A stretch of DNA of 64,000 nt from Acidobacteriota bacterium (GTDB taxonomy: Bacteria; Acidobacteriota; Blastocatellia; Pyrinomonadales; Pyrinomonadaceae). Both the position numbers and the translations under genes were made by a program. The notes below the pieces were generated by a model that was not told the origin of the DNA, ran no database searches, and saw only the letters and a list, made by a program, of their open reading frames with translations. This document shows, piece after piece, positions 1 to 64,000 of this stretch (position 1 is its first letter; the number at the start of each line of letters is the position of its first letter). The stretch spans positions 1 through 64,000 of the forward strand of contig JAOAPY010000023.1 in the NCBI GenBank assembly GCA_025463135.1, given 5' to 3'.

Positions 1-243
1 ACAAAGTGGCCAATGAGCCACTAAAGGGACCAAGCGCAGAAAGAAAATCGCACATCATCGATAAGCAAAACTTTTCATGAAGACGAAATCACTAACAATG
101 CTTAGTTTTTCAGCAGCCTGCTAGGAGTTTTGTTTTTTTTGCTGGACGCTTACCACACCCGTCGCGGTGCCGCCCCCCAGCTAGCCTGTTTGCCAATACG
201 ACCTGCCGCTTGCAGGTCACTTACGAGGGAGTTCAAAAAGGAA

Positions 244-3200
244 ATGCCTATCAATCAATTAAGAAACGCTGTCGTTGTTACCGTTCTCTCGGTCTGCGTG
301 CTGACCGCCCTATGGTCGGCAGGAGTCACAAGCCACGCTGCCTTGCCACGACTCAATGACAAGGGCGCACCTGCCGCGGCGCCACCGGTCAAGTCAGCAA
401 AAGAAGAATCGGCGCGATTGCGCGCGAGCGATGCCTATGGCCAACTGCCGCTGAGTTTCGAGATCAACCGGGGTCAGACAAATAAACAAGTCAAATTTCT
501 GTCTCGCGGCGCTGGTTACAACCTGTTTCTAACTGCATCCGAAGCCGTCCTTTCGTTGGAGCGTAGTCGATCCACGGGTGAAAGGGCGAATGATGTCATG
601 CGCATGAAGTTGGTGGGATCCAACCGTTCACCAAAGATCGAAGGATCTGAAGAACTGCCGGGCAAGACCAACTATTTCATCGGCAACAATCCGAAGACTT
701 GGCGGACAAACGTATCCACCTTTGCTCGTGTCCATTACCGAGGAGTTTATCCGGGCGTGGACGTTGTCTACTACGGCAACCAGCGGAAACTCGAAAACGA
801 CTTCATTGTCGCGCCGGGCGCTAATCCCGACGTGATTGTGCTGGCCTTCGACGGAGCGAACAAGATCTCGATCGATAAAGAGAGCAGCCTGGTTCTAAGC
901 CTGGCAGGGGGCGATGTTCAGCTGCAGAAGCCGGTGCTTTACCAACTCATTGAGGGCGTACGCCGCGAGGTTGCCGGTAAGTACGTCATGAGGAACCCGC
1001 AAGAGGTGGGCTTTGAAGTGGGCGCTTACGATCGCACGAGGCCGCTCGTCATCGATCCGGTATTGATCTATTCCTTCCCGCTCGTCGGCAGCAGCATGGA
1101 TAGCGCCGCCGCCATCGCGGTGGACTCCTCCGGCAACGCTTACATAGCCGGCTTTACCAGGTCTGCTAACTTTCCGACGGCTTCGGCACTGGATCCGACC
1201 ATTGGCGGCCTGCAGGATGTCTTCATTTCCAAGATCAACGCTGCCGGATCGGCGCTGGTTTACTCGACATTTCTTGGTGGCAGCCTTGATGACTCGGGCT
1301 ATGACCTGACTATAGACGGGGCGGGCAACGCCTATGTTGTAGGCCGGACCTCCTCAACCGACTTTCCCACAGTGAATGCCTTCGACAGCACATACAGTAG
1401 TTCGGCAGGTAGTGGTGTTGAGGATGCATTCGTGGCGAGACTAAATCCGGCCGGCTCGGCGCTGGTCTACTCGACCTATCTCTCGGGCCAATTCGGCGCC
1501 CGCGGATATGGCATTGCGACGGACGGAGCAGGCAACGCTTATGTGACCGGCACGACCAGCACCAATCACCCAGTGACGGCCAGCGCCTTCGAATCCACCA
1601 ATTTCAACACTGGTTTTCTGTCCAAGCTGAATACGAATGGATCAGGCGCGTCGTCGTTGGTCTATTCAACCTTTCTGGGTCATACAGGTTCTGGTGAAGG
1701 CCGAGCAATTGCCGCGGATGCAACGGGTAACGTTTATATAACCGGTAACTTAGGTTCTACGGCGACGAACTTCGCCACCGCGGGCGCCTTTCAAACAACT
1801 TATGGAGGCGGCACGCAGGATGCCTACGTGGAAAAGTTCAACACAAATCTTTCCGGCGCGGCTTCTCGCGTTTACGCTACATATCTCGGCGGCAGTGATC
1901 AGGACTTTGGCGGTTCTGCCGCCCAGGGATTTGGTAAAGCAATCGCCATCGATGCGGCGGGCAACGCCTACATTACGGGACAGACCAAGTCGACAAATTT
2001 TCCCACCCTAAACGCATTTCAACCTGCTAATGGTGGTCCCGCCGGCTCTGTTGATGCTTTCCTGACCAAGCTGAATCAAGCCGGTTCGGCGTTGATTTAC
2101 TCCACCTATCTCGGTGGCAACGGCACCAACGCCGATGAGGGCCGAGGCGTGGCGGTGAATGTAGTAGGCAATGCGTATGTGACCGGTGCGACAAACTCGG
2201 CTAACTTCCCGACTACCACGCCGCCACCGACTCTGTCGACGACGGGCGGGATATTTCTAACCAAGTTCAGTCCTTCCGGCACGCCGTTACAGTACTCCAC
2301 GCGCCTGGTCAGCGGGGCTGGCGACTTAGGAATAGGGGTCGCGCTCGATGGCGCCGGCAACGCTTTTGTAACCGGCACCAGCGGCAGCGATGTCCTTCTC
2401 AACGAAATTGCCGATCCGACGATCATCGGTCGCGTCGTTGACGAAGATAACAATCCGATCGCCGGAGCGACTGTGAATCTGGCGGGTGTTCCATCCGCGA
2501 CAACAACGACCGACACCGCGGGCTATTACACCTTTGGACTGCTGACCTCCGGCAACAGCTATACAGTTTCAGTAACGGTAGCGAACTATATTTTCAATTC
2601 TCAAGCGGCCAACAATCTGGCCAGGAACGTGAGGCTGGACTTCAGTCCGGTCGTCATTAGTATCGGGGGGCAAGTGACGCTGGGTGCAGGTGGCCTGGAT
2701 GCCGTTACGATGACGTTGAGCGGTGGTAAATCTCTGATGACGGCAACCGATGCCGGTGGTAACTACGGCTTTGCCAACTTACCGGCGGGCCGCTCTTACA
2801 CGGTAACGCCCGCGAAAGCCGGTTTTGGGTTTCTGCCGACCAGCAGTACTTTTAACAACGTCCTCGCCAACCAAACGGCTAACTTCGCGGCCTCGGCTAC
2901 GTTCCAATTCAGCGTCGGCAGCTATGTGGCTAGCGAAACCGCGGGCAGCGCCCTGATCACCATTCAACGAACCAGCGGCGCTTCTGGTCCAGCGTCCGTT
3001 GACTTTCTAACTTCAAACGGGACGGCCAGTCAAAGGACCGATTACACGATAACGATTGGGCGCTTGAATTTCGCGACCGGCGATACCGTCAAGACGTTCC
3101 GCGTGCCGATTGTTGACGACCTTTATGTCGAGGGAGACGAGACCATTAACGTAACTCTGAGCAATCCGGTTGGTGCAACATTGGGCACGCCGAATCCTGC

Positions 3201-4080
3201 GTTGGTGACCATAACCGACAACGATAGTGTGACGGCGACCACGAACCCGCTCGAGGATGCGGACGCGCGCTTCTTTGTGCGCCAGCATTATCTGGATTTT
3301 CTGAATCGAGTACCGGACCAGGGTGGTTTTGATTTCTGGTCGGCAAAGATCACGGTATGCGGATCGGACGCGGCCTGCATTCGTGCCAACCGGGTCGGTG
3401 TCTCGAACTCGTTCTTCTTTGAATTGGAGTATCAGCAGACGGGTTCTTACGTTCAGCGACTCTACCGCGCCGCCTATGGCAACAATCAACCGTTCCCGAA
3501 TACCCAGACAAATGTGAATTTTCCGAACGAAGAAAAGAAAATGCCGAACTACTCGGTGTTCTCAGTGGATCGCGCGGCCGTTGTGGGTGGGGGAAACCTG
3601 GCGCAGAAGCAATTGGATCTGGCGAACACCTTTGTTGGCCGCGCCGAGTTCACGGCAAGGTATCCAGCCAGTCTCTCGACCGCGCCACAATTTGTTGACG
3701 CGGTGCTGGGAACGATACAAACCGATCTGGGCGTGAATTTGAGTGGCGAGCGCAATAACCTCATCACTCTTTACAACTCGCTGGGACGTGGTGGAGTGAT
3801 GTACCGTTTGGCGGATGATAATGTCCAAACGAATCCCATCAACAACCGCTCGCTCATCGACGCTGAGTACAACCGTTCATTTGTGTTGGGTGAATATTTC
3901 GGCTATCTGCGGCGGAACCCGGACATTGCGGGATTCGTGTTCTGGCTGGGCCAGGTAAATAGCGGTCCCTTGCGCGACGTGACAAAGCAGAGCGCAATGG
4001 TCTGCTCGTTCATTACCTCGGACGAATATCAGCTGCGCTTTAGCCCGGTCGCCCCACGCAACAACACCGAGTGTCCGTAG
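244..4080 (+). CDS. Secreted SBBP-repeat / Calx-beta / DUF4214 giant protein
   Basis: A 1278-residue exported protein. The start is set at the ATG at 244, preceded by a purine-rich AAAAAGGAA, and not at the upstream TTG of the open frame, because a hydrophobic signal segment (about residues 8-27) follows directly. Domain order: a DUF7948-like region with a FEINRGQT motif (about 60-290); about seven SBBP propeller repeats with GNAY(I/V)xGxTxSxxFPT cores (295-760); two carboxypeptidase-regulatory-like beta-sandwiches (780-930, with VVDEDNNPIAGATV); one Calx-beta domain (935-1035); a C-terminal DUF4214 region (1050-1270) with FFVRQHYLDFLNRVPDQGG and a second YLRRNPDIAGFVFW copy. The tail ends in NNTEC. 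Two paralogues lie at 39.8-47.1 kb. Known members are extracellular or surface proteins of uncertain function; adhesion or matrix binding is an inference. A perfect hairpin follows the stop. Confidence 0.9.
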   Translation: MPINQLRNAVVVTVLSVCVLTALWSAGVTSHAALPRLNDKGAPAAAPPVKSAKEESARLRASDAYGQLPLSFEINRGQTNKQVKFLSRGAGYNLFLTASEAVLSLERSRSTGERANDVMRMKLVGSNRSPKIEGSEELPGKTNYFIGNNPKTWRTNVSTFARVHYRGVYPGVDVVYYGNQRKLENDFIVAPGANPDVIVLAFDGANKISIDKESSLVLSLAGGDVQLQKPVLYQLIEGVRREVAGKYVMRNPQEVGFEVGAYDRTRPLVIDPVLIYSFPLVGSSMDSAAAIAVDSSGNAYIAGFTRSANFPTASALDPTIGGLQDVFISKINAAGSALVYSTFLGGSLDDSGYDLTIDGAGNAYVVGRTSSTDFPTVNAFDSTYSSSAGSGVEDAFVARLNPAGSALVYSTYLSGQFGARGYGIATDGAGNAYVTGTTSTNHPVTASAFESTNFNTGFLSKLNTNGSGASSLVYSTFLGHTGSGEGRAIAADATGNVYITGNLGSTATNFATAGAFQTTYGGGTQDAYVEKFNTNLSGAASRVYATYLGGSDQDFGGSAAQGFGKAIAIDAAGNAYITGQTKSTNFPTLNAFQPANGGPAGSVDAFLTKLNQAGSALIYSTYLGGNGTNADEGRGVAVNVVGNAYVTGATNSANFPTTTPPPTLSTTGGIFLTKFSPSGTPLQYSTRLVSGAGDLGIGVALDGAGNAFVTGTSGSDVLLNEIADPTIIGRVVDEDNNPIAGATVNLAGVPSATTTTDTAGYYTFGLLTSGNSYTVSVTVANYIFNSQAANNLARNVRLDFSPVVISIGGQVTLGAGGLDAVTMTLSGGKSLMTATDAGGNYGFANLPAGRSYTVTPAKAGFGFLPTSSTFNNVLANQTANFAASATFQFSVGSYVASETAGSALITIQRTSGASGPASVDFLTSNGTASQRTDYTITIGRLNFATGDTVKTFRVPIVDDLYVEGDETINVTLSNPVGATLGTPNPALVTITDNDSVTATTNPLEDADARFFVRQHYLDFLNRVPDQGGFDFWSAKITVCGSDAACIRANRVGVSNSFFFELEYQQTGSYVQRLYRAAYGNNQPFPNTQTNVNFPNEEKKMPNYSVFSVDRAAVVGGGNLAQKQLDLANTFVGRAEFTARYPASLSTAPQFVDAVLGTIQTDLGVNLSGERNNLITLYNSLGRGGVMYRLADDNVQTNPINNRSLIDAEYNRSFVLGEYFGYLRRNPDIAGFVFWLGQVNSGPLRDVTKQSAMVCSFITSDEYQLRFSPVAPRNNTECP

Positions 4081-4093
4081 CTTCCAGATGCGT

Positions 4094-4127
4094 CGGCGAC
4101 GGTTGGATGAGATTTCAACCGTCGCCG
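4094..4127. terminator. Perfect 12-bp hairpin between convergent genes
   Basis: CGGCGACGGTTG at 4094-4105 pairs without mismatch with 4116-4127 across a 10-nt loop. It lies 14 nt after the stop of the SBBP gene and in front of the 3' end of the convergent minus-strand gene. There is no T-tract, so it may act as a bidirectional stabiliser rather than a classic intrinsic terminator. Confidence 0.5.
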
Positions 4128-4262
4128 GCGGTTAACTATTGCCAGGCGCCCAAGTTTACAGAACCGGGAGCGGTAGCATCCCAGTCGAACAGCAAGGTCG
4201 TGATTGATCCGGTGGGACCCGTCATAGACTTCATAAAGGTTGATTGCGTTCAGTTATGAAAG

Positions 4263-5972
4263 TCAACGCACGCCCAAAGACTCTCGAGTAGCAGAAGGCG
4301 ACTTTACCGGTGCCAGGATTGCTTGCGCGATTTTTAGTTGAGCCATCAAACGCAATTCAGGCCGTTCAACCTGACTGGCCAAATTTACGGAACGATCAAA
4401 ATCGAGCCTCGCAAAGTCTCCCGCATTCTGTGCGAGATCCGTCAGCAGTGATCCGAGATTGCCTTCCGCCGACATGGCCCATTCGCCATCTCGCAGGTAA
4501 GTATTCTCAAATCGATCCAAGGTCACAGCCGCGGCGACCAGTTCGTTGAGTTTGGGGACCACTGATTCCATGATAGCGAAGCCGCGATCATTATTTAGTA
4601 AGCAATACACGAGGGCTAAACTGATCTGGCCTCTGAGCTGTTCTTTCCCGGCCAGGTTTGCATCGATGATCTGACTGGCCTGGTTGGCGAGCCTCACAGC
4701 GGTTTTCCTATCCCTGGTACCTACTTGTCCCGCCACGTATAAAAGAAAATCCACCCGTTCCTGGTTGCTGCGAAGAGCGCTCAAAGCACTTTGAATCTCC
4801 GCCAACTTGTCTGCATCCGGCGAAGTCCAGGTTTCGATGCGGTCCAGTTCCGCCATCAGGTTACGGCGCTGGCCTTCCTCCGGCAAACCCGCAACCAGTT
4901 GACGCGCCCGGGCCGTATCGCCGGCAGTCGCGGCCTTGATGATAGCGGCCCTTTGAATGTAAACCTGCAGTTCCGGGTATTGGGGCACAAGGGCGAGGAT
5001 TTCCTCGACTGTTCCGTTTTTCATGACATCTTGAACCTGGATCCACGACGCCTCACCGCCAATCTGTTCTTCCTCACCGGCCCAACGCTGCAATCCAGCC
5101 ACTCGCGAGGGGTCGTACTTCACAAGTTGGGAATATACCGAGCCAATGTTTCTGCAAACGTAGGACCAGTCTTCGGCGGTGCTACAGCCGTTGGACGCAG
5201 CGCTAGTCAACAAGGCACCGAGCAGATCCCTGTAGACCTGTTCATCAAGTGTCTGCTCGGGAAATGCGCGTACGAGGTTCAAAGCGAGTTGCAACCCCAT
5301 CTCATCCTGCGCCAAATCCGCGCGCTTCAGCTTTTCAACGATCGCTTTGAAGAGATCCTGCGCCTCGCCTTTCTCTTTTTTCACAAGTTTTGAGAGTAGA
5401 AGCAAAAGGTTTGGACAAAAACATTTCGCAAGTGTCTCGTGACCAACTTTCAGCGCGAGCTGCGGATTCTCAGCGGCAATTCGTACCGCCAATTGCAATT
5501 CCAGCGCTCGATCCAACTCCTGCGGGTCGAAAAGCAATTTCTCATTTACCGGCGGGCGAGTTGAATGCAAGTACTCGAGCGCCAGATTCGGATCATGTTT
5601 GGCAATCCGGTCCACTATGTTCCGGCGCAGTTGACTAAAAACAGCGAGTGTCCGGACCCGTTCTGACTCTGCGAGATCGCCCGTGTTGAATCCCGCGTTA
5701 AGGTCTTCGGCGGTTGCGGTGAAAAGACCGCGGGCACGTTTTTCATCGTGGCTCCAAAGCAAGTCGGCGATGTTCGATCCGATACGGGCGCGGTTTTCAG
5801 CCGAGCGTAAGGTGCCTACCTGACCGGTTAACGACTCAAGCAGCTTCAGGGCTTTGTCTTGCTTTATCGCAACGTCATCTTGTCGGGCAGCCGCGGGTTG
5901 TTGTGCACGAACTGCACCGCTGTGTATGAAGAGCGAGATAATGACGCAGAGAAGAAAAAGTCGGTGAGACAA
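4263..5972 (-). CDS. Secreted alpha-helical repeat protein, unknown function
   Basis: About 569 residues, not recognised as a named family. The proposed start is TTG at 5972. It has AAAGAGGT 6 nt upstream and yields a clean signal peptide (SHRLFLLCVIISLFIHSGAVRA). The ATG at 6047 would add 25 residues before the signal peptide and sits inside the 3' end of mqnC. The mature part is rich in Ala, Leu, Glu and Arg, with short helix-turn-helix units such as DPNLALEYL, ENPQLALKVG and YDPSRVAGLQ, suggesting a TPR- or HEAT-like solenoid. It lacks enzymatic motifs. It follows mqnC on the same strand with little or no gap, so co-transcription is likely. A role in cell-envelope assembly would be guesswork. 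Confidence 0.7.
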   Translation of the reverse strand: MSHRLFLLCVIISLFIHSGAVRAQQPAAARQDDVAIKQDKALKLLESLTGQVGTLRSAENRARIGSNIADLLWSHDEKRARGLFTATAEDLNAGFNTGDLAESERVRTLAVFSQLRRNIVDRIAKHDPNLALEYLHSTRPPVNEKLLFDPQELDRALELQLAVRIAAENPQLALKVGHETLAKCFCPNLLLLLSKLVKKEKGEAQDLFKAIVEKLKRADLAQDEMGLQLALNLVRAFPEQTLDEQVYRDLLGALLTSAASNGCSTAEDWSYVCRNIGSVYSQLVKYDPSRVAGLQRWAGEEEQIGGEASWIQVQDVMKNGTVEEILALVPQYPELQVYIQRAAIIKAATAGDTARARQLVAGLPEEGQRRNLMAELDRIETWTSPDADKLAEIQSALSALRSNQERVDFLLYVAGQVGTRDRKTAVRLANQASQIIDANLAGKEQLRGQISLALVYCLLNNDRGFAIMESVVPKLNELVAAAVTLDRFENTYLRDGEWAMSAEGNLGSLLTDLAQNAGDFARLDFDRSVNLASQVERPELRLMAQLKIAQAILAPVKSPSATRESLGVR

Positions 5973-5978
5973 AGGGGA

Positions 5979-5985
5979 CCTCTTT
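5979..5985 (-). promoter_or_regulatory. Shine-Dalgarno that selects a TTG start
   Basis: On the minus strand the sequence reads AAAGAGGT, then five bases, then TTG at 5972. This places a good ribosome-binding site just upstream of a signal peptide and argues for the TTG over the more distal ATG at 6047. Confidence 0.55.
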
Positions 5986-6015
5986 AGGAACAGTCGGAAA
6001 ACAGGCTCGCCAGTA

Positions 6016-7149
6016 TTAAGAAACCGTTGCCGCTTCACGAACGGCATCTGCAGCGATTTTCGTCGTATCGCGGTCGACGTGCCGGTACAAAATGTCGCGC
6101 TGTTGCGGCGTGAAGCCCGCTTCGCGAATCAGGTAACGCAGCAATTTTTCATCTGCCTCGTTGTGCGCGCCGGCGGCGGAAACAACATTCTCTTCGATCA
6201 TTACAGAGCCCATGTCGTTGGCGCCGAAGCGCAACGCCACCTGGCCCAGGCGCAGCCCCTGCGTCAACCAGGAAGACTGGAAATTCTCAATGTTATCGAG
6301 AAACAGGCGGGACACGGCGAGCATCTTCAGATAGTCGATCCCGGTTGGCTCGTCTTTGATGCGACGACCGAGCGCGGTGTTCTCGCGCTGGAAGGTCCAG
6401 GGAATAAAGGCTGTAAAGCCGCCCGTTTCATCCTGCAAATCACGAATGCGTCGCAAATGGTTTACCCGATGCTCGACCTTGTCGCCGATGCCGAACATCA
6501 TCGTCGCGGTTGAACGCAGCCCCACTCGATGCGTAGCGCGCATGACAGCCAGCCATTCATCGGTAGTGCATTTGGTAGCCACGCGTTTACGCACTTCGTC
6601 ATCGAGAATCTCCGCCCCGCCACCCGGCATGCTGTACAGTCCCGCAGCTCGCAGTCGCGCCATGATCGTCTCGTAATCGAGACCGGAAATCAGATGGATG
6701 TTGTGAATCTCAGGCGGCGAGAAACAATGCAGTTGAAACTTCGGATACTTTGCGTGCAGCGTGCGCAGCAAATCCTCGTACCACTCAATACCGAAATCCG
6801 GATGCAGCCCTCCCTGCATCAAGACGCCTGTGCCACCGAGAGCAATCGTCTCATCAATCTTGGCGCATATCTCTTCGAGCGTACGAACGTAGGTATCCGG
6901 CGCGCCGGGACGTCGATAAAAAGCACAGAAAGTACAAACGACGTTGCAGACGTTGGTGTAATTGATATTCCGATCGATGATGTACGTGACGACATTGTCG
7001 GCGTGCCGTCGCTGTCGGATTTCGTCAGCCGCAACGCCAAGCCGCGCGACATCGTACGACTCGAGTAGCGTGCTGCACGCAGCAACGGTCATGCGTTCGC
7101 CGTTTAGCACTCGATCGAGAATCGGTTGAATATTATCAGTGGCTTGCAT
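6016..7149 (-). CDS. mqnC: Cyclic dehypoxanthinyl futalosine synthase (radical SAM)
   Basis: 377 residues, the usual family length. MqnC converts dehypoxanthine futalosine to its cyclic form in the futalosine route to menaquinone, using a radical-SAM [4Fe-4S] cluster in the cytoplasm. The cluster motif is Cys68-x3-Cys72-x2-Cys75 in NVCNVVCTFCAFYRRPG, which matches MqnC; the downstream GGGAEILDDEVR and TTDEW segments also fit MqnC/MqnE-type enzymes. The ATG at 7149 opens the frame. mqnA lies 181 bp upstream on the same strand, and the two act in the same pathway. mqnB, mqnD and mqnE are not in the window. The distinction from MqnE rests on overall sequence resemblance and is fairly secure. Confidence 0.93.
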   Translation of the reverse strand: MQATDNIQPILDRVLNGERMTVAACSTLLESYDVARLGVAADEIRQRRHADNVVTYIIDRNINYTNVCNVVCTFCAFYRRPGAPDTYVRTLEEICAKIDETIALGGTGVLMQGGLHPDFGIEWYEDLLRTLHAKYPKFQLHCFSPPEIHNIHLISGLDYETIMARLRAAGLYSMPGGGAEILDDEVRKRVATKCTTDEWLAVMRATHRVGLRSTATMMFGIGDKVEHRVNHLRRIRDLQDETGGFTAFIPWTFQRENTALGRRIKDEPTGIDYLKMLAVSRLFLDNIENFQSSWLTQGLRLGQVALRFGANDMGSVMIEENVVSAAGAHNEADEKLLRYLIREAGFTPQQRDILYRHVDRDTTKIAADAVREAATVS

Positions 7150-7330
7150 TCGTCCGTTTGAATACTAAGGCATGCGCAGGTAGCTGTACAACAGGCTGCC
7201 GGCCGGTTGGTTCGGTCAGTTCAATTAACTGCAAGAAGGGCGAACGATCTCGGCTATGGCTACGCCGTCCGCTGTGAGTAAGCGGCTATGCCCGTAGCCG
7301 CGACCGTGAGCATCCAATCTTCTGACCGTG

Positions 7331-8134
7331 TTATTGAACATACTTCAGGGGCTTCACTTCGGGAATTAGGCCGTGCTTGTGGGCCAGCTTGAAATACAAC
7401 TCCATCCCTGCTCGCATCTCGTCGTTGGGCGCGAAGCTGATGTTTTCGCTCAGATAGGTCCGCAACTCTGCCCGAGATAAACCCAACGACGCTTCGTAGA
7501 AATCTATGATTTCCTCAATGCGTGCCACCCCCTCATCACGAGCTCCCGCAAAATCAATTCGGCGTGCCGCGGGCGAGGCATCATCGCGAACCATCCACAT
7601 GGCAAAGACAAATCCCAAACCGGTATGGGCGCGCCACAAAGACGCCAGATCAAATACCTGAAGATTGTCGCGCGCGAAAGTCATTGCCGGATCCCCGATC
7701 AGCAAGGCTCCGTCATTTTCGGCCAGCATTTGTTGAATGTGCGGCGCGCGGGGACGCCATTCAGGCTCAAGCCCGAGAAACTCTCGAAAGATAACCTTGA
7801 GTAGTGCCGCCGAGGTGCGCGATGATTCGTCCAACGCAATGCTGCGAACGTCTCGCAAGCTATCGACACGCGTAACCAGGACCACACTGCGAACCTGCTC
7901 GCGCGATCCCACACAAACACCCGGTACGAGCGCGCCGTTCGCTATGCGCTGATACTCAATGATCGGTATCAAGGCTACTTCGGCCGCAGCTGCCTCGAGC
8001 AAGGCCGCGCAGCGTGCCGGCACTTCGTCAACCAACTCAGCGGTTCCCTGTCGAGTGCCGTGTGTAAAGCTCCACAAGAGCGGTGCGCTATTCAGATAGC
8101 TGGAGGCGGCAATATGGGTCTCTGGCGATGGAAT
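7331..8134 (-). CDS. mqnA: Chorismate dehydratase (futalosine pathway)
   Basis: About 267 residues with the proposed start. MqnA dehydrates chorismate to 3-enolpyruvyl-benzoate, the first committed step of futalosine menaquinone synthesis. Family motifs visible are VPARCAALLEAAAAEVALIP, GDPAM and the C-terminal Y-F-x-L-A-H segment. The first ATG/GTG/TTG in frame is TTG at 8077 (LWSFTHG). Translation continues in frame upstream and gives SSYLNSAPLLWSF, the conserved substrate-pocket N-terminus of the family, so 8077 is too short. No canonical start exists between there and the in-frame TAA upstream. The best candidate is ATT at 8134, six bases after GGGAG (8141-8145). A sequencing error near the 5' end is the alternative. 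Same strand as mqnC downstream. Confidence 0.88.
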   Translation of the reverse strand: MPSPETHIAASSYLNSAPLLWSFTHGTRQGTAELVDEVPARCAALLEAAAAEVALIPIIEYQRIANGALVPGVCVGSREQVRSVVLVTRVDSLRDVRSIALDESSRTSAALLKVIFREFLGLEPEWRPRAPHIQQMLAENDGALLIGDPAMTFARDNLQVFDLASLWRAHTGLGFVFAMWMVRDDASPAARRIDFAGARDEGVARIEEIIDFYEASLGLSRAELRTYLSENISFAPNDEMRAGMELYFKLAHKHGLIPEVKPLKYVQ

Positions 8135-8212
8135 ATTAATCTCCCGAAAAGCACTGAAAGGATTTCGATTGATGCTAGCTTATCGGCGCGCCGGCTCGCA
8201 ACAGGCCTCCCT

Positions 8213-8311
8213 GGGACCGCACGCTTCCAGCGTGCTTGCGTTCCGTTCGCGCTCGTTGCGGCGGAAGAAGACAATACGATAGACGCCGGCACGCTGGAAG
8301 CGTGCGGTCCC
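8213..8311. repeat. 23-bp perfect inverted repeat flanking a 53-bp core
   Basis: The left arm, 8213-8235 (begins GGGACCGCACGCTTCC), is the exact reverse complement of 8289-8311. Each arm also contains the inner palindrome GCACGCTGGAAGCGTGC. It occupies the divergent gap between mqnA and the cyclase-family gene. The architecture is that of a REPIN: two REP palindromes in inverse orientation. Confidence 0.8.
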
Positions 8312-8374
8312 CGGGACACTTGCGATAATATCCCGCCGGCACGAAACCAAAAAAGCCAGAGGAAATAGTAGCTG

Positions 8375-9019
8375 ATGCGCATTTATGACGTGAGCGTTCC
8401 CATTTCAGAGCAACTGCCGACGTATCCCGGCGACCCGGCAGTAAATATCAAGCAATGGCTCTCGCTCGAGAATGGCGATTCTGCGAATGTCACACAAATA
8501 GATTTTGGGGCACACACAGGCACACACGTCGACGCTCCGGCACATTTCATCCGCGGCGGCGGCAAAGTGGAGTCGATGGATCTTGAAACCTTGATGGGTG
8601 AGGTTCACGTAATTGTAATGCCGGAAGACGTCGGTGTGATTACAGAGAGCCATATTGAAAGTAACGTTTCTGTGGGAGCCACACGCGTGCTTTTCAAGAC
8701 CCGCAACTCTGCATTCTGGAGCGAGAATACCGGAGAGTTTCGTACGGACTACACGTATCTCTCAGCAGGAGCCGCGCAGCGATTGGTAGCGAAGGGCGTA
8801 AGATTGGTTGGTATTGACTATTTATCAGTCGAGCAATTTCAGTCACAGAGTTTTGCCACGCATGAGGCATTGCTTTCCAGTGGCGTGATCATTATCGAGG
8901 GTCTCGATTTGCGCCAGGTCGGAGCCGGAGTTTATGAACTGATTTGTTTGCCGCTAAAACTTTCCGGCGGCACCGGCGACGGCGCGCCCGCTCGAGTAGT
9001 ACTGCGCAGTATTGATTGA
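8375..9019 (+). CDS. Cyclase-family metal-dependent hydrolase (kynurenine-formamidase-like)
   Basis: 214 residues, matching the PF04199 cyclase/arylformamidase family. The metal-site signature H-x-G-T-H-x-D-x-P-x-H is present as HTGTHVDAPAHF (about residues 48-59), and the N-terminus DVSVPISEQLPTYPGDP is typical. Members hydrolyse N-formylkynurenine, isatin or related amides in the cytoplasm; the substrate cannot be fixed here because no kynurenine genes are nearby. The ATG at 8375 has AGAGGAAA about nine bases upstream. A heptamer hairpin follows the stop and separates it from the downstream cluster. Complete and without odd features. Confidence 0.85.
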   Translation: MRIYDVSVPISEQLPTYPGDPAVNIKQWLSLENGDSANVTQIDFGAHTGTHVDAPAHFIRGGGKVESMDLETLMGEVHVIVMPEDVGVITESHIESNVSVGATRVLFKTRNSAFWSENTGEFRTDYTYLSAGAAQRLVAKGVRLVGIDYLSVEQFQSQSFATHEALLSSGVIIIEGLDLRQVGAGVYELICLPLKLSGGTGDGAPARVVLRSID

Positions 9020-9028
9020 AAGCGACTC

Positions 9029-9147
9029 TGGTCTTTGGTCTTTGGTCTTTGGCTTTTGAGATTGATTGCTTCAGTTCAAGGATCGATCTCATACTCGTCC
9101 TTGAACAAAGTACAAAGCACAAGGAACTAAGTACCAAGTCCAAAATT
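9029..9147. repeat. GGTCTTT heptamer hairpin
   Basis: Left arm 9029-9056 is (GGTCTTT) in tandem with minor variants. Right arm 9104-9147 is an opposed array of 7-bp units (ACAAAGT, ACAAAGC, ACAAGGA, ACTAAGT, ACCAAGT). The right arm ends a few bases before the next start codon, leaving no room for a recognisable ribosome-binding site. Confidence 0.75.
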
Positions 9148-9151
9148 ATTC

Positions 9152-9523
9152 ATGGATCCCAAATACAGAGAGCGAGTGTTCAAGCTCGTACAGCGCATTC
9201 CCCGCGGACGTGTAATGACCTACGGACAGGTCGCGGCGATTCTCGGCGAGGGCTACACGCCTCGGACCGTAGGATTCGTGATGCATTCCTCAGAAGGAGA
9301 CCTGCCATGGCATCGCGTTATCAACGCGCAGGGCGCCTGCTCAACCGGTGGCTTACTACTGCCGACGAATAAACAACAACTCATGTTAGAGCGCGAAGGA
9401 GTTAAATTCGACGAGCGGGGCCGATGCGACCTGCAGCGCTATGTCTGGATGCCGGTATCCAAGCGAAAAGATCCGCAAACGACTTTGTTTAAGAAACGAA
9501 AATCACCAAGGACAAAATCATGA
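9152..9523 (+). CDS. Alkyltransferase-like protein (MGMT fold, no catalytic Cys)
   Basis: 123 residues with the DNA-binding domain of O6-alkylguanine-DNA alkyltransferases: [18 protein letters not shown], then PWHRVIN. The reactive cysteine of the PCHRV motif is replaced by Trp53, the hallmark of alkyltransferase-like (ATL) proteins. These bind O6-alkylguanine and hand lesions to nucleotide-excision repair without removing the alkyl group. The Arg-finger region (PRTVGFVMHS) is kept. The basic Lys-rich tail (KRKDPQTTLFKKRK) is unusual. Its stop overlaps the ATG of the YbjQ gene by ATGA, so the two are translationally coupled. No clear ribosome-binding site, because a heptamer repeat abuts the ATG. 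Confidence 0.9.
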   Translation: MDPKYRERVFKLVQRIPRGRVMTYGQVAAILGEGYTPRTVGFVMHSSEGDLPWHRVINAQGACSTGGLLLPTNKQQLMLEREGVKFDERGRCDLQRYVWMPVSKRKDPQTTLFKKRKSPRTKS

Positions 9524-9930
9524 CTAATGATCCCCTGAAAAAAGTGCCTTACGCTGTCAGCCCGCGTCCGTACTCGGTTTCCCATGGCATGGTCACGACG
9601 GCGTTTGAGTTGCCCAATTATCGGGTATTGCAAAGCCTGGGCGTAGTCCGCGGCATCGTCGTGCGTTCGCGAAATGTTTTTGCGACTCTGGGCGCCACGC
9701 TGCAAATGGTTGTGGGCGGCAACATCACTGTCTGGACCAAACTCTGTGAACAAACACGCAACGATGCCTTTGACATAATGATCCAACACGCAACTGAGAT
9801 TGGCGCCAACGCCGTTATCGGAGCTCGTTACGACACGACTGAACTGGCATCCGGCGTAACCGAAGTGCTTTGCTATGGCACCGCAGTGGTCGTCGAACCG
9901 AGCAATCCGGGAGAGGGGTACCGTGCCTGA
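9520..9930 (+). CDS. YbjQ / UPF0145 family protein
   Basis: 136 residues. The UPF0145 core is clear: pattern VSHGMVTTAFELPNYRV near the N-terminus, GIVVRSRNVF, then ARxDAFxxMxxxAxxxGANAVIGxRYDT (here NDAFDIMIQHATEIGANAVI) and a C-terminal YGTAVVVEP strand. The family forms pentamers; biochemical function is not established. Start ATG overlaps the stop of the ATL gene, and its 3' end overlaps the next gene by 8 bp, so the three genes form a tight operon. Confidence 0.88.
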   Translation: MTNDPLKKVPYAVSPRPYSVSHGMVTTAFELPNYRVLQSLGVVRGIVVRSRNVFATLGATLQMVVGGNITVWTKLCEQTRNDAFDIMIQHATEIGANAVIGARYDTTELASGVTEVLCYGTAVVVEPSNPGEGYRA

Positions 9931-10345
9931 AGAAATCAGCGGCGAGCACTTTGAGAGATTACGCGCCGTGCTGGACGAGGTCCCCTTTGCCCAATTCCTC
10001 GGCATTGAGCTGGTCACAGCCAAACATGGTTCGGCTACTCTCAGGCTCGCGCTGCGCCGCGACCTGATTCAAAACTACGGGCTATTACATGGTGGGGCGA
10101 TGGCTTCACTGATCGATACGGCAACAGCCTTTGCAATCGTCTCGCAGTTGACCCAGCCAGAGAAGTTCACCACCGTCGATCTCAATGTGAATTATTTGCG
10201 GCCCATCACCGAAGGATCAGCGACTTGTACGGCGCGTGTAATCAGGGCCGGCAAGCGCATCTTAACTCTCGCTGCCGAAGTCCATGACGATGCTGGAAAC
10301 CTGGTCGCCATAGCACTTAGCACCTATATCCGGCTCGCTTCTTGA
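9923..10345 (+). CDS. PaaI-type hotdog thioesterase
   Basis: 140 residues from GTG at 9923, which follows GAGAGGGG by four bases; the open frame reaches back to 9875 but that part overlaps YbjQ. A single hotdog fold is evident with the PaaI/YdiI signature NYGLLHGGAMASLIDTATAF, where the HGG turn and the following Asp form the thioesterase site, followed by NVNYLRPITEGSATCTARVI. It likely hydrolyses acyl- or aryl-CoA in the cytoplasm; the physiological substrate is unknown. Overlap with ybjQ suggests coupling. Confidence 0.87.
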   Translation: MPEEISGEHFERLRAVLDEVPFAQFLGIELVTAKHGSATLRLALRRDLIQNYGLLHGGAMASLIDTATAFAIVSQLTQPEKFTTVDLNVNYLRPITEGSATCTARVIRAGKRILTLAAEVHDDAGNLVAIALSTYIRLAS

Positions 10346-10521
10346 ATCCGAAACCGAGCCAAAACTCCCCGGTTGCGCAGCTTGACTGGTGGTCCAGGTT
10401 TTTCGTGGACAAACTTGTTGAAACTGTGCCAGAATGACTTGTCCTCGGATTGGAGCTACAACCCGCTCCTTCCAACTCACCGCCCACTCCCCTTACTTTC
10501 GCGAGCTCGGCCAGTTGCGAT

Positions 10522-12165
10522 ATGTATTCTCTCTACCACTCCCTGTTAGCTCAACACTCCCGTCAGTTGACGTCTGTCCGCTGTGCTGAGCATACAATCT
10601 CCCAGCTGCATCGCTATTTGGAAGATGTAGTAATCGAGAACAAACTTGCCGCACTGGTGGTGGCGAGCATTCCTGTTGTTACGAAACGAAGCAGCCGCGA
10701 GCAGAGCCGATTGCGCACCCTGGGTGATGCCGCTCAAAGTTCATTTTTTCTGGTTGATGATCGTGATCCACTGATTTCCGTGGTCGAAGAACAGCAAGAC
10801 TCTCAGTTTGTGTTTCTTAAGTTGAACTCAGATTCAAGACCTAACGGACGCTTCGTGGTAATTGCCGACGCCCGCTTCTCTGCTTTGATCGCATCGCCTC
10901 CCGACGAGGGTGAAGGCAATGTCGACACCTCGGCTAGTGAAGTAATCTGGACGTTCGAGCCGGATGTCGTTTATTCCGCGCTTGAATACCTGATGGCCCG
11001 TGTCACCGCGGAATTCCCCGAGCAGGGCGACAGATTCGCCGGTGCGGTGCGCCAGTCAATGCCCAAGGCCACCTCCCTGCAACTTACTCTGAGTGTCACC
11101 ACCAAGCTCGCGCAGCTCATGCAATCCCAGGCTGAGCGCGAGATTGCGGTTAACCGAATCGCTACCGCCGTACGAAATTCGCTGGAACTCGACAGTATTC
11201 TGGAGACCGCAGCCACCGAAGTCGGCCGCGCGCTCAATGCCAGTTCATGCGGTTTGCGTGTGGACGGCCATCTTACCAAAGGGCGAACTACCAAGTTTTA
11301 TTTGAACCCAAACGTACAGTCAGATGTTCTTGAAGAGTCGGCACTAATGAAAGACCTCGACACTCTGGGAATTGAACTGGCAGACAACCCACAAGCGCAG
11401 GTGTTTTGCGACGATGCTCAACTGGAAACCATTCTGCCGCGCGCGGTGGTGCCGTTGAATCAGCAGGGACGACTAATTGGCATGCTACTCGTTCGCTCTG
11501 ACGATGCTGCGCGTTACTGGACCGAAAGTGAATTGCTGTTATTGCGGACCGTGGCCGATCAGGTTACCGTGGCCATCAACCAGGCGGATCTCTTTGCCCA
11601 ACTACAACAGCAAGCACTCACTGATGCACTGACCGGCTGTTATAACCGCCGCGCTTTCGAAATGCAGTTAGAACGCGATCTGCAATTTGCCACGCGCATG
11701 CGACAGCCACTATCCCTGATCATGTTGGACCTGGATAACCTGAAAGAGATTAACGACAGCCTGGGACACGACGGCGGCGATAATGCTTTGCGCATGATTG
11801 CCGAAATCCTGCGCACGGAATTGCGTGGAGTCGACACCGCAGCGCGTTATGGCGGCGATGAATTCACCATCATTCTGCCGCAAGCCGACGCCGAAGGTGC
11901 TTTGATTGTCGCCGAACGCCTGCGGACCGGCATCGCGCAAATATCCTTGCCGGGAGCCGAGACGCTAACGGCCTCGCTGGGTGTAAGCTCTTTTCCTGAA
12001 CATGCGTCTTCACGAGAGGGACTGGTGTTATTGGCTGATCGGGCCCTCTATAAAGCAAAACGCGCGGGGCGAAATCAGGTCTGTCTTCCCGCGCAGGCGC
12101 CGAGCGAGTCACTGATCCTGCCCCCGCCCGACGAACAAATCGAACTCATCTCGATCAGCATTTAG
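10522..12165 (+). CDS. GAF-GGDEF diguanylate cyclase
   Basis: 547 residues from ATG at 10522; the frame extends to a TTG at 10450 and no ribosome-binding site is decisive. The N-terminal 190 residues are unassigned. A GAF-type sensor domain follows (about 190-355, containing RAVVPLNQQGRLIGMLLV). A complete GGDEF domain ends the protein: DALTGCYNRRAFE, LDLDNLKEINDSLGHDGGD and the active site RYGGDEF. The inhibitory I-site RGVD lies five residues before GGDEF, so product inhibition by c-di-GMP is expected. It makes c-di-GMP in the cytoplasm in response to an unknown GAF ligand. No membrane segment. A heptamer repeat separates it from the ABC exporter genes. Confidence 0.92.
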   Translation: MYSLYHSLLAQHSRQLTSVRCAEHTISQLHRYLEDVVIENKLAALVVASIPVVTKRSSREQSRLRTLGDAAQSSFFLVDDRDPLISVVEEQQDSQFVFLKLNSDSRPNGRFVVIADARFSALIASPPDEGEGNVDTSASEVIWTFEPDVVYSALEYLMARVTAEFPEQGDRFAGAVRQSMPKATSLQLTLSVTTKLAQLMQSQAEREIAVNRIATAVRNSLELDSILETAATEVGRALNASSCGLRVDGHLTKGRTTKFYLNPNVQSDVLEESALMKDLDTLGIELADNPQAQVFCDDAQLETILPRAVVPLNQQGRLIGMLLVRSDDAARYWTESELLLLRTVADQVTVAINQADLFAQLQQQALTDALTGCYNRRAFEMQLERDLQFATRMRQPLSLIMLDLDNLKEINDSLGHDGGDNALRMIAEILRTELRGVDTAARYGGDEFTIILPQADAEGALIVAERLRTGIAQISLPGAETLTASLGVSSFPEHASSREGLVLLADRALYKAKRAGRNQVCLPAQAPSESLILPPPDEQIELISISI

Positions 12166-12170
12166 AGAAT

Positions 12171-12297
12171 TTGGTCTTTGGTCTTTGTACTTTGATCTTT
12201 GTTCTTAGCTCTTTTCACGTCACCTAAGGATTCTTTCCACAGGGCCTCCGACGAGAGCAGCAAAGCAAAGAACGAAGCACAAAGCACAAAGACCATC
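12171..12297. repeat. GGTCTTT heptamer array with opposed arm
   Basis: TTTGGTC-type units at 12171-12215 face an opposed ACAAAGC/AGAACGA-type array at 12260-12297. The same family occurs at 9.0, 25.5, 39.7 and 48.0 kb. Confidence 0.7.
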
Positions 12298-12383
12298 CTC
12301 CATTTGGCATCCGCGATAAAAATCGCGCATCATAGCCTTTCTTTTTCCAAAGGAGGTTTGCGGAGCCTTGTGCCTGCTCGCCA

Positions 12384-14126
12384 ATGAACGACCTGCGAAA
12401 ATTTGCCAGATACTTTCTGCCTTACAAAGTGTCGTTGATTACCGGTATTCTTTGCATACTTGCCGGCGTAATCTTTAATCTGACCATTCCTATAATTGTC
12501 GGCCACGCGATCGACGCGAATTGGACACATATTACCTGGTCCAAACTTACCATCTCGGCCTTAAAGGTCCTGGGGGCCAGTTTTGTCAGCGGCGCTTTTC
12601 TATTTCTACAGCGACGCATTCTCATCGGCATGTCTCGTCATGTTGAGTACGACCTGCGTCAGGACTTTTACGCCCACCTCGTAGATCAACCACTTTCATT
12701 TTTTCATGATCATCGCACCGGTGATCTGATGGCTCGCGCCACCAATGATCTTTCCGCCGTCCGTCAATTGGCCGGTCCGATGATCATGTACACGCTGCAA
12801 ACAATTTTTGTGGTCGTCTTGATCCTGCCGCTCATGTTCATGCTCAACTGGCGGCTGACTCTGCTGCTTTTCATTACGATGCCGCTTGTTTCGCTTACGG
12901 TTAAGTTCTTTGGACAACAAGTTCACATTCGATTTGAGAAGATCCAGGAGTTCTTTTCGCAAATCACGGTGCGCGCGCAGGAAAACTTTACCGGCGTTCG
13001 GGTCGTCCGCGCTTATGCGCAGGAAGACGCGGAGATGGCCGAGTTTGAGAATCTCAACCGCCAATATGCGGAACGCAACCTCAGCCTGGTGCGCATTGAT
13101 GCGTTGATGCGGCCCCTGATGACCTTTCTGATCGGCATCGGCTTTGTGCTCATTGTCTGGGTGGGGGTGCCCCTGGCGGTTCGTGGTGAAATGTCTGTGG
13201 GCGACTTTGCGGTCATCAATATGTATCTGTCGCGATTGATTTGGCCGCTAATCGCGCTCGGCTATGTAGTCAATTTGTATCAACGCGGCACCGCCAGCCT
13301 CAAGCGTATGCATGCAATCTTCGCCATCAAGCCGGCGATTACTGATGTTCGCGGCGTCGTTCCCCAACCACCCATCGCCGGTGAGATTGAGTTTCGCAAT
13401 TTGACCCTCACGCACCGCGTCGGGGACGAGCCCGTGCTGCAGAATATCAATCTCACAATTCCCGCCGGTCAGACGGTTGCCCTGGTGGGACGAACAGGCA
13501 GTGGCAAATCAACGGTGGCGAATTTGATTCCCCGCATACTCGAAGCGCCCGAGGGCACTGTCTTTATTGATGGTATATCGGTTCGTAATTATCCGCTGGC
13601 CCAGCTGCGGGCCAGCATCGGCTATGTCCCGCAGGAGACCTTCCTGTTCAGCGACTCGTTGGCGGGCAACATAGCTTTCGGCGTCGACAAAGCCGACCAG
13701 GAAAAGATTGAGCGGGCTGCTGAAATCGCCGGGCTCTCGGAAGACATCAGTGGCTTTCCCGAAGGCTTTAACACTTTGGTGGGCGAGCGCGGTATTACTC
13801 TTTCCGGCGGGCAAAAACAACGCACCGCCATCGCCCGCGCGGTGGCGCGCGATCCGCGCATACTGATCCTGGACGATGCGCTGTCCTCGGTCGATACGTA
13901 TACAGAGGAAAGAATTCTCGGCCGCTTGCGCGAAGTAATGAATAACCGCACGAGCTTGATCGTGTCACATCGTGTTTCGACTATTAAGAATGCCGACGTG
14001 ATTTGTGTGCTCGACGACGGGCGGATCATCGAACGCGGAACACATGCCGAGCTACTGGCGCTGGGCGGTGATTATGCCGCGCTCTATGAAAGGCAATTAC
14101 TCGAGGAAGAATTGGCGGCGATTTGA
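12384..14126 (+). CDS. Heterodimeric ABC exporter subunit with degenerate Walker B
   Basis: 580 residues: six-helix transmembrane domain (about 15-300) fused to an ATPase domain, as in MsbA-type exporters. Walker A is GRTGSGKST (Lys375) and the signature is LSGGQ (473-477). Walker B is [12 protein letters not shown], with Asp498 where the catalytic Glu normally sits. That substitution is the mark of the degenerate-site partner in heterodimeric exporters such as TM287/288, BmrCD and LmrCD. The second subunit lies 464 bp downstream with a canonical Walker B Glu. Substrate unknown; drugs, lipids or peptides are possible. A strong AAAGGAGG lies 27 nt before the ATG, too far for direct use; a short frame (GTG at 12370) ends in TGA overlapping the ATG, so coupled initiation is possible. 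Confidence 0.92.
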
Positions 14127-14138
14127 GGTGCTTGCGTT

Positions 14139-14585
14139 ATGGTCATTGATATAGACAGTCGACAGCGAACACTAATCATGCTTTGGTTCATGTTGCTTAT
14201 GAGTCTGGGAGTGTTGTTCGTAATCTCGCTTTTCATAGGACCCGCAAACGGCAGCGCTCCCGGAAAGGCGAACTCCGGCTTGATTGTCCCCTTCGCGGTG
14301 CTCGGCGCCTTGCTCGTGATTATGTCCATGGTGATAAAGCTAAAAGTCCTTGCCCAGTCGGTCGAGAAGCAGGACGTTAGATTGGTCCAACAGGCGCTCG
14401 TCATAGCGTTTGGGATGTGCGAGGCCTGCGCTCTTTTGGGATTGGTTGAGCATTTTGTGTTTGGCAAGCCCGGCTACTATCTGCTGTTTCTTTTGGCCGC
14501 GGCCGGCTTCATTCTTCATTTTCCGAAGCGCGCGCACCTGGTGGCGGCCAGCCCCAAAATACCCATGGGAGGAGCAACCTCTTAG
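14139..14585 (+). CDS. Four-helix membrane protein between exporter subunits
   Basis: 148 residues, no recognised family. Four hydrophobic segments are visible: about residues 10-33, 47-68, 87-110 and 117-134, with short polar loops ([14 protein letters not shown]). AGGTG lies seven bases before the ATG at 14139, and the gene starts 12 bp after the upstream ABC subunit and ends 5 bp before the downstream one, so the three are surely co-transcribed. Its position suggests an accessory subunit or assembly factor of the exporter. That is inference from context only. Confidence 0.75.
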
Positions 14586-14590
14586 CACTC

Positions 14591-16450
14591 ATGTCAACGG
14601 CAGCCAAACAATTTCACGAAGAAGAAGCTATTGGCAAGACTTACGATTGGCAGATCGCTCGTCGATTGCTGGGTTATTTGAAGCCTTACCTGCGCCTGTT
14701 GATTCCGGCATTGTTGCTTACGCTGGCGCTCAATCTGTTGGGAGTGCTGCAACCGAAATTCACTCAGTACGCCATCGACTGGTACATCATTCCAAAAAAG
14801 ACAGACGGCGTGTTGCTTTTGGCCGGCTTGTTTGCGGGCGTGCAGTTCTTGCGGTTCGTCTTCGCCTATCTGCAATCCATCTTCATCAATTCCGTCGGAC
14901 AGTACGTAATGTTTGATTTGCGGCGGCAGCTCTATGCAAAGCTGCAGCGCCAGGAGGTGGCCTACTACGATCGGAATCCGGTGGGACGCATCATGACGCG
15001 TTTGACGAGCGATGTTGACGCGCTCAATGAGTTATTCACTTCCGGAGTCACCGATGTTTTGGGCGATCTGGTTATGATCGTGGCCATCATCGGAGTGATG
15101 CTGTGGATGGACCCGCAACTGACGGGGGTAACGCTGCTGACGATTCCGCTGTTGTGGGCGGCCACCACCTGGTTTCGCAAAGGCGCGCGTAAGGGTTATG
15201 ACATGGTGCGAACGCGCGTTGCACGCATCAATGCTTTCCTGCAAGAGCATTTTGCCGGCGCCCAGACGGTGCAAATCTTCAATGCCGAGGCCAGGTCACT
15301 GCGACGCTTTGCGGCGATCAATGATGACCATCGCAAGGCCAACATCGACACGATCTTTTACTACGCAGTCTTTTTCCCGCTCGTTGATTTCATCGGCGCC
15401 GTCGGTATCGCGTTGATTATCTGGTTCGGCGGCTATCGAGTGATGAACCATGCGCTGAGCCTGGGCGCGCTGGTGGCCTTCATACAGTATTCAGGCTTTC
15501 TGTTTCAGCCGATCCGCGACATTTCAGACAAATACAACGTGCTGCAGGCGGCAGTAGTGGCCTCGCACAGAATTTTCAAGACCCTCGACTTGCCCATCGC
15601 CGTTACTTCCCCTGAACAGCCGTTGAAGAGCGGGCGCGCCAGTGGCCGTATCGAGTTTCAGGATGTCTGGTTTGCCTATAAAGATGAAGACTGGGTTCTC
15701 AAAGACGTTTCGTTCACCGTAGACTTTGGACAATCGGTGGCGCTGGTGGGCCATACCGGGTCGGGAAAGACAACTATTACCAATTTGCTGATGCGCTTTT
15801 ACGACGTGCAGCGCGGACGAATTCTACTGGACGGAGTCGATATTCGCGATTGGGACTTGCCGTCGCTGCGAAAGAACTTTGCCGTCGTTTTACAGGACGT
15901 GTTTCTGTTCAGCGGCACGGTCGAGGGCAACATTCGCCTGGGCCGCGAAGACATCACCGAAGAGCGTGTGCGTTGGGCGGCCAACGAAGTGCACGCCGAT
16001 CGTTTCATCCAGCGTCTGCGCGAAGGTTACAAGAGCGAAGTGAAAGAGCGGGGCGCCGGACTATCGGTCGGGCAAAAGCAATTAATTTCGTTTGCGCGCG
16101 CGTTGGCTTTTGATCCGGCTCTATTGATTCTTGATGAAGCCACCAGCTCGATCGACACCGAGACCGAGCAACTCATTCAACAGGCGATCGAGCGAGTGAT
16201 GCGCGATCGGACTTCGATCGTGGTGGCCCACCGCCTTTCGACTGTCCAGCGCGCCGATCGAATTATCGTCCTGCACCATGGTGAAATTCGTGAACAGGGA
16301 ACACATCAGGAGTTGCTGGCCCTGCGCGGATTGTATTGGAAGCTTTACAAGCTGCAGTACTCTGACGCCTCGCGACCCGTTCCTATTGAGGAGAACGGCG
16401 AGAAACGGCCTCTGGCGCCGGTTCCCAGCAGCCTGCGGTTCAGCGAATAA
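14591..16450 (+). CDS. Heterodimeric ABC exporter subunit with consensus catalytic Glu
   Basis: 619 residues with six transmembrane helices (about 35-310) and a C-terminal ATPase. Walker A is GHTGSGKTT, Walker [17 protein letters not shown] has the catalytic Glu516, and the switch His is in VVAHRLST. The signature is LSVGQ (491-495), not LSGGQ. The altered signature belongs to the degenerate composite site whose Walker B is the DD of the upstream partner, so the pair leaves one active site, as in TM287/288. The membrane part resembles lipid and drug exporters. A dispersed repeat begins right after the stop. Confidence 0.92.
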
Positions 16451-16455
16451 TTTTT

Positions 16456-16590
16456 GGGGTGCGGTGACGTGAGCACCCCAGCGCGGCTGCCACGCCTAGT
16501 ACCCCGCTTGTCGCCGCTTTGGTCCGGTTGCTGCAATCCGGCTCCGACGATGGCTGCGACTAGTCGCAGCCGACCAAAGCGCTGAAGGAT
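16456..16590 (+). repeat. Dispersed intergenic repeat, copy A
   Basis: Begins with a small hairpin (GGGGTGC 16456-16462 with GCACCCC 16473-16479) and contains CAGCGCGGCTGCC and GTCGCCGCTTTGGTC. The same order of motifs recurs inverted at 34561-34714 and partly at 43571-43620. An inner palindrome GGCTGCGACTAGTCGCAGCC lies near its end. Confidence 0.7.
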
Positions 16591-16607
16591 CAGCGCACTC
16601 TAAATGC

Positions 16608-17822
16608 CTACGGCTTAGCCGCCGGCACTGCGGGCCTGGCGAACCTTGAATCATCAACCGGCACGTTGAACTTGATCTCCGTGAATTTTCTGGTGGCCGT
16701 TGAGAAACCTCCCACCACCGCTACCGTTACCGTAAAGGGAACCTTCACTCCATCTACCTCGCGATAATCCTCATAGTCCGTCTGATCCGGAAGCATTCCC
16801 AGAGGCGTTTCAATGTATCCCAGCCGGCGACGCAGCAAACCTGTCTCGGCATCGAAATATAGACGCTCGCGCTTTTTGTCAGGCCTCACGCCGGTGATCA
16901 CATAGACGTCGCGCCCGTCCAGTTTGTCTCTGCGCAGATTGACGCGCGTGTACTGCTCCTTCAACCTCAAGTCGCGAAAGAATTGGTACTCCACTTTCAG
17001 ATCTGTCAGCTGATCCGGTCTGATATCCGTTACACCGCGCCCGTCTTTATTCCAGCCGGCGCTCCCATTGAATCCCTGCTCGGCAAGTCCCTGTTGCGAA
17101 CCACGAGCGACGTAAAACCTGTCAGGAGCAGTCTGCGTTACTTCATAGGTTCCGTTGGCGCCGTTGGCCAGCGTGTAAGTTCCCTTCATCGTGCGCGTCT
17201 TCAATTTGTCGATGGCCGCCTGGCCGCCGATGGCGGTAGTGTACTTGTTCAGAATGTCGTCAGCGGTCGGCTGTGCGGCACCCGCGGCGCCCGGGCCGAC
17301 GCCCGCGGGCCTGGCTGTGGGTTCAGGAACCGGAAGCGGCATCACGCCGACCGGCCGATTGCTGCCCCGATGACAAGTAAAACAGCTGACGTCGGTATTG
17401 CCCTTGAACGTTGCCTTATTGATGTTCAGGGTCATCACGATCATTTCGCGAGCGGTGTTCTTTTCCGGCTTATCATCGGCGGGAAAATCCCACTGACCAT
17501 CTTTGTTGACATGACAGAAAGTGCATTTGACCCCCAGTGAACCAGACATCAGATTCATCATGGGAATCAACTGCGAAGCCGGCATATCGTTCAGCACCTT
17601 GATGTTCTTCTGCGTCTCGCCAATGGTCTTCTCTTTCTGAGCAGGTTGTTGTGAAAGCCATCGGGATCGCGTATTGGCAATACGAGCAGTGTTCGAAAGC
17701 AGCAAAGCTGCCGCGCGGCCGGCGGGTGCAGCCTGTGTCTTGAGTTCGACACGGACGATGATCAATAACAAAAGAGCGAGGCTGATGGAGATAATGGTTA
17801 AGAAACGGCCAGACTTGTTCAT
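16608..17822 (-). CDS. Di-haem c-type cytochrome of the reaction-centre cytochrome family
   Basis: 404 residues from ATG at 17822, which opens a signal anchor (about residues 7-24) and has AGGAAAGGA upstream; the longer frame to 18044 is rejected. Two haem-binding CxxCH motifs are present: Cys100-Cys103-His104 in CTFCHVNKDGQW and Cys147-Cys150-His151 in CFTCHRGSNRP. This arrangement fits the cytochrome subunit family of photosynthetic reaction centres (PF02276-like), widespread in non-phototrophic Acidobacteriota. Residues about 190-400 form a beta-rich domain resembling outer-membrane lipoprotein-sorting folds, including RDVYVITGVRPDKKRERLYF. It likely acts in periplasmic electron transfer; the partner is unknown. 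The C-terminal half is not part of the classical cytochrome. Confidence 0.85.
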   Translation of the reverse strand: MNKSGRFLTIISISLALLLLIIVRVELKTQAAPAGRAAALLLSNTARIANTRSRWLSQQPAQKEKTIGETQKNIKVLNDMPASQLIPMMNLMSGSLGVKCTFCHVNKDGQWDFPADDKPEKNTAREMIVMTLNINKATFKGNTDVSCFTCHRGSNRPVGVMPLPVPEPTARPAGVGPGAAGAAQPTADDILNKYTTAIGGQAAIDKLKTRTMKGTYTLANGANGTYEVTQTAPDRFYVARGSQQGLAEQGFNGSAGWNKDGRGVTDIRPDQLTDLKVEYQFFRDLRLKEQYTRVNLRRDKLDGRDVYVITGVRPDKKRERLYFDAETGLLRRRLGYIETPLGMLPDQTDYEDYREVDGVKVPFTVTVAVVGGFSTATRKFTEIKFNVPVDDSRFARPAVPAAKP

Positions 17823-18197
17823 GCCAAAAGAATCCTTTCCTGTTTTGATTGAGAAGGCGCACACCTCATCAGGTTCAGCAGGTGCCGCATTGATGCCGCG
17901 ATCAAGTTCGACTGTTGGACGCCACGATTCTGCCAGCAGTTGCCGGTTTAGACAATCAAAAACGATCTCAACCGGGCGCAAGACGGAATGATGGCAGCTC
18001 AAGATCTCGCATGGACCGAGCGAGCGTGATAGTCCACGGCGCAAGGCCCTGGCATCAAATTCGAATTTTCAGATGCTCTAAGGCCGCGTGAGAAATTAAG
18101 AGGTCAGCAAAGTGAGACCAACAACGTACGCCTCAAAAGATCAAAAAGGCGGACCTGTTAAGTCCGCCCTTGCTAAAACACGACTCAAGAATTTTCC
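17823..18197. other. 375-bp gap between two minus-strand genes
   Basis: Holds the terminator of the upstream lytic-transglycosylase-like gene at 18143-18168 and the ribosome-binding site of the cytochrome gene near 17835. The rest presumably contains the cytochrome promoter, but no convincing -35/-10 pair was identified. Confidence 0.5.
18143..18168 (-). terminator. Intrinsic terminator of the lytic-transglycosylase-like gene
   Basis: On the minus strand GGCGGAC pairs with GTCCGCC over a 7-nt loop and is followed by TTTTT. It lies 29 bases after the stop codon. The stem resembles the GGCGGACTTGTCCGCC palindrome found at 30479. Confidence 0.8.
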
Positions 18198-19478
18198 TCA
18201 TTCCGCTTTTGGCATTGAAGCCGCCGCCGGGCGTGGTTTCACCGGCATCAAACCATCGACTGACTTATAAATTTGCAGGTACATCTGCGTCTCGCGTGGA
18301 ATCAGCGTGCGCCAGCCGTTGCCGCCGCGACGGAGATAGAGAGGCAGCTTCGCGGCATTTGAATTATAGCCGGCCGCCAGCAATTCCGTGGGCGTGGCAA
18401 TTTTTGCTTCCAGCGCGGACTGCACATCTTCGCTCGCAGTCAGGTCGTTCCACGTGTCCTGCATGTAGAGCAGCATTGCCTGCAACGCGTTTTGATGATT
18501 ACGCATGCCGGTCACGAAATCCGGCATCAAACCCACGCCCGGATGACGCTGACGCTCGAGGTTATAGGCCCAGGGAATCATCTGCACCATGCCGCCGGCG
18601 CCGGCGACACTAACCGAGTAGCGATATGTGTTCACCTCGTTCAAGGCATAAAGCGAATAGATTTCATCAAAAAGCGCTTTGCGGTTTTCATTGCGGAAGC
18701 GATCGTGGTCGACGTGTTCCACCAGGCAAAGCCGCTCAGCCACGTCGACAATATTCGGGGCAACAAACGCACCACGTTCGCGCAAACGTTTTGCGGCGAG
18801 ATCGATCATCGAGCGCACATACGTCTGGCCGGACCTGGTCAGTTCCGTGGAGAGCAAGGCGGGATGCGCCGAGGTGTAATAGGCCATCTCCTTGAACGTG
18901 CCGCCCTTTTCGATCGGAAACTCCACTACCAGCGGCGTTAACGCCTGTCCCCTGGAATCGATCGTGGTAATCGCAGTGTTCACTCCGTTGGCCCGCAGCA
19001 CGTGCACCGTCACGGGCGTACCCAGCGAGGTTGTCATCGTCAGTTCCGTATTTTTAGTCAGGAACGTTTGCTTGGACAGATTCAGTAAGTGAACTCGGGC
19101 TGTGGCTCGATCTAGCAAGGCCAGCGTTACCACGTCGGTTGCGGATAAACTAAGAGATGTCGGACGCGGCCGAGACTTGAACAGACGTTCGGCCTCGGCG
19201 ATGCGAACCCGGATCACAGCGGGTGATAACTGCCGGAACGCCGGCGCTGTCTTTTCCTGTGGGTCGAGGTCGGTCGCCATCGCCTGGCGGTTCGCTTTGC
19301 CCGATTCTACGTTTGGCTCTGCGGCTGAGGGTGGCGCTGGGGTTGGGTTCTGGGATGAATGCGTAACTATGCGCGGCCTTGTGGCGGCAGCGGGCTGTGT
19401 ATCGGCAGATTGTGCTTGAATTGAACCGGTGGAGAGAAAAACGACGGTGACTGCGATAAAGGCAAAAACTTTTTTCAT
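18198..19478 (-). CDS. Secreted lytic-transglycosylase-like protein
   Basis: 426 residues with a Sec signal peptide (MKKVFAFIAVTVVFLSTGSIQA). A Pro/Ala-rich low-complexity stretch spans about residues 25-70. A beta-rich middle domain contains TTIDSRGQALTPLVVEFPIE. The C-terminal half resembles SLT/lysozyme-fold transglycosylases: ALNEVNTYRYSVSVAGAGGMVQMIPWAYN supplies a candidate catalytic Glu and the SxAGAxGMxQxxP signature, and AAGYNSN replaces the usual AYNAG. It would cleave peptidoglycan in the periplasm. The altered AYN motif makes activity uncertain. The divergent gene at 19691 shares a 212-bp gap. Confidence 0.78.
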   Translation of the reverse strand: MKKVFAFIAVTVVFLSTGSIQAQSADTQPAAATRPRIVTHSSQNPTPAPPSAAEPNVESGKANRQAMATDLDPQEKTAPAFRQLSPAVIRVRIAEAERLFKSRPRPTSLSLSATDVVTLALLDRATARVHLLNLSKQTFLTKNTELTMTTSLGTPVTVHVLRANGVNTAITTIDSRGQALTPLVVEFPIEKGGTFKEMAYYTSAHPALLSTELTRSGQTYVRSMIDLAAKRLRERGAFVAPNIVDVAERLCLVEHVDHDRFRNENRKALFDEIYSLYALNEVNTYRYSVSVAGAGGMVQMIPWAYNLERQRHPGVGLMPDFVTGMRNHQNALQAMLLYMQDTWNDLTASEDVQSALEAKIATPTELLAAGYNSNAAKLPLYLRRGGNGWRTLIPRETQMYLQIYKSVDGLMPVKPRPAAASMPKAE

Positions 19479-19690
19479 TAAATACCACGTACTACGAGGA
19501 ATTACCCGCCCGTGCGGCGGTCAAATTTAAGATTGGCCCAAGCCACTTTGGGTTGTCAACAGTTATTTTGACGTTACAATTCAATAACGGCTGGAATGCG
19601 AACACAGGTAGTGACAGAGACTGTGATGAGGCTGCCAACAGGCACCGACAAAGATCATTGGTGCCCTGAACTGATACGAGGTTGAAGTGT

Positions 19691-20068
19691 ATGACGCGCT
19701 TTGAAGGAAAAAATGAGAAGCTGGCGCCCTTGCCGGTCTTCATTAGACGGATGTTCGAGTCCGTGGTGATGGCCATTCTGCTAATCGCGGTTTGCCTGTC
19801 TCTGGGGATTGCGGGCTACCATTGGCTGGCAGGATTTGAATGGCTCGATTCGCTTTTGGAAGCCTCGATGATTCTGGGAGGCATGGGTCCGATTCGGGAA
19901 CTTCCTACTCCAGGAGCCAAAATCTTCGCCTCGTTTTACGCGCTATTCAGCGGCGTGGTTTTTATTGGAGTAATGGGGCTGGTCCTGGCGCCGATGGCTC
20001 ATCGCTTGTTGCATAGTTTTCATCTCGACGATAAGGATTTGCAAAAGTCCGGCAGAAAGAAAAAATAA
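19691..20068 (+). CDS. Small two-helix membrane protein, unknown function
   Basis: 125 residues from ATG at 19691, with GAGG ten bases upstream. Two strongly hydrophobic segments span about residues 23-46 (MAILLIAVCLSLGIAGYHWL) and 78-100 (FYALFSGVVFIGVMGLVLAP), with a loop rich in Gly and Pro (ILGGMGPIRELPTPGAK). The tail is basic (KSGRKKK). The GVVFIGVMGLVLAP segment recalls the pore region of small two-helix ion channels, but no selectivity-filter motif is present. No known family assigned. It converges on the TonB-dependent receptor gene. Confidence 0.65.
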   Translation: MTRFEGKNEKLAPLPVFIRRMFESVVMAILLIAVCLSLGIAGYHWLAGFEWLDSLLEASMILGGMGPIRELPTPGAKIFASFYALFSGVVFIGVMGLVLAPMAHRLLHSFHLDDKDLQKSGRKKK

Positions 20069-20102
20069 GGGCGGGATGTGTTTCAAACCCTCCATCCCGC
20101 CC
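20069..20102. terminator. Bidirectional terminator between convergent genes
   Basis: GGGCGGGATG at 20069-20078 pairs perfectly with 20093-20102. On the minus strand the stem is followed by a run of Ts (complement of 20060-20066), so it should end the TonB-receptor transcript; it also follows the stop of the plus-strand gene. Confidence 0.8.
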
Positions 20103-20171
20103 TTGGCCATCTGTCTGGGGAGACTCTGGCACCTGCTTGTCAGTACCACCTGCGTCAGCCGGTGGGTTGGT

Positions 20172-23105
20172 CTAAAAGCTGAAGCGCACCGAGGCGTCAA
20201 TGCGGCGATTGCAAGCCCCGAGACAGGCGCCGCCTCCTCCGCCAAAGCCACCGAAGTTCCCACCACTTCCGGTTGAGATGCCAAAGAATGGCGAACTAAG
20301 ATTGCCAATCGGAGTGCCAAGGTTTGTGTGGTTTAGAATGTTTTGAAAATTGAGACCCACAGTCAGGTTGTAACGCCTGCTGGTTTCGCCGCCGCCGCCA
20401 AAACCTCCGCCGCCACCACCGCCTTCTCGACCTCCGCCGCCACCGCCGCCGCCGCCTCTTGGTCCGCCTCCGCCCATACCGGGAAAGCCCGCACCGCCGG
20501 CTCGGCCGCCACCGCCCGGCTGGGTATCAGCACCTTGAGCGCCGCGCCGATTCTGACGATTTGCCGCCGTGCTGGTTTCTTTCCCAAAGCCGAACGTCTT
20601 ACTGACGCGGAGATTCGTGCTTATAGATCCAGGACCGCTGCCAAAGTTTCGTGGAATAATTTGCTCACCTGCGGTCGGGTTGGGATCAAATGCGCCCCAG
20701 CGCGTCACGACCACTCCGGGCTTCGATAGATCAGTGGCGAATGCCGGACGATCACTAAATAATGAGTCACCGTTGAGATCTCTTCCCACCGTGATATTGA
20801 AGGGCTGTCCTGACGAGACGATAACAAACGGACTCAAGGTTACATTCCAGGGCATCCGGAAAGATCCGGTAAGCACAAAGCGATGTCTTAGATCGCGCGA
20901 AAACCTTCCATACTCACCAGTCAAATCGTAAGAATTTGCCGGAAAGCTACCGGCGCCATCCGTATCGCTGTGGGCCCTGGCGAAAACATAAAAAGCGTTG
21001 AAGTTTCCTCTGCGCCCGATAGGACCGCGCAAGGTGGCAATCAATTGATTCTGATTGAATCGGCCCGAGGACTCGTACTCAAAGATATTATCGATTGTGC
21101 CCAGCGGTCGCGCGCCTGTTCCAGGCAAGGGTGCATTGATCGCGCGCGATCGCAGCAAATGCTCGCTCCGGGCGCTGACAAAACTCACCGAGGCGACAAG
21201 GTTATACGGAAGTTGCCGCTCCACGCTCATCACGGCCTGCATGGTGTAGGGCGCCTGCAGGTCGTTTGCCAAACGATAAATCGACAAGGGCACGGTACCC
21301 GTACTTAGCGAGGCAATCGTCGGTACATTCGGAAAGAAATCCGGGTTGATAACGATGAACTGCTTTTGATTGGTGCCGTTCAGGCGACTCGCTGTCAGCG
21401 TCAGGCTCTCTCCAATGCGATCATAGAAAATGCCAAAGCCACCGCGCACGACGGTTTTGTATTTTGGTCCATTGCCCGGTGACCAGGCGAAGCCTATGCG
21501 CGGGGCGAAATTAAGATCGCTGCTGACGTTGGATTGGTTCTCGTAGCGCAGTCCAAAATTCAGTGTCAGGTTCTTGCGCATCTTCCAGTCGTCCTGAAGG
21601 TAGCCGCCAAAATCCAGTTGACTGACAGCAGCGGTGGGATTGCCGGCGCTGATGGTGAACTGGCTGGCGCCGCCACCCATTGCGCGAATTTGCGCGGGCG
21701 TAAGACCCTGTTCCAAGCCAAGCAAAGTGGTCCGGTAAGCTCCGATACTCGTAAACGTGAATGTCCCGCCAAAGTTCGACGGTGCGGTGTCGGTGATGCT
21801 GATGTGCCTTAACCGCAAGCCCGCCTTTAAGGCATGGTTTCCCTTGGTGAACGAGGTGTTGTTTTGCAACTCCCAACGATTCTGCACGTTGCTGGTGAGC
21901 CCAACCTGAGAGCCGCCACCGGTGAAAGCGTCCTGGACTCGTATGGTGGCAATCGTGTTGGTGCCATCTTGCCCGGAAATTTCGTGGGTGAATTGAAAAC
22001 GGGTTTCATTAACGATCTTCTTGTTAATAAGCGCGGTCTCTGTCAATTGCACCTGATGCTCAGTGTTTGAGGTCGAGAACTCTTGCGTAGGCAGAGAGAA
22101 CCCGCCGACGCCGCCGATGCGCTTCGTATGCTCGTAGGAATAACGAGCCACCAGGGTGTTGTTGGAGTTCAGTTGGTAATCAAACCTGGGACTGAACGAG
22201 GTGCGCCTGTTTGGGGTGGGCACGGTTTGATTGAAGCCCACAGGATTCAAGTTCGCATCCAAAATCGTCGCGACGATCAGAGCATCGTCGTTGATATCCC
22301 GCTTTTCAAAATCAACAAAGAAAGAGGATTTCTTCTTCGAGATGGGACCGCTGAGATTTCCTCCGAACTGTCGCTGAAGATAAGGCGGGCGATTGGGTGC
22401 AAACGGATTGCGAGAGTTCAAGGACTGGTTGTTGAAGTTAAAAGAGACCTGCCCACGAAACCGATCGGTTCCTGGCTTGGTAAGAATCTCGATGCGGCCC
22501 ATACCCAGCCGATCATATTCGGCGGAAAACGGATTGGAATTAATGCGAATCTCGCGAATCGACGCGAGCGGCGGCAATCGTCCGCCGGTGAAGCCATCGA
22601 TAAAAATCTGTCCGCCATTTGGACCAGCCGAGGGGCCGGCAAGCGCTTGCAGAGCGGCCGCGAGGTCATCGGGATCTTCCGGCAAAGCATCCAGGTCGGC
22701 GCCCTTCATGACAATCGCACCGGCGTTGTTCTCAGCATCGGTACTCAGTGCCCGGTTGTCACTTTCAATAGTCACCTTCTGCTCCTCAATAGTGACCTTG
22801 AGTGTGATGTTCAGTGGCTGGCCCCGTCCGGCGACGACCTCCACTTCGGTGTTTTCGTAGGGAGCAAAGCCAGAGGTCGCTACGCGCACGGTGTACTTGC
22901 CGGGGGCGAGGGCGTTCACTACATACAGGCCCTGATCGTTGGTGGTGACGGTCTTCTGCGTGCCGCGGGCGTCGATCACAATCACATTCGCGCCCACGAT
23001 GGCCCCGCCAAACTCGTCCAGAATTTGCCCGCGCAAAGAGCCGTTGGCCTGTTGTGCCAGCGCCGCCGAAGCACACAGCACAAAAATCAATAACAATCTT
23101 CCCAT
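20172..23105 (-). CDS. Oar-like TonB-dependent outer-membrane receptor
   Basis: 977 residues from ATG at 23105, with GAGGAG ten bases upstream and a signal peptide ending near AALAQ. The N-terminus has a carboxypeptidase-regulatory domain (GSLRGQILDEFGGAIVGANV, about 20-105). A TonB plug region follows (about 120-230, FIDGFTGGRLPPLASIREIRIN), then a large beta-barrel ending in Phe (RRIDASVRFSF). Such proteins are abundant in Acidobacteriota and import large or polymeric substrates. A striking Gly-rich insert of about 60 residues (about 840-900) is almost pure Gly/Arg/Ala and probably forms a flexible extracellular loop. Divergent from the CpxR-like regulator across an operator-rich gap; co-regulation is an inference. 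Confidence 0.9.
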   Translation of the reverse strand: MGRLLLIFVLCASAALAQQANGSLRGQILDEFGGAIVGANVIVIDARGTQKTVTTNDQGLYVVNALAPGKYTVRVATSGFAPYENTEVEVVAGRGQPLNITLKVTIEEQKVTIESDNRALSTDAENNAGAIVMKGADLDALPEDPDDLAAALQALAGPSAGPNGGQIFIDGFTGGRLPPLASIREIRINSNPFSAEYDRLGMGRIEILTKPGTDRFRGQVSFNFNNQSLNSRNPFAPNRPPYLQRQFGGNLSGPISKKKSSFFVDFEKRDINDDALIVATILDANLNPVGFNQTVPTPNRRTSFSPRFDYQLNSNNTLVARYSYEHTKRIGGVGGFSLPTQEFSTSNTEHQVQLTETALINKKIVNETRFQFTHEISGQDGTNTIATIRVQDAFTGGGSQVGLTSNVQNRWELQNNTSFTKGNHALKAGLRLRHISITDTAPSNFGGTFTFTSIGAYRTTLLGLEQGLTPAQIRAMGGGASQFTISAGNPTAAVSQLDFGGYLQDDWKMRKNLTLNFGLRYENQSNVSSDLNFAPRIGFAWSPGNGPKYKTVVRGGFGIFYDRIGESLTLTASRLNGTNQKQFIVINPDFFPNVPTIASLSTGTVPLSIYRLANDLQAPYTMQAVMSVERQLPYNLVASVSFVSARSEHLLRSRAINAPLPGTGARPLGTIDNIFEYESSGRFNQNQLIATLRGPIGRRGNFNAFYVFARAHSDTDGAGSFPANSYDLTGEYGRFSRDLRHRFVLTGSFRMPWNVTLSPFVIVSSGQPFNITVGRDLNGDSLFSDRPAFATDLSKPGVVVTRWGAFDPNPTAGEQIIPRNFGSGPGSISTNLRVSKTFGFGKETSTAANRQNRRGAQGADTQPGGGGRAGGAGFPGMGGGGPRGGGGGGGGGREGGGGGGGFGGGGETSRRYNLTVGLNFQNILNHTNLGTPIGNLSSPFFGISTGSGGNFGGFGGGGGACLGACNRRIDASVRFSF

Positions 23106-23222
23106 CCCGGAGCGTCTCCTCAAATTTCCTGGCCGTATAGGTGCTAAATACTTGAGTACGCCGCGAACACAGGTTGACCAAACGCGGCTCTAGCGTACGG
23201 CAGGATTGTAGGCGAATTGTGA

Positions 23223-23289
23223 GTAAATGTCTGTCAACTTAATGTAAAGTTTTGTCAGTACAGCGCGCAATTGCTTGACATTTCTTTAC
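23223..23289. promoter_or_regulatory. Three CpxR-like boxes GTAAA-N5-GTCAR
   Basis: Box 1 at 23223-23237 and box 2 at 23244-23258 are direct repeats starting exactly 21 bp apart. Box 3 at 23275-23289 is the same motif on the minus strand. E. coli CpxR recognises GTAAA-N5-GTAAA. The boxes lie in the 350-bp gap between the TonB-receptor gene and a CpxR-like regulator, so they are candidate autoregulatory operators. The TTGACA at 23275 could also serve as a -35 element. Confidence 0.6.
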
Positions 23290-23455
23290 AGTGACGACAG
23301 AGACAGTAAGTTAGAATGCAACCCGCGCAAGGTGTTTCGTAGCGATTTTGCACGGCTGAGTTCGCAGCTTCGTTCCGCAGCCGAGGCGGACAAGTCCGCT
23401 TCTAAACGGCCAGGGTCAGATATTTCAAAGTCCTTCAGAACTTCGATAGTTTTTT

Positions 23456-24151
23456 ATGGAACGAGTACTGGTCATTGACGACGACGTGGGCTTGTGTGAA
23501 CTGGTCGAGGAGTACCTCGGACCCGAAGGCTACGAAGTCGAAGCCGCGCACAATGGTGAACGCGGCATCAATCGCGCGCTCGCCGGCGATCACGCTTTGG
23601 TAATCCTCGACGTCATGCTTCCGGGAATGAATGGCTTTGATGTGTTGCGGCGCATTCGGTCAAAGTCACGGATACCGGTCCTGATGTTGACGGCCCGCGG
23701 TGATGACATCGATCGCATAGTGGGATTGGAAATCGGCGCGGATGACTATCTGCCAAAGCCCTTCAATCCGCGCGAACTGGTGGCCCGCATCAGGGCCATA
23801 CTTCGTCGCACACAGCCCGGTGAACATGCAAGCGACACGCCCGAGACGTTGTTGGTCGGCGACATCGAACTCGATACCGCCACCCGCACCGTGCGCCGGG
23901 CCGGAGAGAAGATCGAATTGACAGTGGTCGAATACGATCTACTGGAAAAGCTGCTGCGCGTGGCGGGACAAATCGCCAAGCGTGAAGAGCTGGTAAAAGA
24001 CGTGCTTGGCCGCGAGCTTTCGCCCTTCGATCGCAGCATCGATATGCATGTCAGCAACCTGCGCAAAAAACTGGGCCATCAACTAAACGGCTTTGAGCGC
24101 ATTAAGACCATTCGGGGAGTGGGCTATATCTACGCCGCTTCCGGCAAATAA
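23456..24151 (+). CDS. OmpR/CpxR-type response regulator
   Basis: 231 residues: receiver domain (1-118) with acidic pocket IDDD, phospho-acceptor Asp52 in VILDVMLPG, Thr in MLTARGDD and Lys in LPKPF, followed by a winged-helix OmpR-type DNA-binding domain (about 132-230, ending SNLRKKLGHQLNGFERIKTIRGVGYIY). It closely resembles CpxR. The gene is six bases from the cognate sensor kinase and clearly forms an operon with it. Regulation by itself through the GTAAA-N5-GTCAR boxes upstream is likely but inferred. No obvious ribosome-binding site precedes the ATG. Confidence 0.93.
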   Translation: MERVLVIDDDVGLCELVEEYLGPEGYEVEAAHNGERGINRALAGDHALVILDVMLPGMNGFDVLRRIRSKSRIPVLMLTARGDDIDRIVGLEIGADDYLPKPFNPRELVARIRAILRRTQPGEHASDTPETLLVGDIELDTATRTVRRAGEKIELTVVEYDLLEKLLRVAGQIAKREELVKDVLGRELSPFDRSIDMHVSNLRKKLGHQLNGFERIKTIRGVGYIYAASGK

Positions 24152-24157
24152 GATCCG

Positions 24158-25525
24158 ATGCGAATACGCAGCTTATTTCTCAAAATTTTCATCTGGTTCT
24201 GGTTGGGAATGATCGTCGCTAATGTGGCGCTGTTTCTTTCGGTGGCGGCGACCAGGCCCGAGCGATCAAACCGTCCCTGGCGCGATCTGAGCATGGTTGG
24301 ATCGAGCGCGCAGAAATCGGCTGAGACTTATGATCGAGAAGGACAGGCGGCGCTGGCGAATTATCTGGACCAGTTCGAAGAAAGCAATGGCATTTCTTCC
24401 ATCCTGTTCAACGATCAGGGTGCAGAGTTGGCGGGCCGAGTGGTCCCCAACGGTTGGCAAGAGCTGGCCGGCCGCGCCGCCAAAACGGGTATCACCCAAT
24501 TCAACGTTTCGACCACTGCGCTGGTCGTGGCCCAACAGGTCGCCACACCACAGAATCATCACTACGTGTTTGTCTCGCGCATAGCGCGCATGCCATTGAG
24601 CGTTAGCCTCCGGACCCAGGCGCTGCGGCTTTTGGCGGTGCTGCTCACCGGCGGTTTGTTTTGTTATGGCCTCGCCAGTTACTTAACCACACCGATTCGC
24701 AAGCTGCGGGGCACAACTCATGAATTCGCCGACGGTAATTTGGGCGCGCGCGCGGCGGGCAGACTGGTTAAGCGGCGCGACGAAATAGGCCAGTTGGGAA
24801 GTGATTTCAACACGATGGCCGAACGGTTGCAGTCAATGGTCGCCGCACAGCATCGGCTGCTGGGGGACATATCGCATGAGCTGCGTTCCCCGCTGGCTCG
24901 GATGAGCGTGGCCCTGGAGCTGGCCCGGAAGCGCGCCGAGTCTAACGCCAAGAGCGCGCTCGATCGCATTGAACATGAAGCCGAAACCCTCAACGAAATG
25001 ATTGGTCAGTTGCTGAAACTAACGCGTCTCGAGAGTGGCACCGACGGATTAAAGCGCACTGAGGTCGACCTCGCACAACTCGTGCGGGAAGTTGCCGACG
25101 ACGCGGACTTTGAGGCGCGCAGCCGTAATCGCTCGGTCCATGTTGTCAACTGCGATGAGTGCTCGACGCAAGGGACCGAGGAGTTGCTGCGCAGCGCGAT
25201 TGAAAATGTGGTGCGTAATGCGGTGCGTTACACCGCTGAAGGAACTGAGGTCGAAGTCACGCTGCGATTGAAGAATGGCAACGAGAACTCTGCCGTGATC
25301 AGCGTCCGCGATCACGGACAAGGGGTGCCGGAAGAAGCGATGGACAAAATCTTTCATCCCTTCTATCGCACGGAAGATGCTCGTGACCGCGAATCCGGCG
25401 GCAGTGGGCTGGGCCTGGCGATCGCCTCGCGAGCAGTCCGCCTGCATGGCGGCCGCGTCCAGGCGGTGAATGCGGCGACGGGTGGATTGGAAGTAACGAT
25501 CAGCCTGCCGGCAGAGAGGGCTTAG
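24158..25525 (+). CDS. CpxA-like sensor histidine kinase
   Basis: 455 residues. Transmembrane helices at about 8-30 and 155-175 frame a periplasmic sensor domain of about 120 residues. HAMP (about 175-230) leads into HisKA with phospho-acceptor His240 in GDISHELRSPLARM, then HATPase_c with N box (ENVVRNAVRYT), DHGQGVPEEAM, FHPFYR and GSGLGLAI. Start ATG at 24158, six bases after the regulator. The periplasmic location of the sensor and the CpxA-like layout suggest it monitors envelope stress; the nearby Spy/CpxP-like genes support this, by analogy only. A long heptamer hairpin follows the stop. Confidence 0.93.
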   Translation: MRIRSLFLKIFIWFWLGMIVANVALFLSVAATRPERSNRPWRDLSMVGSSAQKSAETYDREGQAALANYLDQFEESNGISSILFNDQGAELAGRVVPNGWQELAGRAAKTGITQFNVSTTALVVAQQVATPQNHHYVFVSRIARMPLSVSLRTQALRLLAVLLTGGLFCYGLASYLTTPIRKLRGTTHEFADGNLGARAAGRLVKRRDEIGQLGSDFNTMAERLQSMVAAQHRLLGDISHELRSPLARMSVALELARKRAESNAKSALDRIEHEAETLNEMIGQLLKLTRLESGTDGLKRTEVDLAQLVREVADDADFEARSRNRSVHVVNCDECSTQGTEELLRSAIENVVRNAVRYTAEGTEVEVTLRLKNGNENSAVISVRDHGQGVPEEAMDKIFHPFYRTEDARDRESGGSGLGLAIASRAVRLHGGRVQAVNAATGGLEVTISLPAERA

Positions 25526-25526
25526 G

Positions 25527-25617
25527 TCTTTGGTCTTTGGTCTTTGGTCTTAGGTCTTTGGTTCTTGAAAGAGCCCAGGGCCCAAAACTAAGACCAAAGG
25601 CCTAAGACCAAAGACCA
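25527..25617. repeat. GGTCTTT heptamer hairpin between convergent genes
   Basis: Six consecutive heptamers of the GGTCTTT type at 25527-25568 oppose an AAAGACC-type array at 25580-25617, able to form a stem of about 38 bp with a 10-nt loop. It fills the whole gap between the sensor kinase stop and the permease stop and probably works as a bidirectional terminator. Confidence 0.8.
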
Positions 25618-25620
25618 TTT

Positions 25621-26844
25621 TTATTCATAGCGCAGGGCTTCGATTGGATCGAGTGCCGCCGCTTTACGCGCGGGATAGTAGCCAAAGAATATTCCCACCG
25701 CGGCAGAGAAAACCACTGAGCCGAGGATTGCCAGGCTGGAAATCAGCGTGGGCCAACCCACCAGTTTCGGTATTGCCACCGAAACAACTATCCCCAACAC
25801 AATACCTATAAAGCCGCCCGTCAGACTCAATACAATCGATTCAATCAGGAACTGACTGCGCACGGCAGATGAGCGCGCTCCGATGGCCATGCGAATGCCA
25901 ATCTCGCGTGTTCGCTCGGTTACCGACACGAGCATGATATTCATAATGCCGATGCCGCCCACCAGCAGCGAAACGCTCGCAATGCATGCCAGCAGAATCG
26001 TCATGGTGTTGTTGGTTTGATTGGCCGCATCGGCAATATCCGTCATATTGCGCACGGTAAAGTCGTTCCCCTCATTGGCAGAAAGTTTGTGGCGCTGGCG
26101 CAAAAGATCGGTGATTTGCTGCTGAGCTGTATAAGTTGCGTCCTGGGAAATAGCCGAGACATAAGCTACCTGCAAGCGAGGGCTGCCAAGAATTTTCTTC
26201 TGTACCGTTGTGTACGGCGCAAAGGCCGTATCATCCTGATCGCGTCCCTGTTGGTCCTGTCCTTTTCTCGCCATCACGCCCACAACTTTGAACGGCAGGT
26301 TCGAGACTCTCAGCGTTTGCCCGACGGCGTCCGCGCCGGGGAACAAGCTGTCGGCGATAGTTTGTCCAATCACGATCACACGAGCTGCAGTGCGCACATC
26401 CAGGTCGGTAAAGAAGCTGCCGTTCTGAACCGTCCATTTGCGAATGTCCGGGTATTGCTCACTCACGCCCTGAACCTGAGTGTTCCAGTTCATGTTTCCC
26501 GAAACCAATTGGGTTCTGGAATTAACTGTGGGAGTAACCATGGAAACGCTGGGCACTTCGCGCTTGACTGCATCCAGGTCTTCAACCGTCAGCGTATTGG
26601 TACCGCTGTCGCCGGTGCCGCTGCGCACGCCACCAACGTTTTGAGCACCGGCGCTGACAAACAACAGGTTCGTGCCGATGCTTTCGATCTGCGCTTGTAC
26701 GGACGCCTGGGCGCCCTGGCCGATACTGACCATGGCAATCACGGCCGCGACGCCGATGATGATGCCGAGCATCGTCAAGGCGGCGCGCATCTTGTTTCGC
26801 ACCAGGGCCCGAAAGGCCACGCGAATGATCATTTTCAAGTCCAT
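25621..26844 (-). CDS. MacB/FtsX-type ABC permease
   Basis: 407 residues with the MacB topology: one N-terminal helix (about 20-42, ALTMLGIIIGVAAVIAMVSI), a periplasmic MacB core domain (45-270) and three C-terminal helices (about 285-395) with the ERTREIGIRMAIGARSSAVRSQFL coupling segment. MacB in Proteobacteria fuses ATPase and permease; here they are split, with the ATPase encoded nine bases upstream. It should act as a mechanotransmission unit driving periplasmic substrates outward through a TolC-like channel. Last gene of the adaptor-ATPase-permease operon. The substrate is unknown. Confidence 0.92.
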   Translation of the reverse strand: MDLKMIIRVAFRALVRNKMRAALTMLGIIIGVAAVIAMVSIGQGAQASVQAQIESIGTNLLFVSAGAQNVGGVRSGTGDSGTNTLTVEDLDAVKREVPSVSMVTPTVNSRTQLVSGNMNWNTQVQGVSEQYPDIRKWTVQNGSFFTDLDVRTAARVIVIGQTIADSLFPGADAVGQTLRVSNLPFKVVGVMARKGQDQQGRDQDDTAFAPYTTVQKKILGSPRLQVAYVSAISQDATYTAQQQITDLLRQRHKLSANEGNDFTVRNMTDIADAANQTNNTMTILLACIASVSLLVGGIGIMNIMLVSVTERTREIGIRMAIGARSSAVRSQFLIESIVLSLTGGFIGIVLGIVVSVAIPKLVGWPTLISSLAILGSVVFSAAVGIFFGYYPARKAAALDPIEALRYE

Positions 26845-26853
26845 AGTTAGCCT

Positions 26854-27684
26854 TTACTCTTCGTCGTCATCGTCAATGTTGACTATCGGCAGGTTCCGCA
26901 ATTCTTCCGCGGCATCACGTTGATCTTCGACCTGATAATCCTTCTTGATCTTGCCGTCTTTGAAAACCACAACGCGCGTCGCGTATTCGGCTATGTCAGG
27001 TTCGTGTGTTACCAGCACCAGAGTGATGCCCCGCTCGCGATTTAGCCGCTGGAAAATCTCCATGACTTCCACGGAGGTGCGCGAGTCAAGATTCCCGGTG
27101 GGCTCGTCGGCAAGAATCAGCGCCGGATTGTTGACCAAAGCGCGAGCCACCGCCACGCGTTGTTGTTGGCCTCCGGATAATTGATTCGGATTATTCTGCT
27201 CGCGCCCCGCCAATCCCACCGCAGCCAGAGCTTCCAGTGCGCGCCGGTCACGCTCGGCTGTCCCAACACCGAGATAGAGCATCGGCAGCTCAACATTTTC
27301 AAGCGCCGACGTGCGCGACAAGAGATTGAATCCCTGGAACACAAACCCGATTTTCTGGCAGCGAATGTCAGCGCGCTCGTCCTTGGACATTTCGGATACG
27401 TCGGATCCGTCCAGTACGTAAGTACCGCGAGTAGGCCGATCGAGACAGCCGATAATATTCATCGTCGTGGACTTGCCGGAGCCGGACGCCCCCATGATGG
27501 CCACGAATTCACCCTCGCGGATAGTGAGTGAGATGCCGCGCAACGCGTGCACCTCGACATCGCCCATCTTGTAGGTCTTGTGAACGTGGTCCAACTGGAT
27601 AACCGGACGCGCCTCGCGGTGCTCCTCAACTGTTGCGGTGTTCACCGGAAGAACTTGCGGTTCCATTTCAAGTGTTGCTGACAT
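26854..27684 (-). CDS. MacB/LolD-type ABC ATPase
   Basis: 276 residues. Walker [10 protein letters not shown], signature LSGGQQQR, Walker [15 protein letters not shown] and the MacB/LolD-specific GxxFQxFNLL segment are all present. A 25-residue N-terminal extension precedes the ATPase core, and an acidic tail (NIDDDDEE) ends it. It powers the permease encoded nine bases downstream. A REPIN-like element separates it from the adaptor gene upstream, which may allow different expression levels. Homologues handle macrolides, peptides or lipoproteins; substrate not predictable. Confidence 0.93.
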
Positions 27685-27704
27685 TTCGTCTCCACCGATC
27701 CACT

Positions 27705-27783
27705 GTCCGACAAAACTTCAGTTTGTCGTTGTCTCGTATCAGAAATCCCTTACGCACATGACGACAAACTGAAGTTTGTCGAA
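27705..27783. repeat. REPIN-like pair of ACAAACT palindromes
   Basis: Palindromes CGACAAAACTTCAGTTTGTCG (27708-27728, one mismatch) and CGACAAACTGAAGTTTGTCG (27762-27781) flank a 33-bp spacer. The spacer is recognisably similar, in inverse orientation, to that of the element at 30512-30591, so these are two copies of one element. Confidence 0.8.
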
Positions 27784-27791
27784 CCAATACC

Positions 27792-29531
27792 TTAGTTCCT
27801 CCGGCCGCCGCCGCCGGGAGCGCCACCAGTTCGCGGTGCGCCGCCAAACCCTGGCGCTGAATTCGTATTGCTTTGGGTCTTGCTGGCGCTGGCTATTGTT
27901 TGGCCAGTGATCACCAATTCGCCCTCCTGCAAGTTGCCTTCTACAACTTCAGTCGAAACACCGTCAGTGAGTCCAACCTTTATGCGCCGGGCCTGCGGCT
28001 TACCGTCCTGGCCCAGCACCCACACCACGCGCGTCTGTCCTGCCAACACAGGTGCACTCGCCGGAGCAAAATTGCCGCCGCGCCCACTGCCCTGCTGGCC
28101 GTCTGCTGATCCTGTGGTGGTCGTCGCGCCGGCATTGGCGTTGGCGGCCGGCGACGCGGAATTCTGACTGCGGCCCTGTCCCGAACCGCCACTGCTTTGC
28201 CCCGCGATGCGCTGCCCACTTGAATCAACCGGCGTAAACCGCAGCGCGGAGTTTGGCACTTTGAGCACGTTGTTGCGTTCATCGATCGTGATCGTCAAAT
28301 TGGCCGTCATGCCGGGCTTCAGTTTTTGTTCCGGATTACTTACATCAATGACGACGTTATAGGTGACGACGTTTTGTACATTTTGCGGATTGAGCCGCAT
28401 CTGCTCGATCTTGCCGTCAAAGTCCTTTCCGGGAAATGCGTCCACCGAAAACTTCACCGACTTGGCCTGTTCGACCAGACCAATATCCGCCTGATCGATG
28501 TTGGCGATGACCTGCATCTGGGTCAGGTCTTTCGCGATTGTGAAAAGAGTTGGGGCAGAGAGACTGGCGGCCACCGTCTGGCCCACGTCCACATTCCGCG
28601 ACACCACGATACCGTCGATTGGCGAAGTAATAGTGGTATGGGCCAGGTTTACTTCGGAAAGTCGCAGCGCCGCTTCGGCCTGTTGCACCTGGGCCGCAGC
28701 CTGCTGCACCTGGGCTTGCGACTGCTGTACCTGCGCCTGCGTCTGTTGTATCTGTGCCTGCGATTGCGCCACGCCGGAACTTGCCGAGGACTGCGCGCTC
28801 AACATGGCCTGGCTAACCTGCGTCTGCGCTTGTTTGTATTTCGCTTCCGCGGCTTTGTAAGCGGTCTGAGCGACCTCGAGATCTCGACGCGCAATCACGC
28901 CGGCTTGAACGAGGGATTCCTGCTGGTGCAGATAACTGGCTGCGTCGTCGAGCTGTGCTTTCAAAACTGCCAGGTTGGCCTGAGCGCCGGAAACTCCTGC
29001 CTGATCATTCTGTGCCGTCGATCCGGCCGCCACCGCCTTGGCCTGCGCATCTGTTACGCCGGCACGCGACTGGGCCACACCTGCCTTTGCCTGCTGCAAA
29101 CTCGCCCGTGCCTGATCGAGATTGGCGCGCGCCTGATCGACTTGCGCCTTGGACACTGATGGATCAAGCTGCGCGATGACCTGGCCCGTCTTCACTACCG
29201 AGTTGAAATCGACTGTAAGCGCGGAGATTGTTCCCGAAGCCTGACTGCCGACCTGCACGGTCGTGACCGCCTGAAGAGTGCCGGTGGCTGTCACCGTGTT
29301 GCGAAGGTTTCCTCTTTCGACTTTCGCAGTCAGGTACTGTGCGGCGCTCGACTGGTTGCCCCAAAAATAAAAACCGGCCAGGGCCAGAATTACTACGGCG
29401 CCGCCGCCAATAATGGCCTGTTTCTTGTGGCTCAGAATTTTGGCCCACAATCCATTTATTGGAGTGACCCAATTTGTTTTTGATACGCCGACGCTTACCG
29501 GTAATCGTTCTTTAATTGTTTGACTCGACAT
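27792..29531 (-). CDS. MacA-like periplasmic efflux adaptor
   Basis: 579 residues from ATG at 29531, with AAGGTG six bases upstream; the frame reaches 29600 but that part lacks a start signal. An N-terminal anchor helix (about residues 38-58) is followed by a lipoyl half-motif (VQVGSQASGTISALTVDFN), a very long Ala/Gln-rich coiled coil (about 110-280, with near-heptad QxQAQVQQ units), the second lipoyl half and beta-barrel and membrane-proximal domains. A low-complexity Gly/Ser/Asn/Ala segment (about 415-480) and a Gly-rich tail (GGAPRTGGAPGGGGRRN) are unusual. It bridges the inner-membrane ABC unit to an outer-membrane channel not encoded here. Confidence 0.92.
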   Translation of the reverse strand: MSSQTIKERLPVSVGVSKTNWVTPINGLWAKILSHKKQAIIGGGAVVILALAGFYFWGNQSSAAQYLTAKVERGNLRNTVTATGTLQAVTTVQVGSQASGTISALTVDFNSVVKTGQVIAQLDPSVSKAQVDQARANLDQARASLQQAKAGVAQSRAGVTDAQAKAVAAGSTAQNDQAGVSGAQANLAVLKAQLDDAASYLHQQESLVQAGVIARRDLEVAQTAYKAAEAKYKQAQTQVSQAMLSAQSSASSGVAQSQAQIQQTQAQVQQSQAQVQQAAAQVQQAEAALRLSEVNLAHTTITSPIDGIVVSRNVDVGQTVAASLSAPTLFTIAKDLTQMQVIANIDQADIGLVEQAKSVKFSVDAFPGKDFDGKIEQMRLNPQNVQNVVTYNVVIDVSNPEQKLKPGMTANLTITIDERNNVLKVPNSALRFTPVDSSGQRIAGQSSGGSGQGRSQNSASPAANANAGATTTTGSADGQQGSGRGGNFAPASAPVLAGQTRVVWVLGQDGKPQARRIKVGLTDGVSTEVVEGNLQEGELVITGQTIASASKTQSNTNSAPGFGGAPRTGGAPGGGGRRN

Positions 29532-29873
29532 ATTCAGCACCTTGTTTGTTAATTGATTGCTCTGAAAGCTTCCAACTCGCCAATGAGTCAGACACCACAT
29601 GTAGGCTTTTGGTTACATCGGAGAGCACATAAAGTCTCTCCTTCGAATATCGTTCCAAAGGCGAGCCAGGGCCCTGATATCGTCAAGAAAGAACCTCAAT
29701 GTAATGTTTCGTGGTTTATTTGACCGCTACGAGGCCTTGAACGGCTGCGTCCGGTCACTACTGCTCACCCGGTTCTGTAAAGCCTGTAACCTATCCGCTC
29801 TATCCGGTGTCTTACAGTTCGGGAGGCTAATGAAGGCACCCCCAATCATATGTTCAGCAATTAGGAGTAAATA
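29532..29873. other. 342-bp divergent gap, adaptor versus Spy-like gene
   Basis: Contains the two ribosome-binding sites (near 29540 minus and AGGAG at 29863 plus) and a degenerate direct repeat GTAAA-N4-GTAAC at 29777-29790, which resembles a CpxR half-site pair but with four rather than five spacer bases. No other structure was seen. Confidence 0.4.
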
Positions 29874-30410
29874 ATGAAATTTAGAAACCTTGGAACAATT
29901 AAGACACTGACCATCGCCTCCCTGTCAGTGCTTGCATTGACGGTCTCAATCGCTCTGGCACAGAAGTCGGGAACAAGTCAGACCGGCGAACGTCATGGTC
30001 ACGGCGAAGGCTGGGGAAACCGCGGCGACAATGACGGCGAAATGCGCGGCATGCTCTTTCGCGGCCTGAACCTGTCTGATGATCAGAAAGCGAAGATGAA
30101 GCAAGTGAGCCAGAGCTTCCGTGAACGCACGCAGTCGCTGCATCAGGAACTTCAGGCCAAACGGCAGGAGTTGCGTCAGGTGAGCGAGGGCGGTACGTTC
30201 GACGAAGCATTGGCCACGCAAAAACTGCAGGAGTCAGCTGGCTTGCAGGCGAAACTAATGGGCGAACAGTTTAAGATGCGTCAGGAAATGTTGGCGGTCC
30301 TAACGCCGGAACAGAAGACGCAACTGGAACAGAAGCGGGCCGAGTTCAAAGCCAATGGGAATCAACGCGGTCATCACAAAGGCGAGCGCGATAAACCTGA
30401 GAATGAGTAA
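29874..30410 (+). CDS. Spy/CpxP-family periplasmic protein
   Basis: 178 residues with a signal peptide ending at SIALAQ. The LTxxQ motifs of the Spy/CpxP family are present twice: LNLSDDQKAKM (about 65-75) and LTPEQKTQL (about 142-150), embedded in a mostly helical, highly charged chain. A His/Gly-rich N-terminal segment (GERHGHGEGWGN) could bind metal. The family includes ATP-independent periplasmic chaperones and Cpx/metal-stress sensors. AGGAG lies six bases before the ATG. Perfect hairpins follow the stop. Divergent from the efflux operon and upstream of a sigma factor gene; a role in envelope stress is inferred. Confidence 0.87.
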   Translation: MKFRNLGTIKTLTIASLSVLALTVSIALAQKSGTSQTGERHGHGEGWGNRGDNDGEMRGMLFRGLNLSDDQKAKMKQVSQSFRERTQSLHQELQAKRQELRQVSEGGTFDEALATQKLQESAGLQAKLMGEQFKMRQEMLAVLTPEQKTQLEQKRAEFKANGNQRGHHKGERDKPENE

Positions 30411-30427
30411 ACTCTACTAACCCGGAT

Positions 30428-30494
30428 GGCGGACTCGAGACTTGTTCGCGAGTCCGCCGGCCGGTTCACCGTTTAGCAGGCGGACTTGTCCGCC
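30428..30494. terminator. Two tandem hairpins after the Spy-like gene
   Basis: GGCGGACTCG (30428-30437) pairs with CGAGTCCGCC (30449-30458), and GGCGGAC pairs with GTCCGCC across a 2-nt loop at 30479-30494. Neither has a T-tract. The second palindrome matches the core of the terminator at 18148 and an imperfect copy near 23389. Confidence 0.55.
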
Positions 30495-31247
30495 GGAGTG
30501 AAACTGCAGTGGGTCCGACAAACTCTAGTTTGTCGTAACGGCACGAGAGATTTCCTACGCGAGTCAGCGACAAACTTCAGTTTGTCGGACCAGGGATATC
30601 GGGAGCACTTCCTGGCGAATAGTTTCGAAGAGGCCTCGGATCTGGAACTAGCGCGGCTCGCGCGTGCAGGTGACGAGTCTGCTTTCGCGGAAATCATGCG
30701 GCGCTACAGCCCGCGCGTCTTTCGCATAGCCAACCGTTTCTTTCGCCAGCGCAGTTTGGTTGAAGAAGCCGCGCAGGAAATTTTTTTGAAAGCTTTCTCT
30801 GAACTTGGCAGTTACGAAGGCCGCGGTTCAATGGAAGGATGGTTGACGCGCATGGCAACGAATACTTGCCTCAATCTTATTCGCAGTGCGAAGCGCCGGC
30901 CGGAATTAACAGTCTCAGATTTGACAGAAGACGAAAGTGCCTGGCTTGACAACAAACTCGCGGATGCGGCGAGCGAGCGACATCAGTCGAGTGAACGCAG
31001 TCTGGTGGCTGCCGATCTCGCAGGCCGCGTGTTCCAGCGCCTGGCGCCGGATGATCAACTGGTACTGACGATGATCGATGGTGAGGAAGCCTCGGTAAAA
31101 GACGTGGCGGAGTTGACCGGCTGGTCTGAATCAAAAGTTAAGGTCACCGCGTTTCGCGCGCGCCGCCGGATGCGCCAGGCAGTAGAGAAATTGTTAGGCC
31201 TGGGAATCAGGGGCAGGGGCAAAGGACCAGTGGGCGCCGGTAGCTGA
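30486..31247 (+). CDS. ECF-type RNA polymerase sigma factor
   Basis: Up to 253 residues. Region 2 (LARAGDESAFAEIMRRYSPRVF, EEAAQEIFLKAFSEL, GWLTRMATNTCLNLIR) and region 4 (LVLTMIDGEEASVKDVAELTG, SESKVKVTAFRARRRMR) identify a group IV sigma factor. The start is uncertain. The frame opens with TTG at 30486, but the first 35 codons run through a REPIN-like palindrome, so the natural start is probably downstream: TTG at 30582 inside the palindrome, or CTG at 30612, six bases after GGGAG. The anti-sigma gene follows by 16 bp with its own AAAAGGA. It is flanked by Spy-like genes and may direct an envelope-stress regulon. Confidence 0.88.
   Translation: MSAGVKLQWVRQTLVCRNGTRDFLRESATNFSLSDQGYREHFLANSFEEASDLELARLARAGDESAFAEIMRRYSPRVFRIANRFFRQRSLVEEAAQEIFLKAFSELGSYEGRGSMEGWLTRMATNTCLNLIRSAKRRPELTVSDLTEDESAWLDNKLADAASERHQSSERSLVAADLAGRVFQRLAPDDQLVLTMIDGEEASVKDVAELTGWSESKVKVTAFRARRRMRQAVEKLLGLGIRGRGKGPVGAGS
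30512..30591. repeat. REPIN-like element with outer GGTCCGACAAACT arms
   Basis: Two ACAAACT-nn-AGTTTGT palindromes lie in inverse orientation; the outer 13-bp arms (GGTCCGACAAACT at 30512, its complement ending at 30591) also pair, giving an 80-bp cruciform-capable unit. It overlaps the presumed 5' end of the sigma factor gene. Confidence 0.82.
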
Positions 31248-31263
31248 CCAAAAGGAACCACAG

Positions 31264-31758
31264 ATGAACTGCAAGCACATCATCAATCTCATCGAGCAAA
31301 CGCCATTTTCCGACATCACCGATTCCGATCGGGGCGCGATACGCGCGCACGCCGCTGTTTGTGAAGCCTGTAACCAAGCCTGGCAAGCCACACAAATATC
31401 GGCACTGTTGTTGAAGGAACGAGTGGCCGCAACCTTTGAGCCCACGCCCTTTTTTCAAACCAGAGTATTGGCGGCAATGCGCGAGCAGCAGAATGAACAG
31501 TGGTCCTGGGCCAAAATGTGGCGAGCCACGGGCGCATTGGCCTCATCAATGGTCGCCACAGTCGCAGCCATCGCGGTATTGACGTTCGTTATTCCCGGTA
31601 CGTCGGTTGATTCAACTTCGGAGCTGACGTCGACCAACAACACCTATTCGGCGGAAGAAGTAATTTTGAATCAGGGCGAAGTCGCCGGCACGCAGACGGA
31701 TCCAGTATCCGACGCCCAGGTGTTGACCACGCTCTACGGGTCCGAAGAGGAGAAGTGA
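31264..31758 (+). CDS. Zinc-finger anti-sigma factor
   Basis: 164 residues. The N-terminus has the HC2 zinc-finger pattern (Cys3 and His29-x3-Cys33-x2-Cys36 in HAAVCEACNQ), a single membrane helix at about residues 95-117 (ALASSMVATVAAIAVLTFVI) and a short Ser/Thr-rich outer tail. This is the usual layout of a membrane-anchored anti-sigma factor that binds the ECF sigma encoded just upstream. AAAAGGA lies seven bases before the ATG. Release by redox or proteolysis is possible but not visible in the sequence. Confidence 0.85.
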   Translation: MNCKHIINLIEQTPFSDITDSDRGAIRAHAAVCEACNQAWQATQISALLLKERVAATFEPTPFFQTRVLAAMREQQNEQWSWAKMWRATGALASSMVATVAAIAVLTFVIPGTSVDSTSELTSTNNTYSAEEVILNQGEVAGTQTDPVSDAQVLTTLYGSEEEK

Positions 31759-31765
31759 AGTAACC

Positions 31766-32146
31766 ATGGATAGAGCCAGCAAAAGCAAGTGGCAGCTGCG
31801 TGCGGCGGCGACAATTATTTTCCTGCTGGGCTTCGCGGCAGGCGCGCTCGCCTTTAATGCGTATCGCGCCTGGTCCAGAGGTCACACTGAGCAGACACGG
31901 CGGGGTGGATTTGACGAGATGATCGAGGGTCTGCAACTGACCGCCGATCAGAAGACCCAGGTGCACCAGATTCTGGATCAAGCGCGTGAACAGCTTCAGG
32001 TCTTAAAAAAAGAAGGAGAGCCGCGTGTCAACGAGATTCGGCAAAGGACCGACGAACGCCTGCAGAAAGTACTGACGCCTGATCAATGGAAGCAGTTTCA
32101 GCAGCAACGCGAAGAACAGCGCAGCCGTCGCGGCGGCAGAAGGTGA
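31766..32146 (+). CDS. Small membrane-anchored Spy/CpxP-like protein
   Basis: 126 residues. A transmembrane helix near the N-terminus (about 12-33, AAATIIFLLGFAAGALAFNAY) is followed by a helical, charged domain with LTADQKTQV and LTPDQWKQF, matching the LTxxQ repeats of the Spy/CpxP family. The tail is Arg/Gln-rich. It lies eight bases after the anti-sigma gene and so belongs to the sigma operon, a second family member within 2 kb. Possibly a sensor modulating the anti-sigma factor; inference from context. Confidence 0.82.
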   Translation: MDRASKSKWQLRAAATIIFLLGFAAGALAFNAYRAWSRGHTEQTRRGGFDEMIEGLQLTADQKTQVHQILDQAREQLQVLKKEGEPRVNEIRQRTDERLQKVLTPDQWKQFQQQREEQRSRRGGRR

Positions 32147-32160
32147 ATTGCGGATTATTG

Positions 32161-32257
32161 TGGCACGGGCGTCCCGCCCGTGTGCGTCGCGCCAGATGAA
32201 GCGTTCCCTTGAAGAGTGTCACTTCCGACAGTCCACGGGCGGTGCGCCCGTGCCACG
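32161..32257. repeat. REPIN-like pair of CACGGGCG palindromes
   Basis: TGGCACGGGCGTCCCGCCCG at 32161 and the opposed CACGGGCGGTGCGCCCGTGCC ending at 32257 form outer inverted arms. The same palindrome recurs at 36229-36280 and three times inside the coding sequence at 43138-43265. Confidence 0.8.
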
Positions 32258-32261
32258 GCAT

Positions 32262-33011
32262 TCATTCCCACTCCAAATCCGCGCACAAAGGAAAATGATC
32301 CGAAGCCACTGTGGCTTTTGCCTGCCGATCGATGACCTCACAACTTAACAACCGCTCCGCAAATTTCTCAGGCACAAAAACGTAGTCAAGCCGCAGATGC
32401 GGATCCCAAACGGGAAAGCTGTAACCCTTATCCTCCGGATGTAGCCGGCGATAGCCATCAAGGTAATGCGCCTCCTGCATAATCTTGATCGTTTCTCGCT
32501 GGATGTCGCGCCCGCTCAACCAAATCAGCGCCCTAATCCATCTGGGCATCCGCCGAACATCAAGAATTTCACCAGGCGCAAGAGTGTTAAAGTCACCAAC
32601 CAAAACGTGAAAGCCTTCCTGATATCTTTTAATACCCTTAAGCAGAGATTGAATCTCGCGAGCGCGCTGGTGTTCGCTCCATTTGGAAAACATCGCGCTC
32701 AAATGCAAGCCAAAAATGCGCGCTTCACTGCCCTCGATCACGATCTCCAAGAAAGAATGTTTGGCACCAGCCGGATAATGCCATTCGTGATGTGCAATCG
32801 GCAGACGGCTGATGTAGCCGATGGAATGCTTGCGTCGGGCAGCCCAGATTGGCAGCGAGGTTTGCGTAGCCAGGCGGGCAATGACGTCCGGCTCAATGGC
32901 TTCCTGGAAGACGACGATGTCAGGCGCGACACTGCGAATGACTTCTGCCAGTTCTGCTTCGCGCCCTCGACCACCAAAACGAATGTTGTAGCTGAGCAGC
33001 TTAACGATCAT
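32262..33011 (-). CDS. Endonuclease/exonuclease/phosphatase-family protein
   Basis: 249 residues with the EEP fold: N-terminal LLSYNIRFGGRG, VVFQEA metal ligand, ILHxGDFN-type motif as VLVGDFNTLAPG, and a C-terminal DYVFVP and ASDHFPL with the catalytic Asp-His. These are hallmarks of DNase I/sphingomyelinase-like phosphodiesterases. No signal peptide, so it is probably cytoplasmic. The substrate cannot be told from sequence. Another EEP-family gene lies 0.6 kb upstream on the same strand, separated by the nucleotidyltransferase-like gene, an unusual grouping. Confidence 0.87.
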   Translation of the reverse strand: MIVKLLSYNIRFGGRGREAELAEVIRSVAPDIVVFQEAIEPDVIARLATQTSLPIWAARRKHSIGYISRLPIAHHEWHYPAGAKHSFLEIVIEGSEARIFGLHLSAMFSKWSEHQRAREIQSLLKGIKRYQEGFHVLVGDFNTLAPGEILDVRRMPRWIRALIWLSGRDIQRETIKIMQEAHYLDGYRRLHPEDKGYSFPVWDPHLRLDYVFVPEKFAERLLSCEVIDRQAKATVASDHFPLCADLEWE

Positions 33012-33017
33012 TAGGAA

Positions 33018-33064
33018 GAGTAATCAGTAGTCAGTAATATTACTGAATACCGATTACTTACTCC
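33018..33064. repeat. AGTAATC heptamer inverted repeat
   Basis: Units AGTAATC, AGTAGTC, AGTAATA run into their own reverse complement (TTACTGA, ATACCGA, TTACTTA) with almost no loop. The right arm covers the stop codon and last codons of the nucleotidyltransferase-like gene. Confidence 0.75.
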
Positions 33065-33521
33065 TTACCAACATCACATAGGGTTCATTGAATAAGACGT
33101 CGCGCGCGAACAGGATAATATTGGCGGTCGCCTGAAAGTTTACGGGCCGCTCCGCCAATTTCTGCAATTCTTCCCGCAGGTTGTTAAGCCCGGGCGCAAT
33201 ATCCGGGTCTTCATCGCAAAGCGGCTTAGTGTGCAGTGCCGGTATATAAAAAGCGTCCTTATCCCACTGTTCCATCACTTCAGCGCCAATCAGTGTCACA
33301 TCCAGATCGCTCGTGCCCCGGCCATCGGCATCGAAAGGCCTGCCATCCTTCCAGCGCTCGTTGGTGACAACGCTGCCGCGCAAAGCGATACCGGTGCCGG
33401 CTGGCAAACCCGACTCAAGCTTTTTTAAGAACTCCCTAAAGCGCAGAGTATCCCCGTCAAAGGCGAGCCGGGTAACGCGCTCGCGAATCTCTTCAGCAGA
33501 CATGCTGTTTACGTTTGTCAT
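33054..33521 (-). CDS. Small nucleotidyltransferase-like protein
   Basis: 155 residues from ATG at 33521 (an alternative ATG is at 33503). The segment IALRGSVVTNER then GTSDLDVTLIG fits the GS-x(n)-SDLDV metal-binding motif of the Pol-beta nucleotidyltransferase superfamily. The rest (PFDADGRGTSDLDV, RPVNFQATANIILFARDVLF) does not assign a substrate. The frame continues upstream through a CAGGCTGGCAGCCTG palindrome and is not used. The last codons lie inside a heptamer repeat, so the C-terminal residues may be repeat-derived. Function unknown. Confidence 0.65.
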   Translation of the reverse strand: MTNVNSMSAEEIRERVTRLAFDGDTLRFREFLKKLESGLPAGTGIALRGSVVTNERWKDGRPFDADGRGTSDLDVTLIGAEVMEQWDKDAFYIPALHTKPLCDEDPDIAPGLNNLREELQKLAERPVNFQATANIILFARDVLFNEPYVMLVRSK

Positions 33522-33532
33522 ATTGGCTTGAT

Positions 33533-33590
33533 GTACAACAGGCTGCCAGCCTGTTGACAGTCGGCAGGCTGGCAGCCTGCCGTACACTGT
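33533..33590. repeat. Paired CAGGCTGGCAGCCTG palindromes
   Basis: ACAGGCTGCCAGCCTGT and GCAGGCTGGCAGCCTGC sit about ten bases apart between two minus-strand genes. A related GCAAGCTGGCAGCTTGC lies at about 34433 and a degenerate fragment at about 7187. Confidence 0.75.
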
Positions 33591-34397
33591 TCACTGTATC
33601 TCCAGATCGGCGACGACGGGAACGTGGTCCGAAGCCTGCGTGTCGACGGTCCATGCCTTCTTTGCGCGCGACCCGGAGTTCGCGCGGTAAAGAATATAAT
33701 CGATTCGCTTGACCGGCTTGTCGGCGGGATAACTGAGCCCTTTTCCTTTTGCCTGGCCTTCCAGCCAGGCATCGCGAAAGTATGCGGCTATCAGTTTGTA
33801 ACTGTCGCCGGTTGGATCGACGTTGAAGTCGCCGACCAGGATCAGCGGTCCCTTCTCAACTTTGAGAAAATCCAACAACTGCCCCGCTTCAAAGATGCGG
33901 CCGTCTTCGTATTGATAATCCAGATGCGTGGTAGCAAAGGTAAAACTGTGCCCGCCGCTGCTTACCTCGATTCGCAGCAGGCCGCGGCGTTCGGCCTCGC
34001 GCTTATTCAAATACATGCGGTGATCGGTCTTGATAATTGGAAAGCGCGAAAGGATTGCCACGCCGTACTGGCCGCCCTGGTAGTCAAGATTGTGCGCGAA
34101 GGCAAATTCCATTTGTGTCAGGCGCGCCAGCTCGGCGATCTCATCGATTCCCTGCGTTCTCTTGACGCCACGATCAACCTCCTGCAAACCAACCAGGTCG
34201 GGATGTTCCTGCTTGATCACGCCGGCGATTCTTTCGAGGTCCATGCGTTTGTCCATGCCGACTCCGACATGAATGTTGTAAGTCATCACGCGTATCTTTA
34301 ACTTTGAGGAACGCGTGTTGTGGACCGGCAGGGTTCTGCAAAAGAGAACGCCTGGCAGGATCGCGATGAAAGCCGCGATGAAAACTCGACGAATCAT
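33591..34397 (-). CDS. Secreted endonuclease/exonuclease/phosphatase-family protein
   Basis: 268 residues from ATG at 34397, followed by a signal segment (MIRRVFIAAFIAILPGVLFC). A Cys at the end of the hydrophobic stretch could be a lipobox, though LFC-R is a poor match. EEP motifs are complete: VMTYNIHVGVGMD, LVGLQEVDRG, THLDYQY, ILVGDFNVDP, IDYILYR and ASDHVPVVADL. Similar secreted proteins act as phosphodiesterases on nucleic acids or phospholipids. The longer frame to 34481 passes through a palindromic repeat and is discarded. Confidence 0.86.
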   Translation of the reverse strand: MIRRVFIAAFIAILPGVLFCRTLPVHNTRSSKLKIRVMTYNIHVGVGMDKRMDLERIAGVIKQEHPDLVGLQEVDRGVKRTQGIDEIAELARLTQMEFAFAHNLDYQGGQYGVAILSRFPIIKTDHRMYLNKREAERRGLLRIEVSSGGHSFTFATTHLDYQYEDGRIFEAGQLLDFLKVEKGPLILVGDFNVDPTGDSYKLIAAYFRDAWLEGQAKGKGLSYPADKPVKRIDYILYRANSGSRAKKAWTVDTQASDHVPVVADLEIQ

Positions 34398-34734
34398 TTT
34401 GTAACGCAGACTTGACACCATCCAACGCAGCCGCAAGCTGGCAGCTTGCTCTACGACAGCGCTGGTTTTACTCACAATCATTTTTTCGTTGGTGAAACTA
34501 CGCTTTGCATTCTAACATGCGAGGCTCTTTCAGCTCCGGCCTTCGGTAGTTCTTCGTTTTGAGTGCGGTGACCTGTCACCGTCTTGTCAGTGGCGGCTCG
34601 CCAGCGCGTTTCGTCACTGAGGCCTCTTCCGAACGCTTGCTGCGACATGTCGCAGCGACCAAAGCGACGACAGGCGGGGTCCCGGCAGCCGCGCTGGGGT
34701 GCTCACGTCGTCGCGCTCCAAATTGGCTCTGATA
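34398..34734. other. 337-bp divergent gap filled with repeats
   Basis: Holds a GCAAGCTGGCAGCTTGC palindrome near 34433 and copy B of the dispersed repeat (34561-34714), which runs to within 20 bp of the TauE start codon. No clear promoter was recognised. Confidence 0.5.
34561..34714 (-). repeat. Dispersed intergenic repeat, copy B
   Basis: Reverse complement matches copy A (16456-16590) in GACGTGAGCACCCCAGCGCG and GTCGTCGCTTTGGTC, and matches copy C (43571-43620) in GTCGCTGCGACATGTCGCAG and GCGTTCGGAAGAGGCC. This is the longest copy and shows how A and C relate. Confidence 0.75.
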
Positions 34735-35511
34735 ATGAATCTGCTCATCCTGCACGGGATCATCCTATTTGCCTCCGCATTCGTGGCCGGGGCCATAAAC
34801 GCAATCGCCGGCGGCGGCACTCTGGTTACTTTTCCGGTGCTGATCTGGCTGGGTTTGGATCCAAAAATAGCAAATGCCACCAGCACGGTTGCGCTCTGGC
34901 CCGGCTTGTTCGGTGGACTCTATGGTTACCGCAGAGAGCTGGAAAATAGTTCGACGCTGCTGGTGCGGCTGGGCGCGATTAGTGTTCTTGGGGGAGCCGT
35001 AGGCGCCTGGTTGTTGATTGCAACTCCATCGCCGACCTTCGCGCGCATGGTTCCCTTTCTAATTCTTTTTGCCACGCTGCTTTTCATGGCCCAGGGCGCG
35101 ATCACACGCCGGCTGCAGCTACAGCCGATTGCCGCGGAGCCAAGGACTTCATGGTGGCTGGGGGCGCTTGTGTTTCAGTTCTGCTCCGCGATTTATGGAG
35201 GTTATTTTGGAGCCGGCAACGGCATTCTGATGCTGGCGGCGATGGGTTTGCTCGGCCTTCATGAGATCCATCGCGCCAATGGCATTAAGAATTTTCTGGG
35301 AATCTGTATTAACAGTGTTGCCGTCCTGAGTTTTTCGCTGACGCATCTGGTCGTTTGGCCTGACGCGCTGTTGATGGCCGTCGGAGCGTTGCTGGGCGGC
35401 TATTTCGGCGCCAGGATGGCGGTGCGAATCGGTCAGTTGATTGTCCGCCGCGCCATAGTAATGATCGGGTTTGTGATTACTTTTTTTATGCTGTGGAAAC
35501 TGTGGGGATAA
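34735..35511 (+). CDS. TauE/SafE-family membrane transporter
   Basis: 258 residues from ATG at 34735. About eight hydrophobic segments cover the length, with the family's N-terminal GAINAIAGGGTLVTFPVL motif and the second-repeat GGYFGARMAVRIG. The inner repeat FYGGYFGAGNGILM (here IYGGYFGAGNGILMLAAMGL) is conserved. Members export or import sulfite, sulfoacetate or other organosulfur anions across the inner membrane; the substrate is not predictable. The start lies directly after a dispersed repeat, and no strong ribosome-binding site is visible. Confidence 0.88.
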   Translation: MNLLILHGIILFASAFVAGAINAIAGGGTLVTFPVLIWLGLDPKIANATSTVALWPGLFGGLYGYRRELENSSTLLVRLGAISVLGGAVGAWLLIATPSPTFARMVPFLILFATLLFMAQGAITRRLQLQPIAAEPRTSWWLGALVFQFCSAIYGGYFGAGNGILMLAAMGLLGLHEIHRANGIKNFLGICINSVAVLSFSLTHLVVWPDALLMAVGALLGGYFGARMAVRIGQLIVRRAIVMIGFVITFFMLWKLWG

Positions 35512-35616
35512 CAGTCTGCATTCTCGAACTACACTGAAATTCGAAAACGCCTTCGGTGGAAAGAACCCGAGGTTCGCGATCAAGTGGTTCGCATAAATAT
35601 TCGGTGGATACTCAGC

Positions 35617-36225
35617 ATGAGCCGTAACAACAAACTCGCGCGCGCGTTCTACACTCGTTCGAACGTCCTGGTTGTAGCGCGCGAATTGTTGGGTAAGCTT
35701 CTGGTGGTGCCCACGGCCGATGGTACGCGTGTCTCAGGGATCATCGTGGAGACGGAGGCTTATCGGGGGCCGCGGGATCGAGCCTCGCATGCATATGGCG
35801 GACGCCGCACGAAAAGAACCGAAACAATGTACGGCCTGGGTGGCACCGCTTACGTTTACTTTGTCTACGGCATGTACAACCAGTTCAATGTGGTGACGAA
35901 TGTTCCCGAGACGCCCCACGCAATCCTGGTTCGCGGCCTTGAGCCGGTTGAAGGTCTCGAGTGGATGCGCAAGCGCCGCCCCGGGCAACCGGATTCGAAT
36001 TTAAGCAATGGCCCAGGCAAACTCTGTATGGCCCTGGGTATCGATCGCAGGCTGGACCGGGCTGACCTGCTTGGAAATGAGGTTTGGATTGAGGAAGGCA
36101 GCAGGGTTCCCGCCCGTCAGATAGCCACAGGACCTCGTATCGGTATCGATTATGCGGAAGAGTGGATTGACAAACCCTGGCGCTTTTGGATTCAGGGAAA
36201 TCGCTTCGTTAGTCGGAAGGGTTGA
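35617..36225 (+). CDS. mpg: DNA-3-methyladenine glycosylase (AAG/MPG family)
   Basis: 202 residues from ATG at 35617; an upstream in-frame GTG at 35584 is less likely. It excises 3-methyladenine and other alkylated or deaminated purines. Family signatures: LGKLLV, IVETEAYRGPRDRASHAYGG with the catalytic Glu, GTAYVYFVYGMYNQFNVVT and the substrate-pocket SNGPGKLCMALGID. Length is normal. Together with the alkyltransferase-like protein at 9.2 kb it is the second alkylation-damage gene in the window, though they are not linked. Confidence 0.93.
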   Translation: MSRNNKLARAFYTRSNVLVVARELLGKLLVVPTADGTRVSGIIVETEAYRGPRDRASHAYGGRRTKRTETMYGLGGTAYVYFVYGMYNQFNVVTNVPETPHAILVRGLEPVEGLEWMRKRRPGQPDSNLSNGPGKLCMALGIDRRLDRADLLGNEVWIEEGSRVPARQIATGPRIGIDYAEEWIDKPWRFWIQGNRFVSRKG

Positions 36226-36228
36226 AGT

Positions 36229-36280
36229 GGCAGGGGCGTCACGCCCGTGGGTGTCTCGTGGCACGGGCGTCCCGTGAACA
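36229..36280. repeat. Two CACGGGCGTC palindromes
   Basis: GGCAGGGGCGTCACGCCCGTG and GTGGCACGGGCGTCCCGTG lie side by side just after the glycosylase stop codon. Same family as 32161-32257. Confidence 0.7.
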
Positions 36281-36361
36281 GGCACCCAAGCTGTCTATCT
36301 TAAAGATCTATTTGGGTGGTCGCGATGACGTACCTTCATGCGCAGGATGCGCATGCCACAT

Positions 36362-36757
36362 TCAGTACTGAATGTCGTAGACCTTAATTTTGGAATTCAA
36401 GGTGGTGGCCCGCAACCCCAACAGTCGTGCCGCTCTCGCCTGATTACCCTCGGCCTGCTCGAGAGCGAGCTTGATCAGCGCGGTTTCAAATCGCTGGACC
36501 TCATCATAAAAATCGATTCCCTTGGCCAGGTCGAGTGTCTGTAAGCTGGCGGATTCATCAGCAAAAGCCTTATCACGAGCCAGAACCTGAGCTTCTCGCA
36601 TCAGTGACGAGGCCAGATCAACCAGACGACGCACGCGGCCTCCGCTTTCTTCGGCCGGCGCCAGTCTCAGATTAACAGCCTTGGTTGGCGAGCCCGACGT
36701 GTCTTTGTTGCGCCGGCGATTTATCGTCTCAACTAGTGCAGCTCGGTTGACGGCCAT
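36362..36757 (-). CDS. Small Fis-type helix-turn-helix protein
   Basis: 131 residues from ATG at 36757, with GGGGTG eight bases upstream; GTG at 36766 is an alternative. The C-terminal 45 residues (FETALIKLALEQAEGNQARAARLLGLRATTLNSKIK) match the Fis/NtrC-type HTH_8 domain. The N-terminal part is helical and charged, with no receiver or AAA+ domain, so it is a stand-alone DNA-binding protein, possibly nucleoid-associated or a truncated enhancer-binding protein. Located before tRNA-Leu on the same strand. Confidence 0.8.
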   Translation of the reverse strand: MAVNRAALVETINRRRNKDTSGSPTKAVNLRLAPAEESGGRVRRLVDLASSLMREAQVLARDKAFADESASLQTLDLAKGIDFYDEVQRFETALIKLALEQAEGNQARAARLLGLRATTLNSKIKVYDIQY

Positions 36758-36878
36758 TTCTTTCACCCCTTTTATCCTTGCTTGGTTCTAGTACGAAAAC
36801 ACCACCTGAATAAGTTCTGTGGCAGATTTAGTGTCGGCTTTTGTCCTTTTGGTTGGCTTGCGTTGTAACTAAACCAAG

Positions 36879-36908
36879 AAAAAGCGGGTCCCAACTACTG
36901 AGACCCGC
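36879..36908 (-). terminator. Intrinsic terminator of the tRNA-Leu gene
   Basis: On the minus strand GCGGGTC pairs with GACCCGC and is followed by TTTTTCTT. It lies about 47 bases after the tRNA 3' end. Confidence 0.85.
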
Positions 36909-36954
36909 CGACCAAACGATTTTTCGGAAGCTTATCCTGCTTCGCGTAAAGAGT

Positions 36955-37041
36955 TGGTGGGGATGAGAGGACTTGAACCTCCACGATGTCACCATCACAG
37001 GCTTCTGAGACCTGCGCGTCTGCCAGTTCCGCCACATCCCC
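36955..37041 (-). tRNA. tRNA-Leu, anticodon CAG
   Basis: An 87-nt class II tRNA. The acceptor stem GGGGATG/CATCCCC is perfect, discriminator A and the encoded CCA are present (complement of 36955-36957). The anticodon loop reads CTCAGAA, giving CAG, which decodes CUG. A long variable arm (TGATGGTGACATCGTG) and the T-loop GGTTCAAGTCC confirm Leu identity. Confidence 0.96.
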
Positions 37042-37144
37042 GTGACCATGGGAATATACGAACCGGGTCAAGGGGTGTCAAGGCGTTCTCAAATTTTGAT
37101 AGTGCTCCACTAAGGTGTTGCCAAAAAAGGGACGGTTCGAAGGC

Positions 37145-37278
37145 AATGAGGTCAGTACCACCTGCGGTAGCGGGTGGGCCTGCTCCAGAACAAGATCGCT
37201 GGGCAAACCAGATCCTCTCGGCGTTATTGCTGCTCCAACGACAACCCACCCGCTACCGCAGGTGGTACTGACCTCATT
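37145..37278. mobile_element. MITE-like element with 34-bp perfect terminal inverted repeats, copy 1
   Basis: The left end 37145-37178 begins AATGAGGTCAGTACCACCTG and is the exact reverse complement of 37245-37278. The 66-bp interior is closely similar, in reverse orientation, to that of the element at 51646-51778. No coding capacity and no clear target duplication. Confidence 0.85.
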
Positions 37279-37331
37279 CCTCGCAGTAACTTGCCGGGCA
37301 GTCATTTCTTTCTCAGTGCCTATCGCGAAAG

Positions 37332-37757
37332 CTAATACCGGTATTGACGGCGCATGTGTTGGCGCATCGGATAGCGTCGCACAAAAGCACGCTGGCTGTA
37401 CTCATGTCTTCGCTCCCAATAACGATTCATTTGGTAGCGCCGACTACTGTATTGGTAGCGATTCTGATCGTCATAACGTCTTCGCTCACGGATCCTCGGT
37501 CCCATAAACTGGACCCTGCTGCGCAGGACGTTTCTTCGTGGACCACGTCCGTCCCAGCGTCCGTCCCGCGCATCGTGACAATTAACGAATTTGCCGCATT
37601 TTCCATTCTGATAGAAATCGCGTCCGCGGCCCGCGCGGCCATTGCCTCGGCCATTGCCGCGACCCTGGGCAAATGCTGAAGTCGACATGAGGACTGCCAA
37701 CAGGACAGTGAAAATGGCGAGCCGGAAGTGACTGCGTAGGAATGTTGACCCTTTCAT
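37332..37757 (-). CDS. Secreted Arg-rich protein, unknown function
   Basis: 141 residues with a signal peptide (FRLAIFTVLLAVLMSTSAFA) and GGGAGG seven bases before the ATG. The mature chain is exceptionally basic: Gly/Arg/Asn repeats (GRGNGRGNGRAGRGRD) and then Tyr/Arg/Gln-rich units (RRYQMNRYWERRHEYSQR). Two Cys (GKCGKFVNCHDARDGRWDGRGPRR) may form a disulfide. No family is recognised. Such polycationic periplasmic proteins could bind nucleic acid or polyanionic polymers; this is speculation. Confidence 0.75.
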   Translation of the reverse strand: MKGSTFLRSHFRLAIFTVLLAVLMSTSAFAQGRGNGRGNGRAGRGRDFYQNGKCGKFVNCHDARDGRWDGRGPRRNVLRSRVQFMGPRIRERRRYDDQNRYQYSSRRYQMNRYWERRHEYSQRAFVRRYPMRQHMRRQYRY

Positions 37758-38047
37758 AAAAAAACCTCCCTGCCTGAAACTTGTATTCTATTGACCGCTG
37801 GGAAGAGTTGCTTTACTCAGGAAGTCATACAACCAATGTGCCAAGCGGTACGGGTTTCTTCACGGGGCTTTTTATACGCGACCGCCGCGATCATAACGCT
37901 ATCGCTACACCCTGGTGTACGGTAATGAGTAAGCTCCCTTTCTGCACAACGTCGTGCGCGGCTGTTCCACCGGATGCCGTGATACCATTGGCGGTGCTTT
38001 GATAATTTCAATTTTTTAAGACGCCCAGCGGATCCAGAGACCCTTGT

Positions 38048-38773
38048 ATGGCGGCTCGCACAAACGAACTAACAGCCTTGCGTAATCGATTTACAGAAGT
38101 ACGCGCCCGGATCGATGACTGCGCAGCGACGTGCCATCGTGCGCCTGATGAGATCACTCTGATTGCGGTGACCAAGACCCATCCGGTAGAGACATTAAGA
38201 ACGGCAATCAGCATCGGAACCAGGGACTTGGGCGAAAATCGGGTACAGGAGGCCGAGCCGAAGATCATTGAACTGGGACGAGACGCCGCTAACTGGCATT
38301 TGATTGGCCACCTGCAAGCAAACAAGGCACGTCGTGCCGTGAAACTCTTTGATCTAATTCATTCGGTCGACTCAGTCGAACTGGCGCAGCGGCTGGATCG
38401 TTTGTGTATGGAAGAAGATAGGGCGCAGTTGCCGATCCTGATTCAGGTTGATCTCGCCGGCGAAGAAACCAAGACGGGGGCCCGCGAATCAGAGCTGGAT
38501 GAGCTGGCCCAGGCGATTAGCGCCAGCCGGCATCTGCAATTGCGCGGACTGATGACCCTGCCTCCTTTCTTCACCGATGCTGAATTGGTGCGACCGTACT
38601 TCAAGCGCTTACGTGAACTACGCGACGTGTTGCAGGATCAGGGACTCTTTGGCGTTGCGCGTGGCGAGCTTTCCATGGGCATGACGCATGATTTTGAGAT
38701 CGCTATCGAAGAAGGCGCGACCATGTTGAGAATTGGTACCGCGCTGTTCGGAGAGCGCGAGGCGCAGACCTGA
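38048..38773 (+). CDS. yggS: YggS-type PLP-homeostasis protein
   Basis: 241 residues, normal for the family. A TIM-barrel-like PLP-binding fold of the alanine-racemase type; the PLP Lys is Lys43 in LIAVTKTHP. Other signatures: GENRVQEAEPK, WHLIGHLQANKARRAV, SVDSVELAQRLD, LSMGMTHDFEIAIEEGATMLRIGTALFG. It keeps PLP pools balanced and has no catalytic turnover known. Start ATG at 38048, three bases before yggT after its stop, the conserved yggS-yggT operon. Confidence 0.94.
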   Translation: MAARTNELTALRNRFTEVRARIDDCAATCHRAPDEITLIAVTKTHPVETLRTAISIGTRDLGENRVQEAEPKIIELGRDAANWHLIGHLQANKARRAVKLFDLIHSVDSVELAQRLDRLCMEEDRAQLPILIQVDLAGEETKTGARESELDELAQAISASRHLQLRGLMTLPPFFTDAELVRPYFKRLRELRDVLQDQGLFGVARGELSMGMTHDFEIAIEEGATMLRIGTALFGEREAQT

Positions 38774-38775
38774 AC

Positions 38776-39369
38776 ATGACTTATCTGATTATCGATCGCC
38801 TGAGTTACTTTTCGACCCGGATTGTCATCACGATAATCATCCTGATCGTGGGACTAATCGTCGCCCGCCTGCTAGCCGAGGTTGCCAACCTTAATTACTT
38901 TGGCTGGACCTACGTCACGATTCGACGTTTGACAGATCCGCTGATCGTGCCGGTACGCGGCGCTCTGCGAGGATTTCGGGTCGACCCAAAGTATGCGCCG
39001 CTGGTAACAATTCTGATTGCGATCCTGCTCGGCTGGTTGGCGATAAGATTGACGGATACGGTCCTGAGCACGATAGCGGGAGTAATGGGCGCCGTGCAGC
39101 AGGGGGCCGTCGCCCGCATCATCGGTCATTTGTTGTACGGCTTCCTCGCCATTTATGCGTTACTTATCTTTACCCGCATCGTTTTTTCGTGGGTCATGCT
39201 GAGTTATTCGAATCGCGTCATGCGTTTCCTCTTCCGCACGACCGAGCCTCTACTCGGTCCATTGCGGCGCGTGATTCCTCCGGTAGGTATGTTTGATATC
39301 TCAGCCTTCGTAGCATTCATTGTCATCTGGGTATTTCAGGCAGCAATTCAGGGGACGCTCTTGCGTTAG
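38776..39369 (+). CDS. yggT: YggT-family membrane protein
   Basis: 197 residues with two YggT repeats: each has hydrophobic helices and the pair RRLTDPLIVPVRGALRG (about 52-68) and FRTTEPLLGPLRRVIPPVG (about 155-173), matching the family's TEPxLxPxRRxIPP signature. Four to five membrane helices are visible. It sits two bases after yggS. The family is linked to osmotic tolerance and cell-division-proximal functions; the biochemical role is unknown. Confidence 0.88.
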   Translation: MTYLIIDRLSYFSTRIVITIIILIVGLIVARLLAEVANLNYFGWTYVTIRRLTDPLIVPVRGALRGFRVDPKYAPLVTILIAILLGWLAIRLTDTVLSTIAGVMGAVQQGAVARIIGHLLYGFLAIYALLIFTRIVFSWVMLSYSNRVMRFLFRTTEPLLGPLRRVIPPVGMFDISAFVAFIVIWVFQAAIQGTLLR

Positions 39370-39428
39370 CTAATTGATGCGAAGAAGCTCGAGTTCCAGC
39401 GAGGCTGCGCTTCAGACCGACGAGATTC

Positions 39429-39508
39429 CTTTGCGTGCTTTGCGTCTTTGCGGGAGGCTCTTCAATGGCGACAAAAGAATTTCCCGCAGAGGCGCAAAGC
39501 ACGCAAAG
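39429..39508. repeat. CTTTGCG hairpin
   Basis: CTTTGCGTGCTTTGCGTC plus TTTGCGGGA at 39429-39455 pairs with 39482-39508 with few mismatches, around a 26-nt loop. Units are spaced 7-9 bp. Confidence 0.8.
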
Positions 39509-39691
39509 AAAGCTCGATTCAAAACTTGACTCACTTGCATCAAGTCTTGCGCTAGTTTCGAAACGAGCAAGCAACAAGAGAATATCAGTGTTTGGCGGGG
39601 TCACAATTAATCTGACGTTTCATGAGTATTCCCCACCTTGAAGCGGGGACAGGGTCCCCTTCCCGACTGTCCGGTGCTAACCAGACCTCTT

Positions 39692-39838
39692 CCCTCTTTG
39701 GCCTTTGCTCTTAGGCCTTTGCTCTTACGTTTTTCCTCTTAGGCCTTTGCTCTTAGGCCTTTGCTCTTACGTTTTTCCTCTTAGGCCTTTGCCCTTAGCT
39801 CTTAAAATTCGCAATTCGAAATTCGCAATCCGAAATTC
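39692..39838. repeat. GGCCTTTGCTCTTA and AATTCGCA arrays
   Basis: At least six 14-bp units GGCCTTTGCTCTTA, with a TCTTACGTTTTTCC variant, each two heptamers long, are followed by AATTCGC/AATCCGA heptamers that run up to the stop codon of the downstream minus-strand gene. Only one arm of each family is present here. Confidence 0.7.
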
Positions 39839-39839
39839 T

Positions 39840-42800
39840 CTACTGACATTCACCATTATTGTGCGTCACCACGGAACTGAACCGCTGTTGATATTCCGCG
39901 GCGGTGATGAACGAGCAAACTATCGAGTGCTGTTTGGTCACGTCGCGCAACGGTGCGCTGTTCACCTGGCCCAACCAGAAAAGAAATCCGGGCATGTCCG
40001 CATTGCGTCGCAGGTAGCCCGCATAAGCAGTGAACACAAACGCGCGATTGTATTCGGCATCGATGAAGGCGCGGTTGTTAATGGGATTGGTCGCGTTGTC
40101 GTCCGCCAGGCGATAAATCACATTCGCGCGTCCGGCCGTGACATTGCTGCCCTGGTTGTAAAGATCGATTAACGCCTGGCGCTGCCCGACCAGATTCACA
40201 CCAATGTCGTTCGACAGTGTGGCCAGCACGGCATCTACGAAGGCAGGTCCGTCGAGAGTCAGCGGATACCTCGTGAGAAATTCCAACCGCTGCACAAAGG
40301 CATTCGCAAAGTCCAACTGTTGCTGTGCCAACTGAGCCCCACCGCGCACACGCACGCGGTCCCTCATGAAAGGCAAATACAACGGCACTTTCTTTTCTTC
40401 GTTGGGATGCGCCGGATCGGGATTTGGATTCGGGAATGGCTGGCTATTGCCAAAACTTTCACGATAGACGCGATAGACATAAGCGCCGGTCTGCTGGAAC
40501 TCCGGTTCAAAATAAAAAGCGTCCGAGACAGTCACGCGCTTGCTGTTAATGCAGTTCTGATCGGCGCCACACTGTGTAATGGTATTGGTCCAGAACGCGA
40601 CGCCGGCGCTATCGCCCTCACGCGCAAGAAAGTCATGATAGTGCTGCCGCACAAAGATGTTCGCGTCATCGATGGGATTAATAATCGGCGGGTTGGCCGT
40701 GTCGTCATCAGTGATCGTCAGCGTAGCCGCGGCAGGACTTCCCAACCCACCACCAATCGGGTTACTCAGAATCAAATTGAAGTTTTCATCGCCTTCGACG
40801 TAAGCGTCTTCCGAGAGCAGCACTCTAAAGGTCTTACTAACTTCACCAGCGGCGAACTTAACTGTGCCGCCGCCAAGTGTGTAATCAGTGCGCTGGATGG
40901 CAGTACCGTCGCTGGTCGTATAATCAACAGTCGTTTCCCCGGTCGTATCTCCCAGACGGTTCAAGGTGATCGTAACGAAAGTGCACTCTTCGGGCGCGCT
41001 GTAGTTTGAACTGCTGAACTGCACAACCGTCGGCTGTGGATCACTGACCTTCGTTACGAAAGCGTCTTCGGCAACAGCCTTGGTCCCCTGAAACGGATTG
41101 AGCGTCGGGAAGTTCGTCGAGGCGGTGATCCCCGCGACATAGGCACTGCCCGCGGCATCCGCCGCCACGCCATTAGCACTATCAGAATTGCTGCCGCCCA
41201 GGTACGTCGAATAGATAAGCCCGGTGCCTGCGACGTTGAACTTTGAAAGAAATGCGTCGGCGGTTCCGCCGCCGTAAGTTCCCTGAACAGGATTGAGCAA
41301 CGGAAAGTTTGTGGAAACAGTGCCGCCCGTAACATAGGCATGAGCAGCAGAGTCGAGGGCGATGTCATTACCGACGTCGTTACTGATGCCGCCGAGGTAA
41401 CTCGAAAATATCAGGGCTGTGCCCGACGTGTTGATTTTTGAAACAAAAGCATCGCCGCCGCCGCCATAAAAACTCTGAAATGGATTCACGGTGGGAAAGT
41501 TTGTCGAAGCCGTACTGCCTGTCAGGTAGCAATTGCCGTTTGCATCCACGGCGATAGCCTGCGCCACATCGTTGTCGCCACCGCCGAGGTAGGTTGAAAA
41601 AATGAATGCCGTACCCGCTGCGTTTATCTTTGTGATAAATGCGTCGCCATCGGGAAAACCACCACCAAACGTGTTCTGGATCGGATTGACCAGGGGAAAG
41701 TTCGTCGAACTTGTCTCACCCGTCACATAAGCATTGCCAATCGAATCCACTGCGATGCCCAGCCCGGCGTCAAAGCCGGTACCGCCGCTGCCGCCGAGAT
41801 AAGTCGAATAGACCAGGCCAAGACCGTTGGCGCTGAACTTCGTAACAAAAGCGTCGGCGTTCGCGCCGCCGCTGAAAGTACCCTGCACAGCATTGACTAC
41901 GGGAAAGTTTGCCGAGGTAGTGCGTCCCGTAACGTAGGCCTTCCCAGTCGAGTCGACATCGATGCCATGTGCGGCATCAAAAAGGCTGCCGCCAAGATAG
42001 GTGGAGTAAAAAAGCGCTGACCCCGAAGCATTTAATTTGGTTACGAAGCCATCAGACGCGCCGCCGCCATAGGTGCTTTGAAAGGCATTGGCAGTTGGAA
42101 AGTTTAGCGACGTGGTCTCTCCGCTAAGGTAAACGTTTCCGGCGGCGTCCACTGCCAGCCGGCCGCATTTGTCGTCACCTCCGCCGCCCAGGTAGGTCGA
42201 ATAGATTAGTGCCGTGCCGGAGGCATTGATCTTTGTAACGAAGGCATCGCGCGCGCCGAAAAAATTTCCGCCACCGAACGTTCCCTGGAAAGCGTTCGCC
42301 ACCGGAAAGTTGACTGAGCTGGTGTTCCCGCAAATGTATGCGTTGCCCGCGGAATCGGTCTTGATGTCCCGAGCTTCATCCGTGCCGCCGCCGCCGAGAT
42401 AGCTGGAATAGACCAGCGTCGGATCGATGACGAGTGGGCGGTCGGTGTCATATTCACCGATCGCAAATCCGACTTCACCGTCTGCAGTGATCGTGTAGTT
42501 GCCAGCGATGGTCCGCCGCGCCCCGCTGACTTCCTGATAAATCACCGGCCGAGGTTGCCGCATCGTGGTCTTTCCAACCGCGAGCAGGAGGTCGCCCTTC
42601 GTACCAACCGTCACTTTGCCGGCGCCGGCGAATCGCATTTTCACCGCGTGCGGATCGCCGCCCGGCGCGACGACCAGGTCGTATTCCAATTGCCGCTGGT
42701 TACCGTAATAGACTAAGTCAATGCCTGGATAAACTCCCTCATAACGTACGCGGCTAAAGGTGGGAATGTCTGTGCGCCACCCCGCGGGATCGTTCCCAAC

Positions 42801-43412
42801 GAAATAATTGACCGAGCCGTGAAGTTGGTCCAGGCCTTCAGCCCTGGCCTTCGCATTTGCATCGACAAACTGAAGACGCAGCGCCGATTGCTGATCGCAG
42901 ATTGGCGAATGAGGACGTGCCGAATTCGGCTTTCGGATTTCGGATTGCGAATTCTTAGAGTCCGCTGTCGCTTCATTCAGCGAGCCGCAATCTGAATTCT
43001 GCAATTGTAACGTTGCTTCCGCTGCTTTTAGAAAAAGCGTATAGCCCGCACCTCGCGTCAGAAAATTCACAGACTTATCAGTCTGGCCACGATTAGCTTC
43101 GAACCCTAATTCCATTTGGCCGTACGCGGCTGACGCCGTGGCACGGGCGTCCCGTCCGTGGACCGACGGAAGCACTTGTTCCGTGGCATGGGCGTCCCGC
43201 CCATGTACCGATGAGAGCACTTGTTCCGTGGCACGGGCGTCCCGCCCATGTACCGACGAGAGACCTCGCACTATCGAAGGAGACTCAACCTTAACCCACC
43301 CACCGTCACTCCGCACTGTCACGTACAGGCCTGTGCCTACGATGAGTAGAGAAAAAAGCCCGAGCGTAAGGTATTGAAAATATTGACGGTAAGTGCGGCT
43401 CGCAAATTTCAT
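39840..43412 (-). CDS. Secreted SBBP-repeat / Calx-beta / DUF4214 protein with repeat-derived N-terminal insert
   Basis: 1190 residues from ATG at 43412, with AAGGAGGG eight bases upstream and a signal helix (YLTLGLFSLLIVGTGLYV). Layout mirrors the gene at 244-4080: DUF7948-like region (FEANRGQTDKSVNFLTRG), about nine SBBP repeats with GNAYxxGxTxSxNFP cores, one Calx-beta domain (SNYSAPEECTFVTITLNR) and a C-terminal DUF4214 (FVRQHYHDFLAREGD, YLRRNADMPGFLFWLGQVN), ending HNNGECQ. Two insertions stand out: three 15-residue repeats of SVHGRDARATEQVL (about 49-95) encoded by the CACGGGCG palindrome, and a heptamer-derived KNSQSEIRKPNS stretch. Both interrupt otherwise conserved sequence in frame. 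Likely a surface or extracellular protein. Confidence 0.9.
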   Translation of the reverse strand: MKFASRTYRQYFQYLTLGLFSLLIVGTGLYVTVRSDGGWVKVESPSIVRGLSSVHGRDARATEQVLSSVHGRDAHATEQVLPSVHGRDARATASAAYGQMELGFEANRGQTDKSVNFLTRGAGYTLFLKAAEATLQLQNSDCGSLNEATADSKNSQSEIRKPNSARPHSPICDQQSALRLQFVDANAKARAEGLDQLHGSVNYFVGNDPAGWRTDIPTFSRVRYEGVYPGIDLVYYGNQRQLEYDLVVAPGGDPHAVKMRFAGAGKVTVGTKGDLLLAVGKTTMRQPRPVIYQEVSGARRTIAGNYTITADGEVGFAIGEYDTDRPLVIDPTLVYSSYLGGGGTDEARDIKTDSAGNAYICGNTSSVNFPVANAFQGTFGGGNFFGARDAFVTKINASGTALIYSTYLGGGGDDKCGRLAVDAAGNVYLSGETTSLNFPTANAFQSTYGGGASDGFVTKLNASGSALFYSTYLGGSLFDAAHGIDVDSTGKAYVTGRTTSANFPVVNAVQGTFSGGANADAFVTKFSANGLGLVYSTYLGGSGGTGFDAGLGIAVDSIGNAYVTGETSSTNFPLVNPIQNTFGGGFPDGDAFITKINAAGTAFIFSTYLGGGDNDVAQAIAVDANGNCYLTGSTASTNFPTVNPFQSFYGGGGDAFVSKINTSGTALIFSSYLGGISNDVGNDIALDSAAHAYVTGGTVSTNFPLLNPVQGTYGGGTADAFLSKFNVAGTGLIYSTYLGGSNSDSANGVAADAAGSAYVAGITASTNFPTLNPFQGTKAVAEDAFVTKVSDPQPTVVQFSSSNYSAPEECTFVTITLNRLGDTTGETTVDYTTSDGTAIQRTDYTLGGGTVKFAAGEVSKTFRVLLSEDAYVEGDENFNLILSNPIGGGLGSPAAATLTITDDDTANPPIINPIDDANIFVRQHYHDFLAREGDSAGVAFWTNTITQCGADQNCINSKRVTVSDAFYFEPEFQQTGAYVYRVYRESFGNSQPFPNPNPDPAHPNEEKKVPLYLPFMRDRVRVRGGAQLAQQQLDFANAFVQRLEFLTRYPLTLDGPAFVDAVLATLSNDIGVNLVGQRQALIDLYNQGSNVTAGRANVIYRLADDNATNPINNRAFIDAEYNRAFVFTAYAGYLRRNADMPGFLFWLGQVNSAPLRDVTKQHSIVCSFITAAEYQQRFSSVVTHNNGECQ
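43138..43265 (-). repeat. Three in-frame 45-bp REP copies inside a coding sequence
   Basis: Copies begin at 43138, 43183 and 43228, exactly 45 bp (15 codons) apart, each with GTGGCACGGGCGTCCCG or a close variant. In the minus frame each encodes VHGRDA(R/H)AT. Identical palindromes occur in intergenic DNA at 32.2 and 36.2 kb. Confidence 0.88.
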
Positions 43413-43570
43413 CACGGCTTCCCTCCTTGGAGTTGACCGCTGAATTCGCGAAGCCGGTCCGCACCTCTCCGGGATCCGCCAGCGGTTCTTTTTTCACGAT
43501 AGCACATTAGCCCGCCATCGTGAACGGAGAGGTTCACGGCCTAATGTCGAAATTTGGCGTTCGACGACTT

Positions 43571-43620
43571 GTTGTCGCTTGGTCGCTGCGACCTGTCGCA
43601 GCAAGCGTTCCGAAGAGGCC
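43571..43620 (+). repeat. Dispersed intergenic repeat, copy C
   Basis: A 50-bp partial copy, nearly identical to the reverse complement of part of 34621-34671: GGTCGCTGCGACCTGTCGCA then GCAAGCGTTCCGAAGAGGCC. Confidence 0.75.
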
Positions 43621-43798
43621 ATTCGGATTCGATTCCTGCGCTCCGGCAGGTGAAGCCCGTTGAAACATTTGAATTGCGTTTACCCAGCCGTAAAACGGCT
43701 GGTCTAGTAACCCTGCGGGCAACCGTCTGAAGACGCCAGGAGCTGACTCCTGCGGAGCTGAGATGTTTTTTTTGCATTCTGTTGCCATAAAAATTTCG

Positions 43799-43866
43799 TC
43801 TGCTCCTGCTCCTGCCTCCTGCTCCTGCCTCCTGCCTTCTGCCTTCTGCCTTCTGCTCCTGCCTTC
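43799..43866. repeat. CTCCTGC/CTTCTGC tandem heptamers
   Basis: About nine consecutive 7-bp units alternating CTCCTGC and CTTCTGC, without an opposed arm nearby. The array ends at the 3' end of the Calx-beta gene. Confidence 0.8.
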
Positions 43867-43869
43867 CCG

Positions 43870-46800
43870 TCACCGACATTCCGCGTTGCCATGCGTGACG
43901 ACTGAGCTAAACCGCAACTGGTACTCAGCCGAAGTGATAAAGGAGCAAACCATCCCTCGATAGTTGTTGGGCTGATTGTTCAAGACGTTGAGCCAGAAGT
44001 TATAGCCGCTTTGTTCCGGATCTCTCTTCAGGTAGCCGAAGTACTGCATCAGCACGAATGAAGGGTTGTACTCTCGGGCTTTGAATTGCGCGTTCTCAAT
44101 CAACTGACCAAGCACCACCGCTCTCGTCGCACCATTGTTCAGCGCCTCGAGGTAAGAGTCTCTGGCGCTCGACTCAGCAATCCCGGCTGTGTCGCAGAGC
44201 TTGTTCACGAACTCTGCGTTCGTCATTGAATCCGGATAGGCGGCCTTGAACTCCGGCCGCTGGACCCACGATTGCACGAAAGCAGTCTTGCTCTGCTCAA
44301 GGCCGGGGCCTCCGATTACCTGCCTGCTGTCAGTTATGAACTGCTTAAAGGTTGGCCTCCGCGCGGCAGAGGCTTGGTAGAGGCGATAAACGAATGAGCC
44401 GGTGTCCTGGTACTCTCTCTCCATAAAGAAAGCCGCTGACACCCCAACACGACGGCTGTTCAGACAGGCGATATCACCTCGGCACTGGTCCAACTCCGCG
44501 GTCCAGTAATCCAGCCCCCCTTGCTCCGGTTCCCTGCCGAGAAAGTCCAGGTACTGTTGCCGCACAAAGAACATTTCAGAGTCGAGCGGATTTGCGTTCG
44601 GAAGCGAGTCAGGTGTTCCTGTGAAGGCGGCGTCCGTCTTGTTGCCGACGAGCGAGAAGGACCGCTCTGCGGGCGTGAAAGCATAGTTGGCAAGACGCGG
44701 CGTGATGGTATAGAAGTCATCAATCGCCACCTCTCTGAAAGCATAGAAGCCTTGGCTGTCGGAAATTGCGCGACGCACCTGGTTATTTCCAGTCAGAGTT
44801 ATCGCGACACCGCCGAGTGGTGCGCCACTCGCATTCGTGACCTGTCCGCTTATTCCAGCCGGAGCGGCAGTGGGCAAATTACAACTGGAGAACTCCGAAG
44901 TATTTCCAGTTGGGTCAGTGGCGGTAGCAGTGATGACTGTGCCTGGCACAGTTGCCGGCAGCACAACCGTGAAGCTCGCATCACCGCTGCCATCAGTCGT
45001 TGTCATGGCTGAGCCGAGATATGTTTTGCCTTCGCCATTATTGAGTGCATCACAGGCGGGGTTGTTATAGAAGTCGATGGTGAAACTTTGATTGGGCGTG
45101 CTGTTCAGAGTTCCATGCACAGTAGTGCTGGAATTGCCCCCGCTGCTGTTATCGGGGCTGGCGCTGCCACTGCCGCTGCGGCCGATGGCGGTGATGGCCG
45201 GGAAATTTTGCAGGTTGTTGGCGCCGGTGTCCGGATCACCAGGATCGTTCGGCGTGACACCGTTAGGCGCCAGGTCGATGCCCAGTCCGCCATTGTTGAA
45301 AATGTTGTTGCCGCGAATCTGATTGTTCAGCCCTCCCGCGATGAAAATTCCGGCCAGTCCATTGAAGGCAACCAGGTTGCGCGATGCGGCGCCGGCGCCG
45401 CCGATCGTATTCCCCGAGCCACCGTTGTTAAAGATTCCGTATTGACCGTTGCCGCGGTTAGCTGTGCCGGCGGTGTCAGTTCCGATAAAGTTCCCTTCGA
45501 TGAGATTGTTGCTTGAGCCATTAAGATTTATGCCGCTTTGCGTGAAGCGATTGATTACCAGACCCCGCACCACACAGTTGCTGGCATTGATGTTCAAGCC
45601 ATTGCCGGCGGCACCGGGGCTACTTCCATCAAGCTCGATGAGCAGGACGGCGTTGCTGCCTGCGATGTTGGTATTCAAGGCAGAGCCGGGTTGGGTGTAG
45701 CCGTCAATCGTGATCGGATTTACGATCGTGGGCAGCGGTGTCGCCGGCGTGATGGTGAATGGTCCGGCGCCGGCAAAATTAAAGTTGATGACATTCCCGT
45801 CGCTGTTGACGTTGGCGTTGGCAAGCGCCTGCCTTAACGAGCCATTACCGCTGTCGTTGGTGTTGGTGACCGTAAGACAAGACGTGGCATTGTCAATAAT
45901 CGTACCATTGGCTCTGGTGGTACCCAGCGTCGCGTTCACCGGGTTGCTCGCGAACACTGCCAGGAACTCAGACGGTTCAGTTATGCAATCCGGCAATACC
46001 ACAACACTAAAAGTTTTAGTTGTTTCACCCGCGTTGAAAGTTACCGTAGCGGATTTGGCAACATAGTCGACGCCGGCTGTGGCTACAGGACTGAAGAAGT
46101 CGCCGGTGGCAAGATCCACAGTCACCGGGCCACACGCGGCCACGCTGGCGGTAGTAACTGGCGAACCCGTAAGAGTCACAGTGAAATCGAGATTGGCGTT
46201 TACCCCCGCACCCTCGCTGACGCTGGGGTCACTGATACTGATGGACCTTTGGTCGTCGGTAGTAATCTGTCCATTGGCCCTGGTGTTACTCAACGTCGCA
46301 CCCACCGGATTGCTCAGGAAGACGGCCAGATTCTCGCTCGGCTCAGGTACACAGTCCTTGTTAACCACTATGCTGATCGTTTTGATCGTCTCACCGGCAT
46401 TGAACGTCACTGTCCCGCTCTGCGCGACGTAATCAACGCCCGCAGTAGCGATCGGGCTGAAGAAATCTCCCGTGGCAAAGTCCACCGTTACCGCGCCGCA
46501 GGCCGCGACTGAAGACGCCGTTACGGGCGAGCCGCTCAACGTCACCGTGAAATCCATGTTGACCGTGCCTGCGCCGTCGCCCTCAGTCATAGTGGTGTCA
46601 CTGATAATGATGGAGCGCCCGTCGTCGGTGGTAATTTGACCATTGGCTCTGGTGTTGCTCAACGTGGCATTTATTGGGTTGCTGAGAAAGACTGCCAGAT
46701 TCTCGCTCGGCTCAGAAACGCAGTCCTTGTTGACCACTATGCTAATCGTTTTCGTCGTGTCACCCGGATTGAACGTCAACGTCCCACTCTGTGCGACGTA

Positions 46801-47103
46801 GTCAACGCCGGCAGTGGCAATCGGGCTGAAGAAATCACCGGTGGCAAAGTCCACCGTGACAGTTTGCGTTGGATTAGCGGGCGAGAGTGTCACCGTAAAA
46901 TCCATGTTGACTGTGCCGGCTCCATCGCCTTCCGTCACGCTGGAATCGCTGATAGACAGGCTTGATACCAGCGGGCGAGAGTAGACGGCATGGGTGGCGT
47001 AGATGCTCGCGCTCAGCAGGCAGATAGCGAGAGCCAACCGAAACAGGTTTCGTCGATTCCCGATCATTCTGCTCAGTGCCAATATGGATTTTTGCGACAT
47101 CAT
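43870..47103 (-). CDS. Secreted Calx-beta / beta-helix / DUF4214 protein
   Basis: 1077 residues from ATG at 47103 (ATG at 47100 is equivalent), with AAGGAG six bases upstream; the frame to 47184 is not used. Signal helix about residues 17-36. Three tandem Calx-beta domains of about 110 residues (each with DFTVTLS, ATGDFFSPxATAGVDYVA and KDCxxEPSExLAVFxSNP) are followed by a right-handed beta-helix region (NVNSDGNVINFNFAGAG; SSNNLIEGNFIGTDTAGT; GLAGIFIAGGLNNQIRGNNI), a carboxypeptidase-regulatory domain (ISGQVTNASGAPLGGVAITL) and a DUF4214 tail ending GNAEC. Calx-beta domains bind calcium in other proteins. Probably a calcium-stabilised surface or secreted protein; same C-terminal module as the two SBBP proteins. 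Confidence 0.88.
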   Translation of the reverse strand: MMSQKSILALSRMIGNRRNLFRLALAICLLSASIYATHAVYSRPLVSSLSISDSSVTEGDGAGTVNMDFTVTLSPANPTQTVTVDFATGDFFSPIATAGVDYVAQSGTLTFNPGDTTKTISIVVNKDCVSEPSENLAVFLSNPINATLSNTRANGQITTDDGRSIIISDTTMTEGDGAGTVNMDFTVTLSGSPVTASSVAACGAVTVDFATGDFFSPIATAGVDYVAQSGTVTFNAGETIKTISIVVNKDCVPEPSENLAVFLSNPVGATLSNTRANGQITTDDQRSISISDPSVSEGAGVNANLDFTVTLTGSPVTTASVAACGPVTVDLATGDFFSPVATAGVDYVAKSATVTFNAGETTKTFSVVVLPDCITEPSEFLAVFASNPVNATLGTTRANGTIIDNATSCLTVTNTNDSGNGSLRQALANANVNSDGNVINFNFAGAGPFTITPATPLPTIVNPITIDGYTQPGSALNTNIAGSNAVLLIELDGSSPGAAGNGLNINASNCVVRGLVINRFTQSGINLNGSSNNLIEGNFIGTDTAGTANRGNGQYGIFNNGGSGNTIGGAGAASRNLVAFNGLAGIFIAGGLNNQIRGNNIFNNGGLGIDLAPNGVTPNDPGDPDTGANNLQNFPAITAIGRSGSGSASPDNSSGGNSSTTVHGTLNSTPNQSFTIDFYNNPACDALNNGEGKTYLGSAMTTTDGSGDASFTVVLPATVPGTVITATATDPTGNTSEFSSCNLPTAAPAGISGQVTNASGAPLGGVAITLTGNNQVRRAISDSQGFYAFREVAIDDFYTITPRLANYAFTPAERSFSLVGNKTDAAFTGTPDSLPNANPLDSEMFFVRQQYLDFLGREPEQGGLDYWTAELDQCRGDIACLNSRRVGVSAAFFMEREYQDTGSFVYRLYQASAARRPTFKQFITDSRQVIGGPGLEQSKTAFVQSWVQRPEFKAAYPDSMTNAEFVNKLCDTAGIAESSARDSYLEALNNGATRAVVLGQLIENAQFKAREYNPSFVLMQYFGYLKRDPEQSGYNFWLNVLNNQPNNYRGMVCSFITSAEYQLRFSSVVTHGNAECR

Positions 47104-47341
47104 CTGTGGCTCCTTAGTCCCGAAAATGCAGCGCGCAAGAGGCAGTTCTCGCGTCGGCGCAGAATGCCCGTAAGAGGGGATCACCCAGCTCGCACATCGA
47201 CCCTGGGTGAAACGCCGACTAAGCCCTCGCCCTGGGCCGCGATACGCTTTGGCGTTTTCTACTGAATGAAATTATGTGCTGCTCCCGCCTGACGCGGCAT
47301 AGCATATCTATGTGTATTTTTGAGGGTTGAACTGTTGAGCG

Positions 47342-47998
47342 TTAAGAGATGAGGTGGTTGCGCAGAGCTTTGGCAACGGCTTCAGATTTGGAATGAACGT
47401 GCAATTTCTCGTAGATACTGCGGATGTGATCGCGAATGGTATTGACGCTGACCTTGAGATGGTCGGCAGCGGCCAGATAGCTATAGCCTTCCACCAGCAA
47501 CTTGAGCAGCCGCATTTCCTGCGGCGTCAGTTGTTCTTCGAACTTCTCAGCCGCGCCGGTCTTTTGGAACAGCGTGACGACTTTTCGCGCGATCACGGGA
47601 GACATTGGCGATCCGCCTTCGTGCGCTTCACCGATTGCTTCCAATAGTCTTGCGGGTGGAGTCTCCTTTAACAGATAGCCGCAGGCGCCGTTACAGATGG
47701 ATTCAAAAACCTTATCTTCTTCGGCATATACGGTCAGCATGATGATCTGCACAGAGGCATATTTCTCTTTCAAAAGCCGGACCCCGTCCGACCCGAGCAT
47801 TCCCGGCAAATGAATGTCGAGCAGCAACACATCCGGTGCCTCACCATCTGCACGGCGCAACGCATCCTCCACCGACCTAAACGTATTAATGCACTGATAA
47901 CCGCTGGTGCCGCTGATGAGCATACCCAGCCCCTCGCGGGTGGCCCGATCGTCTTCAACTATGGCGACACGAACTGGTTGTTGGGGGTTCGAAAGCAT
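47342..47998 (-). CDS. NarL/LuxR-type response regulator
   Basis: 218 residues from ATG at 47998. Receiver domain (about 9-125) with IVEDD, phospho-acceptor Asp61 in LLLDIHLPG, MLTVYAEED and LLKETPPARL, then a LuxR-type HTH (about 150-215): LTPQEMRLLKLLVEGYSYLAAADHL, VSVNTIRDHIRSIYEKL, SKSEAVAKAL. The open frame extends upstream to 48181, but that part is a heptamer repeat. It pairs with the HisKA_3-type propeller kinase encoded upstream on the same strand, a standard NarL/NarX-like combination. Target genes are unknown; the DUF4214 gene downstream is a candidate by position. Confidence 0.92.
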   Translation of the reverse strand: MLSNPQQPVRVAIVEDDRATREGLGMLISGTSGYQCINTFRSVEDALRRADGEAPDVLLLDIHLPGMLGSDGVRLLKEKYASVQIIMLTVYAEEDKVFESICNGACGYLLKETPPARLLEAIGEAHEGGSPMSPVIARKVVTLFQKTGAAEKFEEQLTPQEMRLLKLLVEGYSYLAAADHLKVSVNTIRDHIRSIYEKLHVHSKSEAVAKALRNHLIS

Positions 47999-48013
47999 AA
48001 TTCGTAAGACAAT

Positions 48014-48179
48014 TTGGTCTTGGGTCTTTGGTCTTTGAGCTTGGGTCTTTGAGTCTTTGAGCTTCTTATTTGCTCTGAGTCTCTGGCAATTGACATGAAA
48101 AGCACAAGTCAAAGTTCCAAGACAAAAATCCAAAGTCCAAAGACCAAAGCCCAAGGCCCAAGGCCCAAGGCCCAAAGTC
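48014..48179. repeat. Long GGTCTTT hairpin between kinase and regulator genes
   Basis: TTGGTCT/TGGGTCT-type heptamers at 48014-48063 oppose a CCAAAGACCAAAGCCCAAGG-type array at 48104-48179. The right arm contains three consecutive AAGGCCC units. It fills most of the 237-bp gap between two genes of one probable operon. Confidence 0.82.
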
Positions 48180-48235
48180 ACGCGATGCTATCCGAAATTT
48201 AGAAACAAAACGATAGCATGTTTATGCGGCCGCGT

Positions 48236-51200
48236 TCAGAGGGGAATGGTTAACTTCAACCTGGTTCCCTGACCCACCGCGGACACAATGTTCAAGTGCC
48301 CACCCAGTTCTTCCGCTCGGCGCTGCATATTTTCGAGCCCGTGTCCCCCAGCGTGCCCATTTGCATGAGTTTCTGGCGGCGGCAGGTACGAAAATCCTCG
48401 GCCGTCATCGCGGAGCTCCAGTATCAGCCGGTTGCGCGAGACGGCAATGCTGCTTAATGCCGAAGAGCAGTTGGCGTGACGGGCAATGTTATTGACGGCT
48501 TCCTTGAAAATCAGAAACAGATGACGGCGCTGCTCGGGATTTAGCTTTACCTTTTCCAATTCTGCCGGCGCTTGAAAATCCAGCTTGATTTTTTGTGGCT
48601 CCAGCACGTCTGAGGCAAACTGCCGCATGCGAAAGACTACATTACCCAGATCGTCGCGCCGTGGATCGATGGCCCACACGATGTCACGCATGGATCCCAC
48701 CAGATCGCGCGCCGAGTCCGCAATTTCCGTCAACATAGGGCCTGACTGTGCGCCGGCAGGGTCGCCCATTCGCTGCTTCACGACTTCGCTCAAAATGGCC
48801 ATCCGCGAGAGACCTGATCCGATGTCGTCATGCAGATCGGTGGCGATGCGCGTGCGCATGTTCGCAAACTCAACCAAACGCGACACGCGATAACGATAGA
48901 GCACGTAAATGGCGACACCGATTATCAGTGCCGCAATAACCAGGAACCACCAGCGCTGCCAAATTGGACGCAGGATTCTGAAAGTCAGGCTGGCAGGGAC
49001 AGCGCTGAAGGTGCCGTCGGAATTTGCCGCACGCACCAGGAATTTGTAGCGGCCGGGCGCGAGATTGGCATAGTTGACTTTGCGCTGCTCACTGGGCGCG
49101 CTCCAATCGGCGTCAGCCCCTTCAAGTTTGTATTGATAACGCAGCACTTCGCCCGGCTTGAATCCGAGCGCCACAAAATCAAGCTGTAGTTGATTGTCAT
49201 TCGCCGAAAGATCGGGGAGCGCAATTTCACTTTCACCGAGCGCTGATACCTGTCGCGCGGATCCGGCCACCAGTAAACCCGTGATCAAAACCGTCGGTGG
49301 TAACCCGCTGTCGTCGGGCGCGGGCGCAAACCTCGAGAGGCCGCGCGTCATGCCAAACCAAAGCACGCCTTTCTGATCACGAAAGGCCGCTCGAAACAGC
49401 CCGGGCGCCAAACCGTCTGCGGTAGTAAAGTGCTTTATGCGACCAGTTGCGGGCTCGAGACGGTCCAGCCCATTCCCACCACCGACATAGATGTGTCCTG
49501 CAACGTCTTCCGTAATGACCTGATTGTTGTTGCTCGCTAGACCTTGCGCGGTTGTATAACTCGCAAACGAAGGTTGCTCGGCCTCCGGATTATCAATGCG
49601 GATCAGTCCGCTGCGCGCCGACGCCAGCCAGACTCGCCCCGCGCGGTCAGAATAGATGTCCATAATTGCGCCGGGGGCGAGTCCATTCGCTGCGGTGAAA
49701 AATCTGAAGCTGCCCTGCGCATAACGCGCGAGCCCGTTATTGAAGCCAATCCAAACGTGCCCGGCGTGATCCTCTGCGAACGAACGTGGGAGATTGTCCT
49801 TTGGCAAAGGCAAGCCCGGCGAATCCTTCAAGTCATCTATCTTTTCTGTCGCGTGATTCCAGCGGGCCAGACCGTTGGTGGTGGCGTTGATGGTAGAGAT
49901 CCATATGTCGCCTCTTGAATCTTCAAACAGCCGGAAGACCTGCAAGGCTGCCAGACCGTCGCTGGTGCCGTAAACCGCGAGCGGCCTGGATGTCTTGATC
50001 CCCTGGAAGCTAGCCACCGGTGGAAAACGAAAGAGTCCCGCACCGCCTCCCAACCACCATTCTCCGTTCCGAGAATGCAGAGTGACATTTTCCATCACCC
50101 AGCCAAAGTCAAAAGGTACGCTCGGCTTGAACCAGGAAAAATGCTGACCATCAAAACAGCCAAAGCGTTGATAGGAAGCCGGCGGTTTTGGGCTCAAGAT
50201 GTCCAGCTTCGCTCCTTCGAAGACGCTGGTGCGTTCGTCTCCAAGCACATTGCCTTTGAAGCAAACACTGCCGGTTCCGTCCGCGAAAATCGCACTAACG
50301 TCAGTGAGAGCATCCCGTTCGTCGTAGGTAATGAAACCATTGCGCGCCAACTTCATCACTCCCGCAGTGTTCGTGCCGATCCAAAGATTACCGCCGAGGT
50401 CTTCGTTGAGAGCGGTCACGTCGTGATAAGTCACTCCGTTGTGCGTGGTATAGACGCGAAATTTTTGGTTATGTTCATCGCCATTGGGAAAGAATTCGAC
50501 CAGCCCCTGGCTGGTAGCCAGCCAGTAGCGATGGTCGGAAGTTTCAAAAAGCTGGAATACCCAATTGCCGGGCAAACCATCTCGAAAACTCAGGGCAACC
50601 ATGACCACTGGCGGGGCCTTACTGCCGTCTGCAGACAAGCGAAAAAACCCGCCCATTCGGGTCGCCGCCCATATGCGACCTTGATCGTCCAGCAGCAGGT
50701 CCTGGAGAAAATCGTTTGGCAAACCATCCCGTTTGGCATAGCGGGCCGCGCTGCCATCGGGCCACCGTCGATACAGTCCGCTGGGTGCGGCTATCCAAAG
50801 TGAGCCATAGGTATCTTCAATCAAGTCTGCGATGTCCGCTTGCTCGGGATAATCGTTTGGAATTCCGACGTCCACTTGTTTCAGCGAGAGGTGACCACCG
50901 GCACCTTCTAGTCTTAACAGACCCTTCGCAGTACCGCACCATATGGTGCCGTTGCGATCTTCGAACAGCACGTTAAAAGCCCGAGCGTGGCGATCCTTAT
51001 CTTCCGGAACCAGGGTGGTAAACATTGGCGCAAGGGCGCCGGCCTCTCCGGCATAACTCACGTGGTTGGCGGGAACACCTTTGGGATTGAAGCGAACGAT
51101 ACCGCCGTAGGTCGCCACCCAGTATTCGCCGCTGCGCGTCTCGAGCAGATCGGTGACGTTCGCATGCGGCAGTCCCTGATCAGTGCCGAAGTTTGTAAAA

Positions 51201-51430
51201 GTATAACCGTCGAATCTTGACAGCCCATCCGCGGTACAAAACCAGAGGAACCCGCGCGAGTCCTTCACGATCTTATTGACCTCATTGTGCGCCAGGCCGT
51301 CGGCGACGGTATAGGTCTTTAGGGGCAGCCGTTCAGCGGAGGCTGAGGGCATGAACGCGATGAACCCGATCAACATCGTAAAGCCAAGGCGGCACCTCTT
51401 TACGATGCTGATGCGGTAATCAGTTTGCAT
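48236..51430 (-). CDS. Two-component-propeller sensor histidine kinase
   Basis: 1064 residues. Signal/anchor (about 14-32), then about 14 propeller blades with the Reg_prop pattern (for example GLPHANVTDLLETRSGEYWVAT), forming two periplasmic seven-blade propellers; a Y_Y_Y beta-sandwich (about 720-790, PGRYKFLVRAANSDGTFS); one membrane helix (about 800-822, WWFLVIAALIIGVAIYVLY); a HisKA_3 dimerisation domain with His867 in IATDLHDDIGSGLSRMAIL; HATPase_c with NIARHA, DDGRGF and GHGLENMQRRAEELGG. The layout is that of the Bacteroidetes-type hybrid two-component sensors, but without a fused regulator. Such sensors often detect oligosaccharides; the ligand here is unknown. Partner regulator downstream. 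Confidence 0.92.
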   Translation of the reverse strand: MQTDYRISIVKRCRLGFTMLIGFIAFMPSASAERLPLKTYTVADGLAHNEVNKIVKDSRGFLWFCTADGLSRFDGYTFTNFGTDQGLPHANVTDLLETRSGEYWVATYGGIVRFNPKGVPANHVSYAGEAGALAPMFTTLVPEDKDRHARAFNVLFEDRNGTIWCGTAKGLLRLEGAGGHLSLKQVDVGIPNDYPEQADIADLIEDTYGSLWIAAPSGLYRRWPDGSAARYAKRDGLPNDFLQDLLLDDQGRIWAATRMGGFFRLSADGSKAPPVVMVALSFRDGLPGNWVFQLFETSDHRYWLATSQGLVEFFPNGDEHNQKFRVYTTHNGVTYHDVTALNEDLGGNLWIGTNTAGVMKLARNGFITYDERDALTDVSAIFADGTGSVCFKGNVLGDERTSVFEGAKLDILSPKPPASYQRFGCFDGQHFSWFKPSVPFDFGWVMENVTLHSRNGEWWLGGGAGLFRFPPVASFQGIKTSRPLAVYGTSDGLAALQVFRLFEDSRGDIWISTINATTNGLARWNHATEKIDDLKDSPGLPLPKDNLPRSFAEDHAGHVWIGFNNGLARYAQGSFRFFTAANGLAPGAIMDIYSDRAGRVWLASARSGLIRIDNPEAEQPSFASYTTAQGLASNNNQVITEDVAGHIYVGGGNGLDRLEPATGRIKHFTTADGLAPGLFRAAFRDQKGVLWFGMTRGLSRFAPAPDDSGLPPTVLITGLLVAGSARQVSALGESEIALPDLSANDNQLQLDFVALGFKPGEVLRYQYKLEGADADWSAPSEQRKVNYANLAPGRYKFLVRAANSDGTFSAVPASLTFRILRPIWQRWWFLVIAALIIGVAIYVLYRYRVSRLVEFANMRTRIATDLHDDIGSGLSRMAILSEVVKQRMGDPAGAQSGPMLTEIADSARDLVGSMRDIVWAIDPRRDDLGNVVFRMRQFASDVLEPQKIKLDFQAPAELEKVKLNPEQRRHLFLIFKEAVNNIARHANCSSALSSIAVSRNRLILELRDDGRGFSYLPPPETHANGHAGGHGLENMQRRAEELGGHLNIVSAVGQGTRLKLTIPL

Positions 51431-51645
51431 GTGCCGGCCTCTTCACGTGCGTCAACGATAAGAAGGATCGCGGCATGGCGTCAATGAAATCAGTTGCGAA
51501 GTAGATGAACATCGATAAGAACGTTAACAAAAGAGGACCTGCGGCTGTCAGTACTGGTTCAGTTTCGATTTAGTTGGGACTACGCGAGAGCAGTTACCGA
51601 ACCGGAAGCGGGTAGAGACTGTGTGGAAACTCCGACTACCGTATC

Positions 51646-51778
51646 ATGAAGTCAGTACCACCACGCGCTAGCGGGTGGGTTGTCGATGGAGCAGCTATAA
51701 CGCGGAGAGATCTGGTTGTGCCCAGCGATCTTGTTGGGAGCAGACCCACCCGCTACCGCGTGGTGGTACTGACCTCAT
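51646..51778. mobile_element. MITE-like element, copy 2
   Basis: 133 bp. The 34-bp ends (left begins ATGAAGTCAGTACCACCACG) are inverse complements with two mismatches. The interior matches the reverse complement of copy 1 (37145-37278) at most positions, including GGAGCAGC, ATAACGC, GATCTGGTT and CCCAGCGATCTTGTT. Thus copies 1 and 2 are in opposite orientation. Confidence 0.85.
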
Positions 51779-51852
51779 ACTGCCGATCCGACGGACCTCA
51801 CGACCCGCGTGGTGGCGCTGACCTCGTTACCTTCGAAGAGGTGCGAGTTGAG

Positions 51853-51990
51853 TAATGAGGTCAGTACCGGGAGCGCTAGCGACCGGATCCTACGATCAAC
51901 TTGCCATCAGCTCTCGCAGAAGAAAGCCTGTCAGAAACCAGGTTGAGAGTAGGATCCGGTTGGTACCGCTTCCGGTTCTGTACAGAGCAC
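51853..51990. repeat. Diverged relative of the MITE-like element
   Basis: Begins AATGAGGTCAGTACCGGGAG, sharing the outer 16 bases of the MITE ends, then has inner arms ACCGGATCCTAC (51891) and GTAGGATCCGGT (51949) around a spacer. A short related fragment (CAGAACCGGGAGCGGTAGC) occurs at about 4159. Confidence 0.65.
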
Positions 51991-52124
51991 TTCCTGCTGT
52001 GTAGGGTACCGGACTGCTCACAAACTGAGCCGCTGCCCGACTATCCAGCCGGATGTTTCAGTCCGCGATGTTATGGTATATTCACTCTCCCAAATCGCTA
52101 CTCTAATTTAAGGATCTGATCTAA

Positions 52125-52871
52125 ATGTCTGGACACTCGAAGTGGCATAGTATCAAACACAAAAAAGGCGCGCTCGATGCCAAGCGCGGGAAACTTTTTA
52201 CAAAATTTATTAAAGAAATTACTGTTGCGGCTCGCACCGGCGGCGGGGACCAGGAAGGAAATGCCCGGCTGCGCAAGGCCGTACTCGATGCCAAGGCCGG
52301 CAACATGCCCAACGACACGATCGACCGCGCGATTCGACGCGGCACCGGGGAAGAAGAGGGCGTGAACTATGAAGAGATCACTTACGAGGGTTATGGACCA
52401 GGCGGCGTGGCCTTGCTGATCGAATCGATGACCGACAATCGCAATCGCACCGTCGCGGAGATTCGTCATATCTTTTCCAAGAATGGCGGCAACCTGGCCG
52501 CCGCCGGCGCGGTCAGCTGGATGTTCGAAAAGAAGGGATACATCGCAGTACCCAAAAGCGCCAAGTCAGAAGATGAGTTGTTTGAGATAGTCACCGATGC
52601 CGGCGCCGAAGATCTGCGCGACGACGAAGAGAATTTTGAAATCATTACCTCGCCAGGCGAATTTGACGGCGTGCTCGATGCCGTCAAGAAAGCAGGAGTT
52701 GAACCCCAGGTAGCGGAAGTCGAAATGGTCGCGAAGGAATATAAAAAGGTCGAGGGCGCGGAAGCACGACAAGTGCTAAAGCTAATGGAAGCGCTCGAAG
52801 ACCACGACGATGTGCAAAAAGTTTCCGCCAACTTCGACATCAGCGAAGCCGACATGGCCGCGGCGCAATAG
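52125..52871 (+). CDS. yebC: YebC/PmpR-family translation/transcription factor
   Basis: 248 residues, full-length. The N-terminus [27 protein letters not shown] and the downstream [11 protein letters not shown] and [14 protein letters not shown] are invariant family features. YebC-family proteins act as transcriptional regulators and, as more recent work on YebC/TACO1 indicates, relieve ribosome stalling at proline stretches. AAGGAT precedes the ATG. Classically it is followed by ruvC; here a transporter gene and a palindromic element lie between. Confidence 0.95.
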
Positions 52872-52933
52872 CTTTCCTATCCAATCCAAAACACTGTTAC
52901 GAGGTACGGAACGAATGTACGAAGAGAAGTCTC

Positions 52934-53157
52934 GTCAACCCGCGTAGCGGGTGTCAGCATAAAAAGCCTGGGATGAAGCTCTGCGGAACCCCAGGATGTA
53001 ACCCCAAAGAGAACCCGGGCCCACACAGTGGGCGACAGAGCTTTGTTATGTGGCTCCGATCTGTGAGTTACATCGGTGGTTAGTCTGCGTGCTGGATCCC
53101 GGGGTTCCGCTGGTCCACCCCACGCTTTATGCTTTCGCCCGCTTCGCGGGCTGACAT
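52934..53157. repeat. 224-bp palindromic element with 60-bp imperfect terminal arms
   Basis: Left arm 52934-52995 and right arm 53093-53157 are inverse complements with mismatches. Shared blocks are CCCGCGNAGCGGG, GTCAGCATAAA, and GCGGAACCCC. An interior ATGTAAC/GTTACAT pair extends the symmetry. It fills the gap between yebC and the MOT1-like gene. No coding potential. Confidence 0.78.
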
Positions 53158-53226
53158 CACCTAACAGCCGACTGGACTTGATCACAAGCGCCAACACCCT
53201 AACCACCTCAAATCAAAAGAATCAAC

Positions 53227-54393
53227 ATGGCCAAAGCCGAGTCAATCAAGGCCACGCGTGGCGGCATTCGTTTCGATCGCAACGAACTGGCCGGTGCTTT
53301 CGGCGATATCGGCACCGACCTGCCGCTGATCGTCGGCGTTATCCTCGCAGCAAACCTTGATAGCGCAAGCGCTCTGATTCTTTTTGGCGCGATGCAGATT
53401 TTGACGGCGCTGCGATACCGGATCCCCATGCCGGTGCAGCCGCTGAAAGCGGTCGCCGCGCTCGTGATTGCGCAGAAGATCGGCGGCGACGTGCTGTTCG
53501 GCGGCGGTTTGGCGATTGGGGCATTGATGTTGTTGCTGACTGTCACCGGGCTTATCGATTTGCTGGCTCGCGTTGTCCCCAGGGCAGTAGTGCGCGGGAT
53601 CCAGTTCGGCCTGGGACTGCAACTCGCTACTCTGGCGCTCAAAGACTATGTGAAGGGTGACGGCGCGCGTGGCTATGTGCTGGCCGCGATCGTCTTCGTC
53701 CTCATCGTCCTGCTAATCGGCAATCGACGCTATCCCGCTGCTCTGTTTGTCATCGTCCTGGGTTTGGCTTATGCGCTGATTTTCAAACTCAACGGCGCCA
53801 CGCTTATCCAGGGAATTGGCTTTCGCTTGCCGCATGTATATCGGCCGCATATGCAGGACGTCATCAGCGGCTTCATTCTGCTGGCTCTGCCACAGATACC
53901 ATTGTCGCTGGGCAACTCTGTGTTGGCCACGCGACAAATCAGCGAAGACCTGTTTCCGGAAAAGCGACTGACGGTGCGCGGGATCAGTTTTACATACTCG
54001 CTGATGAATCTCATAAATCCTTTCTTTGGCGGCATCCCCACCTGTCATGGCTCAGGCGGCATGATGGGTCACTATGCATTCGGCGGTCGTACGGGAGGGT
54101 CGGTAATCTATTATGGCATCCTGTACTTGATTCTGGGTTTGTTCTTCAGCGGTAGTTTTACGCAAGTGGTGCAGGTATTTCCGTTGCCGATTCTGGGGGT
54201 CCTGCTGGCCGTCGAGGGGCTGCGAATAATGCTGCTGGTCCGCGATACTGCGGATAAGCGCGCTGAATTTTCGATCGCTGTTTTGGTGGGACTGATCGCT
54301 GCCAGCCTGCCCTATGGTTATCTGGTGGGAATGCTCGTAGGCACCGCCCTGTATTATTTGGCAAGGAATCGACCGTTCAGCCAGGGTGTTTGA
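53227..54393 (+). CDS. MOT1-type molybdate/sulfate transporter
   Basis: 388 residues, about ten to eleven membrane segments. The first repeat has NELAGAFGDIGTDLPLIVG and PMPVQPLKAVAALVIAQK, and the second has PQIPLSLGNSVLAT and GGIPTCHGSGGMMGHYAFGGRTG, both diagnostic of the MOT1/SulP-related putative sulfate/molybdate transporter family. It should import molybdate (or sulfate) across the inner membrane. No molybdenum-cofactor genes are adjacent, so substrate preference is open. No strong ribosome-binding site. Confidence 0.88.
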   Translation: MAKAESIKATRGGIRFDRNELAGAFGDIGTDLPLIVGVILAANLDSASALILFGAMQILTALRYRIPMPVQPLKAVAALVIAQKIGGDVLFGGGLAIGALMLLLTVTGLIDLLARVVPRAVVRGIQFGLGLQLATLALKDYVKGDGARGYVLAAIVFVLIVLLIGNRRYPAALFVIVLGLAYALIFKLNGATLIQGIGFRLPHVYRPHMQDVISGFILLALPQIPLSLGNSVLATRQISEDLFPEKRLTVRGISFTYSLMNLINPFFGGIPTCHGSGGMMGHYAFGGRTGGSVIYYGILYLILGLFFSGSFTQVVQVFPLPILGVLLAVEGLRIMLLVRDTADKRAEFSIAVLVGLIAASLPYGYLVGMLVGTALYYLARNRPFSQGV

Positions 54394-54711
54394 ATGGTTG
54401 AATGCTGGAGATAGAAACTCCTAAATTTTCAATTTATCATTGGACACTTCTCATTTGTTATTGCAAAGCAAGCTAGTTGGATTTCGCGAGGGTTCCCATC
54501 GATGGCGATATGAAAATGCCAAATGGAAAATGGAAAATGAAAGAAAAATACGAATGGGCAAGATGGCAAACTCTCCCGCGCGCACTATGATCAGCAAACA
54601 AATGGCTTTACTACCTGCAAATCTATTTCTCGCTTTTAGCGCGCGGTGGAGTTATCATGCGCGCTAATCGAGCCAGAGAATCTGTCGTCTGAATCTTACT
54701 TGGAATCTTAA
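54394..54711. repeat. 318-bp gap with AAATGGA heptamer arms
   Basis: ATTTTCA/ATTTATC-type heptamers at 54425-54463 oppose GAAAATGCCAAATGGAAAAT at 54512-54540. The remaining sequence, up to the ruvC start, shows nothing further except a weak AT-rich stretch. Confidence 0.65.
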
Positions 54712-55275
54712 GTGCGTGTATTAGGAATTGATCCCGGAAGTGACACTACCGGCTGGGGCGTTGTCGAAGGCGATGGCCGGCGCTATCGGGTCGTCGAATA
54801 CGGAATCATCAAGACTTCGGCGAGTGAGAAGTTTTGCCTGCGCCTTTTGAAAATCAGCAACGGCATCGAGGAGCTGATCCAAAGACATAAGCCCGACGCC
54901 TGCGCTATTGAAGACGGCTTTTTGAAAACCAACGTCAAGGTTACTTTGAAACTGGGCCAGGTGCGCGGTATTGCTTTGCTGGCCGCTGCCCGCGCCGCCA
55001 TTGACATCCATGAATATTCGCCGCGACTGGTTAAGCAAACAGTCGTCGGCTATGGCAACGCCGAAAAGCATCAGGTACAGGAAATGGTGCGTGTGCTTCT
55101 TTCGCTCAAGAGCGCGCCTGAACCCCACGATGCCGCGGACGCATTGGCCGTTGCGATTTGTCATTTTCATCATGCGGGCCTGCAGCAGCGCCTCATCGCT
55201 GCCGATGCCCGCGTAAAGCTCGCCACCGCAGCCACCAGGACCACCGCAACTGCGACTCGTCGCCGCGCTGTTTAG
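54712..55275 (+). CDS. ruvC: Holliday-junction resolvase RuvC
   Basis: 187 residues from GTG at 54712. RuvC cleaves Holliday junctions as a dimer with Mg2+. The RNase-H-like acidic residues are visible: Asp7 in VLGIDPGS, Glu67 in CAIEDGFL, and Asp pairs in PHDAADALAVAICH near 140-150. The usual EEVF around Glu67 is EDGF here. The C-terminal tail is Arg/Thr/Ala-rich. ruvA and ruvB do not follow immediately, which departs from the frequent ruvCAB order; the next gene encodes a secreted protein. Confidence 0.93.
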   Translation: MRVLGIDPGSDTTGWGVVEGDGRRYRVVEYGIIKTSASEKFCLRLLKISNGIEELIQRHKPDACAIEDGFLKTNVKVTLKLGQVRGIALLAAARAAIDIHEYSPRLVKQTVVGYGNAEKHQVQEMVRVLLSLKSAPEPHDAADALAVAICHFHHAGLQQRLIAADARVKLATAATRTTATATRRRAV

Positions 55276-55325
55276 AATTACTCGCGTCGACCGGTCATCC
55301 TTAACTTTGCGCAGGAGGCAAGGCG

Positions 55326-56168
55326 ATGCGGAGCTATCTACCAAAACAGAACTCACTCTCGTTTCAGAACTCACTCTCTTTTGCAGGGGCGGACCTATCT
55401 GTCGGCCCTGGCGGCAGGATAACAACGCGGGCACACACACGGGTGCGTCCCTACATTTTTTTCTCAGTTTCCATACTTCTTTTCGTACTCTCAACCAACC
55501 ACACATCTGCACAGAAACCACGCATCCCAACCGGCGGGCGCGTGGCAATCGTCGTTGATGAGCGCCTGTCCGCCCTGCGCGCGACACCTGGTCTTGCGGC
55601 GCGCCTCGAACAGAGGCTGAGTCGTGGTCGCTATGTTGCGATCACAGGCACGCAAAAGACTGCTGATGGTCTAACTTTCTATGAAGTCAAAGTAAGTCGC
55701 CGGAGACGCGGCTGGCTACAGGCGGGTGCGGTTGTCTCTGCCGCGCTGGCCGCCGACGATGACCGGCTGCTGCGGCTGCTGCGCGGCTCGGACGACTTTG
55801 ATCTCGTCGCCCGGGCGCGAATCTTTCTCGATACTTTTCCTCGTTCAAGTTTGCGACCAGCGGTGTTGCAGCTTTACGCCGAAGCCGCTGAGCAAGCTGC
55901 TGCCAAACTGTCGCGCGACGCGGGTCGGCGTCTTAACCGAAACGAGATGGCGGCCGGCGGCGCGCCGGAGTTTTCGTACTTCATGAATTTCAACGAGCTC
56001 GATCGTTACAACCGCCAAGGTATTAAATTTGTTTTCGATGCGGCAGGAAAGCGCTTTCATTACGATGGGGCCGCCTGGCGCGAGATCGTGCGGCGTTATC
56101 CACAAAGCGCTGAGGCAGTGGAAGCGCGGAAACGCATCGAGACGCTGAAGGTCGCGGCTGGGAAATAG
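55326..56168 (+). CDS. Secreted protein with repeat-extended leader, unknown function
   Basis: 280 residues from ATG at 55326, which is fixed by AGGAGG seven bases upstream. The expected signal helix (YIFFSVSILLFVLSTNHTSA) does not start until about residue 43. The intervening 40 residues (SLSFAGADLSVGPGGRITTR) look like translated repeat DNA with opposed GGGCGGACC/GGTGCGTCCC ends. The mature part has an SH3-like beta segment (RVAIVVDERLSALRATPG; TADGLTFYEVKVSRRRRGWLQ) and then a TPR-like helical part with RRYPQSAEAVEARKRIETL. Likely a periplasmic or cell-wall-associated protein. The signal may still function as an N-extended one. Confidence 0.75.
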   Translation: MRSYLPKQNSLSFQNSLSFAGADLSVGPGGRITTRAHTRVRPYIFFSVSILLFVLSTNHTSAQKPRIPTGGRVAIVVDERLSALRATPGLAARLEQRLSRGRYVAITGTQKTADGLTFYEVKVSRRRRGWLQAGAVVSAALAADDDRLLRLLRGSDDFDLVARARIFLDTFPRSSLRPAVLQLYAEAAEQAAAKLSRDAGRRLNRNEMAAGGAPEFSYFMNFNELDRYNRQGIKFVFDAAGKRFHYDGAAWREIVRRYPQSAEAVEARKRIETLKVAAGK

Positions 56169-56276
56169 TTAGGAGAATATGTGTTCGGTTGAGAGGCAAA
56201 ATTTGCCTCTATGAATAAACGCTCCTACACTGAGAGTCTCTTCGTGTGGTGCGAGAGACGCTCTGGAGATTAAGAA

Positions 56277-56690
56277 ATGGGACTGATTCACGTGACAGTT
56301 CGCCTCAGGAGTTTGTCGGCAGCGAACGGAAACTACGAGGCCGACTTTTTAGTTGACACGGGGGCGACAGATTCGTTGGCGCCTGCTGCTGAGCTCACCA
56401 GGATCGGCGTGCAGCCAGTGGGCCGTAAAGCGTACGAACTTGCTAACGGAGTTGTCGAAGAGTTTGCGTTTGGTTTGGTAGAAATCACCTTTATGGGAGA
56501 AGTCACTGCGGGCAGAGTGATCTTCGGACCGGACAATATTGAGCCGATTCTTGGCGTCACCGCTCTTGAGTCGGCTGGTATTACCGTTGATCCAGCCAAC
56601 CGAACCTTGAGACGATCGCCGGCAATTCCGTTGAAAGGAGAAAACTGTTGGCCCAATGAAAGCGAAAGAATTTCCTGCGCCTTGGGATGA
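56277..56690 (+). CDS. Retropepsin-like aspartyl protease-fold protein
   Basis: 137 residues. FLVDTGATDSLAP places the catalytic Asp27 in the DTGA motif, and ILGVTALESAGITVDP supplies the second conserved strand and Gly of the clan AA retropepsin fold. It would be active as a homodimer. No signal peptide, so it is cytoplasmic. GGAG precedes the ATG at 56277 by eight bases. Its 3' end overlaps a small downstream gene by 35 bp. The biological role of these small bacterial retropepsins is unclear; a protein-processing or toxin-antitoxin-like role has been suggested but is unproven. Confidence 0.82.
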   Translation: MGLIHVTVRLRSLSAANGNYEADFLVDTGATDSLAPAAELTRIGVQPVGRKAYELANGVVEEFAFGLVEITFMGEVTAGRVIFGPDNIEPILGVTALESAGITVDPANRTLRRSPAIPLKGENCWPNESERISCALG

Positions 56691-56892
56691 AGAGCGTGTG
56701 AAGCGAGTAGTGCTCTATTACGAGCAGGTAAACCCCGGGCCACAGGTGCAGGACTCAGATTTCAAATTGGTCACCGCCACATTCAAAAGCCTTCCAAATC
56801 TCCTCAAGCGTCGTTACCATTCCCGGCATTCAGGTATGGTCCGCACGCGTCTAATGGCTAAGATATCAGCTATTCCTCCGTTCCCTTGTTAA
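56656..56892 (+). CDS. Small basic protein overlapping the retropepsin gene
   Basis: 78 residues. The first 25 (MKAKEFPAPWDEERVKRVVL) resemble a family of short uncharacterised bacterial proteins that begin MKxxEFPxxWDEERVxRV. The C-terminal half (FKSLPNLLKRRYHSRHSGMV) is basic and may be altered. AAAGGAG lies 16 bases before the ATG, too far for good initiation, so translation may be coupled to the upstream gene. Coding status moderately likely. Function unknown. Confidence 0.5.
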   Translation: MKAKEFPAPWDEERVKRVVLYYEQVNPGPQVQDSDFKLVTATFKSLPNLLKRRYHSRHSGMVRTRLMAKISAIPPFPC

Positions 56893-56915
56893 TAAACTCC
56901 CCTGAGGCTCGTTTA

Positions 56916-57515
56916 ATGACCGGAGACAACGAAAAGGAGAGCCCCGTGCAGTTAGCCGCCAAAGCATTGAGACCAGTTGCAGAACCGCCATCTGAACCGA
57001 GTGGCGAGTTGGAAATCCTCTTTCGAGAGCACCACAAGCACCTCTTTAGCGCGGCCCATCGCGTTACCGGCAGTCCGGCGGATGCGGAAGATGTGCTGCA
57101 AACTGTCTTCTTGAGGTTGGTCAAAAATCATGAGAGCTACGACCTGGCGGAAAATCCGCAGGCGTATCTGTCACGTGCGGCAATCAATGCCTCGCTGGAT
57201 CTTATCCGCAGCCGGCAGCGGGCAAAAACGGTCGGCATGGACGAAACACCGGCAGAGTTGATGGCCGTCAAATCAGGCAATCCGGAAACGCAGCACGCGG
57301 ATCGCGAATTACAAGCCTTGATCAGACAGGCAGTAGGTCGTCTGGGCGCGACGGCCGCCGAGATGTTCGTGCTGCGCTATTACGAAGGTCACGACAACCG
57401 CGAAATCGCCAGGTTGATGGGCACTTCGCAAATGGTCGTGGGCGTGGTGCTGCATCGGGCCCGCACAAAGTTACGAAAGGAAATTGGGCACTATCTGGAA
57501 AAACATCACCAGTAG
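56916..57515 (+). CDS. ECF RNA polymerase sigma factor
   Basis: 199 residues from ATG at 56916, with GAGG about eight bases upstream; the frame reaches a TTG at 56886. Region 2: LFREHHKHLFSAAHRVTG, AEDVLQTVFLRLVKN, AYLSRAAINASLDLIRSRQ. Region 4: LGATAAEMFVLRYYEGHDNREIA, MGTSQMVVGVVLHRARTKLRKE. It should direct transcription with the anti-sigma gene 88 bp downstream as its regulator. The stop codon overlaps a palindrome. Signal unknown. Confidence 0.9.
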   Translation: MTGDNEKESPVQLAAKALRPVAEPPSEPSGELEILFREHHKHLFSAAHRVTGSPADAEDVLQTVFLRLVKNHESYDLAENPQAYLSRAAINASLDLIRSRQRAKTVGMDETPAELMAVKSGNPETQHADRELQALIRQAVGRLGATAAEMFVLRYYEGHDNREIARLMGTSQMVVGVVLHRARTKLRKEIGHYLEKHHQ

Positions 57516-57580
57516 CACAAACTTCAATTTGTGCTGGTTGGAACAGAGACAATGCCGAAGAGCGCAGACTGAAGTCTACG
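57514..57580. repeat. Palindromes of the ACAAACT/GACTGAAGTC type
   Basis: AGCACAAA-N6-TTTGTGCT at 57514-57535 overlaps the sigma factor stop codon, and GCAGACTGAAGTCTAC lies at about 57563. They resemble the REPIN palindromes at 27.7 and 30.5 kb in layout: two hairpins about 30 bp apart. Confidence 0.6.
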
Positions 57581-57602
57581 TTACGAGGAAAATGAGGGCA
57601 CT

Positions 57603-60302
57603 ATGAAAAGCAATAAGGAACTCGACACCATTCTCGACAAAGCAACAGCGGACATTCGCAACGAAGTGATTGACCCGTCGCTGGCGGACCAGGCGGCCGG
57701 ACGTGTTTGGGCGCGTCTTGCCACTGAAGCTCCGGCCGCTTTACGAACGACCGCTGCGGTTGAGCACATTGAGAGTTGTAATGACTTTCAATCGCTCATC
57801 CCGGCCTATCTGAACAATTCGCTTTCGGAAGCACGCACGCTGCTGCTGGTCGATCACACGCATGAGTGCATTCCCTGTCGCCGCGCAATGAAGGAAGCAC
57901 GCAATCATGGAGTGGCGCCGCGCAAACAAGTGCAGCAACAACGCCGTTTCAATATTTCGCCAGTGGTAATGCGCTGGGGTATCGCGGCGGCGCTGGTAAT
58001 CGGATTTACGCTGCTGGCCATACCGCTGCTGCAGCGATATTCACCATTCGGCGGCCAGTTCGAAGCGACCGTACAGGCCGCGGAAGGTCAGGTTTATCAA
58101 ATCGCCGACACCAAAAGCGTTCCGCTGATCGCCGGCGCGCGTCTGCAAAAGGACGAAACGATTCGCACCGCCAAAGACGCGCACGCCTTTGTGCGCCTGG
58201 GTGATGGCTCGGTGATCGAAGTGAATGATCGTTCGGAGTTTTCCCTCAGCAAGAATGGACTGGGAACAACTATTCATCTTAACCGCGGCAACATCATCGT
58301 AGAGGCGGCAAAGCAGCGCGACGCGCACCTGTTTGTCGAAACCGGAGACGCGCATATCGCGGTTACAGGTACCGTGTTCTCCGTTAATAACGGAACCAAG
58401 GGTGCTCGCGTTTCGGTGATCGAAGGCAATGTTCATCTGGACCACGCGGGCATTGACCGGATTATTAATGCCGGCGAACAAGCTACCACCAATGTGAGCA
58501 TTGGCAATGTGGCTATCAAAGACGAAGTAGCCTGGAGTCGTAATGCTCCCCGCTATGCGCAAACGCTGGCCGCTCTCGGCGCGCTTAAAACAGAGTTGGC
58601 AAAAGTGGCCCAGCCGGGCGTGCGCAACTCGACGCGTTTGCTCGATCTGATGCCGGAAAATACTGTCTTCTATGCCGCTCTTCCAAATCTGACGGCGACG
58701 CTGACCGAATCGCATCGCATTATGCAGGAGCGCATCAATCAGAATCCCGCCCTGCGCGAGTGGTGGGAGAAAGAGCGTTCGCGTCGTGGCCCAAACATGG
58801 ACCAGGTGATGGGAACCATTCGCGAGTTTGGCGATTACCTGGGTGAAGAGATTGCGGTTTCAGTGGGCATGGACGAGAAAGGCGAGCCCGTTTCGCCGCT
58901 GGTCCTGGCTGAATTGAAGAACTCTGCCGGCTTCCGCCAGTTTCTTCAGCAACAGATCGCAAAGTATGACGGCGGAGCGAAAGACAAGCCACAAATTCAA
59001 TTCGTGGACAATCCCCTGACGGCGACTGAAGCCGCGGCGGATGCGGATCAGAAGAAAAACGAACGGCTTTATGTTTGGATCTCCAACGATTTATTCGCCG
59101 CGAGTCCCCGGCTGCAGGAGCTGCAAATCGTGGCCACCGTGATTCAAAAAGGCGGCGTTAGCGGTTTTACCGGCACGCCATTCCGTGCGCGGATTGCGCA
59201 GATTTATCAGGAAGGGGCCGGTCTGGTCGTAGCTGCCAATCTTGAAAACGTACTGACGCAGACCAGGGCCGTGCGCGGGCAAGGCGCTGATGCCGGAAAA
59301 CATGAAGAGGCGCTGCAGCAGCTCGGCATTCTCAATCTGAAATATTTCGTGCTGGATCAAAACGAGAGCGGCGGCAAAACACACACGCGAGCTTCGCTTT
59401 CATTCACTGAGGCCCAGCGCGGTATTCCTTCGTGGCTGGCGGCTCCCGGTCCGATGGGTTCACTGGAATACGTATCGCCCGACGCCAATGTCGTGGCCGG
59501 CTTTGCGGTGAAAAATCCCGTGGCGATGGTCGATGATTTATTAGGTGCGCTCGAAACTGTCTCGCCCGGGCTGCGCAAGAATCTCGATCAGTTACAGGCG
59601 GACCATGGATTGGATATCCGCAATGACTTCGCAGCGCCACTGGGCGGCGAGTTTGCTTTCGCGATTGATGGTCCCATTCTACCTACGCCCTCCTGGAAGT
59701 TGATCTTTGAAGTAAACAACAGCGAGCACCTGCAACAGGCGTTCGAACGAGTTGTTACGGAAATCAACAAAGAGGCCGCTAAGCACGGCAAGGCGGGACT
59801 GGTCTGGGAACGCACAGAACTTAGTGGACGACCTTACTTCACTTTGAAGTCAACCGACTTTGGCGTCGAAGTTAACTACACCTATGCCAATGGGTACATG
59901 ATTGTGGGACCCAGCCGGGCGCTGATTGCACGCGCGGTGCAGACGCAGGAGAGTGGGAATACTTTGGTGCGCTCGCCGAAATTCACAGCCGGATTGCCGG
60001 TCGACGGCAACGCGAATTTCTCTGCCGTCTTCTATCACAACCTGGCGCCACTGGTGCAGCCCTTTGCCGATCGGATCGCCGGCACGGCAAATCATCTGCC
60101 CCAGGAACAACAACAGGCGCTCAAGCAGATGGCCGCGGATCTGCCGCCGACGCTGGCTTATGCTTATGCACAGGGCGACAGCATCACCTTTGCTGCGAAT
60201 ACCGAAGGCGGTCCCTTTGGATTGAGCCCGGCAACCTTGCTCGGGATGCCCAATGCATTACAGATGCAGCACGTTCTAATGCAGGGGATGCACGGCAAGT
60301 GA
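57603..60302 (+). CDS. Zinc-finger / FecR anti-sigma fused to a DUF3352-like domain
   Basis: 899 residues. The N-terminus resembles an anti-sigma zinc finger: [16 protein letters not shown] and [11 protein letters not shown] (H-x3-C-x2-C, about 56-96). A membrane helix follows (about 122-144, [21 protein letters not shown]). A FecR domain spans about 160-300 ([42 protein letters not shown]). The remaining 550 residues ([48 protein letters not shown]) resemble DUF3352 periplasmic proteins. This is probably the regulator of the adjacent ECF sigma, with a large periplasmic sensing domain. The fused length is unusual. No N-terminal signal peptide, consistent with one-pass insertion. Confidence 0.85.
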
Positions 60303-60382
60303 GGGTGTAGCAGGAGGCGTGTGGGGTGTAGCCGGAAGTTTGCATGCACCCTGCACACTCCCTTTGATGAGGTATAGGTCCT

Positions 60383-60527
60383 CTCATTTTCCATTTGTCA
60401 TTGTCGGTGAGTGTTGTGATCGCTTCCCTGGTGAGTGATCACGCACCAACACTGAAATCAGAGACGACCAGACAGCAATGCCGAATGAGAAACGTCAAAT
60501 TACATCAAATGACAAATGGAGAATGAG
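60383..60527. repeat. AAATGGA heptamer inverted pair
   Basis: CTCATTTTCCATTTGTCATT at 60383 opposes CAAATGACAAATGGAGAATG at 60506; units are ATTTTCC, ATTTGTC, ATTG. About 100 bp lie between the arms. Confidence 0.72.
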
Positions 60528-60760
60528 AACTCGCCGTCGTATCTATTAAAGTTGCTCCCTCAAGTTGATGATCAACCCATTGAAACCAACGCTGACATCC
60601 ATCTACCTCCTACACCCCCAACCCTACACCCTTCCTCAAACGATTGGCAGAACTTTAACGCCGCCTCAAGCGTTAGCATCAATCGGTGCATTTGTGATAT
60701 TGGGTTCGGCATCCGGATTCGGTTTTGTTTGGAACTATCTGAACCGAAGCGTTTAAGATG

Positions 60761-60782
60761 TCCGACAAACTTCAGTTTGTCG
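60761..60782. repeat. Single ACAAACT palindrome
   Basis: CGACAAACTTCAGTTTGTCG at 60763-60782, the half-unit of the REPIN-like elements at 27.7 and 30.5 kb. Confidence 0.75.
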
Positions 60783-60829
60783 TTCGCGTTGATATGACTC
60801 AAGGCCGGGGTAAGGTCAACGAGTTGTTT

Positions 60830-60950
60830 GCGTCGCCTGGCGACGCCTGAATTAGAGCCGGATTCAATCGTCGCTATGCGACAAGAATAGGAACTCAACT
60901 GATCCCGGCGTTGAAACGCCGGTCTAAAGTCATACCGACGCTACGCGTCG
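60830..60950. repeat. Cluster of four short hairpins
   Basis: GCGTCGCC-T-GGCGACGC (60830-60846), GTCGC-TAT-GCGAC (60870-60882), CCGGCGTT-GA-AACGCCGG (60905-60922) and CGACGC-TAC-GCGTCG (60936-60950), all with tiny loops, in 121 bp upstream of the ABC operon. Confidence 0.75.
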
Positions 60951-61013
60951 AAGACACTTGTTCAGAGGTTCCTGAAGTCTGATATAAGAGGACCTCATGC
61001 AAAAGGATTTGTT

Positions 61014-61994
61014 TTGGTAGCTGCCTTACAAGAAGATCAGCAGATAGCTCTCCAGGCTCTGGTCCAAACGCCGGTCATCGAACTCGATGGCTTGAGCGTC
61101 CGCTTCGGCCGCCGTCCGATCCTGCAGGACTTGCGCGGCCAGTTGCGCGGCCGCGCCATCGGCCTGCTTGGTCCAAACGGCGCCGGCAAGACCACCTTGA
61201 TTCATACGCTGCTCGGCTTTCACCCTCCCGCGTCGGGCACCGCGCGCATCTTCGGACAGGATGTCATCAACGAGACCAAAGAGATCAGGTCAATCATCGG
61301 CTATATGCCTGAGCGCGATGCCTACATCGCAAAGATGTCCTGCGTCCATTTCGTGCGTTTGATGGCCGAGCTTTCCGGCATTCCCAGCGAGGCCGCGTTG
61401 GAACGCGCCCACGAAGCATTGTTTTACGTCGGTTTGGGTGAGGCCCGCTATCGCAATCTCGACACCTATTCATTGGGCATGAAGCAACTGGCAAAGCTGG
61501 CCCAAGCCATCGTCCATGGACCGCGGTTGATCTTTCTTGACGAGCCTACCAACGGACTGGATCCGCCGGCGCGTCTGCGCATGATCAAACTCATCCGCGA
61601 AATTCGCGACAGCGGCCAGGCGAACATCGTTATCTCGTCGCATCTGCTGCGCGATGTTGAAGAATGCTGCGAGGAAATTCTGATTCTCAAGGACGGCCGG
61701 ATCGCTACCTATTGCAACCTGGAAGAAGAGCGAAAGGCTAATCGTAAGTTTCTGGTCCTGGAGACACGCGGCGATCAGGCGGCGTTTACCAAAGCTATCG
61801 CCGAGCTGGGCTGCGAGTATGCGATCACTTCCGATCATCGAGTGAAAGTCGTGCTGCAGGAAGGCGCTGAAATACGCGACCTTTACCGCATAGCCGCGGC
61901 CCAGAACCTGCAGATTCGCAGATTGAATTTCAAGCGCGACTCGCTCGAAGACATTTTCTTGAAAGCAATGGAGAACGGCAATGGCGGTTTATGA
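61014..61994 (+). CDS. ABC-2 type transporter ATPase
   Basis: 326 residues from TTG at 61014, with AAAAGGA six bases upstream. Walker A is GPNGAGKTT, the signature region reads [14 protein letters not shown], and Walker B is [17 protein letters not shown]-terminal extension of about 90 residues follows the core ([19 protein letters not shown]), common in CcmA/NatA-type exporters. It should energise the permease encoded by the overlapping next gene. A seven-codon frame MQKDLFW (ATG at 60997) ends over the start and might be a leader. Substrate unknown. Confidence 0.9.
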
Positions 61995-62880
61995 ACATCA
62001 CTATCGACGCTATGCCGGGCCCTTGACGCCGGACTGGAGTCGCTTCCTGATCATTCCGCGGCACGCTTACCGCGACATCTTCAGATCAAAGCTGTTCACG
62101 GCTTTCTTTGTCGCTTGTTTCGTTCCGTTGCTGATTGAAGCCATCCTGATCTACCTGCATCATAATGTGAACGCTTTGGCTATCTTGAAGGTCAACGTGC
62201 GGGAGCTCTTGCCGATCGACGCCAGTTTTTTTGAAGCGTTTGTCGGCATACAGGGGGGCTTTGCATTCCTGGTAACACTCCTGGTTGGCCCACCACTGGT
62301 GGCGCGCGATCTAAGAAACAATGCGCTGCCCCTTTATTTGTGCCGGCCGTTTTCGCGGGCGGAGTATGTCTTCGGAAAGATGAGCGTCGTCCTGATCCTC
62401 CTTTCGACCATCACCTGGATTCCGGGTCTGGTGCTGTTCCTGTTTCAGTCTTACCTCGAAGGCTTCAGTTGGTTCGCCGGCAATTTGTGGCTTGCTAATG
62501 CGATTTTTCTGGGTAGCCTGGCTTGGATCCTTTTATTGACGCTGCTGTCGCAGACGATATCGGCGCTGGTCAAGTGGAGAATGGCTGCCAGCGCGGCGTT
62601 GCTGGCTTTGTATTTGATCCCATCAGTGTTCAGTGAAGTGATAAATCAGATGTTCTCCACGCGCTGGGGCCACATCATTAGTGTCGATTCGCTGCGGCGC
62701 AGTGTAACAGCCGGGCTGTTCGGCACTTTCGAAGCGGCCTCTCGGCAGGTTAGTTTCTCGGGCGAAAGGATCTCGAACGAGCCGCCGATCTGGTGTTCAT
62801 GGTTTGTGCTTTTCTTAATCTGTGCAATTTGCCTGGCGATACTTTCGCGCAGAGTTAAAGCCTACGAGGTAGTGAGCTGA
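61981..62880 (+). CDS. ABC-2 type transporter permease
   Basis: 299 residues overlapping the ATPase gene by 14 bp. About six hydrophobic segments: residues 38-58, 95-115, 137-160, 178-202, 208-225 and 272-295, joined by short loops, with the first helix preceded by [17 protein letters not shown]. The fold matches ABC-2 permeases, which export drugs, lipids or polysaccharide precursors or act in NosDFY-like assembly. Two ATPase genes flank it, so the transporter might use both as a heterodimer. A 67-bp tandem duplication follows the stop. Confidence 0.85.
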
Positions 62881-62888
62881 AGAATTGC

Positions 62889-63017
62889 GGATTGCGGATT
62901 GCGAATTGCGAATTTCTTGTGACGACAGTTGGATGGCTTTGGTCAAGAGCCTGAAGGATTGCGGATTGCGAATTGCGAATTTCTTGTGACGACAGTTGGA
63001 TGGCTTTGGTCAAGAGC
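62889..63017. repeat. 62-bp exact tandem duplication containing ATTGCGG heptamers
   Basis: 62889-62950 and 62956-63017 are identical. Each has GGATTGCGGATTGCGAATTG followed by a unique 38-bp tail. The opposed ATTCGCA/ATCCGCA arm lies at 63060-63125, inside the next coding sequence. Confidence 0.9.
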
Positions 63018-63019
63018 AT

Positions 63020-64000
63020 ATGAGCGATACAGAACAACAAGTCGAGGTCGGAACAGACCAAATTCGCAATTCGCAATCCGCAATCCGAAATTCCGATCGC
63101 AATTCGAAATTCGCAATTCGAAATTCCGATCTGATCATCTTTGACGATGTCTCGAAGTTTTATGGAGAGATCCTCGGGGTGAACCGTGTAAATCTGCAAA
63201 TCGGTCCGGGCATCACTAGTCTGGTAGGTCCGAATGGCGCCGGCAAATCCACCTTAATGAATCTGATGACCGGGTTGCTGCAGCCGACCCGCGGCGCCAT
63301 CAGCATCCTGGGAACGCCCACGGATCAACCGGAAGAATTATTTCGCAAGGTCGGCTATTGCACGCAATTCGATTCGTTTCCGCGTGGTCTGACCGGGCGC
63401 GACTTCATTAAGTCTTATCTGCTGATTCAGGGGCTTGATCACAAGCAGGCTGATTCGCTGACGACTACGGCACTTGAAAGAGTAAGTCTGCTTGACGCTG
63501 CCGACCGGAAGGTGGCGGCCTACAGCAAAGGAATGCGGCAACGGATTCGTCTGGCCCAGTCGCTGGCCCATCGACCATCGGTCCTGATTCTCGACGAACC
63601 CTTGAACGGGTTGGATCCCATGGTGCGCGCTGAGACGATCGCTTTGTTTCGCAGCCTGGCTGACGAAGGAATGCACCTGATCATTTCCAGCCACATCCTG
63701 CACGAGGTCGACATGATGTCCGACTTTGTCGTCCTCGTGAACAACGGCTATGTGGTCGCCGAAGGAAATATTCACGGCGTGCGCGACGAGATGGAAGAAC
63801 ATCCGATGCAGATCCTGATTCGTTGCGATCAGCCGGGGAAGCTGGCGGCACATGTCTTCGCCGAGGACCATGTCGTCGAAGCACGAGTGCATGAAGACCA
63901 CCGCGGATTATTTGTCAGGACGCGCCGGGCGGATGACTTTCATTTGCTGCTGAATCGGATCGTGGCTGACGGTGAAGTGAATATCGAGTCGATCGCGCCG
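63020..64000 (+). CDS. ABC transporter ATPase, 3' end outside the window
   Basis: 327 codons are visible without a stop. ATG at 63020. The first 40 codons contain a heptamer repeat read in frame as [20 protein letters not shown], placed before the first beta-strand [13 protein letters not shown]. Core motifs are intact: Walker [10 protein letters not shown], signature [14 protein letters not shown], Walker [13 protein letters not shown], switch SSHIL. It is the second ATPase of the ABC-2 operon. A 139-bp gap with a tandem duplication separates it from the permease. A shorter start after the repeat (none is ATG) is possible. Likely pairs with, or has diverged from, the 61014 ATPase. Confidence 0.88.

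Follow-up and report, generated by a model that had tools for sequence, protein, structure and literature searches.

The Cpx response is known from alpha-, beta- and gamma-Proteobacteria (PMC12802237). The CpxR motif of E. coli is GTAAA-N5-6-GTAAA (PMC9600279), and in P. aeruginosa GTAAA-N-GTCAA is an accepted CpxR site, with predicted CpxR sites preceding siderophore receptor and efflux genes (PMC12802237). Regarding Acidobacteria, searches of open-licence papers gave incidental mentions of Cpx only, and no report of a Cpx system.

The window (the whole 64-kb stretch of acidobacterial DNA that was analysed) harbours a locus similar to the CpxRA-CpxP system found in E. coli and further Gammaproteobacteria, with which it shares a regulator of the CpxR clade, a CpxA-like kinase, the gene order cpxR-cpxA and the word GTAAA-N5-GTAAA. 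The divergent LTXXQ-family Spy/CpxP gene of the E. coli arrangement is also present in most acidobacterial relatives. The E. coli gap contains GTAAAACAACGTAAA, followed 27 bp on, towards cpxR, by TAATTT as the first TAnnnT-like hexamer, like in single-box acidobacterial loci. In many Gammaproteobacteria the box is located at about -62 to -111. Unlike in E. coli, the second half-site in Acidobacteriota is often GTCAA, and many relatives possess three boxes, the cpxR-proximal one being inverted. The window also differs in that a receptor gene is found instead of a divergent LTXXQ-family cpxP/spy, no cpxP is linked, and the genome contains a second cpxRA copy. The gene order of P. aeruginosa CpxR/CpxS/CpxP is different, and its regulon was demonstrated, whereas that of the acidobacterial system is putative.

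Regulator and sensor kinase

The gene cpxR (23456..24151, plus strand) encodes an OmpR-family response regulator of 231 aa with receiver and Trans_reg_C domains (Pfam). The top NCBIfam model was CpxR with 227.6 bits, which misses the equivalog cut-off of 341 bits, set on closer relatives of E. coli CpxR. By its sequence the regulator is thus classed as a CpxR-clade homologue and not as a certified equivalog. Among the E. coli regulators compared, CpxR was the top match (46% identity). In the maximum-likelihood tree, the window regulator and its acidobacterial orthologues form a clade that includes E. coli CpxR (support 98/97), and OmpR, BaeR, PhoB, RstA, CreB, ArcA, QseB, KdpE, PhoP and seven other OmpR-family regulators of the source genome are outside of it. 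A larger tree places 47 acidobacterial and 21 proteobacterial CpxR rows together (SH-aLRT 94), with 44 acidobacterial rows forming one group and 19 proteobacterial rows another; finer placement is unsure, as the branches of many E. coli rows are long. The recognition helix, DRSIDMHVSNLRKKL, is nearly identical to that of E. coli CpxR, DRAIDMHISNLRRKL. The CpxR-like nature of the regulator, assigned in the preliminary description, is therefore upheld by trees, profile match and recognition helix.

Downstream, cpxA (24158..25525, plus strand) encodes a CpxA-like sensor histidine kinase of 455 aa. It matches the CpxA models over its full length with 346 and 275 bits, compared to 171 bits for the next family (NCBIfam), and both alignments include the periplasmic sensor region (NF045900 residues 3-451, NF007007 residues 3-453). 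These scores are under the curated CpxA cut-offs (486, 800). The top full-length profile match, that of 346 bits over residues 3-451, is to the CpxRA system of Legionella. In three Legionella loci, neither GTAAA-N4-6-GTMA within 350 bp upstream of cpxR nor a long divergent Spy-type ORF was detected. Among the E. coli kinases compared, CpxA was the top match, with 42% identity over the kinase core. A PDB search with the kinase alignment was set aside, since the alignment includes E. coli CpxA and matches to CpxA are partly by construction. For the phylum, 297 genomes were sampled, and 48 of them have the kinase at E <= 1e-70; the acidobacterial Cpx system is thus widespread in it, not universal.

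Intergenic boxes and their conservation

Three GTAAA-N5-GTCAR boxes are located between the minus-strand TonB-type receptor gene and the plus-strand cpxR, in the number, arrangement and gene context given in the preliminary description. Box 1 (GTAAATGTCTGTCAA, 23223..23237, plus strand) is proximal to the divergent promoter, which would ancestrally be that of spy/cpxP; box 2 (GTAAAGTTTTGTCAG, 23244..23258, plus strand) is the best conserved direct box; and box 3 (GTAAAGAAATGTCAA, 23275..23289, minus strand) is inverted and proximal to the cpxR promoter. Boxes 1 and 2 are direct copies with a start-to-start distance of 21 bp, and across them run four half-sites in steps of 10, 11 and 10 bp. No other exact match exists in the 64-kb window, for which 0.16 were expected; all three boxes lie within 23223-23289, and at least three matches occurred in 0 of 100 shuffles. 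A genome-wide enrichment of the strict motif, for which that description had proposed a scan, could not be detected: the 6.48-Mb genome contains 17 matches, versus 19 for the reversed control. A scan with the acidobacterial consensus at no more than two mismatches also gave no enrichment (16 versus 12 in the control). The surprise is therefore the clustering and not the word, as 67 bp of the window hold three of the 17 genome-wide matches. The unenriched strict pattern would be in agreement with a chance cluster without function, but three boxes within 67 bp versus 0.16 expected, together with independent conservation, make the probability of this practically negligible.

The E. coli consensus GTAAA-N5-GTMA, which had not been fitted to the present data, was found within 300 bp upstream of 15 out of 27 cpxR orthologues (22 matches versus 0.16 in shuffles). 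In a second, phylum-wide set of 20 orthologues, which took no part in noticing the pattern, it was present upstream of sixteen (19 matches versus 0.08). Both sets pooled yield 41 matches, with about 0.2 expected. The consensus was found neither upstream of the seven other OmpR-family regulators of the source genome nor upstream of the diverged cpxR paralogue. Box-anchored alignment of the upstream regions revealed conserved box positions and non-conserved flanking DNA. About one third of the orthologues possess no exact upstream box. The comparison of orthologous gaps, proposed earlier as a check, thus turned out in favour of the boxes, which are phylogenetically conserved and predicted to be CpxR-type operators. 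Half-sites at 10 or 11 bp are common to OmpR-family operators, and this spacing would equally fit sites of another member of the family (e.g. PhoB-like), with the proximity of cpxR being incidental. This is highly improbable, as the word is that of CpxR and tracks the orthologues of cpxR throughout the phylum, and the regulator has a recognition helix of the CpxR type.

The three-box layout recurs in relatives, e.g. in L004, L005, L015, L027 and L215. Where relatives have three boxes, box 1 mostly reads GTAAAGAGTyGGTCAA (N6), with a distance of 22 bp to box 2, compared to 21 bp in the window; box 2 is TGTAAAGTTTTGTMAA in most of these relatives, and box 3 is TTGACAyTTCTTTAC. An alternative layout among the relatives has one direct box. 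The locus L106 from an Acidobacteria gp1 MAG, whose regulator shares 69% identity with that of the window, possesses boxes 1 and 2 together with a Spy-like ORF in divergent orientation. In L003 (G033:C163), boxes 2 and 3 are about 290 bp apart, versus about 30 bp in its close relative L004, and the intervening DNA differs; the two boxes are therefore separable while each is kept.

Predicted cpxRA promoter and probable autoregulation

The predicted -10 of the cpxRA promoter is TAGAAT (23312..23317, plus strand), 22 bp after TTTAC, a spacing that relatives keep, and from it we infer a start site at about 23324. In most three-box loci, 22-23 bp separate the end of the inverted box from a -10 of TAGAAT/TACAAT type, and in single-box loci the distance from GTAAA to the -10 is 27-28 bp. 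L207 and L223 kept the box and not this spacing. On the cpxR strand, no consensus -35 was found at 16-18 bp from the -10. In L005, L015 and L028, box 1 is located 22-23 bp before TAATCT, TAAATT or TAAGAT on the divergent side, which suggests putative start sites there too. The pattern TTGAC-N5-TTTAC-N21-24-TANNNT had counts near the control in 37 relatives and was of use only to recover the cpxR promoters.

Autoregulation of cpxRA, as put forward in the preliminary description of a Cpx-like system, is the best reading of the boxes, given the CpxR-family regulator and the boxes conserved upstream of its orthologues. The direction is probably activation, since the distance from box to -10 is near-constant across strongly diverged DNA. 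Phosphorylated CpxR, formed upon a presumed envelope-stress input, would bind all three boxes. The inverted box 3, centred about 42 bp upstream of the putative start and without a good -35 beside it, would help RNA polymerase to the -10, and its occupancy would raise cpxRA transcription, i.e. class-II-like positive autoregulation. Negative autoregulation, in which box 3 represses cpxRA by promoter occlusion, appears unlikely. Box 3 does cover a TTGACA hexamer and adjoins the -35 region, and position alone does not fix the sign, but the cpxR strand offers no consensus -35 at the proper distance, and the activator-like spacing is kept despite divergence.

The cluster thus very probably serves an acidobacterial CpxRA two-component system as its autoregulatory operator. 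This follows from the CpxR clade, the full-length CpxA match, the recognition helix, the consensus upstream of orthologues, the conservation confined to the boxes and the near-constant spacing to the -10, as well as from the divergent Spy/CpxP genes, the boxes at unlinked spy genes and the acceptance of GTAAA-N-GTCAA in P. aeruginosa (PMC12802237). Counted against it are the missed NCBIfam cut-offs, the unenriched strict motif, the orthologues without exact box, the spacing in L207 and L223, and the window copy without divergent cpxP. With this operator, envelope-stress regulons may be predicted in a soil phylum that is large and genetically hard to study.

Divergent gene, second cpxRA copy and neighbouring module

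The divergent gene in the window (20172..23105, minus strand) encodes a TonB-type outer-membrane receptor (CarboxypepD_reg and OMP_b-brl_4) of 977 aa from a probable ATG at 23105, and occupies the place of spy/cpxP in relatives. A Spy/CpxP-like gene is divergent from cpxR in 18 out of 23 assessable orthologous loci (C37 paralogue included), and all of the ten such proteins scanned with Pfam passed LTXXQ, the family of E. coli CpxP. Where spy is unlinked to cpxRA, boxes can precede spy while cpxR has no box (L258 with L018; L260 with L025), therefore the CpxR-Spy link appears to be what is kept. L258 and L260 are the spy genes of G046 and G019, with Cpx-type boxes upstream and cpxRA not adjacent. 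Boxes 1 and 2 may accordingly represent the ancestral operator of a divergent promoter that serves the gene of a periplasmic Spy/CpxP chaperone in most relatives. A conserved CpxR operator with divergent Spy in Acidobacteriota suggests for a major envelope-stress switch, and for its DNA code, a greater age or mobility than has been described.

In the source genome the receptor has replaced spy/cpxP, with or without coming under the control of CpxR. A candidate receptor promoter, CAGACA-17-TACAAT (23205..23233, minus strand; consensus match, 0.2 expected by chance), overlaps box 1, therefore CpxR control of the receptor is possible and unproven. It is conceivable, albeit rather doubtful, that the boxes now mainly serve the receptor, with CpxR activating or occluding this promoter. 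In addition to the overlap, CpxR sites upstream of siderophore receptor genes in P. aeruginosa (PMC12802237) would be in agreement with such a role. However, box conservation tracks cpxR and spy. Eleven receptor orthologues were found (53-62% identity over the N-terminal part), none adjoined by cpxR; ten out of the eleven lack an upstream box and the other has a lone N6 match. The DNA upstream of these orthologues could not be aligned. The receptor orthologues were rejected as Cpx targets, having no conserved boxes. Among the loci compared, the receptor adjoins cpxRA in the source genome only, and the conserved divergent gene is spy/cpxP, so that the suggested control of an outer-membrane receptor did not find confirmation in relatives. 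The swap of cpxP for a receptor lends itself to a direct test of regulatory rewiring.

The genome also possesses a second cpxRA copy with a divergent Spy gene (L050, G000:C37:39682-42640), whose regulator and kinase are 69% and 54% identical to those of the window. Its boxes are diverged, with GCAAA-type half-sites, and its regulator helix has T for the M of the window copy (RSIDTH versus RSIDMH), a T also present in L027, L010 and L221. An array at C7:50904 (L065), TTAAC/TTCAC/TTCAC/TTTGC at 10-11 bp, resembles the operator of this paralogue and is located upstream of an outer-membrane beta-barrel gene (PF13505). Four CpxR-type half-sites (11, 10, 10 bp), then N22 and TAAACT, are found at C18:122372-122424 (L064), preceding a gene for a small secreted protein without Pfam match, and make a strong candidate for a further CpxR-type promoter; this array contains the sole genome match to TTTAC-N5-TTTAC-N21-24-TANNNT. 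The sequences hint that the two Cpx copies are insulated from each other. We tentatively propose, as a scenario with less than even chances, that the CpxR operator code and the link of CpxR to Spy are older than the Acidobacteriota/Proteobacteria split and that cpxRA was duplicated, one copy keeping spy with a GCAAA-type operator and the other losing spy and being rewired to an outer-membrane receptor. If true, paralogue insulation and target replacement would have occurred here in nature.

The MacAB and Spy/CpxP-like neighbours, initially taken as Cpx context, should not be counted as such. The genes Spy1-ECF-antisigma-Spy2 and the divergent macAB constitute a separate ECF-sigma module in the window, with its own predicted promoters and not beside cpxRA in relatives. 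Promoter-like elements TGTAAC-N16-GTGTCT face both ways in the region 29531-29874 between macA and Spy1-ECF-antisigma-Spy2, at 29785 (plus strand) and 29617 (minus strand), and the Spy1-side element is kept in five relatives (in one with TGTGAC). The idea that Spy1 is the displaced cpxP, with GTAAAGCCTGTAAC at 29777 as its Cpx box, was rejected, because only TGTAAC is conserved, which is the first hexamer of the ECF-type promoter common to orthologous spy-ECF loci. The start of macA is probably nearer 29531 than 29600, as the promoter element overlaps the longer ORF.
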